The notes beneath the pieces are model-generated. The model saw only the letters and a list, made by a program, of their open reading frames with translations. It was not told the DNA's origin and made no database searches. Positions 1 through 64,000 of a stretch of 64,000 nucleotides of DNA are shown in pieces. A program made the position numbers and the translations under genes. How positions within the stretch are numbered: the first letter of the stretch is position 1; each line of letters begins with the position of its first letter. Source of the stretch: Lutjanus erythropterus (taxonomy: Eukaryota > Chordata > Actinopteri > Lutjaniformes > Lutjanidae); assembly GCA_020091685.1 (NCBI GenBank), contig CM034607.1, positions 35,026,768 to 35,090,767 on the forward strand. The letters are read 5' to 3'.

Positions 1-225
1 TAGACTAGCTGCTAACATTAGCTACATAGACTCACCACTAACATTAGCTACATAGACTAACCGCTAACATTAGCAACATAGACTCACTGCTAACATTAGC
101 AACATAGACTCACTGCTAACATTAGCTACATAGACTCACTGCTAACATTAGCTACATAGACTCACTGCTAACATTAGCTACATAGACTAACCGCTAACAT
201 TAGCAACATAGACTCACTGCTAACA
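1..225. repeat. 26-bp minisatellite
   Basis: About eight tandem copies of a 26-base unit built around ctaacattagctacatagac, with few substitutions between copies. The array starts at or before the window edge and stops about 20 bases before a splice acceptor, so it lies in an intron of the receptor gene that follows. Confidence 0.9.
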
Positions 226-244
226 GTGGCTGTTCTGTTTGCAG

Positions 245-553
245 CAGGTCCGCAGAGACATGAAGACACTGAGCTGCAGCCGTGGAAGAAGAACAGACAG
301 ACTGGTAACAGCATCTGATGTTTGTACTGTAGGTCTGTACTGAGGTCTGTCTTCCCCTTAAACACACCTGTCTGTCTCCTGTCTCTCTGCAGAGTGTGAG
401 GTTAACAAGAGTCCGTCTCTGCCGGAGGAGACGATCCACTACGCCTCTCTGGGCCGACAGAACTGGACGGAGAGACCCGGCAGGACTCCGGCAGATCAGA
501 ACCACCACCACGTGATCTACTCGTCTGTCATCACCAGACCTGCTGCCAGATAG
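245..553 (+). CDS. 3' end of an inhibitory-type immune receptor (ITIM-bearing cytoplasmic tail), partial
   Basis: Two terminal coding exons are visible, 245-304 and 393-553. The first starts after a gcag acceptor, ends at a GTAACA donor, and joins in frame to the second, which follows a ctctctgcag acceptor. The joined tail contains IHYASL and VIYSSV about 30 residues apart and stops at TAG (551-553). Both fit the ITIM pattern (I/V/L)xYxx(L/V), the docking site for SH2-domain phosphatases, so this is probably the intracellular end of an Ig-superfamily inhibitory receptor. The extracellular and membrane exons would lie to the left, outside the window, so the exact family (CD300-like, NITR-like or other teleost V-set receptor) cannot be decided. 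The 245 acceptor could instead lie at 248 because of a CAGCAG. Confidence 0.75.
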
Positions 554-3500
554 ACTCACAACAGAAACACACACACAGAGACACACAACACGGAAAAAAA
601 AAATGTTCTACATGAAACCACAAGAAGCTGTTTATGATCTGAATGCTCCTTCCTGTCCATGTGATTAACACTGATTTACATTTTCTATACACATTTTAAA
701 GTTGATCTACATGAAAACGTAATGAAACTTCAAAGTCTGTGGCTGGTTGCTAGCTCCTACAACATATTTGCACTATACAACATGGGAACTTTATTGATCC
801 TGTCATTATATATCAATATCATTATTATCATCCAAAAGTAAAGTTGACAAATAGAAAGTTTTGATTCAAATAGAAAAATGCTAAACTGGACTCTGATTGG
901 TCTTATTTGAGTGATGGAGACGAGCGAATTTATTGTTTTGCAACTGTTTTTAAAGAAACTATGTCAGAGTGAGCGGGTCATTATTTCCACAAGACACAAA
1001 AGACAGACAGTCCTGGACTTTTTTTCCGCCATTTTTCACCAAAGGTTTGTGAAAGAGGAAAATAAACTGAAAAAGGAGGAAATGAAGACAAGACAAGGAA
1101 ATGAAGTTCACCAACTCACCTGCCGTGAAGGGAGATTATTGATCGGCTGGTTACGGAGATATTCAGTCTTTTGGGAGACTCACGTGGCGTTTTTCCCACG
1201 CCGTCTTTCAGACACCATCACTTCCCTTTTACCTCCTTTACAAAGGAAGAGACACGGGCCGACTGCTCAGTCAGTGATTGGTTGTCAGGATGGACAGGTG
1301 ACAGGGCTGTGGCCTTCATTCATTAACATTAATTCATTTTCTGGTGACAGAACATATTATTAAACATTACTATAAATATACCAGAGGGCTCATTTTTATT
1401 GAACAGATGTAAAGTTTGAAACCTAAAATCAATCTGAAAATGAAGAAAGAAGTAAATGAAAGAAAGAAATCTGTCTGAAAATCTGAGACAAGTCACTTTG
1501 AAATGTGGACGCTGATTAAAAAGACCTTTGTGTCAAACTCAATATCAACTTTACAGAGACATTATGAAGAAATAAAAAGAAAAGAAAACTGGATAAGAAA
1601 ATGTTTATAATTCATAGAAATTTCATGAACTCATAAAGTGAAAATGAATTAAACATCAGAACATTTCTTCATAAAGAATTTAAATAAATCAAATATGACA
1701 TATCTGAGTTTCTTTATATATTTTTTAAAATTTTAGTCATTTTATTCTCCTTTATTATTTATTACTTTATTACATTATTATTCTTTTTCACTTGTAAATC
1801 TTTTATTTTCATATTTTAGGGGCCAGTTAATAAACAAGCATTAATAATTTACCAGAAAAATAAGTCAACATTAAAAGGCTCATAACTAGATCTGGACTAA
1901 AAGACTTTTAAACTTTTTAAAACAGTTTTAATTCAAAATGACTTGCAAAGTTTTAGTTTTAGTTTACAGTATTCATATTGACCTTGTTGTGGATCATTAG
2001 ATGGAGGATTAGATGTTACGCTCGAGGGTTTTCAGATTTGGACCCAGTTGCAGACAACAGAGATGGAGCAGAGCAGTTCTGTGAAACTCTGCAAATTTCA
2101 AACAAGGCAGAGAAAAAACAAACACAAAAAAACTTACTGAGGAGGCAAAGGTAAATAAAGACAACTAAAATTCCAGCAGATGCAAAAATCAAAGTCTGGG
2201 GAAGAAAAACCAAACAAATCCATCCAGGAGAAAAAACACGTGCAACAAAATACAACAAGAAACACTGACAAGTACGAACCAGCAGCTAAGGAGAACAAGA
2301 CACAGGTGAGGGCAGTGAAGGACAGGTGAAACTAATCAGTGATCAAAAAGAGCGGGAAAACAGACAAAGACAGGAAGTGAAGACAACAAAGACACACAAG
2401 GGAAGACACAAAAGAATAAAACAGGAAGTGACTACAAAAACCCTAAACCATGACATGAGGGGCTCCAGAACATCCAGCAGGCAGCTTTAACTTGTCCTCA
2501 CTGCTGTTTGTGAGGGAACATGGACTGTCTGTCAGATCTAAATCTGGGCTGGACAAACTTTTTCCCTTCAAGAGCCAAAACTGAAAGTTACTGTTGGGCC
2601 ATGAGCCAAAAGCACAAACCCGAAAGCACACACAGATGAGTCTGTTTTTTACTTTCAATAACTGGATGGTTTGACACAATTTGATTTAGAGGCATGTTTC
2701 ATTCTCATTCATGTAAAGTGCCTCTAATTTGTGGGATACTTAAATACGTGGTGTAATGTACTTAGTTACATTTCACCACTGAAAAAAGCATCACATCTAA
2801 ATACTTGGTTTGTTTAAGTGAACTCAACTCAAGTACACTGAGATTCACAGCTTTTTAGACCTCAAAGTACAAGTAACTTATTTAAAATGAGTGTTAATAA
2901 CAAGTTGATAAAAACTGAGTCAGGTGAACTCAGTATTTGTAATTAAACTTGATGTTTGTATTTACAGTTTAAGAACACCCAACAAACAATCCATTATGTA
3001 GTAACTTATCTCAGTGGTGCAACAGTTTTTTTCTTTTTTGTAATGCATAAATCACAACTTAGAAGAAGTTTACTGTTTATAACGAGGCTGAGTTTGAAGC
3101 TTGAAATGAAGAGAAACTTGTTAAAACCCAACTGCATGCTGTGAATTTTTATTTATGACGTGTTTGTACAAAAAGAAGGATTTAAAAAATGATGGGTTGT
3201 AAAAACTCCACAACAGAAGAATGTAACATCAGATATTTATTAAAAGTTATTGTTGGCAGATGAGCATATGAACAACAGTGAGACACAAGAGGAGCTCAGA
3301 AAAACAAACAAACAAAAACCAAACAGTGGATGCTACATATTACTCCATGTAGAGCATGAACATATAAACTATCATTAGTAACAGACATTTCTCTGAGGTG
3401 TATTTATGTGTTAAGAGGCAAAAGATAGCTACTCTAAAAATTGAAGCCAAGTCTACAGCATTTTAACATGAAAAAAGATCAGTGAAATAGCTTAAAAAAT

Positions 3501-3560
3501 CACAGTTAAAGGAAAAATACATTCATAGAGAGGACAGTGATTTTTGACTCCAGCATATTA
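554..3560. other. intergenic, no gene recognised
   Basis: This AT-rich stretch follows the receptor stop codon; its start is probably the receptor 3' UTR. The open frames at 911-1363 and 2016-2258 have no recognisable domain, splice context or codon bias. Around 2270-2460 there is a tract with cacaggtgagggcagtgaag and repeated caggaagtgaag-like words, of a kind seen in dispersed teleost repeats, but I cannot name the family. Confidence 0.5.
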
Positions 3561-3578
3561 AGAATTGAAAGAAGGTTA

Positions 3579-4250
3579 CTATATGTATCTTTTTTTTGAC
3601 ATGTTCTGAGTCCCAAAATGACATATTTGACTGTATGGATGTACCATTAACATATAAAGATGGAAGACATGATGAAGCCAAAACATCTGGATCGCCTCCT
3701 GGTGGCTGGCTGCAGGATAGGTCATAAACCCCGCCCCTTCCATGCTAGTAGATGAGACATGGACCAAACTAAAAGAAATCTAATACATTTTTCCCAAAGA
3801 TGGTTTCTGTCATTTCAGGCTGTGTGGACTGGAACTTGACAGCTCTAACCCTGATCACTCCTCACACACTCTGACTGACGTCACCAGAACAAGATGGCAG
3901 CGCTCGCATCAGAAATATTTTGGCTTCAGTTTTGCACAGTGGGAGGAGGAGGAAACATGACATCCATCTTTATTTACAGTCAGTGGAATGTACCACTGAT
4001 GGGCATACTGGTCCGCCATCGCCGTGCGATTTATGTTTCAAAATGGTCACAGTTTGATCCGGACCCTACCATTAACCCGGACTTTATTACTCTTTATACC
4101 ACGTCACCTGACTTCCTTCTTTGCTTCTGTCATAAATACTACAGCCACTAGAGGTCACTGCCTAACAACAAATGTAAATATGGGTCGCAGTAAGATGCCA
4201 GCACAGAGACTAGCTCACATTTTTTGGGAAAAAGGTACCTGAAATTGACC
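3579..4250. repeat. probable dispersed teleost repeat
   Basis: The segment contains cgcctcctggtggctggctg followed by a block with aaaccccgccccttccatg, and further on ccactagaggtcactgccta. I recognise this word combination from dispersed non-coding repeats in many teleost genomes. No coding capacity or terminal repeats could be defined, so the limits are approximate. Confidence 0.45.
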
Positions 4251-5482
4251 TTAGTCATACAATATGGAGGTCAAACTGTGGAAATAAACCTAAAACAAAT
4301 TGCTTCTTATTTATTATTGACTTGTTTAAAGAGTTCAAACTAGAACAGTGCTTGTTTTTTTCTACTGTTCAAAACATCAAACATCGAAGAGCCATTCTAT
4401 CTGTGGTCACGTGATCCGTTTGGATTCTTGTGACAGGCCACCGTCGAGTATGTGACTTCCTCTTTGACCAGTCTTGTCCCTCTTCTGCCGGAGGGGTGAG
4501 GCATGTCTGCAAGGTTCAGACTGGAGTAGTGCAAAGACTCCTCCTGCAGAGACAGAAAACCAATTACAGTCCAGCTTCAACAGGTCGCTCTGGGAAATAC
4601 ACGAAGAGCTTCAGTCACAGAATCAGGTTTACTGTCAAGAAGGTTTTCACATATAAGCAACTCGTTTTGGTATTTTGGTGCATAACATTCACACTAAATA
4701 GTGGGCTAAGAGAAAATGAAAAAAAAAAAACATAAAAAGGTTTCATGGACCAGCCGTCCAACTACAAACATGGTTGTGGGTCACATGCATCGTTCTAACC
4801 TGCAGCCACAAGTCTTTTAAAACTTTAAGAAAAGTAGAAATAAATCACCTCTTACACTGCTGATTTTAGAAAAACAAAACTTCCATTTTTTTAAAAAAAA
4901 GAGAGGGACTTTTTGTGTTAATGTAAAATAAATGAGATGTTGTGAGGTATCAAAGACAGGATGTGAGACGTCATCATCTACTGACCTCTGTGACCTTCAG
5001 ACTCATGTTTCTTCTCCATGAGTTACAGCGGCAAACAGCTGGTTTACCTGCAGAGGAAAGAGAAGCTGATTGAGCATGATAGTGGTGTGAAAAGAACAAG
5101 ATGTCAGACCAAACAATCCAGCTGCCAAACAGCTGAATTTATAGTTTAATCTGGTTTGAGGAGGGTTCTAGAGTTCAACAGCATATCATCAACTCTAAAT
5201 CCTGTATTGAGGAGACTTATCAATTAAATAAGAGTTTAACTTGACTCAGACTTTGACAAATCTCCCACTGCACTGATTTGAAGGCAGACATCGCTGCAAA
5301 ACTCTGCAACTCACAGCAAAATTATCTTCATGGATAAATACTGGCACAACAGGGCAGGGTAAAAATATGTGTTTTTGTCTGGAGGTGAACTTTCCCTTTA
5401 ATCTGTACCAGACAAACCCAACAGAAGCCCGGCCCCTCAAACCACAGCAGGCTGCACTCCTAGGAACTGACTCACAGTCGGT
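4251..5482. other. intergenic, upstream flank of the ART-like gene
   Basis: No gene is recognised. The short frames here (for example 4430-4735) lack splice context and known motifs. The right-hand end is presumably the distal promoter of the gene starting at 5710. Confidence 0.4.
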
Positions 5483-5512
5483 AAGTGAAAGTGAAAGCAT
5501 GAAAGTGAAACT
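5483..5512 (+). promoter_or_regulatory. tandem ISRE / IRF-binding elements
   Basis: Two copies of GAAAGTGAAA (5487-5496 and 5501-5510) lie 14 bases apart. The second continues as GAAAGTGAAACT, an exact match to the ISRE consensus GAAANNGAAACT bound by ISGF3 and IRF factors. The pair sits about 200 bases before the start codon of the ART-like gene, in the right place and orientation for interferon-inducible transcription. That the gene is interferon-induced is an inference. Confidence 0.8.
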
Positions 5513-5709
5513 GGGGCAAGTTGTTTGTGCCGAAGCAGCTGACAGAGACTGACTTCTGCCTGCATCTACCTCTCCTTTTTCTAACTTTTATCCAAGAAAA
5601 GACAACTGCAGAGTCAGAAAAGGACCAAGAAACAAAGAAAAGGACTGTTTTTCTTTGTACGGAAAGACAAACTGTCTTCTTTTGCTGCCTTCCTTGTCCT
5701 CTGAGCACC

Positions 5710-7359
5710 ATGCCGGACACTCAGCTGTGTCTGGAGGCCCTGTCGGCTCTCTGCGGCTGTAACGTCGAGTCGACCAGCGGAGCCTCCCAGCTCACCCCGC
5801 AGGACTTTGTCAACATCGTGAACCTCAGGGAGTTTTACAAGCAGGAAGGCTTCAAAGAGATCGAGTACCCCAGTTTAGGGACTCTGTCCCTGCAGGACAT
5901 GGATGACCTGGACATGTACAGCGCCCCCTCGGCGCTGCCTGAAGGCCCGTCCACCGCCGGGGTGCAGGAGAGCCTCAGAGCCACAGTGAAGATCAACCCT
6001 CAGGACTTCTTCCACCCTCAGTACAACTATGACTTCACCACCATAAAGGTCAGTTCACCTGGTTATGACTCAGCACTTTACTTCACTTTAACTCTCTTAG
6101 TAATTACCTGTTGGATGTAATTTCTTTATGTTTGGGCAAAATTTCAAATGTGATTCTAATGATCTATTAGAATCACATTTGAAATTTTGGAGTGAATGAA
6201 AAAAGAATAAATAATGAATAAGTGACTGAGTGAATAAGTGAAAACCATATGAATACAGATAATTATGTTGAAGTGAGTTAGTGCATAGATGAGTTGGTGA
6301 ATGAATGACCAGAACCGACCCGATGCACAAGCAAACTAAGTGCCTGTTTTAGGGCCCCTGTGGCCACCAGAGGGCCTCGAGACCTGGACAAGGTACTGGG
6401 TAAAGGAATGAGAAACTGTTTTTAATGTCTATGCAAAAAAATGGATAGAGGTCATTTTGCAACATCCAGTTAGTGACAGAATCTAGGCAACAAAAAAAAT
6501 TAGAAAAGTATCACGGTCATCAGAGGAGGTGGTAGGATGAAGGAGTTGATTTATGTCGTTGGATTATGCTTGTTATTGTTGACCAGACCTTAAAAGAATA
6601 AGTTATAAGACTAAGAATAGGCAGAGGACTGAGTATTTTAATGCCAGTTTTTGGGTAATTTTTGATATTTGAGGTTTGGGTCACATAAAAAAAAAAGTAT
6701 CACACTCTGATATCCTGCCCAGGTTGACCTTCACAGTGCAGGATGTGGGTCACTGATCAGGATTGATGCAGTATATATTGTGATTAGCATGTAGCATGTT
6801 AGCATTTTCTCTAAGTGGCTCCTGCTCTAACCCTGTTAACTCCTCTGTCCTCCAGGATGGCAACACAAAGTTCACGCGTGGTAACGAGCAGTACATTCGT
6901 CCCTGCGGGTGGGACCGGGCTGCCCTGCGGGTGGTGCAGAAATACGATGGCGGCGACCACTGGCTCGGGACGGGCAGGGACGCCTGGCCTGTCTCCTACA
7001 ACGGACACAACATGGACGGCTCCATCATCCTGACCCACGGCGGGAGCCCCAGCGATGATCCACAGTTTCTGGACGCCGCCGCCGCCTCTCTGGTCACCGA
7101 GGAGACGAGAGGCAGGGGGGTGTACTCCACGCCAGACATCAAGCTGGCAGAGAAGTACTGCAAGAGGTTCAAGTCCAAAGTGGACGGTAAGATGTACAAA
7201 GTGGTTCTTCAGAACCGCATCAACCCAGCAAAGAGGGTGAAGTGTCAGAGGGAGGACATCTGGTTGGTCTACATCCCTCAGGGCTACAACGACGTCCAGA
7301 CGAGAGCCCTCGTTCAAGAGTCCATCCGCCCGTACGGGCTGCTGCTGATGAAGGTGTGA
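5710..7359 (+). CDS. PARP/ADP-ribosyltransferase-like protein, probably interferon-inducible (2 exons, 280 aa)
   Basis: Exon 1 (5710-6048) encodes residues 1-113 and ends AAG|GTCAGT. Exon 2 (6856-7359) follows tcctccag, in phase 0, and ends TGA. The ATG at 5710 has an A at -3; the upstream in-frame ATG at 5521 lies just 3' of the ISRE and reads through apparent 5' UTR. The C-terminal half has WPVSYNG (157-163) and GRGVYSTPD (199-207), then a strand-like YKVVLQNRINP. This matches the usual order in ADP-ribosyltransferase-fold proteins: a Y-[HN]-G nucleotide-pocket strand, then G-x-GVY. It is related in pattern to fish Gig2-type and other PARP-like stress proteins, but it is not a clear Gig2 and I cannot name a family. 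The first 113 residues show no domain I know. Catalytic activity is not assured, because the canonical H-Y-E triad is not evident. Confidence 0.82.
6137..6189. repeat. perfect 24-bp palindrome (hairpin) in the intron of the ART-like gene
   Basis: The arms 6137-6160 and 6166-6189 are exact reverse complements, separated by the five-base loop gatct. This intronic position has no coding role. A recent foldback or MITE remnant, or a cruciform-prone site, is possible. Confidence 0.9.
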
Positions 7360-7399
7360 GGATACAACTTAAACAAAATATCGTTAGAGTTATCGGGAA

Positions 7400-7405
7400 A
7401 ATAAA
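7400..7405 (+). promoter_or_regulatory. polyadenylation signal AATAAA of the ART-like gene
   Basis: A canonical AATAAA lies about 40 bases after the stop codon at 7357-7359. Confidence 0.5.
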
Positions 7406-10400
7406 TTCAGTCTGACGTTTTCTTCAAAAACCTCGCAAAAATGATTCTGCACACTTCTCCACTGAGATCAAGTCAATGCTTCTGCAGAGAAAGGGTCGTT
7501 CTTAACAACTGATTTTCCTGTCGATTAAAAGGAAATTTCAACACATATGTTAAGGAACAAAAACAGGGACCAAAGTGTCAGGGAATTCAGTTATGACATA
7601 TAGTCTAAAAGTATTATCACATCTATGTTGAAAAGAAAACCAAATTTTGCTGATGATTCAAAGATGTTGATGGGGGAGCTGTAGAAATAACATACAGTCA
7701 CTAAGTGGCTAAGGAAAACAGTGATGTTGCCACTGCAAAATAGAGTCAAGGTGAACTTGTTTTGGTGTAACGTTTGCACGTCAGGAAGTGAGCTCTGGTA
7801 TTTAAAAAACTACATCCCATTAAAAGAAAAGGTAACAGCTGTTAGCTTGTTTATGTTAACGTCCCAGGCGCTAATTTGCCATTTTCAGCCTGTAAGTAGC
7901 AGCTTGGATGTTGTTCTTGTTTCCCAGAGACTTTGAAAACGTAGATAGCGGATGCCGTGATGCTTCTTGAAGCAAGCAACCAGTGGCAGGACTTAAATCC
8001 ACAGTCTGCGTCCAGTGAGTCACACTAGCTAGCTAGTTAGACTGTGTTTTACTACAGAGCAAAACACTAGGTAACAAGCTAGTGTTTTGCTAACAGACTA
8101 AGTCTCTTCTACAGGTCCCCCAGCAACATCTTTTTGGCATTCTCAAAATGTGGTTGTCTTTTCAGCGTGGACGAGCCGAACACAGAGCAGATCTAAATAC
8201 AGGAAACAGAAAGAGGAGAAAGGATCATTTTAAGAGCCATTTTCAATCAGAGTCATCAGTCAGCAGTCAACATTGTTCACCCGGAGCTGACGTTAGATGA
8301 CAGCCTGGCGCAGAATAAGGCTAACGTTAGCAGTGCTAGCAGCAGCGTGCTCTCCTTACAGGTTAATGTCCACATGCCTGTCCTGAATATGATAGAAGTT
8401 ACTCCACAGTTTATTCTGACACAGCCTGCGTAAAAACTGATTTTCATTTTCTACATCAAAATCCTGCCAAACTGCACTGGTTTTACCAGATCTGTCACAC
8501 CTTTTAAATATTAATAATTAGTTTAAACATCTAGTATTTCTGGTTGACTAGTGAGTAGAATAATGTTTAATTGTTTAGCCACTGAAGAATTAAAAGTTGT
8601 GTTTCAGAGTTTGCTCAGGACTAAAACAGATCCTGTATGTTGGGAATAATCAACAGATCAGTCTGACCTTTTTTCTTACATTTTTTATTAAAAATAATGC
8701 TGCTTTTTCCCTCAAATGATGACCTTCACTGACGTTATGAGGGACCATCTGCTGAACTACTGTGTCTGCAGCTGCCTTATTTTGAACTCTGTATAAAACA
8801 ATTCAACTTTGGGATTCGTTTGACACAGAGTTGTGTGACAAGTGATGTGTACTACTGGAAAAAAAAAGAAAATGAACATGCAGTTGTGATTCTATCTGTA
8901 AATACTGAACATGTATCCCAGAAACAGTAGTCAAACCTCGTTCAGCCCTCTACATGTGATGTTTTATGGATTCAAATGTGAGAAAAGTCTGTAGGAAGGA
9001 GAAACAAAGATGCAACAGGTCTGTTAAACTGATCCACTGAGGCTGAGGCCCTTTGATTTATGTTGCCATCTAGTGGAAAATAATGTGATAGATTTCCTTC
9101 TTTCTTCTACAATAAACAGTCATCACAGAACTGAAATTTGATTGTTCTAGTTTTCATTTCAGAATAATGCGGATTAAAATACAACTGCATGAAATGACCA
9201 TAACTGAGCTGAGTTGATGATCACTGCCTGGCGTTTTATTATTCTAGTAATAACAGATTTAAAATCATCAAACATGCCGAGGTGCACAGAGGAGGAGATC
9301 TGGAGGAAAGACACATCCTCACTGATTGTACTTTCTCCTCTGGGCGGGAAAATAGTGTGACTTGATGTGATTTTGATTGTTTCACTTTGGAAATTGTCTT
9401 GAAATGGTCTTATCTGATGTTTTTCATAGGAAACTTTCTTTCTGTCATTTTAAAGAATGTCTTTCTTTGTCTATGTAGTCCAGACATCTAATATGACTGT
9501 AATCTGTTCCTCTTCTTTTTCTTTAATCTTTTAATAATTAAATAATGTGCGCAGAACCTGCTGTGATGAAGTCATTCATGTGTTTTATTATTCTGTGACA
9601 CATCATCTCTTCATTCAGTTCTTTTATTGCGAAAAGGTTCGTGTCACAAACTTTACTCTCGCACTCTTTAACATTCACCATGTTGTAATCCTCACAGAAT
9701 ATAACTTTTACAGTTTATTTTCATGCTAATATTGAAGAGTCACGGCGTGCAGCGATGGATTTAAGGTTATCTAATCTAGTTTTCTTTTCACTGACTTTTC
9801 CTTTTTATTCGCCTGCAGATATTTCTACAGATGTTTGATGTTGTTTTTGTTTCACTTTCACACCCACTGGACCAGAGCAGGTCAAACCTGTTTTCTCACA
9901 GGACGCCGTCAAAGTTCAGTTCACACAGAACAAACAGGATTACAGACGTCAAGATAAGCCTTTCATTTCTGCTACATGTTGCACACATCATGAGTTACTT
10001 TAATATATAATAACGTATATTTTAAACTTGATTGTGTCATTTATTTGCAGGATTCTCTGTAAATATGTGCTCAAACAACATGGTGGCCGACATATGTAGA
10101 TTTCTCACTCAAGCAAAGAAAGAAAATAGCCTAAAAATATAAAAGAATAGAAATTCAGCAAAATTTAAGATTTATATCTACAGTACAGCTTTTATAAAGC
10201 ATTTCAAATGTGCATATTTTTTTTACTGCTAAGAGGAAAAAACAAGAGCCTGTTAATTCAGACTACATGCACTTATTTCGTCTCTTTTATGAAGTGGGCT
10301 AAAATGTGCCGTAAGTGAGAAAATTTATAATATTAAGTTCAATAGATTTTGAGTTTTGAGCCCAAATCACACTCTTAAGTTTTAAAGTTTTACCAACTAA

Positions 10401-10918
10401 TAATGGTTTGATGAGATAATTTACTTTTCGTCTTTAGATAAACTTTAATCTTTGAGTTTTAGTGGATCCTCAGATAAAAAGTTTGAAACACTGTACTACT
10501 GTGCAACTTCATCTATAATATTACTCCATAAATTATTAGTTGATTATATTTTCTTTTAATATTTAAAACTAATTAAGAAAAGATGTCAGATAAATGTACT
10601 GTGATCAAAGCTATAATATGAATCTCCAAAATGTACAGTGGTGTAGTAGAAGTATAAAGTAACATAACATGAAATTACTGAAGTAAAGTACAAACACAGA
10701 ACTGAAGTACTTGAGTAGATGTACATGGCAGCTTTCCACCACCAGGTGGCGACACTGACACACTTGTTGGTACTTGAATAAATGAGGACCTTCATGTCAA
10801 ACCTTCAGTTATCACGTCTGTCTGAACCCAACCTGTCCATAAATTTAATACTAAGTCTTCAACCCTCTGAAGAAGTGAAGACAGGAGAAAATGTCCTCCC
10901 TCTCTAAAATTTTGGTCC
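7406..10918. other. intergenic, no gene recognised
   Basis: This AT-rich sequence has only short frames without motifs. It holds a near-perfect inverted repeat at 8058-8070/8079-8091 (13-base arms, 8-base loop). The left part of the 10.6-10.9 kb stretch has words such as tactggagtaaagta-like tracts typical of old dispersed repeats. No RNA gene was recognised. Confidence 0.4.
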
Positions 10919-13900
10919 TCACAAAGACAGAAGTCGAGGACACAGACACACACCTGAGCACAGGTAGAGTCCGACGATGATGACGACACACAGGGCGAGG
11001 AAAGCTGGAAGGACACAGATCCCCAGACTCCAACATGGCTGCCTGAGTGGCTCCCGGTCAGCTCCTTCAAACACAAAATACAGGAATGGATCGATTGATT
11101 TTCAGACTTCTGGTCCTTGAGAACTCAATATTTTGGAAATATAAATGTTTCCACTTGTATAAATCCCAAACACCCCCAGAGCTGTGTCTTTTCAGTACTC
11201 ATTTTCATTTTCCTGTGAACCACAGCAATGTTGAAAATTTGCTTTTGAGAGACGTCTGTCAGGTTTGAAACCAAATGAAAGTTTTTGCATGATGCTAAAG
11301 GCTCTTTCATGCACCTGCAACCTTCAACCTTAATGTGAAACATTTAGAAATAAAAAAAGCAATGCAATAAAAGTTATGACTGCTTTGCTGTTTGCACAGA
11401 TGACTTATACGGACGGTGTGGACAGGTTGAATAAATGATCCTCTTACCATCAACCACGAGACGAATCCCTCTGTTAACACAAACAGCTGTTGCACGCCTC
11501 CCTGTGCAGAAATACAGCCCTGCGTCCTCCTCCTCCACCTGCAGGATCTCCAGACGCACAGTACCGTCCTCCACAGAACCCGCGGTACGGATCCGACTGT
11601 CTGCAGAGTGAAACTCAGCAGTATCTTCCTCTCCCGCAAATGTGCTGGAGGTAACCGTCAGCAGGGGCAGCAGCTTGTCTGAGCGCAGCAGGTACCAGGT
11701 GATGTCAGAGCTGGACGTCAGGTTACAGGACAGAGAGACGTTCTGTCCGGTCTGGACCACCAGGGCTGAGCGGAGAACAGGTGAAGTTGCAGACAGGTGA
11801 GCTCCTGCAACACCTGAGGAGGGTCAGAGAGCAGACAGGTCAGAGTGAAGTTTATCCAGAGGCTGGTTTCACTCATCAGGACATTCGATTTTTATAATAG
11901 GCAGTATATACAAGACATGAGATATGGCCAAAAGTATGTGGACACCCCTTTCCATATACTTTAGCTTTATTTTTCTGGTATTCTATATTCTTTTTGATAT
12001 TCTCTGCTGATGACATATTTCAGTCGATATCAAATAAGTATTGAGGTTTAATACACAGCCACAGTTTCTCGCAGCTCCACCCATTGTGAGAAACACCAGA
12101 GAGTCAGCAGCAGTCAACAGGGAGCCATGCTCACAAGTTTTGAATGTTATTATCTCAAAACCAAAGCTGATAATCAACCCGTTACCATGACAAAATAAAA
12201 GGGTGTTTCCTCTTGTTACTATCAGGATGTACAGATGGTGTCTTGATAACTGTAGCAGCAGATTTAAACTCAAAATGTCAGATCTAGAGTTGATCAACAC
12301 ATCTGACGGTACTTCAGTCTGACTTATTTCTGTACAGACTTCATGTTAACATTCAAACACCAACCAGTGAGGCTGGTTTCTTCTGCAGTAAACCAGCAAA
12401 CAAAATTAATTCTTTTGGTTGGAGCCTCTGTACTCTACAGTGTCTATTTCCTGCTCTTTAAAAATGTTCTCGGAAGGAGGAATTTGTGTTTTTCACGAGT
12501 CTAAAAACAAACTTTTGGTTTTTTACATGTTGAGAGAGACTTGATCATCACACCACTGTGCAAAACCACCGACCACAGGTCCATGAGGCGACTCATTACC
12601 ACGACGCAAACTGTCCAAATAGTACTTTTAAATAGTTCTGAATACTTCCTACACCACCACCACCACTATATTTGTCATTATAAAGTTTTATAAAGCTGAA
12701 GTGATCAGATAAAATAGAAGTTGCTGCCTTTTGCCAACATAAAGGCAGAATACAGTAACTTCCAAACAAGGTCAAAGGTCCAATCAGAGGTTGGGATTAA
12801 TATGTAGAAACAATAACCTGATATAACGATATAAAATTACCACATATCTAATTATCTGCCTGCAACTATTTTCAGTTAAGTGTGTGGATGAAAACAAACA
12901 CGTAAATGTGCAGTACTGAACCACTTCAGGCCCCCCGTGAGATGACAGTGGCCCCAAGACAGTTAGAGTTTGAGGCCCCTGATTTACAGGTGAAAGGCTA
13001 TGACTCGTGGTGTGAAACCAATCAGATTCTACAGTGGGCGGGACATGAGTTAGACCACAGAATGACAGAAAGAGGCACTGCATCAGAGCAAAAGTAGCAT
13101 GTATAGGGTCCGAGCACCTTATTATTTCACACAACAAATCACATTTTTGAGGGCTTAAACATACTCAGACACCCAACAAATTTAACATGTCAGGGTGTAA
13201 AAATATAGTAGAGATACAGTTTTCTACAATAATGGTGGCCCCTTGCAGCAAGTTTCATTGATATGCATGAAAATGTATCACGTCTAGATGCACAAAAAAG
13301 TCTTTTGGACCGATCGCCTAAACCCAACAGGAAGTCAGCCATTTTGAACTAACACATTTACTTCAGAGTCACTGTGCGGCATCTAGACCAAAGTGTCGTC
13401 AAAAGTTATTCAAAGTTTTAGCTGTCGTCGAAGGCTGTTGCCGTGGCGTCAAATTTCGATGTCTCACCATAACACATGAAATTGCCATAACTTTGGTGTA
13501 AATGATCCGATCTGCATCAGACTTCACATTTGAGAGCAGTCCCACCCTGAACACGTCTACATGGTGATATTCAGTTACAGACTGCCACAGCGTCACAGCG
13601 CCACCCACTGGCAACAAGAAGTAAGACTTCTCTAACAGTCTTCATTTGATTTACGTGAAATTTTCTCAGCGTGGTCTTCACTTGATATACTGGAACATCA
13701 CACACTATTAGTGGGTGTTCTTCAGCGCCACCTAGTAGAGGCAGGAAGTGACATCAAATTCCTTCCTACAGTGTTGAAAATGTGTGAAAATTCAGAGCCT
13801 TGTCAACCAGATGGCGTTTGGCGATGCTTGCAGATTCCAATAAAGATTCCAATGATTAAAAGAAAAGGCTAAATATGGATTCCAATAATTGGTTAACACC

Positions 13901-14305
13901 TTCTGCACACCTGAGGACCACAGACTGTGCCTGAAACTTCATTCTGCATGGATAAACTGCCTACAGAAACCTTGTGCCTCTGAAACCTCAGAACAGGTGA
14001 CAGATGTTCAGTTCGTGACCTCGAACCTTCTTTGCTTTCAGTTTAGTTTTGACATATGTGGCATGAAAGGCTTCACCACAAACACATGATTAATGATTCA
14101 TGAGTGGAATCATCAGCATAAACAAAAACAGACACATATGAGCACTAAGATTTCACATGAAGTCCTGTCTTATTCTGTCTCCTCACAGTAACCTTCAAAC
14201 TCCAGAGTGAAGCCTGCTGCTCTGACTGCAAACAAATCAGCTAATAAAATATAAAATAATCAATAACTTACAAATCAAAGTCAGGATCCATGTGAGAGCT
14301 GCCAT
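10919..14305 (-). CDS. single V-type Ig-domain transmembrane protein with very short tail
   Basis: Three exons join in phase on the minus strand: 14305-14272 (start, MAALTWILTLI), 11813-11448 (V domain) and 11064-10954 (stalk and membrane). The signal peptide is split by a phase-1 intron, as is usual for Ig receptors. The V domain shows VSLSC, ITWYLL and EDAGLYFC, the standard Cys-Trp-DxGxYxC framework, with N-glycosylation sites in QNVS and CNLT. The membrane exon has GICVLPAFLALCVVIIVGLY with no charged residue inside. After it, either the donor at 10953 is ignored and the frame stops at 10919, or splicing to an acceptor near 10860 gives a stop within two codons; both leave almost no cytoplasmic tail. 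Family unknown; it resembles teleost immune-type receptors. The large first intron (about 2.4 kb) contains dispersed repeats. Confidence 0.78.
13098..13840. repeat. probable dispersed repeat inside the Ig gene intron
   Basis: The tract begins near gggtccgagcacc and contains caggaagtcagccattttga and two gcgccacc(c/t)a boxes. These words recur in a dispersed non-coding repeat common in fish genomes. The limits are approximate and the class is unknown. Confidence 0.45.
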
Positions 14306-14610
14306 GATTAAGAACAGGTGAGTGCAGAGCTGCAGGAGGACTGATCAGTTTATGGGGTGAACTGATTTTTATTTGGAGGAAGTGAGCGGGGACTTCACAT
14401 CAGAGACCACCAACATGTCTTTAAAACGGAACTCTGTTGACATTTTCCACTTAACTAACATTTCTCCCTGTATCAGGGCAGAAACTCGCACAGTGAGACC
14501 ACAGCCTTAGGTTTCGTTTCTGCAGAGCTCCGTCAAGTTATCGTCGGACGTCACACTTCCGGGAGATGTTTCAAAATAAGAGCACGTCAAAAATCCACGT
14601 AGTGGTTGTA

Positions 14611-14611
14611 G

Positions 14612-14643
<32 letters not shown>

Positions 14644-14644
14644 T
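14611..14644. repeat. (CTTT)n microsatellite
   Basis: About eight CTTT units lie just upstream of the minus-strand Ig gene. Confidence 0.9.
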
Positions 14645-15218
14645 GTTTTTACTTGTCAGAACATGTTATATCAAATGGATGGGATCAATTTGAAAAAAAA
14701 TATTTTTATTGATTTATAATGCTTAATAACAGTTATCATTATTATTATTATATATGACACTCGGCCACAAAACAACAGACACATATAAGCCTGCATTAAA
14801 AAAATACAAGAAACAATATAATAGCGTGTAAAACGGCGACAATAATAATTCAATGAATTAATTACCTGATGTCGGTGAAAGCCTGGTGTGTGTGAAATAG
14901 AAAGTCAATACAACAAAAGCTCTGTCGTTCCCCTTTAATAATTATAGACATAATAATTAATACTTAATAGGCCTGTATCATCAATTTTACATTAAAAAAT
15001 AGATTACAAAATGCTTCATAAAGAGAATCAGAAAACCAACTGTAATAAAAACAAATTAAGACGTTAACTGGACCAGAATAAAATAGGTTAAACTTATTTC
15101 TGTAATATTAAATTAAAGAAATAAAGCCTCTTGGTTGTACTTGAAATTCGGAATTTTTAAAATCGTATTTCAGCCGTCAACGTCTAATCTCGTGCTTTTA
15201 TTTCGAAAAGTCTCAGCG

Positions 15219-15230
15219 GAAATCGAAACT
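15219..15230 (+). promoter_or_regulatory. ISRE in the promoter of the two-Ig-domain gene
   Basis: GAAATCGAAACT matches GAAANNGAAACT exactly, 120 bases before the start codon at 15351. Interferon inducibility is inferred from this site only. Confidence 0.7.
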
Positions 15231-15350
15231 CTCTGCGGTTGGGAGTAGAATTGATAAATCAAGTCTCAGCTGAGCGTCAACAGTCTGAAACCAAACGGTC
15301 TGTGGAGGACAGAGAAGAAGACTGAACTGAGGCTCCAAACAGAGGACATC

Positions 15351-18300
15351 ATGAAAACTGTCCGTAACAGACACTGGTAAGAAATATTATCACTGCACTT
15401 TATTTTGAAGCGAACGGCCAAAAGTATTGTTTTATTATTATTATTATTTGTTTTTTCCCATTTTCTGTCTGTCTGTGCAGAATAATCAGAGAAAGTCTTT
15501 TTTAATTATTAAATATGACAGTAAATAAACTGTCAGGCTGCAGGACTGAAGATTTCTGCAGAATAAAGAAACAACAGCAGAAGAAGACGAAGAAGAAGAA
15601 GTGTGTTTTTGTTTAGATTCACTTGTGCAGGATTGTGTCTGTGGCAGCAGCACTGACTGCACACATGATGAACACAAACTGACGCGCCGCTGCAGTTTCG
15701 TTACTCAGGAAATCATCTGGTGTCCAGAATCGAAACTCCGCCGCTCTGAACGGGGCGGGGCCAAATAACCTTCAGATTACATTAATAAATGATTTAATAT
15801 TTAATAAAAATTAAACCTCATGACCTTTTATTAAGTTTACACAGTGAATATGAAGAATAAACATCTGAAACAGGATTTCTGAATCCTGATTGGCTGTAGG
15901 TTTAAAGGGCCAACGTGTAAAAAAATATTCTAATACTCAAATAAATCTAAACTTAATATGTAAAAAAAAAAGAAAAAAGTATTCAACAATAACAAAAAAA
16001 GAAAAAAGTATTCAACAATAACATAAAAAAATAAAATATGAACATATAGCATATCAGAAATCTGCTGCGACCACACCCTGTATTAGAAACTAAAACCTTC
16101 TGGACAAATACTGAACAAAATTACTTGATATAATATCATATAGTTTATATTTGTGAAAAACTCCTTATGTATTTTAAAATGGAACTCTATCATCACTGAA
16201 ACTATTATATTATTATTTAGTATTATATTAGAGCAGCAACGATTAATTGATTAACTGATTATTAAATGAATCTACATCTATTTTGATAATGGAGTCAGAA
16301 TCTGTTTGAATATTTTTTTCAGCCTCTTAAATGTGATTTTTTTTTTTTTTTTTACAAACAACTATTAATCGATTAATCAAGAAAAGAATCAACAGATTAA
16401 TTAACTATGAAATGATCATTAGTTGTATTAATAGTAATATAATATAATATCCTTTAAATTCTGTTTTCTTTATTCTTATTTATAGGCCTATATTAAAAAA
16501 AAGTGTCTAAAAATGATATCAGTGCTGTGAAACAAATTAATCATTATAAATATGTATTTAAAAAAACAGAATTTAATTAATCTATTTAAATTATCCCAAG
16601 CAGGTTTTGTCTGCATTATGTTCTGTGAAATAAGTTTTCACATCGGTGAAATGTGATTCCTGTGTGACGGATTGTGGGCAGAAGAAGCAGCACTGGAGTC
16701 TTTAAAGATTTATTGTTGCTTCTTTTTCTTCTCATGATTCTCGTGTGTGTTTCAGGTTTTTCATATTTCTACACTGTCTCCTGGTTGGCAGGTTAGTTGG
16801 TGAGTATCGACCTGACATTAACACAAACACACAGTTTATAGTTTATGTTTGTCTCTTTGTTTGTTTCATCCTTTCTCATTAGAACAAATAAAGGGATATT
16901 TTTGTACAATCAGTTTAAATTGTAATCACATTACTTTCATAATAAATCACTGCCTGACTTGAATGAGTTTGTCAAGTTTGTAGAAAAAGAAATAAAATAT
17001 GTCTGATATTTGCTGAGCCAGATTGTACAGGAAGTTAACTATATTAATTGCCAAATAAGAACTGAATGATTAAACATATATTGATTGAAAATGAATCAAT
17101 TAATTAATCATCTATAAATGGCATTAACTGTGCTTCATTTGACATTGTTTTATCTGGTGGAGCCATTTATTGGATAAGGAAACTTCAAATTAAACTTAAA
17201 ATAAGAAAAAAGGAGAAAAAAAAAACAAGAAAAAAATGAAAATGAGGGAAAATGTGTGCTTTTTATTTATTAATGATTAATCAGTTATTAGAATTTTCAA
17301 CTATTGGCTACAGAAAATGCAGAAGATTTGCAAACTTAATGGGAAACAAAGTCTACTTAGAGACAGGTGACACATTTTGAAACATGAAACTCGTCTGTTC
17401 TGTAACCAAACATGATTTCTGTTGATTAAAGCACAGAAATGTGATTTATCTCGATGAAGAGGAGAATTAATCATTTTGTATATAAATATATCATTTGCCT
17501 CGGCTGTAAAGTGCTGGAACAGCTTGAAAATACTTGAAAACTTTGGACAAATTTTAATTAACATGTGTAAATCTGATTTTGAGGACCTCAGAGTGGACAA
17601 AGTCACTGTGAATTCTGATGGGGGATGAACCAGGGTCCTCTCTGTTAGTGAGGAGATCTTCCTCTGTTTCCTCCTTCATGGTCTCTCTCTCCTTCCAGAC
17701 TCCTCTTCCCTGTCCTCCACCACCTTCTCCGAGTCTATCATCTCCATGGTGGGGAACCAGGCGGTCCTTCCCTGCAGCTGGAAGTCCCGTCTGGGGGACA
17801 TGGCCCCGTCCAACTGCCACATCCAGTGGAGGAACCCGGCCGACACGGTGTTCGAGCTGCGGGGGGAGCAGAGATGGCAGGCGGAGAAGTTCGAGGGCCG
17901 GGTGGAGGTTCCCGAGGAGAGGCTGGGGTCCGGGGACTGTTCCCTGATCATCAGGGACGTTCAGATCGGAGACACGGGGAGATATGAGAGCTTCATGGTG
18001 GTGGACGGAGTGAGGTCCAGGAAGACCAAAGTCTTCATCCAGAGTGTCAAGCTGTCGGTGTTCGGTCAGTCGGAGTTTGGATGACTTTCATGTTTTCTCA
18101 GATTTTCCATTTCTCTTCTATTCTATTATTATTCTGTCTTTTCTCATCTGTTTTTTCTTTCTTTTCTTTAATCTGTCTGAAGTCCATTCCTCTCCTTTCA
18201 TCATCTTTTCCTGTATTTTTACTGATGTAATTTTTCAGTCATTTGCCCTCATGTCTGTTTCTTCCTTTGTCTGTCTTTCCAATCTGTCTATGCTTGAATT

Positions 18301-21300
18301 TAATAATCCTTTCTCTTGTCTTCGTCGTCCACTTTGTCTCATTTTTTCCTGTTATCTTTTCTTCTTGTTCTACTTTGGGTACCCACATGATTCTCATGAA
18401 TGTCTATTAAGAGCTAATTTTGCCAAAAAGTTTTCACGCATGTTTCTTTCTGAGTGTTCGTTTGGTTTTTCCTTCCCGTCCAGAACTTGTTGTCCGTCTA
18501 CTTTCTGCCTTAATCTATGTGAACGCAGCATAAAAGTTTTGGGTACTTTCAGTGGAAATGCGGTGTCTGTAGTTTCATTTTTATTAGTCTTCAACAATGC
18601 TGACGTCTCCACTCTGGACTCTTTTAATCTGACTGTTGGTGAATTTCTTTTTCCATCTAGATCATAAATCACTTCAGTCTCGTGGTCCAGGTGAGGACTT
18701 GGTTCTGAGTCTCTATACCCGTCACTCCATGAGAGTTGTCTTCCAGGGCAGGTGAGCTCCAGCACTTTTTTCTGTTAAAGTAAAATTAATACAATTTAAG
18801 AAAAAGCTTAAATTCACATCCACTGACCTTTCATCCTCCTCATTTCATCTTTTCATGTCACTTCCTCTCATCTCTTTGTTTTTTCCCCCACAAAACTCCC
18901 ACGAAATGATTGTTTGCGTCAAACTAAAGCAAATTACAGGCTGGTAGTAAAGTTATGAGTCAGCCCATGAAGTCTGCTTACAAAATACAGAGGTTAAATA
19001 CAGACACACCCCTGAGGGTTTGGAAAGAAAAAGACTTTCCAATGCAGGTGGATGTCATTTTGGAATTGGAAAAAATACTTGTATCGGATTCATCTTTTGT
19101 TGTTTTAAGCTGCACAGTGAACTCAGGATCCGTCAGGATGTCGTATTCACACGTCAAACTATTTTAATATCAGTCAGAGGTCTGGACTCAAGTCAGACTC
19201 AAATTTAGACTCGACTTGGACTTTAACACCAATTTCAAGTTGCACAAAGAGTCAAACCTCTGGTGGTGTTACATTTGGTGATGATGGCTTGTTTAACGCT
19301 CGAAACTCAAAGTTTAGGATTTTGGACTTGAGTGCAAAGAACTGAGACTAACTGCCATTTGACACCACATGCAGCTCGTGTGCAGCTCAGCTGCTGTTCG
19401 TCTGCTGTGCTGCATCTGTTGCAGACTAAGTATGTCACTTAGAGTGGTAGCAGATTGTGTGTATTTACACCAGATGTGAATGCAGCACGTTGTGGCTGCA
19501 GCAAATGTAGAATAGAGTTCTACCTTTACTGTGTGCTGCAAACCTGCTGCTGCACACAAAACAGTATTTAAACACCTATTTAAAAATGCTTTAAAATGAT
19601 GTCCTACACAGTATCTGATTATTTTTAATCATATGTGTGTCTCCTATATTTCTCCTGGCTGAAAACAAACATGAATATGAAGCTTTCCTGTCTTATTTTG
19701 TGGAGGTACTGGTTGAATTTGAAAATATTTAACTAGGCTGATTTAACTGTACGCTCAAATAGGTTTCTGTGATATTATTCACTTCTGTGTTCAGGGCGTC
19801 TCCCATTCTCACTGCTCAGCAACCACCCACAAACACCCTAGCAACCAAGGTCGCCCTCCTTACATCACATCCTGTTTGTTGTCGTCCTGTAGTTAAATTA
19901 ATTCAGATGAGAAATGGACAAGGAAAGACAGAAAGAGTTCTGTGACTCACAGAACCAGCTTTACTTCTCCTCTACTTGTTGTATGTTGGTTGAGAACACA
20001 AACAGAGTGTGTTCTGAACGGAGTCGGTGTAAAATAACATTCAGCTCGACGTGCTGCATGCATGTCGCTGCTGTACTGCATGCAGTGTGAAACAGCTGTT
20101 ACTTGTGACTTGCTCCACCTCTGCAGGATGTACCCAGGACTCATGAAAACCAGTGATACTTGTTTTACTTTTGATTTTCAAGAACTGAAAACTCACTTAT
20201 TTTACACAAAAATATGAAAGTCTGCTCACATGTCCTGTTCATTTCTGTTGCAGTAAAGTGGGATTATCAAGCAGACAGACTGACCAATAAAAACCTACCA
20301 ATCCTACCAAATCACAGCACCATCTAGTGGACAGAATGAGGAATTGATTTTAATATTCTAGAATCAAAATGTTTATTTTGCATTAATGTTTTATATAAAT
20401 AGGATAGACACTTGGTGTCAGCGTGTTGGTACAATATTGCCATGCTAATTTCACGATCCTATGCTGTATTGATTTTCCCTCTCCTGGTTAAGAAAAGCTC
20501 AGTCACCAGCATGTTGTTTCTCCTCTCAAACACTTGAGAGTTTGTGTGGCTCTGATGAACAGTGCAGTCTCTGTGAGGCCTTCATGGCGTCTGTTCTGTC
20601 CTCAGTCTAACAGTTGGTGACCTGTGTTTCACAGGAACAGCTCAGAGTGGACAGACCTGTGGATGAGGGGGGACGAGGACAGTCACCGTGTGCAGAAGCA
20701 TCCTCTGAACGAGGAGCTGACCATAAAGAAGTTAACGGACGCGGACGAAGGAACGTACAAAGTTCTGGATCAGCACGGCCTCGCTGTCAGCACCGTGCAG
20801 CTCTCTATGGAAGGTGAGAGGAAGACTTCACTGAAACACAAGCATGTGAAATGACGTCACACCGTCCCCAGTCCACTGTGAGCAGGGATTTTCTTAAACG
20901 TACAAGTGGCCTTTGAGGTTTCGCTTCATTAACTTTCAGTAGAGAGAGAAAATGTCCCACATCTGCTCTCTGTCTGTGCCACACATGAACTCCCCTTCCT
21001 GTCCTGCAGAAGCCCCTGTGTTCCTGTCCTCCCCCACCCACCTGCACACCTGCTCCCACTTCCTCATTAAACCTTGCAGTACACAGTATACAGGCATCAA
21101 TCCATTGCAAGTCCGAAGTCCAGTTCCAAGTCAGTGTTCCCAACTTCCTGAGTGCGTTCCAGTGTATCCGCCCGGGAAAACATGGACACCTGCTGCAAAC
21201 TGCACATGCAGGATTTCATTCCAACCCAACACTGCAGCAGCTGAGATAAAGAGACAGATAATACAGACATGCGTCACAACTGACCCTTTGTTAAGCCCCG

Positions 21301-21765
21301 CCCTCCTTAGTTACTGTTGCCATGCCTGCCAAGCTTTCCTGCATCTGTGCAGGTTACAGTGAAGGCAGTAAGCATTGACAGATGAGGCCTTTGAAACCTT
21401 TGAATGTAGTATTTCTTCTGTTATTGTGCAAATTAATAAATGAAAAAATAATAACAAAAAAACTGACGTAACTGCTCTGTTTTACAGAAAACTCTTCAGC
21501 TCTCAAATTCCACCAAACTTTGGACAAACAAGCACCAACAGGTGAGAACGTTATTTAAAAATGATATTCTGGCAAATGCAGCAGACCTGAAGAAGATTCA
21601 CATGAGGGGAAAATGTTTAAAAACTAAATCTTCTTGAACTGGATTAACCCCGTGTCTCCGTCCTCTGATGTCTTTCCAGGTGATGCTGCCAAAAGCAGCC
21701 GTTGTTCAGCTCTTCTCGTCTTCTCTGTTCTTGTTGCAAGTTTCCAAATTCTTCATCTCCTCTGA
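15351..21765 (+). CDS. two-Ig-domain surface protein with GPI-type C-terminus (7 exons, 281 aa)
   Basis: Exons 15351-15376, 16756-16799, 17699-18064, 18661-18751, 20635-20813, 21488-21541 and 21680-21765 join in frame at GT-AG sites. Residues 1-23 form a signal peptide (FFIFLHCLLVG core) split over two exons. Residues 24 to about 145 form a V-like domain: AVLPCSW, HIQW, then DTGRYESF, where the usual second cysteine after the tyrosine is absent. Exons 4-5 form a second Ig-like unit (DLVLSLY ... DEGTYKVLD) without the canonical cysteines. The last 20 residues are hydrophobic (CSALLVFSVLVASFQILHLL) after GDAAKSSR and end at the stop, which suggests GPI anchoring rather than a signalling tail. 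I recall similar teleost proteins annotated as galectin 17, but there is no galectin carbohydrate-recognition domain here and I could not verify the name. A butyrophilin/B7-like ligand is the other option. Confidence 0.82.
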
Positions 21766-23548
21766 GAAAATAACCCTGTTCAGTATAATGAACTTGAGAT
21801 GTAAATGTTCTCTTGGTGTCATTTATCATCATCATCATCATCATCGTCATCTTCATCGTGTTTCTGAACTGCAGCACTGAGACGTGACGTGAGCCCGGTC
21901 AGCTGTGAGTGAGATCGTGTCGACTGTAAGTTAAGGACAGAAAGAAGATCTGAGTGTGAGTGAAGTTTGTATTTTTTGTTTGAGAGGCTCACAGAGAACA
22001 AAATTCCTTTAAAGGAGCAGTTCAGCATTTTTAGAAATCTGTTTTCTTGCTGTGAGTTTTACTGTAGATGAGTGTGTAGAAGCAGAGTCAAGAAAATTAA
22101 ATCTTGAGAGTTTGATGAAAACATTAAAACCACTCACACATCTGCCCAGTCAATGTGAAGCTACAGTTGACATGGTTAGCCTAGCTTAGCATGAAGACTG
22201 GAAGCAGAGGGAAACAGTTAGCCTGTATGGAGTCATAGGAGAGCCATAAAAAAAAAAAAAAAACAATAAATCTGTAAAAGAATAAAGCAAGAAATGTGAA
22301 CATCTAAAGAAAAAAATATATAATTATATATTTTTTTCATATAGATTGTTCTACTATGAGTTTATTTATTTCTGTCCCAGACAGCGCAGGAAGTCCCGCC
22401 CAAAGCAAGTTGATTGACAACTTGGCCCTTTAACAAATAGCAAATGCAACAGAATAAATAATAATGACAATAAATAAATGACATTATATTAAAAAATTAA
22501 TGAATTAAAAACATACAGAAAAAAATGTATATGCAAAATATATACTTTTAAATAAATGTGAAAATAAATGAAAATGGTTATAATTATTCTTTTGTATTTT
22601 ATTATTTAGTCTTATATTTCCAAATTATTTATTCTTTGTCATATTTCTACATTTCTTGTTCTATTCTTATTCTTATTCTTCTTCTTCTTATTATTTCTTT
22701 TTTTTATGGCACTCCAAGAACTCCGTAAGTCTGTTGAGAAGTTCAGAAACTCAACTACCAACAGCTCTGAAGAGAAATATTTAGGATGCTAATGAGCTCT
22801 AATTTGTTTAATCACACAAGTAAAAACAGCATTTCTTGTTTTTTTATGGGACAATATGTTCTGCAAGATGATTTCTTTGTAAATAAAAACATGAATCATG
22901 AAGGGTTCTGAGAGATTAGCAGTAGAACAGTTCTTATTCTCACGCAGTTTTACACAGAATTTTAAATAATAAGGTCATGATTACTGATCTGTTTTAAATA
23001 GTAGCTGGTTTGAACAGTATTTGATTTCAATTTAACAATTTTGTTGCTCGATTTAAAAACTTTTCAGACTACAGAGATGTTTTTTTTTTTTCAAAAAGCA
23101 CCTAGCAACACATTTAGCTACTTTTAATTGTGGCTTTTAAAGTGGCTTAAATGCTAAAACTCACAAATGTTCCCTCTGAATGACACAAATGATAAACCTG
23201 ATTGATTTCATGCCTTGTTATTCTTGTTATTGTGAACTACAAATGTCAGCGTGGCTCAACTGTGTGACGTTAAAAATATGAATGTTTATTTATATCTAAA
23301 CTTTTTAAACATGCTTACATTATGTGTACATATAAAATATGTGATAAACAAATACAAACAAATTTCAAATCATGTTCTGCAGAGCTGATTTGAATATTCT
23401 GAATTTTACAGAATGACAGTTTCATGTCGTTATGAGCATCGACCTGCATGTAGCAACTTTTCCTGAGAATTAGACGGCAACACTGAGTGAAACTGAAAAT
23501 ACGAAGCTTCCTTTATGTCTTAAAAGTCTTAAACCCCTCAGCTGAAAC
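21766..23548. other. 3' UTR and AT-rich intergenic DNA
   Basis: The start is the 3' UTR of the two-Ig-domain gene, with AATAAA words near 22264 and 22280 and a (CAT)n run near 21830. The remainder is AT-rich with no recognised gene. Confidence 0.45.
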
Positions 23549-24593
23549 AGAGACGGAGCACGGACCCCCTGCTGAGCCAGCAGCACAGCTAATGTTAGCC
23601 GCGTTAGCTTCACCCTCTGCACTTTAACAGGTAGTGTCTGAGGTGGACGGTCTGTCAGAGTCTGTGTGTGAAGTAACAAAATGATCCACTCGTACACTTG
23701 GAATAATAATCCAGCTGATTGGCCGACATGTTTCTGTAACACGTAGCTGATAGGTTCACTGTTCTGGAGGTGCAGCACAGTCATTTAGTCGCTTATAACT
23801 CACATGATCGCAGGAGGATTCATGTGTAGACTTTTGTCAGTGCTTTGTAAATTAAATGTTTGATTTGTTTGTTCTACAAAAAGGCTGATTTATCTTTGCT
23901 ATGTCTCATGTTCGAATGTTTATTTCAGACATATTTGAACTTTTAATTTAAGAAAAACTTTCAAAAACATTTAATAATTTGGAAGGCACACAAAACTTAA
24001 AAAGCAACGTACAGAAGTGGTTAGTAAAACTTTTTCAAAACTTAAGAATTTAAGTTGGGCTCTACGTTGCCTTGAAATTTTGTTGAAAACTCTTTATGCT
24101 TTATGTCCTTTTAGATCACTTTATACCAGGGGTTTTCAACAGGGGGCTGGGACCCTTAGGGGGTCCTCAGAGTTACTGCAGGGGGTCCTCCAAACTATTT
24201 ACTGATAATTTTGTCTTTTTTTCACTTTTTCAAAAGTTAAAATATGTTTGAAAAAAGACATGAACATGAATCATCATAGAAAAATCAGTCTAAAATACAA
24301 AATACAAAAACAAAAAAACATTTAATTTACACAACAGAAACATAAATCTACCCATGAATCCTCCCGCGATCATGTGACCTACAACTTACTAAATCACTGT
24401 GTCTCCGCCAGAACACTGAACTAGTCAGCCGCATGTTATTGAAACATGTTGTCCAATCAGCTGTATTATTATTAAAATGACGACTCTGACAGACCGTCCA
24501 CCTCAGAAGCCGTGACAGTGCAGAGAGTGAAGCTAACGCAGCTAACGTTAGCCGTGCAGCTGACTCAGTGGTTCCTGCTCCGTCTCTGTATCT
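23549..24593. mobile_element. non-autonomous element with long inverted repeats
   Basis: The segment 23549-23836 is about 80 percent identical (by eye) to the reverse complement of 24345-24593. Shared blocks include cagagacggagca, gaggtggacggtctgtcaga, cagctgattgg and catgatcgc(a/g)ggaggattcat. The 500-base interior has no coding capacity. It contains a hAT-like motif, caggggttttcaacaggggg, at about 24127. The structure fits a foldback or long-TIR MITE with a second element nested inside. Confidence 0.7.
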
Positions 24594-26689
24594 CTAGATC
24601 GCTCCTCTATACTAACAAACTGTTATTTCTACATATTTTAACCAGTAATTATGATAAAATAACAGAAATGATAAAATTGTAATAAGATAATGTTACTTTC
24701 CATGAGAATCAATCTAATCTTTTTGTAGTGTATTTATATTTGTTGTGATGTAGATGGACACAGTCACCTAAAATCCAATAAAGAGTAAACAGTCATGTTG
24801 TGTTTCCATTATTCATTGTTAAACTCCACACTGGAATGACTTCACAGACACGTTCACACAAATAAAAGCAACAAGATGAACTCAGTACAGCGACACAGAA
24901 ACGAGCAAAGGCACAAAATGACTTTAACATTGAAAGAATGAATCTTTAAAGGAGCAGTCCGCTCATATTCTGTATGTTTCTTCATGTTCAAACAGTGAAT
25001 GTATCAACTGACATGTATTGTGAGTCTTTTTTTTTTATGAAACTATATGTTTGTGTTTTTAAAGATTTATGTTTTCAGTAAGAACTAATGGAGCTTGGAG
25101 CTGAGAGCCACAAACAGGAAGTAAGACAATATTTAGAGACACGTTGATAGTTTTGATCTTTTCATGTGATTTGACAACAAGAAGAAAAATACAGAAAATC
25201 AGCAGGTTTTTTATCCTTCACTGGTCAGTCTCTCCTGCTGAGGTTCATGGAAGCTGCATCACAGACGCACAAAAAAAAAGTTTTTCAAGTAATGAGTTCG
25301 TAAGAGCTTCTCTCCCACTAGTGCAGTGTTATAAATCAAACACTATACATGATTATGTATGATTTCTTCTTCTGGATTAAATAAAAAAAAACAAAGACGA
25401 AATAACAAAAACACACACACGAGTCTGTTCAGTGTTTCATGATCAGAGTCCAGATTCTCGTCAGAACTTTTGGCCTTTTGGCTTTTAGGTTGCTGCTTTA
25501 CCAAACCTAACAAAAAAAACAAAACAAAACAAAACAAAATGCTTTTACATTTCCATTAACGAATGAAAGACGGAAAATTTTACATTTGTATTTTTCAGAT
25601 GTATTTTTTGAAGTTATAATCCTTAAGATTTAAATCACAATTTATGGTCTGCCATTTAACACAATTAGATTTTGTAAATACCTCTCTGTATGGTCGTGTT
25701 CATGGTTGGTGGCGGGGTCCGCTATTCCTGCACTGGGATCAGATTACCTTCATGTGCACAAGAGATTGAGAGGTAATGATGCAGCCTGTGATCCACGGTT
25801 ATTTTGAGCAAAATGTGATTAAATTGATTAAAGAATTGATTTGACTTTGACTTGGTATTCATGACTTGAGACAGATGACTTTTTAAAAAAATAAATATTT
25901 GCATTTTTCTAATCAGACCAGCAGAGGCCAAAGAACAAGACAGCTACAGTGGAGGGGACTCATCTGAAAATAATAGCTTCTCAGGTGCACTTCCTCATTT
26001 GCAAATAAAGCAGGTTTTGTTTTTTGGTGAGGTGTGGAACAGAGTGCAGATTTCTTCTCCCTGAAATAAGTTACCTTTGATTTTTAAAGGATTATACATT
26101 AAAAAAAATATATTTTTGCAATTTTCACTTGCTCCATAATCCATCCTCTCCATCCTGCTGGAAGCAGAATTATTGACCGATTACTTTATTAAAACTAAAT
26201 ATTTTTTTTGGCTGCTTGATAAACAGATACACCAGTTTATCTTTATGTGGTAATAAAATGGACCAGAACCAACCAGGACTGAAGTCAGAAGGATTATAAC
26301 TTCATTATTTACTTGATTATCTAATTAAACCTCGGTTATTATCAGGGTTCTCAGTTTTGTCCAGTTCTCAGCACTTTAGATGTTTGGTTGTGTTTTAATG
26401 CAGTTAGTGAAAAATGAAAAATGACTTGGTTCATATGCAGCTCGTGTCTGTGCAGACCCTCCTCACTGATCTGTGATACGACTTCTTCCTCAGCTGGAGG
26501 GAAACAGCAGAGACAGTCTTCGATTGTTCATGACTCAGCTGAGATGAAAGGAGGAGAGAAAAACTGAAGGCAATCGACTCCTCCAGGTGTGTTTTCATGA
26601 TCCGGTCTGGTCTGGTCTGCTCTGGTCTGCTGATGAAGCAGTGGAGGAGTCCCCCAACCCCCCTGCCGACAGATTGAAGACGAAGCCGT
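24594..26689. other. intergenic, no gene recognised
   Basis: AT-rich DNA downstream of VPS52, which would include its 3' UTR at the right end. No domain-bearing frame or RNA gene was seen. Confidence 0.4.
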
Positions 26690-28113
26690 TTAGAAGTTTG
26701 GTTTGTGCTTCTTCACCTCCACCATGAGGTGGTGCAGGTTGATGAGCTCGGAGCGGACGGCCATGCTGCGGAACGTCGGCTGGTTCAGGATCTTGTGGAA
26801 GCCGTGGTAGTACTGGATCAGCTGGGTCAGAGCGCCCTGCAGCAGGACCAGGAGGAAGTGTTCCTTTATCAGTTATTAGACCATAACTAGGGGTGTCACA
26901 ATTCTATAAATCCATAATTTGATTTTTTCTTTCAATTTGAGGATCAATATTCATTTTAAATGTTTTTTTTTCTTTGCACAAACTTTAGATGCTGCAAGCA
27001 GGTGAGGGTGGAGGGAAAAAATGCTAGGAGAACTCTGCCTTTGATTTTAATTTTGATTTCTGATTTAATATTGAAGTTGTAGCACTTCTACAAATAACAT
27101 TCTCTTAAAAACAGGAGCGAAAACCATTTAATTCTAATCATAGCTTGTATAAAAGAGAGGTTCAGTTATTTTCTCTCGCTCTCTGAACAAGGAAAAAAAA
27201 ATCACCCTGCTTCATGGTTACAGCTCTTTTCTTCACTTTAAAACTCATCTGCAAACTCAGAGATGGGAGATGTGGGCGGGACCCGCAGCAGAAACGCAGC
27301 CTTTCTGGCCACCACAGGCGTGCGATTCAGCGAGGCAGCGGTCAGCCACAGGTGAAAACAGGCCGTGTGGCTCAAGCATGAATCAAAAGGCTCTACTCGA
27401 TTTACTCACACTAAACAGTTTCCATATGAGTTTAGAATCTCAGTCATTAGTTTCAAGTATTCTTTGTTGCAGCAGGATGTTCGTTTTTTAAATGTAAACG
27501 AGACAATAAAGCAGGGTACGTTTCAGGGCGGGGCTTCCTTACTAATAGTAACATAATATGAACGTAACATGAAATCATGAAAATATTTTGGATGAAATCA
27601 CTTAAATAGACAATAATTCCTGCTCTTACTTAGTAAAAATGTTTTTTTAATATGTGAGAGTATTAGTAATGTGAAAAGACGTTTAAACTGACTGGAACAC
27701 AGCCGTCACCGGCGCCAGGATGCCGTGCTGCAACTCATCTGTATAATATTAATAACAAATGATGTTACTCTGGATTCTTTTATTTTAATGACAAGCCCAC
27801 CACCAATTTCTGTCTCAAATTTCACCCACTTTTATTGATTTTATTGGCCAATATTGGCCTTTGAAACTTATATCAGTGATGGCATACATGTTGTCTGATA
27901 TGTAAACTTCTGTAACACAGAAAAACCTCCTGTGGTTCCTTTAGAAACGCTGTGGACACACCTGTCTGCCGTCTCACCTGTCTGCCGTCTCACCTGAATG
28001 ATGCTGGTTCCATTCTTGAAGTTGGTGAAGGACCTCATGACGTCCTGACTCATCGACTCCACCGACTGTTTCCAAGTGCTGGAAAACCCCCGAACGAGCT
28101 GAGTGATCCGAGC

Positions 28114-28181
<68 letters not shown>

Positions 28182-31100
28182 TACATGTAATTTAATTCAA
28201 TCCTGCATGATAAATCTGATCAGACAAACTGTGTTTTCATACAAATGTGTCACAAATTTTGACCAAATTTTGAGTAAATCTATGAAAGAAAAAGTGAATG
28301 AATGCTCGAGGTGTAAATCTAAAGTTTCATCATGATACGATATGATGATATGATATTGAGACAACGATATTTCCTGATATCAGAAAATCTGCCATGATAT
28401 GATTTTGATTCAGTTTAATTCAGGTGCCTTTGATTCTTTGTCCATTCAACACATTCAGTTACATTTATGTCAAGTCACAAAAAGCAACTTAACTTAAAGA
28501 TGATAATATAAACTGATATTTTCACTTTGCATCGATCATGTTGGATCATTGAACATCGTATTGATCAGTCCAGATCCATGTATTGTTATACCCCTAATGA
28601 ACGTTTGCAGTCGGTTCATCAAGATAAACAGCATGTGGTGCTTATTGTCCAGTCAGAAAACCATTATACCATCGTTAACAGAACATCTCTGCTCACCACA
28701 CTCAATAATATTTAAGTTTTTTGACACATTTTGCCTTTAACAATTATTGCACCTCTTGTGATTTGAAAACTGCAGAAATCCATATTGCGATTTTGATAAA
28801 ACTTGAATTGATTGTGCAGCTCTAACTCTGAGGTCGTCAATATTAGATTTGCACATTAACTAAAAATCACAATTTATACAAAAGTCTGGAAACTAAACTA
28901 TAAAAAAAATATACTTTTTTTAAGGTCTGTTATTTCTTTATAACAGACCGTTGCTAAGAAGAGCAGGCCGTTGCTATGGACACATTTCTGATCATAGACA
29001 CTGGAGGAGCAATAAGGTGATTTTTAAATCCATAAAATCATTTTAAAATGAATATTTTCTGTTAAATTATTGAATCTTTTTGGTAAGTAACTGTGTAATA
29101 AGCAGGATAATGCACAGTGAGCACGTTGTTGTTGTGAAATCAGGATGATTCAAGTCCTGCGTCGTCCTGTCGGGATTTATTTCACAATAACGACATTATC
29201 CCTTAATTGTAGGTTTGGAAAGAAACAGTTATTCTTTTGGTGTATATGTGTGTGTTTGCAGGCTGGGGGGCTCAGCTTTTCATAGATACAAGAAGAGGGA
29301 GGGGCTCCAAGGAAAAAAAAAAAAAGGTCAGGAATCACTGCTTCAGCCATGGAACCCAGGAGGAACCAGCTGATCAGTCCTGTGAGTTAATGTTCACTGT
29401 GTCAGAAGTCTTTCCATTTCCCATTAAGAGGCAAAAAATCTCCTCAAAACTTCTTCATGAAACTGACTGAATTCAGTTTTTTTTTCCATCAACTTTGCCT
29501 CAGGCAAAAATCCAAACTGAGCATTAAGATGTGTTGAAGGAAACACTGGTTGATTTTCATGTTCTCGTCTTCATAAACAGAGTCTGAAGTTTGTAATTTC
29601 ACATTTGAATGAGACTTTAAAAAAAACAAAAAAAAAACAATGATGTGGTGAATGTGAGAGGAAACTGAGCGAGAGATATGAGAACACATGAAAGGAAGCA
29701 GGAAGCTGAAGTGGTGAAGCGGTGAAGTCAGGTAGAAATTCTGCAGACTCAGACTGAAGAGAAACAAAACTGAGAGCACGGCGAAGGATTAGTCCGTAAA
29801 ACAAAACTCAAGTGTGAAGTGAAAGAAGGAATCCTGTTCACACTGGAGTTTATGAGTCACCACACCCAGAGGCAGAGTAAACACATGTTGCAATCTCTGA
29901 TTTTCATTTCTAGGATTTGGCTTTGAGCCAAATATTCCATTTCTTTCTTTATAAATCTTAAAACATGTTTTAATGATACATATATATATGTAATTAGATT
30001 TCAAAAGTCAAACTCTCTCCCATTAAAGCTTATAACAGGTCAACCTCCTAATGATTACATTTTTAATTAAATGTAGATGTCAACTCTGCCAGATTTTACA
30101 ACTGACAGAGCTGCTGTCTACACTGAAAACAATTCTTATTTAGTTTTGATTTAGATGGACTACACATCTGATAGCGATATTATTTAATTAATTTATCTAA
30201 AAATAGAAAGTTTTCCAGTGATTGAGCTGTTTTCCAGCCAGTTATAAACCAGGAAGTGAGACAGGGGTCCTTAGGGTATAGCTGACCCTTTTTCTGCCTG
30301 ATTAAATCATGTTCACATCACGTTTACATCCATGTTATCAGTAGTTATTGTTAGTTTCAGATTTTGAAGACTTTAGATGCATTTTTAAATTGTTTGAAGT
30401 TGTGAATTCTTGACTGAGAAAAAGTTGTTTTAAGGCACAGAGCAAGTTTACACATTAAAAAAATGAAAGCAAACCAAAACATTTCATATATTACATACGT
30501 TCCACATATATATAAACCCTTAAATAATGCATTTTCATCAAAAAATGGACTTGGAGTGTTTGTATTAAACATTTTTAAAGTTTTTCTCTTTTATTGGTGG
30601 CACATAAGTTGTGTCGGTTTTCCAGAATCTGCAGTTATATCACACACTGTAAATAAAATGTACTTTTAAAAAGAAAATTAAAGTCACAGAGAGAAAACAA
30701 ACCAAAAGAACTCGACTCCTCTCACCTTCCTCGTTCTTTAGTCGGTCAAGCTGCCCTTTCTCCATCAGAGCCTCGGCCTCCTTCACGAAGGCGATCATCC
30801 CTCCGAACGGCGGAGACAGAATCTCCTCGATGAACTCCTGGACGAGGAAACAGAGTGACAGTTAAATAATGTGAAAACATCAACGACTAACAAGATTTAA
30901 GACTTAAATCCTCGTTTTAATTTTTGTTTATTTTCAAGAAAATACAAGTTAAACTAAAACTTGAATAGAGGCGCTGCAGCCGCGGACAGTATGAGAAAAT
31001 GATGCATTTTTTAAAACCTGTTCTAAAAGAGCCACCAAATAAAAGTATGAACCTGAAAATGAGCACAATGTGGCCTCTTTGATACTTTTAATAAACCTGC

Positions 31101-32250
31101 AAGGGTGTTAAAAGAAAAGCTTTGAAGAGGATTCAGGAAAAGACAGGAGTGTAACAGGGCTTCAGATTTCCCATCATTCCTCTGTGGTGTTTACCTGCGT
31201 CCTGGCCAAGAGCAGCTGCTGGAAACCTTCCACCTCTTTGCTGTCGTCTGCTGCCCTCTCCTGGACAGACGAGGGAAAAACAACCATCACAGATTTTAAC
31301 AGGCGTGAAAAGAAACTGGGTTTGACTGATGGATGTGACTCACCATGAGGACGCTGAGCATCATGTCGTAGTTGTTGATGAGGAAGATGAGCTGATCTCT
31401 TCTGGAGGGAAACTCTGCCGCCATCTTTAACACAAAGTTCTCCACCTCCACCTGGACAACAAATATTTTATTATTTATGACAAATTCAGTAATAAAGATA
31501 AAAAAAGAAAAATCTTCTGCTAACTCAGTCACATCATGGTACACATTTGATTCTGGTGCAGGACGCTGAAACCTGCGTATCTGAAAAAATCACTTTAATA
31601 AATCACACTTTGATAATATTTTAGGACAAAATTTAGCCACATAATTTTCACATAGTTTTCTGAGCAAATGGACCAGAAGGATCCACACGTCAGGTCAAGT
31701 TTATCTACATCTTCACTATTAAAGATCATTTCTTTCACAAATCTAATCAAATTCTCAGCATCCTTTACCTTACATCCTATATCTTATATATACACAGTAT
31801 ATAGACAAGGTGAAGTAAAATAAAAACCTAAATTTGTATTTTTGAATGATTTCTTTCCTCTTAGTTGTAAAAAGAAATAATATGGAAGCAAAACTAAGAT
31901 TAAAATCTAAAAACTGAAAAGTGCAAAAAACAAGGTCTTTACCTGTACTGTCTTGTCTTCATTATATTTTGCTTATATATCATAATTTCTTTTTTAATGA
32001 ATTGTGTTTTTCCTTTTTCTTTAACATCATTATTGAATTGAATTAATAAGTACGACTCTTTTTTACTGTATCATTAACGCATGTTGACTTGAATATAATC
32101 ACTTGGTATTTTCATATTTTTTTAAAAACCATTAACTGCTGTCTTAGTTACTTGATTTGTTCTGTAAAGATAATTTGACCTGTTGACCATTTTATCAATG
32201 TTTGTCCTCGAGGACTACACAGTCTGTAAATATACCTTATCTATATGTTA

Positions 32251-32303
<53 letters not shown>

Positions 32304-32407
32304 CTGCAGCTGTCCCAGCAGACTGTTGGTTCTCTCGTTGGGAAACGTCTGGTTGATGCTGACGATGGCTGACGAGAACTCAGCGTACCGACGAGTGATC
32401 TGAAATC

Positions 32408-32486
<79 letters not shown>

Positions 32487-32517
32487 TTCAGTGACATGCA
32501 CCACTGTCAAACACATG

Positions 32518-32582
<65 letters not shown>

Positions 32583-32715
32583 GACCTACGTAGTGTGGTC
32601 TGGTGTCCAGCACTCCCAGTTTCTGAGGGTCTGTGTTTCTGATGCTGTGGATGTTCATCTCCAGAATGAGTTCAAACCTCGGCCACAGCAGCTCCAGCAC
32701 AGCTTCCCAGTACCT

Positions 32716-32760
<45 letters not shown>

Positions 32761-35700
32761 ATAAGTTTTTTCCCCCTCTTTTAGGTTTTCATCCAACAAC
32801 AGGAATATATGGTTTTCTTTTCAGCTGTTAAAATCGTAGTCTTAAATGTGACACTGACTTGTCGAGAGCGGGGATGTTCCTCTTGGCGGTGATGGCTCTG
32901 AACCGGAGGATGATGTGGATACACAGGAAGACAGCAATGCTGTCGTAGCAGTCGGACACATATGTGGACATACTCTTCTGCAGAGATGGAGGAGACACAC
33001 ACAACAGGACTGAACAAAAGACAGCAAAACATTTAGGAAGTCCTGCTTCATGTACTGTATATTAAATCAAAAGTTTGTTGTGCAAATGAATCTATGTAAA
33101 TTGACTTTAATTGTTGAGTTCATACCAGGAACATGCTGAGAGTTTTTCCCATGATGCTGTTGAAGAGGTCGAGGGCCGAGTTTCCTGCCACCATGAAGAA
33201 GTCGGAGAGGAAGAGGTACTCTCTGCAGCCGTTGTCCAGCAGAGCGTAGTGCTGACTGCGGAACAGCGTCTCGTAGGGATACTAGAGGACAGACAGACAA
33301 GAATATTTAGACAGGTTCAATAAATCTGTCTCTCCCTGATGAGTTTAATTTGTCTCCAGTGTTAAAACCTGTCATTCATCAGTCTCACAAGAGGCCACAA
33401 GATGTCAGTATTGACCAACAGTTTGCTTTGTAAGACGACTGGATCCACTCAGTCCTGCTGTAATATTCTTTCACACACCATCTTCCTGTCTGCTGGTCAG
33501 TGTTTTAAACTGCACAAACTGTCACAAAAGGTGGATCTCTGTGTGGGTCTTTCTTTAATGTTGTGAGACACTTTGAACAAACAATAAGAGCCTGTCAGCT
33601 GTAAAACAAACACTTTTAATGGACGTGCAGTTTTACGCTGCAGCCACTGCAGCCTGCTGGTGTTGTGTGTCTGAGTGTTTGTGACGTCTCACCCTGCTGT
33701 CTCCTCTCTGAGCTGTGTGTGGGACCAGAATGGGCCCCTCCAGCTCAGCAGGACTCAGGATGGCCCCCCGCTGGCCCAGAGTGAAGATGGTGTTCCTGCT
33801 CTTCAGAGACGGTTTGGAGAAGAAACCTGCAGCAGGACGTCAAGGAGCTCCACACTTTTTCCACACACAGAGTTTCAGTGTGTGTCATATGACCTGATTA
33901 CTGCCCTTTAATAAGCACATATAAATTCTGATCGGTGTGTTATGTTCAATATGTGTGTGTCACATGCCAACACACATGACAGACCAGCTGCACACACACA
34001 CACCTGCTGGATGTACCCACAGTCTGACCTGAGGTGTTTTCTCTTTTCGTCTGATTTTACACACGATCTCTTCCTGTTCTGCATGTCAGCGTCACCTGGA
34101 TGGGAGCCAGATTTTTTATTTATTTTTTTTTTAAATCGACTGTCGAGCTGCTGAGCTGCCTGTGTTTTTCCATGCTCTGATTCAAGACCTGATTTATTCA
34201 TATCCTGTTATTTTTACAGATAAATCTGATCTCAGCTGATTTAAGTTTTTTTCACTCACTCACTGAGGAATAGTTTACCTGTTTATTTACAGGGTCACTC
34301 ACCTGTTATTTATCAGTGAGTGCTGGTGTTTTGTTTGCTTTTGATCCACATTTTGATCATGCACCTCATGCATTAATCAACTTTTTATCTGAAGTTGAAA
34401 GAAAATTTATTTGTTTCAAAGATTTTGATATTTGAGGTCAAAACGTGGTGCACACAGACAAGACTGTGACAGGATTAATTAATCCATTAATTGTTTTGAT
34501 ATTTAATTTTTAAGGGAAAAAAGTCTAAATTCTCTGATTTCAGCTTCTTACATGTGAATATTTTTCTGGTTTCTTAATGAAATCAGGCTCTCTTGAACTT
34601 TCTTTATATAAAAAGTGAAATATTCAGTCAGACAGCGATTTGCTGTGAACATAATGCAAATACAATGTCAAGAAGTCTTAAGTACTCCCAAAATGATGCT
34701 TTTTATGACACACACGCAGAGTCACACACAGAAACACAGAGAAAGTTTAAAGGATATCTTTCTTGGCTGTGTCTTCGACTCCCATCAGGTCGTCTTTGTC
34801 TGCGACCTCCTCGTACTGCAGAGAGGACACACAGACGGGACATCAGGACACATGAGAACAGACTGTTCCTTTAAAGCCGACAGACCTAAACACCGTCTCT
34901 CAGAGGTGCTGCTGTGATGGAAGTGCAGCGCTCCTACAGACACAGCTGCAGTCAGTTCACCTGTTAGCTGCTGACAGACATACGGCACTAAATAATCTCT
35001 TCATTTCAGTTTATATCAACTGGCGGCTTCTTCATTGTTTCTGATTCAACATTTCTCTGTTAAGACTGTTTCCTGATGTCAATTTCTTTGAGGAAGCGTT
35101 CCCTCTAGCTAAAAACAACATTTTACTGAGAAATTTTGTGTGCAAGCAATAGAGAAATATCCATAAGCTGTAAATTAGGATCAAATCAGTCACGTGTGGA
35201 CGACTGAATCCACTGACCTGCACTTTGAGCAGCCTGCCGCTGTACGACTTGAAGTAACTGTAGTAAATCTTGCTCATTGTGTCCACGTACTCGTCTCTGA
35301 TCTCCTTGGCGACTGTCCTCTCATTGGCCAGAAGGAACTGATAGAAAAACCTACAGCGAGACAAAATGAAGGACAGAGTGTAGCAGCTGTTAATTTTTAA
35401 AGTTCAGAGTGTGAATGTCTGCAGTTCTGTTACTCTTCACAACACAAATAATGTAGTGTAACAGATCATTTCTGTGGATACATTTAAAAATTAATTTCAA
35501 CATGTAAAGACATAAAATGATCCACGATCATTGTATCTTTTTGTTTTTTCGGACGAAAACCTTCAATAAAAGAACTTGAATCAAGATGAGAGGCTGATAC
35601 ACACTCATCGTCTTTCTAGCCTTCAATGTCTGACCTGTACTTGAGCAGAGTGTTCTGAGGGATCTGGTAGTTGGTCATCGGCTTCCTGAAGGAGTAAATC

Positions 35701-38700
35701 TTCTGAAGGATGAACTCTCGGATCTTTGACACCGCCTGAAGTCAGACACAAATATTAATTAAATTAAATTAATTAAATTAATTAAATGTTCCACAAGTGT
35801 CATGGAAAAAGAGGAAAGCAGAGACTTTTACAAGAAACAAGGCAAACAAAAATTGAAGGAGGGAGGAAAAGTGTCTTGAATGTCACCTTGAGTTTGAGGC
35901 GGTCGACGATGTCCTGGATGTCAGAACAGGCCAGCGTCTCTCTGAAGCTCAGCTCTTTGGCGAAGTTGATCTTGTTATTGAGTTCATGGAGCTGCTCCAG
36001 AAACTCCTGCTCCGTCACGGGACTGTCCAGGATGGTGCTGCGACGACAGACAAACACTCTGCTCCGTCACACGAACTACAGCACATCTAACCGCCACAAC
36101 TCTGTCTGTCCCCAACACTTACGAGATCATGGCTCCGGGCACCACCAGCTCGTCCACCAGCTGGCTGAGGTGGCTGCGTACCGCCTGTCGGTTCTTCAGC
36201 CGGACGTTCATGCTGACCGACTGCTGCTGCAGAGTCTGGATCTCACTGCTGATGGAGGACAGGTCGCTCTGGAAGCCGCTCAGCATGCCCTCCATCCGCT
36301 GAAAGACCAGGCAGAAAACAGCTGTCAAGTTCAGGAAACATTTTAAAATTTCCTCCAGGATTATTAAAGCTCTTTTTAATCTTACTAGAAGGAAAAGCAC
36401 GGAGCTCTGTGCTTTTGTAAATCTGTGTGTTCATTTATGAGCCTGAAAGTTTCAGTAAATCTTTTAAGGGGAAACAAGAACCAGGCAGCCTGAAAACCAC
36501 AAAGTAAAGATAGAAAAGACAAAAAAAGAGATACAGTGGCATGGATTTGCAGAATCATGCTTCACTTTGTATCTAGTTTTAAGAACAGCTGACAAGTTCA
36601 GGCATTTTGGAAAGAGCGAGTTAATAATCAGAATCATCTAAACATGCACTGATTGGTCCATTATCTGACCAGGCTGGAACATTTTTTAAGGGCTTTTAAT
36701 ATCTACATGTATGTAGATATTAGTCTTATGTTGTGTAATGGAGGTTTAATCTGTGTGGCTGATAATAATACAGGTCATTTCTCTGGGACCTGTCAGTACG
36801 AGCAGTTACAAAGTGCTTTACAAGGCAGACATAAAAAGAACAAAGGAGCATGAGACAGTACAGGGATCTCTCTGCTTCAACTTCATCACCACTCAAGAAT
36901 GTTTCAGCTAGAACTATATGAGCGTAGTCCACAGACTACAGGTAGTCTGTAGGTGAATCTAACAGGATGTAAATGTTTCTGTCACTTCCTGTATATTCTC
37001 TGCAGGCAGCTGGAAACTGTCCAACCTGAGTGCAGCTGTTTGTCACCACTTCCTGCTGCAGCTGCATGCGCTTGTCTTTTCAGGCGAGAAGGATTTCATC
37101 TTGAACAAACCTAAAGTCTGACTCACGCTGAACTCATCCTGCAGTGGACTGTGGGATCAGGATTAAAGCCTCTCATCTTACCTCCAGTATGGAGTCGCAG
37201 GCGGTGATCTGGTTGTGCAGCAGAGCGATGTTCTGACTCTCTTTAATGTCTGACGGATGAACAGTCAGGAAAACAACAACAGATCATCTGTGTTTACTTT
37301 TAACCCCCTCCTAAAACAATTAATAAAAAAACTTACTGTAAATTTTTAAAAGGAAGGATACAGTCTTTGATGGAGGCCTGTTCGATCCTCTGCAGCTCTG
37401 ACTCCACCTGTTTGGAGTACTGACGGAGGTCAACGCCCTGAAAACAGATGGAGGAGAGACCACCGTCACCACATTTATAATACAGACACTGAGCTGTGAG
37501 GACCTGAGGAGAACAGGCTCAGTACAGCCTCAAAGTCAACACCAGCTTTCAATAATTAGAGTGGCAACAATTAATTGAAGATGTAATGATTATTCAATAA
37601 ATTACCAACTATTTTCAGAATCGATTTATCGGTTTGATAAATTTTTTAAGTGCAGATTGTCTGATTTCAGCTTCTAAAATATGAATATGTTTTTTTTACT
37701 CCTCTATGAGTTATGGACAAAACAAGACAATGGATGAAAGAAAGCAACTGACAGATTAATTGACAATGAAAATAATCATTAGTTGCTCACCGTTTTGAGC
37801 GCCTCCTTCACGAGGTCATCTTCCAGATTGGCCTGGATGTGAACTGTAGGAGACAGAGAGGAATAGCGTTCATGACAAATTTAACATCCAACAGGTGGTC
37901 TTTACCTGGCAGCAGCTTCTCTTTAACACTGAGGGAACCGTGACTGAGGACTGAGCAGTTTCCTCCATGCAGGAGCTTTTATGAGATCTGGATATAGTAT
38001 ATAAATACAGGGAGCTGCTGCAGGTTGTAAAAACTTCAAAAATGTGATATTCTTTCAATATCTGCATGTGGCAAATAAAAATCTTTGCTATGGTAAATTC
38101 CTGGTCACAGTATTTTGCTGTATTGATGATCTGTAAACACACACTTATTAAACATTAATACTGAAAGTGTCAGCTCCATTCGCCTGTGCTGTTCTCCTTT
38201 GTATCCTGTCAACATGAGACTGTGTAATGATAAATGTCGCCTTACTGTCCACTTCATCCAAGATAAACTCATCAGTAGTGAGGTCCAGTTCTCCCAGGTT
38301 GAGGTTGGTGATGTCTCCATCAGTCTTCTAGCAAAAAAAACAAAAAAAAACAAACGGGCACAATTCTTTATTTCAACTAGTCTATCTATCTTCCTTTAAC
38401 ATGTGAGTAAAGCATGTTCAGGATTGCAACTAATGATTATTGTCATGATCGACTGATTCATCAATTAAATGCTGTAAACTGATTCAAGCAAAAGCAAAAA
38501 TTGATTATTTAATATTTCAAATACATCACTATTATGATAAAAACAAAGAATGGTTCTGACTCTTCAATGCTTCAGTTTGCTACTTTTGCCAATAAAATTT
38601 CACAAACATACATTAACTTTTATCGAGCATTTTCCTTAAGAATTTAAATTAAATGCTTTGATGTAATCTGTCAAATCATGTAGTATAGCCCATATTTACC

Positions 38701-39380
38701 GACTCCAATTTTATAAATATGCCTTAGTAATATAATCAGCTAATTCTTTATTGGCCTGATATTTGTCATCCCAAATCTTCAAGTGTCTTGTCAAACTCCG
38801 GTCCGAAAGATATGCAGGTTACACTGACACATAAGAGAGTGTTCAATATGTTCGCTTGATGAATGACTTGATGAATAATTATTAAAATTGTTGTTGACTA
38901 AAATGATAACTGATTAAACACCTAATAATTTCAACACTGTTGACGTTATACTTTGTTGTCTCGGGCTGCATTCAGGAAATCCTGGAGCTGCTCAGTGTTT
39001 TGATAGGACGCTAACAGCTACATTAGCTTCAAGGAACAGTAATACACCTTGTCACAACACACAGGTAACCTAGGCATGATTTTGTTCACTATCATAACTT
39101 TGTAATTCATTTAATAGCTGTTCATCTTGCCAGATACACTTCAGTTGGAAAAATGTAACGTTCAGTTGTGGTATCCTCTGGATAAGAATGCTAACAGAAC
39201 ACAGGAATGCTAGAGCGCATAAACCGGTACATGATTTAGTTTTAAGCAGCAACTGATTGAAATAAATAGAGAATCAAATGTCACCTCGTCTTGTAAATAC
39301 GCCATGGCGACTTCAGTCGGGTTTCCAGCTGTGTTTACATCGGCACCAGCTCCAACAGCAGAAGCAGCTACCTCCGCCAT
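26690..39380 (-). CDS. vps52: VPS52, subunit of the GARP/EARP tethering complexes (20 exons, 724 aa)
   Basis: Twenty exons join in phase on the minus strand: 39380-39285, 38327-38246, 37843-37791, 37437-37362, 37249-37182, 36298-36123, 36037-35887, 35735-35635, 35350-35218, 34815-34758, 33826-33693, 33281-33126, 32977-32859, 32713-32590, 32399-32304, 31451-31344, 31260-31195, 30837-30726, 28112-27994 and 26836-26690. The product has 724 residues, close to the human 723. Diagnostic stretches are LDLTTDEFILDEVDIHIQAN, DLMGVEDTAKKGFFSKPSL, YAEFSSAIVSINQTFPNER and the C-terminal HHLMVEVKKHKPNF. VPS52 pairs with VPS51, VPS53 and VPS54 (GARP) or VPS50 (EARP) to tether endosome-derived vesicles at the trans-Golgi network or recycling endosomes; the N-terminal third is coiled-coil. 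Two introns carry U12-type signals (listed separately). The gene shares a divergent promoter with RPS18. Confidence 0.97.
27961..27992 (-). repeat. 16-bp tandem duplication spanning the 5' splice site of VPS52 exon 19
   Basis: The 16-base unit cctgtctgccgtctca occurs at 27961-27976 and again at 27977-27992, directly after the exon end at 27994. Each copy supplies a GTGAGA donor on the minus strand. Confidence 0.9.
28119..28178. repeat. (CA)n microsatellite in a VPS52 intron
   Basis: An uninterrupted CA run of about 30 units. On the minus strand it forms the TG-rich tract immediately before the acceptor of exon 19 (exon start 28112). Confidence 0.95.
32250..32757. repeat. cluster of four CA/TG microsatellites around two VPS52 exons
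   Basis: TG runs at about 32252-32300 and 32520-32579 and CA runs at 32413-32484 and about 32717-32757 alternate with exons 32304-32399 and 32590-32713. The 190-base intron between those exons is mostly CA run plus TG run in inverted orientation. Confidence 0.95.
33827..34757 (-). other. U12-type AT-AG intron of VPS52
   Basis: On the minus strand the intron begins ATATCCTT (34757 down), the exact AT-class consensus of U12-dependent introns, after exon end GCCAAGAAAG. It ends at a gctgcag acceptor. Thirteen bases before its end, TCCTTGAC (33846-33839) matches the U12 branch site TTCCTTRAC closely. Joining G|GT restores AKKGFFSKPSL in frame. No GT donor gives a continuous frame here. Confidence 0.85.
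37250..37361 (-). other. U12-type GT-AG intron of VPS52
   Basis: The donor reads GTATCCTT (37361 down), the GT-class U12 consensus. TTTCCTGAC (37272-37264) sits about 15 bases before the acceptor, a 7 of 9 match to the U12 branch site. At 112 bases the intron is short. The junction gives SIKDYIKESQN in frame. Confidence 0.7.
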
Positions 39381-39700
39381 GATTGCGGCCAATTTACGCT
39401 GACGTAAAAAAATACAAATGTAACGTTCCGCCTCGTCGACGCTGAAGACGAAAAGCCGTCCTTACGTCAATGAAAAGCACAATATGTTAATGCCGTCATA
39501 TATTGTGTGGTGCGAATGACATGAACAACATCAGTTAACATTTAATTCACCAGAAAACGTTAACGTAGCTACATATTTGTTTGTTTCATTTAACTTTCTT
39601 GACGGACATATTAGAGACGGACTGACTTCCGCTCGCCGGTAGGGTCAAACTCTCGCGAGATTCGTTGCGGCTTCCTCTTCGCACGGAACCTACTTCCAAG
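39381..39700. promoter_or_regulatory. divergent VPS52 / RPS18 promoter
   Basis: Only 320 bases separate the two start codons. TCTCGCGAGA at 39651-39660 is the exact palindrome known as a BANP-bound activator of unmethylated CpG-island promoters. Just after it, cttcctcttc at 39671-39680 is a pyrimidine tract fitting the 5'-TOP start of ribosomal-protein mRNAs. No TATA box is evident near either start. Confidence 0.75.
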
Positions 39701-44274
<4,574 letters not shown>

Positions 44275-44297
44275 ACTCCCCTGCTTCCCTTTGTTTC

Positions 44298-44303
44298 AAT
44301 AAA
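44298..44303 (+). promoter_or_regulatory. RPS18 polyadenylation signal
   Basis: AATAAA lies 24 bases after the stop codon, giving the very short 3' UTR typical of ribosomal-protein genes. Confidence 0.9.
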
Positions 44304-44374
44304 CTGTCACATTTGACAAAGTCTGTCTGTCCTGGTCTGTTTCACGTGTTGATTTTGGATTCACTTCTTTAAAA

Positions 44375-44571
44375 CAGTGTTTCCCAACTCTGGTCCTCAG
44401 GTACCACTGCCCCTGCATGTCTAACACACCTGATTCAAATGATCAGTTTGTGATCAGGCTTCTGCAGAGGCTTGATGATGAGCTGATCATTTGAATCAGG
44501 TGTGTTGGAGCAGGGAAACATCTAAAACATGCAGGACAGGGGTCCCTGAGGACCAGTGTTGAGAAACACAG
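44375..44571. mobile_element. hAT-type MITE (about 197 bp)
   Basis: The ends are imperfect inverted repeats: CAGTGTTTCCCAACTCTGGT at the left, and at the right the reverse complement of CTGTGTTTCTCAACACTGGT. An inner pair, acacacctgattcaaatgat and its complement, completes a near full-length palindrome. The terminal sequence is typical of small hAT-derived elements in fish. Flanking eight-base duplications are too degenerate to call. Confidence 0.8.
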
Positions 44572-47500
44572 GTTCAAAGTTGGGGTGAAGCTTCTGTGTC
44601 TTTGGTTTCGTGGGAAAGGAGCTGCTGCTGAACTCTGTTTTTAGACTGAATTTGGTTCTTTTACTTGCACTGATTTTTTTTTTTAGCTCTTAGATTCCAT
44701 TGCACCACCAACAATTGATCACCCACAAGTTGCTTACTTGATGTCATGACTTCCTCCCTCAACGTTAGCCGCTGAAGCTACAATACCTATTTGTTTTTTT
44801 TATTGGGATGAGGTCACAGAACATCAGGTTCTACTTGTTCTTTCTCTTCACGGCTGTTAAAAGCAACAGGAGTCACTGGACAAAACTTCAGATAAGATAA
44901 TATTAAAAAGGGCTGTCAGGTTGGTGCTGATGTTTATTGGGTGAGATGAGATTTAGTTCACTGAGTGGCTTCACACAAAAATAAACTGCAAGAAACAAAC
45001 TTTTACTGCTTAAATTGACAAACTACGTATAATTCGTGGCACAGGTCAAACAAAACATAATTTGTCTTTAGCTGCAGATCACAGAGGAAACTGGTCTGCA
45101 GCAGTTTAGTACCAGTGTTCAGGTTTAGCAGTGAATATTCTGTGTCCAGTGACAAAAACTAATTGAGTCTGTCAGTGGCATAAACCAGCACTTTTGGTGG
45201 TGAAAAAATACTGGAATCGCACAGATTTGCACTGGACTGTTTTTAAAAAAAAAACAATCACTTCATATTTTCAAATTTGGGCGTCCTACATAGAAACATT
45301 AATCATTAAAAGTCAAGAAAATAATGAGATAAATACTAACTATTCATCTGTTACCTGTGTGACATTTTACAGCTGTTTCCATTTAAAACAAATCACACCA
45401 GACATGAAATGTCTTTTTAGTTTATTGTGCTGCATTGCTGACAGATAATGTAATTATTTAAACAACAGGAGAAAAAGGAAATATTGCATTATTCTTAAAT
45501 ATTCCATAAAAACTGAGGTAAGGTAGGAAAACATGGCTGCAGGAAATATAAAGTGCATAAAGACAGAAGTGGAGCAAATAGTCGAAACGGTAAAGAACTC
45601 GGGTTGAACCCGCGTCGGGTTTATGGCTTTTTGAGAAAAGAGAAATACCAACTGGGAGCTAATTTCTGCCAAGGTGATGAAGAGAAAAAGATTTCTAACG
45701 AGAAACGTTCTCGAAACAATGAAGCGACAGTGAATTTCTCCCGTGTTTTATCTTAGTATCTCAAAATAATTAAGTTTTGCAAAATGACATTTCTATCAAA
45801 GTAATGACTTTCTTATCTTTAATTGACTCAGTCAAAACTAAGTGGAATTATTTAGCGATACTGGGTCACTAACAACTCATCATTTCGATGAAGTTACTAA
45901 GAATTATAATGACTTACAGGATCATTCTTTGTCATCACATTGGAGGAAACTGGACTTCCATATGAACTAAAACTGGTTTGTGTGTTTAAAGAAGAAACGA
46001 GAGGTACTTGGATGTTAAAGCTACATGTTTAAGAGACAGAATTGTCTTTATCTTAATAAAATATAGCAGACAAGTTAAAGATACCTGCACATGTTTGTAG
46101 CTCTAAAATTACACATTAAAGGAAACAAATTCTCTTTTCTTAATGAGACTTTTTGAAAAAATACCCAACTTGCCTGACATCCCTTAAAACAAACTGAAAT
46201 ATTGCTCCTAAAATATGTAGTCTTGCCCCAGTGCATGCTGGGATAAGTTCCAGGCCCTCAGACCTGAACAGAAGAAGCAGTTTAGAAAATGGATGTTGCA
46301 TTTGCAGAAACTGGAATGACTGTGTGTCTTTAAGCTTCTGTGCTGTGAAGCATGTTACAGCTGCTTGTCTTCATTCAGACAATTTCTTAAGATAAATTCT
46401 GTGAGGAAGAAGAAAAGCTAAACCAGCGATAGAGGAGGTCCAGCTGACAGCGCAGACATAATGCACAATTATTTATTTTTAGCTCTGAGCTGTAACCACA
46501 CTGATCCCGTCACCAAGCGAGCAGCAAAACAGCTTCAGTCCTGTTCTTAGAAATTAAATTATACAAAGATTTTCAGTAAATTCAGATCAAAAATCACAGA
46601 AAGAAACTTTCTTTCATTCTGAATTGGGCAACCAAAGACTGATTGATTGTTCTGATTGATCATTTCTGTCTGAAATGAAAGAGGACAGCTGAAGTCATGA
46701 AGCAGCAGCAGATCAGTGACAGATTTCTGCAGTTAAATTTTGCAAAGTTAAATGTCAGTCAAACATTTTGTACAGAGAAACTGCTCAGATTATTTTAGTC
46801 TTTTTTACTTTTTCTTCAGCAAGATGTTTATGGAAGCCAGGAAGGGGAAAAATAAAAATGTCAGAAATGACAAAAATAGTAAATTGTTAGACAGAATAAC
46901 TGAGTGGAAATGATGACAGACTAAAGAATAAGAACAAAAACCAGGACACCCTGATGAAGGTTCTTAGCTGAAACTCTGTGGATTCTTTTCAACTTTATAC
47001 AAACTTTTTTTTTTCTCACAATGGAGACAAACTTATTTGTTCTTTTTGCTTCGTCTCTGATCATTCTCACACAGAACGTCTGTCCTTCCCGGACTGTGGA
47101 CACGCAGCGCTCCTCTCTTCATTGATTTTGTTTATTTAATCATTTTTTCTAATCTCAAAATTTTGCCAATTTAGATTCTATTTGAAAATTCTAACTTGAA
47201 AGGTTTAAATTTTGACTTACAAACTACAGAAGCCAAGAACAGCTGTACTTTTTTAAAATGCTGTTATGTCACAATAAAAAGGTTAATTGATCTTGTTTTC
47301 TTGAGAAAAGGAGCTTCATCTCCATAACAGAGGGGATAACGACTGATCGTCATTAAGAATTTGATTGGTGAAGTAAAATTTAATCAATCGATCAAAAAAA
47401 TATCAGATATTTATGTTGAGTCATTGTGAGGATGCTCTGCATGTTATCTGATATTCAAGTATGTATTTTAACATGTCAGCTTTTATGACGGTCAGCACAC

Positions 47501-48657
47501 GCTGTGGAAATAAAGCTTCGATTGAGAACGAAATAAACTTGTTTTGAGCAAAATTTAATTAATTGATTGTTAACGTTACCAATGATCGTTCAGGAAACTG
47601 CTCAGAATTTGCAAGAAGATAATTAATTTATGATCTCAAGTTAACAGCATTAAAAAAATTATTCCAAATACAGCCGTTCTCAGCCTCCGTAACAACGTCG
47701 ATATTTCGACCGGGTTGTTAATCATTAATCATCAGGTGCCATCGAGTGTTTAGCTGATTAAAAATGTATTAATCAACAATGACTCTGGTTGAGAAATGGC
47801 TGTAATTGTACCTCATGTGACACTTTTAACAGACGGAGACATCTGTTGAACAAGGAAACTTAAAAAAAAAAAAAAAGAAGGGAAATTGTAAAGAAAAAAT
47901 GGTCTCATTAATTATTTCTCAGTTGGCAACGTTTTCATCTATCAGTTAAGCAAAATTTGAATATTTTATTCATTCATTAATATGAATATTTTTCATCATT
48001 TCTAATTTTTCCTGGCTGTAAAGGGCTTCCATACGTACTGCCTGAATAAGTTTGCTCATTTTCTGTGTTGTAGAAGTTTTGTCACAGGAGGAATAAATAA
48101 AACTTCAGCATCAGAACTAAAAAGTCTCAATTATCCAGATCCAGAGAAGTTGGAGCTGAAGTTAACATGACTTTGCACAGTTTTGTCTTTTTAAACGTGT
48201 GCAGCTGTTGAACATTTGTGAGTAATAAACAGAATCAAACTGATGGAAAACAGAAGCTGACGAGCTGCAGATGCTTCATATCAGAATAAAGATTGATCCC
48301 ACTTTGTATCTCCGGGTCCATCGACCACAGGGACAGTTTATAATCCCAAATCCTCCTCAGGACTTCAGCCAGTGACCAGTGAACTGTCTGACAGTTTTCC
48401 TCAAAGCTGTCAAGCAGACAAAAGCACAGATTTACCAGCTGCTCTCCTGTGGTTTGTTCTCCGTCTCCTCCCTGCTGCTGCTCGTCTTTTTCTTTACACA
48501 CATTCCAGATCAAACAGGCCAGTTTTTACAGATGAAAACAATAAGATGTTTTAATGCCAGGGAAGTTTTGAACGAAGATAGACTGATGATTATCTGTCAA
48601 ACTGACTGAAGACGATGTGTTTAAGCGATGGGAGGAGGGCTGGGAGAGGAGAGCAGC
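44572..48657. other. RPS18-RING1 intergenic region
   Basis: The two genes converge here. The DNA is AT-rich and I saw no domain-bearing frame. The right-hand end should contain the RING1 3' UTR. Confidence 0.4.
46221..46296. repeat. fragment of a retroelement 3' tail
   Basis: Contains cagtgcatgctgggataagt followed by a cctgaacagaagaagcagtt-like block and agaaaatggatg. This arrangement ends many dispersed teleost repeats. The body of the element is missing. Confidence 0.5.
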
Positions 48658-51600
48658 TCATGCCTCCCTCTGTGGAGGAGGAGGAGGAGGAGGAGGAGGA
48701 GGTGGAGGAGGAGACTTCTGCTGTGGTGGCTGCTGCTGCTGCTGCTGTTGTTGTTGTTGTTGTTGTTGTTGGTCCTTGGTGGGAGCGTAGTAAAGCTCCA
48801 GAGGCTTCCTGACCTTCCAGTACTTCTCGTTCACCAGCTCCAGAGTCAGAGAGCCGTTCAGCGTCTGAGAGGGAGGAGAGAAAGAGGTGGGTGGAGGAAC
48901 AGATGGTGTAGAAGCCCTGATAAGCTGCAGTGTTCATTAAAGGTCAGTTCAACCAATTCACAAAAAAACTTTCAGACCAAGTTTCAGCTCATCAGCTGGG
49001 AAGATTTGGGGGTTTTTTTTGTACCAGTTTTCAAGCAGTCTGGTTTGTTGCAAATGACGGACAGATGTATTTATCATACAGGATACTTGGTTATATTAAC
49101 ATTCTGGGTTTTCATACCAAAATACTTAATCCTGTGCACAACAACTAAATATACTAATATAAAATAATCAACAATGAAAATAATCATTAGTTGCTGCAGC
49201 ATGTATGTATTTCTGAAGGAATGCGTGTTGAAAGAAAAGAATATCTTGTTCAACAGTATTTCTCTCTTAGCAAGTTATCAGGTGACATTTATGATCAGTG
49301 ACATGACAAAGCCAGTTTTCACCACATTCTCTGTGGCGTCTGATGAAAACAAAGAGTTTGTGTCTGATGCACGGCTAAATAATGTACATAAAGCTGTATG
49401 AAAATGTGTCAGTAATGGAAACAATAGAGTCAGTTTTCAAAAACATTGCACTTTTTTGCAGTACATGAACACTGAAGTGGCCTGAATCAATCTGAGTTTG
49501 AGACCAGTGTTTAACAGCTTGAATCAAATAAATGTTAGTAAAGTTCAAACCTTAAGATCAGACTCTCTTTTTCTGTAAATGTTTAGTTGTCTTGTCTGTT
49601 TCTGTCAGTGATCCATTAAAGGAACAGTCTGACATGTTGGGAAATAAACATTCTCTCTCTCCTGCTGAGAGTAAGAAGAGGAGATCGAGATCACTCTGAT
49701 ATTTGACTGTTAAATATGAAGTTTTTACCAAAATATCAAACCACTGTTTATATGAACCTAATATGAAAGAGCCAATCACATCATAAAGTGCATCAGACCC
49801 ATTTTTAAGTTCCTGTGTTGCAGCGTTGGTGTGATTACTCACAGAGAACTGTCCTCCTCTCGTCATGATGTAGATGGTGTATTGTTTCTCACTGATGTTG
49901 CTCAGACTCGACCCTTCTCCACCTCCTGCTGTTCCATCTGTCTCTCCTCCTCCTCCTCCTCCTGCTGCTGCTGCTGTGGGTGCTTCTCCCTCTTCTTTTC
50001 CTCTGTCCTCTGTCTCTCTGTTGGTCTGTCCGTCCTCCAGAGCGATGCGCAGAGCGAGGTATTTAGACAGATGGTCCACTGTGGCGTTCGCTGTCGTCTT
50101 CACGTATCTGCAAAGAAAGAACATTTTGATAAGAAACGGACAATCCACCCCTAATTTTAGTCTAGATTACGCACTCTGGATACAAAAAAGGTAACTGTAT
50201 TTCATTACAGTTACAGATACATTTAATGAAAATGGAAATTATTATATAGAAGAAATATAAATCTGATTTAGACCAAATTCTAGTCAATGAAGACTAATTT
50301 TTCTAACGATACAGGAAAGTTTCAGGTCTCAAACAGTCCAGTCTCACCTGGTCTGGTTGTAGTCCTGGGCGTGGACCAGCTGTGGGTGTGGTCTGAACAC
50401 CAGCTCGATCTCAGAGCTCGGCCCCTCTTTGTGGCGTCTCAGTGGAGGGGTGGGGCTGCCGCTGTCCGCTTCGCCCCCGGAGCCGTCGTCAGACGCCCGC
50501 GGCCGCTTGCGGCTCGGCCCGGCCTCCGAGGGTGTCCGACCCGCTGGGTGAGGGGTGTGTGAGGGGGCAGAGTCATGGGACAGGTGTGAACGGGCGTCGC
50601 CGTTATCTTCCCCACCGCTGAAGGTGGTGTTGTCGCTCTCCTGAGTCGGCTTCTTCACCCGGTGGTTCCTGCAGGGTGGAGGTAAACACGTGACCAGAAG
50701 TCCGTCTTTAAGGGAAAATTCTGGGGACGCTCAGACAAGAACTGTATCACCAAACTAACATATAGCTCTTACTTTGTTGGAGTCGGTGACATCACTGTGA
50801 GATCACTGTGACATCACTGTGACATCACTGAAGCAGGAGAACTCAGCTTTCAATTTAATGCTTCAACTGACTACATTTACCATCAACACTGACTGGACAT
50901 CTTTGTGAAAAGTGCTGAATTTTCCCTTTAAAGGTAAAGGAGTCCTTGGAATAGACAGTAGACAAAAATCTCCCCGTCGTCTCCCCCTTTCCTCCCCCAC
51001 CTCTCGGACCTGTAGCGGGCCTGCTGCCGGAGTCCCTCCTCGATGCTGGAGCTCAGCGCCTCCTTGTTGTGCAGCCTGTTGAGTCGCTCCAGGACGCGGC
51101 GCTGGTGGGCCTCGTACTCGTCCCGGCTCGGGTAGATCTTCGAGATCAGCGCGTCGAAGTTTGCGTCTCGGCGCAGCGAGCGCCTGGAGACGAGCTTCTT
51201 CCTGCAGGTCGGACACTCTTTGTTCCTGGAGAGGGAGGAGATCTGGTATAGTTAAATCCAGCAAAGTACCAGAAGATAATAAGCCGCCATTGCTGCGGTG
51301 GCGTTTCCTACAGTGTGAGCGCGAATGAATTCTAGCCATCATCAGAAGTTTACATTTTTCTACTTTTACCTTTAGTTCGGCTGCTCCAACCGTTAACTAC
51401 TTACTATTACAGTAAAAATGTGCCTTTAAATCCACTAAATTACAATAAAACTAATAAATTAGTTTGACTTTGCTTATTAAAATACCAGAGGGGCAGGCAG
51501 ATAATCGGATGATCTTAACGCAAGATTTGCACCACATTGAGGCTGTAAAACCATAAAAGATTAATCAAATAAATAAATAAAATAATGATTGTTTGTTGCT

Positions 51601-51970
51601 GTGCTGTGCTCACCCTGATCGCAGCGCGGTGACGATGCAGTCGGAGCAGAAGCGGTGCAGACACTCTTTGGTCGTCATTGTGTTCTTCAGCATGTCCAGA
51701 CAGATGGGACACATCAGCTCGCTGTGCAGAGACCGAGGAGACACGGCCACCTCCGTCCCATCCATGATTGCCTCCTGAACACACACACAGTTTTACTGTC
51801 ACACATGTCCACATTCACTCTCGCAACTGGTGTGCATGGTGTTTACAGCTTTTACTCCATGTGAACCATGTTAGATCTAAAAAGTAACAACAATCAGTGC
51901 TTTTCTGCAAATAATAAACACAGTCAGTGTCAGTCTGTTAATTGTAATGACAGAATGAGCAATAAACAGC

Positions 51971-52012
<42 letters not shown>

Positions 52013-52093
52013 TACCTGAGGGCTCCTGTGGAGCTCGTACAGACTCAGCTCCCAGGTCTTACTGGGAGTCTGGATGTTTACTGGAGCTGCCAT
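48658..52093 (-). CDS. ring1: RING1, Polycomb PRC1 E3 ubiquitin ligase (6 coding exons, 415 aa)
   Basis: Minus-strand exons 52093-52016, 51774-51614, 51225-51010, 50668-50348, 50107-49843 and 48864-48658 join in phase. Residues 1-26 ([20 protein letters not shown]...) are the conserved RING1/RNF2 N-terminus. The C3HC4 RING finger spans Cys48 to Cys87 (CPIC, CLHRFC, CSDC, CPTC). A nuclear, basic and serine-rich linker follows ([11 protein letters not shown]), then the RAWUL ubiquitin-like domain from [10 protein letters not shown] (about 238) to ELYYAPTKD (378). PRC1 mono-ubiquitinates histone H2A through this RING paired with a PCGF protein, and the RAWUL binds CBX/RYBP. The oddity is the C-terminus: after PTKD the frame runs through 14 glutamines, PPQQKS, 13 prolines and QREA. 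A low-complexity Ala/Gly stretch also interrupts the RAWUL loop. Confidence 0.96.
51973..52009. repeat. (CA)n microsatellite beside RING1 exon 1
   Basis: A CA run sits in the intron just after the first coding exon's donor site at 52015. Confidence 0.9.
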
Positions 52094-53994
52094 GACTGCT
52101 GTTTCCTACAACTGTCCCTGGACCGACAGACAGAGAGAGAGAAAACACACACACATGTATTAAAACTTTAGACCTGTACCTGTCAGGGCCTTAACCACCC
52201 GACACAAACTGTTTGAAACCCCTCACACCATAAGAACAGTTTCTTCACATCTGTAGGCAGCTGGACCTGGAGGCTCCATTTCCAGTGCATCTTCACTAAT
52301 CACTTTATTTTGAAAATCCAACTTGCTGCAGCTGCCCAGTGCAGTAGAAGAAAGACAGAGTCAATGAAACTGATCGATGACGACCTTTGATTGTCTAAAC
52401 CTCTTTTGCAGTGTTACTGATAAAGTTGGACTGTGTAACATTTGAAATGAGTAGACGGATGTATCGGCCAACCGATATTATCAGCCTGATATGTGAGGGA
52501 TAATGTACAGTGAGCAGGTCGTTATTGTGAAATAAACCCTGACAGGATGATGCAGGATCAAACATGAAGCAGATCTTTATAGGCAGCATTTTGTTTATTT
52601 GATCATTTTCTTATTTCAGGTTTAAAGTTTTTCTCATTCACTTTGGCTCAATTCTTGAATGATTTTTATTGCACAATCTACACAAGTTTTATCATCTGTT
52701 CGAAAGAGACAGTACAACTGTACTGCACAACAACCACTTGCACATGGCTCACTGATCAAAACTGATGAGCTGATTCTCAGTGAAACTCAAGTTTCTAAAC
52801 ATCCTTTCATTGTTTGAGCTGTCAACTGCAAAACGAACCATTAAATTATCAAAATCTATCAGACATGCATGTATAATACATAAATATTCATGTTATTTTA
52901 TGGCAAATTTTCATTATATGACTACAAGAAAGATCAAAGGTGGATTTTCTGTTCATAGTGAATGTAAACAGGAGTGTAGTTTGGTGTAAACTCAAGTAAA
53001 CTCAGATTATCACGTCTTTGAAATGAGGCTGAGAGTTCATTCATCTATTATCAGATCACTGGATCAATCAATGAGGGGAATAAAGGTGGCTAAACTACTT
53101 TTTCTGTGTAGTACAGCATTATTGACCTTTATCAGTAAACTTTAACTTACTGTTGAAATCTGAATCTAAAGCTCAGAGTGATACACACAGCACTGAACGA
53201 GACTAAACTGACTTTCTTGTATAACACAGTAAACAATGAGTGTCAACATAAAACAGATTCATAAAGATGAAATATTTGCAGGATTGACTGTCATTTTCAT
53301 TCATTTCATTTGTCACTTTTCATTTTGCTGGCACTGGCCGGTTTTATGACACAAAAATTGGTTTTGAAACATGAATAAAATGTTTTGAGTGACTCGGGAC
53401 TTTTTGCACAACTGAAATAAGGTTGTGACAATTGCACTTAGTTTTGAGAAATAAAAATGAGCCAAAACAACTGAAAAAAACTGTAATATATACATTTATT
53501 TTGTTACATTTGTGTTTTTCTACCTGTAATTGACTCATTATTGAGAGTTGGGACAAAACACATTTTAAGGAGGTTTGGATTTTTACTCTTTAATCATGCA
53601 AGGCCTATTTATGATATTGGGCTGTATACATAAAATTTGACTTTACTTGACTTTCACAGGGCGGAAAAGCAAAACCTTTTACACTTCACTTCAGTTTACT
53701 ATGGTACATTTATGAGAAAAAACAACATAAAGCTAAAATGAAGTTTCTAAACAGAAACAAACACAGGAGGTGATGTTTTACTGATGGTGACACTGATGAG
53801 AGCTGCTGACAGTCTGAACGTTAAAACTTCCTGAAGGGACCAGAGACTCTTCCTCACGGTTACAATCAACAAACAAGTTAGTAAAGTTGTATTTGTGTGC
53901 AGACCTCACAAATAAACGGTAAAATCTTCATAATCATCGGTGGAGTGTTTAAAGAAAAGAGAGGGAAAAAGCATGAAATCAAACAGAAACTCAC

Positions 53995-54250
53995 CTGACG
54001 TTTAACTGACGGACAGCTGACCGAGCGGAGACACGACCCCCTCCCCCTGCACAAACACACACAGACACACACAGCCTAAAAAAAACTACTTAATAAATCA
54101 CTCTAATGTCACACTCTGCTGGTTACTGTCTGTCTGAGTCGTTACACTGTCGACGGGGTGATTTTTAGTTACGGCTGAGCCTCACTCGAAGAGAAAAGAA
54201 GTCAAAAAGATGAAGAGCGCAACATTTTTCGAGCCCCACCTGCTAGCTAA
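53995..54250 (-). promoter_or_regulatory. ring1: RING1 5' UTR exon and promoter region
   Basis: On the minus strand a GTGAGT donor at 53994 follows a G+C-richer segment, and an acceptor ggtccag lies about 25 bases before the RING1 start codon at 52093. A non-coding first exon ending at 53995 with a roughly 1.9-kb intron is therefore likely. Its start is not defined. Confidence 0.5.
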
Positions 54251-54259
54251 CATTAGCCG

Positions 54260-57153
54260 TAGCCATCTTCCTTCTTCTTCTCCCCGGAACAAGTCGCTTC
54301 TCCTCGGCTGTCATCGGAACCTTCTCAGCGGCAGTGACCCCCAGCGGCCGGTCAGTGTATTACACCGGGGGGACAGGCTAGATCAGGAGTCTGCGACCTT
54401 TATGATCAAAAGAGACATTTTTGGATCGAAAAACATCTGTCTGGAGCAACTATTGAATTCTCTATTTAACATGAAGACTTGTTTTTTAGATTTTTTTGTT
54501 TTTTGTTTGATTTTTTTGTTTGTTAGACTCAAGAAGACGAGCCACTATCAAAATTTAGAGGAAAAGGCACAGAGCCACATTTTAGTTGATGAAATATCAA
54601 AAGTTTTTCTTGTTATTTGATGTACAGGCTACATATTTTTACAGTTGTACTGCGATATGTACTGCTATAGGTTATTGAGTTTTGAGCCCAACACAAACTC
54701 AAATGTTTTGAAATAAACTGTAAAAAGTTTTAGTTGAATATATTAAAAATTTAACCATCATTCACTTTCACTTGAATTATTTTACTTCATATTTTTTAAA
54801 ATGCAATTTTTGTGGTTTCTAAAAAACTCAACTCTCAAACTTTTAAGTTGATCTAAATAAGAAAAGTAAATTATCTGAACAAAATATTAGTAGTTGGTAA
54901 AACCTAAGAATTTGAGTTGGGCTCAAACCTATAAAAAAAAATTATAGTAGTATGTTACCTTGAATTTTTGAGTTGTCGCATGAAATGAAAATTATTATTA
55001 TTTTTTTAATTATTATTCCCATTTTCTTTTTCCCAGGAAACAGAAAATAGTTTGGACGTGAAGTCTCAGAAATTGCTCGTCTTGATTATTTTGATTAATT
55101 ATGTTATTATTATATTATGTTATTATTATATTATATTATTATGTTGTAATTAATTCTGTTATTAATTCTGCTTTTATTACATATTAATACCCTTGTATGT
55201 TGGGTGAATAGCCTCACATGGGACACTGAGTATGGTGGGTGCACCGCTGTAATAAATAGAATAAAATATGTATTTAGGTTATCACATGGGACTTTTTTCT
55301 TCATAGATTACTTTTACTTTGCTTCCTTTGAGTACAATTTCCTGATTATACTTACATACTTTTCTTAAGTAACATTTTCAAGGCAGGACTTGATCTGAAT
55401 ATTTCCTCCACCACTGTATCACAATAGTTTCAGTTCCAAGGAATGATGTCTATTTATATAACATTATATGTTGTACAAACAGTTTCGGGGAGTGTTGTGT
55501 GTCATCATGAGGGTGTCCCTGGTTAGTTATTATCATGGAATGATGGTTGGAATGTAATACTTACTTTCTAATGAAGTTTGACCTGTGGGCGTCGGCAACA
55601 CGCCTCACTTTGCACCACCCTGACAGAGTTCATCTAATCACCTCAGAGGAACGTTGTCAGACGTTTTCTTTCATCAGCATCATTTCATTTTCACTCGTAA
55701 AACAATACAATAATGTAGGAAATGAAAAATAAATCGTTAACACCCGTTCTTGAGAAATGGCACAAATCATGGCAGACGGAAAAAATGATTAATACTAACA
55801 CTCTTTAAGGATTTATATAAATGAAATATATGTAGTTTATAAAATGTTGGCACTTTAAAGTTGTGTTCCTGATTTCTGTTAATTCTAACAGAGTTTTATA
55901 AAGACATGATTTAATCAGGCATAAAAAGCATTAGCTATACTCTAAGGACCCCTGATTCAGTTCCTGGTTTTCAAAAAGGCAGGAATGCTGCTCAAGCACT
56001 GCTACACTTTATATTTTTAAACAATTAATCAGATGTGTCTCAATCATAACATGTCGACTCTGTAGTCAAAAATCTAAATCAAAGCTAAATAAGAATTATG
56101 GTTTTAAAATGTGTATTTTGTTTAACATTAAGAGACTCTGAGACACTTTAAAAAATAACATGTCTGCTCACCATTCTGCTGTGACATGAAAAAATACTGA
56201 ACCAGTTTGTCATTTCTCATTTAGACTATTTTCTGTTTACTATTTTAGATTATTTAGATACTTTTTAGAGTACTTTCCCAAACGTGGGGAATATGTCCAG
56301 GTTGAAAAATACTAAAGTTTCCATTTAGTTTCCTCTTAAGCAATAAGTTAGGAAAAATAATCTTATTCCAAACTGCTTGCTATCACAAGAATAACCTGGG
56401 TCATCTTGTTTCAGCTCTTCATTGAAGGTACACAATGTTTATATGAGTGAAATATGAAATACTAATATTCAAGGACTCATTAAGCTGTTAAATGAAGCAG
56501 AATGAGGCAGTTCAATGCAGTTATTATTAATTTATTGATTAGACAGTTAGCAAGAATTAAGTTAAGATGCATCTCTCACAACTTTGCAATCACAAACATT
56601 CACAATTTTAAATATTAATAATTAGAGTAAACAATATGATAATAATAATAATAAGATAATTACATAATTTCACACACACACAGTTTTCTTTTATATTGAG
56701 GACTTAATTTAAACGATGAACAGAACTGTGATATATTGCACATAAACACACATTCACAAAGTGTAAGAACAATAACTTGACTTGAAATTAATCTAGAGAT
56801 CATTTTTTGTCAGTTGTGTGATGTACAATGTATCACACACATGCACACAATAAATACGGCAATAAATAGTATAATTTACACCTATTTAAAAGATTAAATA
56901 TCAGCCATGTTTGCCACTGTTACTGATTAGTGACTATTACACTGATGATTACTGCACCCAGAGTTAGAGGACCAGCTGACTCTTCCTTCTCTGACTTTTA
57001 AAAGAAAACTATCAAATTTTCATAATTTAGACATACATGTGATACACTGGAAGTAAACTAATACAATAAAGTAATAAACATGTCTTGTACTGTACACTTA
57101 AGTTCATGAGTTCATCAATCCTGACATGATGATGTAGCTACATGTGTTGCTTT
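54260..57153. other. intergenic, no gene recognised
   Basis: AT-rich DNA between the RING1 promoter and the stop of the alanine-rich gene. The right part should hold the 3' UTR of that gene. Simple ATT-rich tracts occur at 55095-55180 and 56635-56660. No coding or RNA gene was seen. Confidence 0.4.
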
Positions 57154-60100
57154 TTACAGAAGCACTGCAGCTACGACGGCCACTGTGACGGAAATGAGGC
57201 TGATTTTGTTGTTGACTGCATCTGCTGTTGCTGTTGTTGCTGCCGCTTGTCCGGATCCAGCTCCGGCACCTGCTCCAGATCCAGCTCCAGATGCTGTAGT
57301 TGCTGCTGCTGCCGTTGGCGTTGCTGCTGCTGCTCCTGCTGCTGCATTGTTGGAGGACGTTTTTGACACCGCCGCTTCTGCTGCTGATGCTGCTACGCCG
57401 GCGGCTGCCGCTGCCGCCTGTGATGTTGATGCCAGTGCTGCTGCAAGGCCTGCTGCGTTCTGTGCTGATGTTGCTGACAATGCCTCTTTTGCGGTTTCTG
57501 CAGCTGCTTTTGCAGCCATTCCTGTTGCTTGTGCCATCTCTGCCAACATTCGTGCATCTGCAATGGATTCACGGTCTGCTGCTGTGGACCCTGCACTGTC
57601 TGACAGGATTCCCTGTAATTCTTCCGCTGCTTCAGCCGATTCTGTGGCCACTGTTTTGGCGGCTTCAACAGCTTCTGACACAATTTCTGCTGTTGCTTTT
57701 TTAGATGCTGCCATTCTCACCGCTTTTGCTGCTGTGTTTGCTGCATTGCCTGTTTTAAATGCTGCTGCAGCTATTTGTGTGTTTCGTAGCGCTAAGCTGG
57801 CTGGTGATGCTGCTGCTGCTTGCTTTGCTGCTTGCCATGCTGCATCTGATGCTTCAGCTGCTTTTTCTGCTGCCTCTGCTGCCATTTCCACTGTTCCCAC
57901 TCCATCTGCAAGTAACTTGGCAGCCACCGCTGCTGCTTTTGAAGCTTTTGCTGCTTCTTCTGCTGCTTTGGATGCCTCTGGCCCAGCAGCTGCTGCTGCT
58001 GTTGAGGCCGCTGCCGCTGCCGCCGCTGCAGCCGCTGTCGACCCAACCACTGCTGATTGTTGTGCTTTAGTCGTGTTTGGTGCTGATGCTTCTGCTGGAT
58101 TTGCAGCAGTTGGTCTTGGTGTTACATTTGCAGCTGTGTTTGGCAGTGAACCTTCTGCTGCGTTTGCTGCTGCTTCTGCAGCTCTTGCTGCAGCCTTTGC
58201 TGCTGATGTCATCAGTTTTGGGTTCGTTGCTGCTGCAGCCTCTGGAACTGTTTCTGCTGTAATGGCCGTCGCCTCTGCCATCTGTGCCACTGCTTCTGCT
58301 ACTCCTATTGCTGATTTTGTTGCTTCTGTCATTTCTTCTTCTTTTTCTGCAGTGGCTGCTGACAATGTCTTTAATGCACCTTCTGCTGCCTCTGCCAGTG
58401 TTTTCGCAGCTTCTGCAGTTGCTGTGATTGCTTCTGGAGTTGCTGTTTTGGAAGCTGCCTTCGTTGCTGCTGTAGCTGCTTTTCTTGCTGCCACTGCTGC
58501 TTCTGATGATGCCTGTGCTATCTGTGCTGCTTCTCGTGCTGTCGATGGTGGTGCTTCTACTGCTGCTTGAATTGCTGCAAGTGCTACTGCTTCTGCTGCT
58601 TCTGCAGCACTTACGGCTGCTTTTGCTGCCAGTGTTGGTGTTGCCTTTCCTTCTGCTAACAATGTGGCTGCTCGAGCTGCTGCTTGTGCTTCTTTTACTG
58701 CAGCTTCTACTTCTTTGGATGTCGTTCCAGCGGCTGCTGCTGTTGTGGCTGCTACTGCGGTTGCTGCTGCTGCTGTGGATGTCATTACTGCTGTGGTTTC
58801 TTCTCCTGTGGCTGCTAGTGCTGTTGCTGTTGCTTCAGCAGTTGGTGGCACTGTGGATGAACTGATACCTGCATTTGGGAGCGCAGCTTTTGCTCCTGTT
58901 GCTGCTGCTGCTGTGGCCTTTGCTGCTGCTTCCATTGTTCTTGTCACATTCTGTGTTGCTGCAGCTGCAGTTGCTGCTGATGCTGTCAATGCCGTTGCCT
59001 CTGCCATTTTAGCCACTGACTGAGCTGCTGACATTGATATACGTGCCGCTGCTGCTGTTGGCTCAGTAGTGGATGATATTTTTGCTTCAAATATCTTTGC
59101 TGCCTCTCTTGATTTTTCAGCCACTTTTTTTATAGCTTTGGCAGCTTCTGTGATCGCTGCTGGTTTTCCTGAGGCAGCCATTGCTGCTGCTGCTGCTGCT
59201 TCTTTGGCGGCATCTGCTGCTAATAATGCTGCAATTGGTAGTTGTGCAACTGCATCTGTTTTCGATGCTGGTGCTGTTTTTGCTTCTTGCTCTGCTGCTT
59301 CTGCTGCTTCCTTGGCGAGTTGGGCAGCTTTTGTTGCTGCTTCTGCTGCAGATGTTGCTGGTTGTTTTCCTGTTGCTACTAATGTGATGACCTTGGCTGC
59401 TTCTTCTGCAGCGTTCATTGCTTTTTCTGCGGCAGGAGATGATGTTGCTCCAGCTGCTGTTGAGGTGGCTGCGGCTGCTGCAGCTGCTGTAGAAGCTGCT
59501 GCTACAGCTGCAGAAGCAGATGATGCTGTCATTTTGACGACCGCTGTTGGTGCCAGTGTTGCAGGGACTGTTATGGCTGCTGTTGTTGTTGTTGCTGGCA
59601 TTGCTGCTGCTGCAGCCAGTGCTGCTGCTTTTTTTACTGCACTTATTGCCTCTTTCACTTTTTCTTTGGAAAGTGCTGTCTTTTCAGCTGCTGTCCCTCC
59701 TGTTGCTGCAGCTGCCTCTGCTGCTGTTTCTGCTGCTGTCATGGCTTTGTTTGCAGTTTCAGCTGCCAGAGCTGCTGCTTTCTCAGCTTCATCTATTGCT
59801 AATTGAAGTGCGGCTGGTGGTGTTGGTCCCATGGCTGCTGCTTTAAGTATTGCTTTTAGTTCTTCTGCTGCTTCCTCTGCTTCCTTCGCAGCTGTTTTTG
59901 CAGCTCTTATTGCAGCTTCTGCAGTTTCTGGTGTTATTTCTGATGCTTGAATGTTTGCTGCTAATCTTGCTGCTGTTGCCGCTGATTTTGCTGCTCCTGC
60001 AGCTTTTATTGATGCTGCCAGGGTTTTCTCTGCTAATGCTGCTAATGCTTCAGGTGCTGCTGTGGCTGCTTGGATTGCTGCTGTTGCAGCTGCTGTTGCA

Positions 60101-60242
60101 GCATCAGCTGCATCTGTTGCTGCTTGTGCTGCTTCTTTTGGTGATGCTTTCCCATCTGTTAATGCTGCAGCAGCATCAGCTGCTGCTTGAGCAGCTAGTG
60201 AAGCATTTTTTGCAGTTTCTGATGTTTGTCCTACAGTGGCTC

Positions 60243-60275
<33 letters not shown>

Positions 60276-62251
60276 TGGCTGCAGCTGTTGCTGCTGTGGC
60301 TGAGGCTGTTGCTGCTGCTGCTGCTGATTGTAGTGTTGATGATGCATTTGTTGTGATTGACTGATTGCCCATCATTGTTGCTGCTGCTGCTGTGGTTGTT
60401 GCTGGAGCTGTAGGTTCTGGAGGAATAGCTGCTGCTACAGCAGCTGCAGCTGTTATTGCATTTCCAGCAGCTGTTGCTGCCATTGCTGCTGTTGTTGCTT
60501 CTTCAGCTGATTCAGCTGCTTGTGTTGTATTTTCAGCTCTTGCAGCTTCTGCTGCCATTTTTGCTTTAGTTGCTGTTTCCGCTGCCATTTCTGCTGCTCT
60601 TTCTGCTGCTGCAATTGATAATTGCATCAGTTCAGTTTCTTCAGGTGTGAGATCTTTGGCTGCTTTTAATGCTGCTTGTATTGCTGCTAGAGCTCTTTTT
60701 GCAGCATCTGCTGCCTCTGCTGCCTCTCTTTCAGCTGCTTCTGCATCTTCTGGTGTTACTGCAGATGCAGCCTTTGCTGCTGCCTCTGCTGCTTTAATTG
60801 CTGCATCTGATGCATTTGATGAGGCTTCTGCGATCTTCTCTGCCACTTCTGCTGTTGATCCTGGTGCAGTTTCAGCTGCTTGTTTTGCTGCATTTGTTGC
60901 AGCTTTGGCCGCTTCTGCTGCTTTCTTTGCTAGTTCTGCTGCCACGTTTGGTGATAGCGATCCATTCATTACTGCTGCTGAAGCTAATGCTGCTTGATGT
61001 GCAGCAGCAGCAGCAGCTTCTGCAGCTGCAGCTGCTGCTTCAGCGGCAGGTCCAGAAGTGACTGCGGCTGTTGTTGCTGCTGTTGTTGCTGCTGCTGAAG
61101 CTATCGCTGCTGCAGCTGCTGTTGCGGCTGCTGTTGTCATTGGGGCAGATGTATTTACTGTTGGAGCCATTATCATTGTTGTTGCAGTAGGTTCTTCAGA
61201 TGTTGCCGCAGAAATTGCTGCTGCTACAGCAGCTGCAGCTGTTGCTGCATTTCCAGCAGCTGTTGCTGTCATTGCTGCTGTTGTTGCTTCTTCAGCTGAT
61301 TCAGCTGCTTGTGTTGTATTTTCAGCTCTTGCAGCTTCTGCTGCCATTTTTGCTTTAGTTGCTGTTTCCGCTGCCATTTCTGCTGCTCTTTCTGCTGCTG
61401 CAATTGATAATTGCATCAGTTCAGTTTCTTCAGGTGTGAGATCTTTGGCTGCTTTTAATGCTGCTTGTATTGCGGCTAGAGCTCTTTGTGCAGCATCTGC
61501 TGCCTCTGCTGCTTCTGCTGCAGCTGCCTCTGCATCTTCTGGTGTTACTGCAGATGCAGCCTTTGCTGCTGCCTCTGCTGCTTTAATTGCTGCATCTGAT
61601 GCATTTGATGAGGCCTCTGTGATCTTCTCTGCCACTTCTGCTGTTGATCCTGGTGCAGTTTCAGCTGCTTGTTTTGCTGCATTTGTTGCAGCTTTGGCCG
61701 CCTCTGCTGCTTTCTTTGCTAGTTCTGCTGCCATGTTTGGTGATAGCGATCCATTCATTACTGCTGCTGAAGCTAATGCTGCTTGATGTGCAGCAGCAGC
61801 AGCAGCTTCTGCAGCTGCAGCTGCTGCTTCAGCGGCAGGTCCAGACGTGGCCGCGGCTGTTGTTGCGGCTGTTGTTGCTGCTGCTGAGGCTATCGCTGCT
61901 GCAGCTGCTGTCGCTGCTGCTGTCATGCTTGCTGCAGTTGCTGCTGCTGGTGGTCCTGTTGTTGTTGCTTCAGATGTTGTCGGGGCGGGTGCAGGTATTG
62001 TCGGGGCCATTATTGCTCTTCGTGGACACCTCAGTTTGAGGCTTCCTTCAGCAGGCTGGCTGTTGGATGCTATTTTAATTTAAGAGTTTGGTCAGAAATA
62101 AATCATTTATTGTCATTTAGTCATGATTTCCTTTTTAAATATGAAATTAGTACTCACCCATAAGCATAAGGATAACGATAAAAGTCTTGATGATCATTGT
62201 GATCGGCTTCTGTTCTCCTCCGCTTTCTCTCCCAAAACTATGCCTGATCAT
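57154..62251 (-). CDS. giant alanine-rich repeat protein, secreted and probably GPI-anchored (about 1,650 aa)
   Basis: Two coding exons on the minus strand: 62251-62158 and 62069-57154, joined in phase across a GTGAGT donor and an AAAATAG acceptor. The second ATG (62197) starts MIIKTFIVILMLMGASN, a clean signal peptide; the first ATG (62251) would add 18 residues. The 4.9-kb last exon is one open frame of roughly 60 percent alanine. It holds about six repeats of some 260 residues, each a Thr/Ala/Pro-rich linker followed by amphipathic Ala-Glu-Lys helices broken by short Pro/Gly/Ser turns. Examples are MNGSLSPN, APGST and VTPEDAE. N-glycosylation motifs recur, and the only cysteine is near residue 28 of the mature part. 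The C-terminus, NNKISLISVTVAVVAAVLL, is a typical GPI-attachment signal. The function is unknown. A helical, glycosylated surface or secreted coat is an inference; a type I antifreeze resemblance is compositional only. Confidence 0.8.
60424..61926 (-). repeat. recent in-frame tandem duplication (789-bp period)
   Basis: The segments near 60424-61137 and 61213-61926 are nearly identical in DNA at a constant offset of 789 bases (263 codons). They correspond to the first two protein repeats of the alanine-rich gene. The other four repeats are much more diverged. Confidence 0.85.
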
Positions 62252-63458
62252 CTCCTGTAAGAAAATAAAAAATAGTAGAAAAGAGATTTTTAAAATCTGT
62301 ATATCTGATAACAACAACAGTTGAATGTGGACACTTGCACATTTACAGTGATGTTTATCAATCTGCATAGTCCACAAATAAATAAATAAATTTTTAAATA
62401 TAATGTAATTATTCAATCTGTAAATGCAGCCACACCCAACACAAAAAGGTCAATAGCCAAGTAGAGTGACCTTTCCGAAATTTATTGGTGCTATTGATTC
62501 ATATTATCAGCTCAAAACATTGTACTTTACTCTAAGAATCCCAATGGAAACAATTTTCGGTACAAACCACAGGGAGGAAAACAAACAGTAACAGATTCTA
62601 ATATTTTTCAGGTCCTTTAGGCCTGATAAATATTCAACCAAATGCTGAAGGAACAGTTAGAGAGAGTGGAGTTGACACGCCTGTTAGCTCTGATTTTGCA
62701 TTACAACTTTGGATGGTGTCAAAGATTTTTGTAAAACCTGATAAAAATGCTCAGAGGAAAACAAAATTCCAAACAGACTGAAACTCCATTAACAAAAACA
62801 TTCATTTTAATTGACTGAACAGAGGAGTTGCTGTTCTGTTGCTGCCTCAATTGCTTAGTTTGTTTATGTTATTGTGTGACTTTGATGAATCTGAACTAAC
62901 CCTTTAATACACAATAACACAAAGAAACTAACCAGTGGAGGCAGCAGAAAACCAGCAACCTTCATGTTCTGTGAGTTAAAATGATTAAAAGCAATATTTG
63001 ACTTATAAAACAGCACTTTCCCATTGGAAAAATCTGTCTGACAGCGAGGTAAAGTGATGAAAATATTCTAAATAAGTATATTTAAACTGACATTGATATT
63101 TTTAGGTGTCTTAGGTGTCTAAAACCCAAACTATCCCTTTAAACACAACAACTATAAACATTTTTTAAAAGTAAAAATAAAATTATATAATAAAAATAAA
63201 AATAAAATAATATTTTTTCTCCACAATAATATGGACCACATGTTAAGTCACAAAATTAAAGTAGTAAATGTGTCCACTAAATTAAAGGGAAATTTGAAAT
63301 TTTATCTCTTTCCTCTAGTTTTATCACCTACTTAGACAATTATACATGTATATAAAAATGAAATAAAATTAAAATATAATTGATAAATCATAAAAACGTA
63401 TTTAATCAGAGAAGAATTTAAAGTGAAAGTGATTTTAAATGGTCAGTGAAGTACTCAC

Positions 63459-63564
63459 TTGACTGATGAAGTGAGGTGATGCTGTTGTTTCCTCGCAGTA
63501 TCTCTCTTCTTCTTGAGTTTGTCTTGCGCTCTGTGGTCTCTCGGTCTCCTCTGCCTCCTATATA
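63459..63564 (-). promoter_or_regulatory. TATA box and 5' UTR exon of the alanine-rich gene
   Basis: On the minus strand TATATA (63564-63559) in gtgtatatag lies about 100 bases before a GTGAGT donor (exon end 63459). The next exon starts at 62254 after tcttacag, three bases before the first ATG. This suggests a TATA-driven non-coding first exon of about 70 bases. The transcription start is inferred. Confidence 0.55.
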
Positions 63565-63907
63565 CACAAACACAATCAACGTCAAACAGATGACTAATTA
63601 ATAGTAATGATCAGTTATAGATTTCCACTCCCATATTAAAGTGTTTCCTTTTTATTTTCAGATGATGATGATGCTGATTGATGTGTGGGATGTGAAACTT
63701 GTTGAGTGACATTTCATGACATTGTGACACTGCAACTAGTTATTAAGAACTGTATTGTTTATTTAATATTGATAATACCTTTATGGGCTAATACATGTGT
63801 TCAAGTTTGGAACTAGCCCTTTTCTTTAGAACCAGGCCATTGTGACGCCCTGCTGGGCGTTTTTTCAGTTGATGTAATATATTTTGTAGAAAACTGAGGG
63901 AAGAAAC

Positions 63908-63910
<3 letters not shown>

Positions 63911-63964
<54 letters not shown>
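63911..63964. repeat. (TG)n microsatellite
   Basis: A perfect TG run of about 27 units in the upstream flank of the alanine-rich gene. Confidence 0.95.
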
Positions 63965-63968
<4 letters not shown>

Positions 63969-64000
63969 ATTGTAGGCTCTGCATTTCTAAATTTGCATCC

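Follow-up and report, generated by a model that had tools for sequence, protein, structure and literature searches.

The minus strand of the window, that is, the whole 64,000-nucleotide stretch of Lutjanus erythropterus contig CM034607.1 that was analyzed, carries a 4.9-kb frame of Ala-rich sequence that is open from stop to stop (positions 62079-57154) for 1,641 codons, in line with the ∼1,640 residues given in an earlier note on this DNA. In the predicted gene model, all on the minus strand, a noncoding exon 1 (63459..63535, its 5' end placed on the basis of the TATA box) has the donor GTGAGT after 63459 and is followed by intron 1 (62254..63458, bounded by GTGAGT and TTCTTACAG), the signal-peptide exon 2 (62158..62253, with the ATG at 62251 or an in-frame ATG at 62197), the 88-base phase-1 intron 2 (62070..62157, GTGAGT...AAAATAG), and the giant coding exon 3 (57154..62069, with the stop codon at 57156-57154). 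The TATA box (GTATATAGG, 63557..63565), as read from the sequence, includes TATATA at 63564-63559, and the nearest possible poly(A) signal, AATAAA, is found at 56531..56536. Exon 2, read from the ATG at 62251 to the donor after 62158 and joined to the acceptor before 62069, would yield a single protein of 1,669 residues, 41.5% of them Ala; the coherent splicing and the TATA promoter with a 5' exon proposed previously thus appear sound. The range originally assigned to the gene, 57154..62251, covers the giant frame and the exon 2 start but leaves out exon 1.

The giant gene adjoins RING1, as the earlier note had it: the RAWUL exon of the latter (RAWUL E value, 2e-9) maps to 49561-50166 within 49561..51251 on the minus strand, and the minus-strand segment 50931-51251, recognized by eye and lacking a Pfam match, is presumably its RING-side exon. 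No Pfam families were detected in six frames of the 52.0- to 57.0-kb region or in three minus frames of the 38.0- to 48.0-kb region, where reading through stops makes for low sensitivity. The giant gene is linked to V-set frames as well as to VPS52, RPS18, and RING1, which would suit an adhesion molecule or surface stalk with an immune-related role, encoded in the extended MHC region. So would the situation in salmon, where SLC39A and RING1 of the IB region have one MHC class I gene, Sasa-UGA, between them (PMC2846915). However, Pfam searches with the whole frame and the units detected no binding domain, and linkage by itself demonstrates no function; such a role appears quite unlikely.

The giant protein contains six unit cores of 189 to 212 residues each (all coordinates on the minus strand). 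The core of unit 1 (residues 107-318; 61210..61845) is 96% identical to that of unit 2 (residues 370-581; 60421..61056). Units 3 (residues 645-855; 59599..60231), 4 (residues 907-1095; 58879..59445), 5 (residues 1147-1342; 58138..58725), and 6 (residues 1391-1592; 57388..57993), recognized by alignment to unit 1, are 35 to 44% identical to it. Unit starts are 263, 275, 262, 240, and 244 residues apart, spacings that depend on core boundaries of our own choice. The proposed 260-residue plan is therefore exact for units 1 and 2 (period 263), but the other starts are spaced by 240 to 275 residues.

A structure model of unit 1 consists of six helices (pLDDT, 85; pTM, 0.77); a two-unit model was of low confidence (mean pLDDT, 67). 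Charged residues recur in the giant protein with a period of 3.54 (power of 631, versus a maximum of 322 among 200 shuffles), and Ala occupies 71% of heptad positions a and d each, in a register that was picked on these two positions. The period and the six-helix model of unit 1 are those expected of the amphipathic helices of Ala-rich bundles or coiled coils, so that the helical repeats suggested earlier can be predicted with some assurance. Comparisons using Foldseek and VIA-align, with talin-, vinculin-, and FAT-type bundles considered, revealed no clear fold relative.

An Ala-rich frame of this size could also be a nonfunctional expanded GCA microsatellite that is open by chance. Indeed, Tandem Repeats Finder lists 39 rows in the 56.0- to 64.0-kb region, mostly within the frame and 9 of them of period 21, and the dN/dS values between units (0.60 to 1.01 for all 15 pairs) indicate weak constraint on individual residues. 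However, the frame has no stops, compared to the 23.2 expected if codon position is disregarded; the remaining five frames over the same stretch have 8 to 91 stops each, and the longest frame in Markov simulations (orders 1 to 3, 200 each, all six frames) did not exceed 466 codons. Amino acid identity in the giant protein peaks at lags 7, 4, and 3 (z = 6.7, 6.5, and 4.9), whereas third positions of Ala codons show no lag-7 repeat (z = 0.7; the largest value among 42 lags is 2.1). Since the heptad exists at the protein level and is absent at synonymous Ala sites, the helix pattern appears to be a property of the protein and not of a DNA repeat. A 21-base DNA origin of the heptads finds no support in the third positions, even though some period-21 arrays are present. 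Residue usage tracks helix propensity (rho = -0.58, p = 0.011, for 18 of the 20 residues, with Cys and Trp omitted), which also speaks against a microsatellite. Gly and Pro concentrate at the helix ends, and [STD]PE helix caps occur 6 times, versus 0.8 in 300 shuffles; capping boxes of the general [ST]xxE type are as frequent as in shuffles (22, with 21.8 expected). With the predicted signal exon, splice sites, and C-terminal tail all in frame as well, the microsatellite explanation is highly improbable, and the original view of a real gene seems justified.

The N-terminal signal and the C-terminal tail are, by hydropathy, the two most hydrophobic stretches of the giant protein. The exon 2-encoded signal has its hydrophobic core at residues 20-30, and the tail (residues 1651-1669; 57157..57213, minus strand), which includes the 11-mer of highest hydrophobicity in the protein, ends without a trailing charge. 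As judged solely by hydropathy, an N-terminal signal combined with an uncharged hydrophobic tail end is the pattern of GPI-anchored proteins, consistent with the signal-peptide exon and GPI-type C terminus put forward in the earlier note. Were the tail not a GPI signal, the product could be secreted as a soluble structural protein of the coiled-coil type (in an egg coat, an adhesive, or a silk-like material), a reading favored by the Ala content of positions a and d in the chosen register and by the Gly/Ala/Ser-rich stretch ahead of the tail. Bee and ant coiled-coil silks share Ala-rich heptad cores with the giant protein; unlike it, these silks have, to our knowledge, neither a GPI tail nor mucin-type linkers. 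Given that the strongest hydrophobic stretch of the protein is located at its very end and is not followed by a charge, a soluble protein seems unlikely. GPI-anchored helical-bundle surface proteins are exemplified by BARP and MISP of Trypanosoma brucei, as described in PMC10089363. The former, Ala-rich by name, may be a parallel to the giant protein in the way it works; the organism is unrelated, however, and the description there does not mention a giant tandem array.

The linkers between the cores differ from them in composition: they are richer in Thr and Ser (29.3%, versus 14.0% in the cores) and in Pro (6.1% versus 2.6%) and poorer in charged residues (3.7% versus 20.6%). The giant exon is therefore not the large Pro/Thr/Ser tandem-repeat exon that defines mucins, the linkers alone being richer in these residues. 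The giant protein has 13 NxS/T sites.

An Ala-rich, helical, secreted fish protein also brings to mind a secreted or anchored ice-binding protein of the type I antifreeze kind, such as flounder Maxi, particularly as a Gig2-like gene, recognized by eye, is found in the same window and the TxxAxAAxAA motif occurs 8 times (2.5 in 500 shuffles; standard deviation, 1.6). However, the Ala content is below the >50 molar % of type I antifreeze proteins (AFPs) stated in PMC3855684. Unlike the AFPs with their 11-residue Thr spacing, the giant protein has no excess of Thr pairs at spacing 11 (z = -0.2) and only 2 Thr-11-Thr-11-Thr runs, with 2.9 expected, and its helix period is 3.54, not 3.67. The noncoding flanks of the flounder AFP genes are related to Gig2; the flanks of the giant gene (the 55.5- to 57.2-kb and 62.1- to 64.0-kb segments) gave no match in the Gig2-like region in a blastn search against the window (E ≤ 1e-3), and the flounder AFP genes reside at a different locus (PMC9122973). 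An antifreeze function is thus very improbable.

No Pfam family matched the whole frame or any of the 6 units at E ≤ 1, and no NCBIfam family matched the whole frame at E ≤ 0.01, in line with the earlier note, which knew of no family with this architecture. Protein searches of the same genome matched this locus alone, whether with unit 2 (19 candidates), unit 6 (9 candidates), or the whole frame (281 candidates, of which 29 were scored). Unit 2 recovered unit 1 but missed units 3 to 6, and unit 6 found nothing but itself; equally diverged paralogs would hence be missed as well. When exon 2 plus the adjacent intron was searched for at the DNA level, the genome yielded the query itself and six short matches confined to the intron, none over the signal exon. 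The unit alignment matched 600 stretches of viral contigs, and unit 2 alone matched 595 of bacterial and archaeal contigs, none of which were confirmed, and the literature matches listed contained no description of such a gene.

A newly found upstream element is confined to three exact sites and links the giant gene with a mucin-like gene. This 20-base sequence (AAATGTCACTCAACAAGTTT; 63695..63714, minus strand) was searched for as the exact pattern AAATGTCACTCARCMAGTTT, whose only 3 matches in the 938-Mb genome all lie within 29 kb, each preceding a first exon: exon 1 of the giant gene, a duplicate of that exon, and the mucin-like gene; the pattern had been derived from the same three sites. 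With up to 2 mismatches, the genome has 75 sites, fewer than the 127 of the reversed control, which leaves the exact matches as the only informative ones. Two one-mismatch sites (L034 and L035) have no mucin-like frame alongside (about 3 kb each), and L011:7865 was the one site inspected among the 70 with two mismatches. The upstream tandem duplicate of exon 1, located on L009 with its donor after 1445, is identical to it at 92 of 95 positions, versus about 71 to 73% in the surroundings; exon 1 is the best-conserved window of the duplication.

The mucin-like gene lies on the plus strand ∼29 kb from the giant gene (L011, about 8.4 to 9.96 kb; C17:35119175 onward) and runs into Ns, so its body is known from the visible part alone. 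It consists of a likely noncoding exon 1, a signal exon in which 37 bases are coding (40 in the giant gene, from the ATG at 62197), a phase-1 intron of 107 bases (88 in the giant gene), and a large repeat exon. Thus, the giant gene does not appear to be isolated: judging from the sequence, it shares the element, the exon plan, and the phase-1 signal exon with the mucin-like gene, a 5' module that places it in a local mucin-like cluster. In contrast, the visible body of the mucin-like gene is made of 7-residue Thr/Ala/Pro repeats that contain few charged residues, there is no TATA box at the matching position, and the promoters differ beyond the element and a few exon 1 bases. The signal peptides are weakly alike (11 of 500 shuffles scored equally well), and homology of the bodies is undemonstrated, with 49.1 bits versus a mean of 38.3 and a maximum of 47.3 in 30 codon shuffles.

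The similarity of its start region to that of the nearby mucin-like gene suggests that the giant protein may be an unusual cell-surface or mucus-coat protein. On balance, we lean toward a functional lineage-restricted gene in a mucin-like cluster of the extended MHC region, whose product is a secreted, probably GPI-anchored helical repeat protein and an additional surface-protein candidate for the fish MHC region. The giant chain would enter the secretory pathway, where its N-terminal signal would be removed, a GPI anchor would take the place of the C-terminal tail, as the hydropathy of the tail suggests, and glycans would be attached, O-linked on the linkers and N-linked at the NxS/T sites. 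Every unit can be expected to form an Ala-packed helical bundle ∼5 nm long, as estimated from helix length, and six bundles on glycosylated linkers could reach tens of nanometers off the membrane as a rod-and-hinge element of the glycocalyx or, alternatively, be shed into the mucus.

Such a gene may have arisen within the mucin-like cluster, retaining its upstream element and exon plan while the gene body was either rebuilt from Thr-rich mucin repeats into Ala-rich heptads or replaced by them. A tentative and rather doubtful extension is that a mucin gene switched structural class, from Thr-rich 7-residue repeats to Ala-packed heptad bundles, while keeping the element, the signal exon, and the surface role. 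The Thr codon ACA and the Ala codon GCA are a single transition apart, and the switch would have proceeded mostly by such transitions, plus charged substitutions. Here, a helix pattern that looks selected and has no synonymous counterpart occurs close to a mucin-like gene whose start is similar, so that the emergence of a folded repeat protein from a disordered mucin can be tested within one gene cluster. Giant repeat-coding exons are readily written off as low complexity; if the switch did occur, the product of this one would define a new vertebrate class of glycocalyx molecules and be nature's equivalent of the designed helical-repeat proteins. When the complete frame was used as one query, no PDB sequence matched at E ≤ 0.001. 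The unit profile matched 13 PDB sequences at E ≤ 1, the best of them at 1.1e-5; five of the 13 are natural EsxB proteins at E values of about 0.5. The top five are designed proteins; this natural protein thus has designed ones as its best solved matches by sequence profile, and the likeness of the artificial, de novo designed helical repeat proteins (6w2w, 5cwg, and 5cwc) to that profile may be compositional.

The Ala-rich gene that adjoins RING1 on the minus strand (exons 1 to 3 at window positions 63535-57154) comprises a TATA box, a non-coding exon 1, a short signal-peptide exon 2, and a 4.9-kb exon 3. Its predicted 1,669-residue product consists of 41.5% Ala, 11.1% Thr, and 8.3% Glu, contains no Tyr and just one Cys and one Trp, and carries 13 NxS/T sites. 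The most economical reading is that of a glycoprotein that would be secreted and probably GPI-anchored, with six bundles of Ala-packed helices strung along glycosylated linkers; such a protein, as predicted here with respect to secretion, anchoring, and glycosylation, might function as a surface spacer or a mucus component. Searches of the 938-Mb genome (444 contigs) for relatives of this gene recovered this locus alone among the best candidates scored, although their sensitivity was limited, as they missed even its own more diverged units. Part of intron 1 (window 62802-62984) matches its own reverse complement at 72% and is a palindromic, perhaps MITE-like, repeat.

The Ala-rich frame contains no stop codons, versus 23.2 expected from its own codon-position composition, while the remaining five frames of the same stretch contain 8 to 91 each, and the longest open frame in simulated sequences never exceeded 466 codons. 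Residue usage relative to the codon-position expectation tracks helix propensity (rho = -0.58, p = 0.011, for 18 residues, excluding Cys and Trp); rho reaches -0.77 when Ser, Asn, and Gly are left out, an exclusion picked after the data had been seen. Charged and amide residues recur with a period of 3.54 residues, exceeding all 200 shuffles, and amino acid identity has its maxima at lags 7, 4, and 3. Tandem Repeats Finder reported 9 short rows of period 21. Despite these rows, a 21-base DNA repeat does not by itself account for the heptad, because the lag-7 signal is present in the protein but absent from the third positions of the Ala codons, which are not constrained by the protein. The dN/dS values among the units (0.60 to 1.01 in all 15 pairs) count against selection on single residues. 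In a weak test, 78 Ala-majority columns contained 5 Gly and 2 Pro as helix breakers, versus 8 Ser and 12 Glu. The general capping box [ST]xxE occurs at chance level (22 versus 21.8 expected), and [STD]PE caps are above it (6 versus 0.8).

The six unit cores, of 189 to 212 residues each, align over 218 columns, with Gly in column 32 and Pro in column 65 kept in all six. Charged residues make up 20.6% of the cores and Thr plus Ser 14.0%; the linkers between them have 3.7% and 29.3%, respectively, and 6.1% Pro. Structure prediction covered unit 1, with an input alignment of its five paralogous units, and units 1 and 2 together. The former was modeled as six helices (mean pLDDT 85, pTM 0.77; range of 69 to 85 over five models). 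The less confident two-unit model (mean pLDDT 67, with minima at the linker and at the model end) has twelve helices, one of them within the linker, and the final two helices of unit 2 are merged. The unit profile had 13 matches in PDB at E ≤ 1, of which the five best were designed proteins (best E-value, 1.1e-5) and five further ones were EsxB proteins (E about 0.5); the whole frame as a single query gave no PDB matches at E ≤ 0.001. Structure comparison returned generic helical bundles only. Instead of an anchored glycoprotein, the product may be a structural protein in soluble form or a stalk with an immune-related role.

The gene content of the window (C17:35026768-35090767) points to a fish and fits the teleost extended MHC class I region. 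It includes VPS52 exons at 35.8-36.4 kb (minus strand), RPS18 exons at 40.7-43.7 kb (plus strand; found with a human query sequence), the RING1 RAWUL exon at 49.6-50.2 kb, and two V-set immunoglobulin-domain frames at 11377-11823 (minus strand) and 17629-18081 (plus strand). A gene on the plus strand at 5509-7356 is, judging by eye, presumably Gig2-like; it had no Pfam matches. Gig2 is described as the progenitor from which the antifreeze genes of flounder arose, these genes lying at a different locus (PMC9122973). An antifreeze role of the Ala-rich protein, for which one short AFP-like motif is enriched, is nevertheless unlikely, because the Ala content, the Thr spacing, and the gene flanks all misfit. 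For Atlantic salmon, a published table gives the order SLC39A7, reverse transcriptase, RING1, RPS18, VPS52, and VHSV-induced gene and includes no gene resembling the Ala-rich one (PMC1971071, Table 1); the salmon IB region is given as SLC39A/Sasa-UGA/RING1, with Sasa-UGA in the middle (PMC2846915). None of the 33 ZIP-family matches (best 88 of 2,402 candidates scored) lies beside the Ala-rich gene; among the same candidates, matches on this contig are near 27.5 and 32.0 Mb. An interspersed repeat is common to window positions 30131-30312 and 55904-56097 (75% identical), the latter copy being downstream of the Ala-rich gene.

An old tandem copy of the promoter, together with exon 1 and some of intron 1, lies ∼2 kb upstream of the gene (L009:about 272-1773). 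In this copy, exon 1 is nearly unchanged: 92 of 95 positions are identical (6 gap columns left out), as are 37 of 39 in the adjoining 46 columns, versus 114 of 157 in the outer upstream part and 444 of 626 in the intron (counts that exclude 43 and 405 gap columns, respectively). The best 95-base window has 93 matches, versus a maximum of 88 in 2,000 permutations that treated positions as independent. The copied exon is possibly an alternative first exon. A second conservation peak overlies a 20-base upstream element (window 63695-63714, minus strand).

This element is shared with a mucin-like gene on the opposite (plus) strand, ∼29 kb upstream of the Ala-rich gene (L011:8408-9956, C17:35119175-35120723). 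That gene has a similar exon plan: its exon 1 is likely non-coding, its signal exon, which has 37 coding bases, is followed by a phase-1 intron of 107 bases, and its repeat exon, built of a 7-residue Thr/Ala/Pro repeat, runs into Ns (the next 30 kb, L026-L028, is only N). Outside the element, its promoter is not clearly like that of the Ala-rich gene and lacks the TATA box at the corresponding place; the signal peptides and repeat bodies show weak or uncertain resemblance. The element, first revealed by a pairwise match with an E-value of 1.5e-4, lies 236, 210, and 268 bases upstream of the exon-1 donor at three sites, which are the only exact consensus matches genome-wide; as the pattern was built from these same sites, the informative point is their exclusive clustering. 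With up to 2 mismatches, it was absent from 2 Mb of random sequence and showed no genome-wide excess (75 sites versus 127 for the reversed pattern). A degenerate copy with 2 mismatches (L011:7865-7884) precedes the mucin-like gene's own copy by ∼540 bases, and a 64-base, 82% match is found at C17:35116309; together, these suggest additional duplication at the locus.
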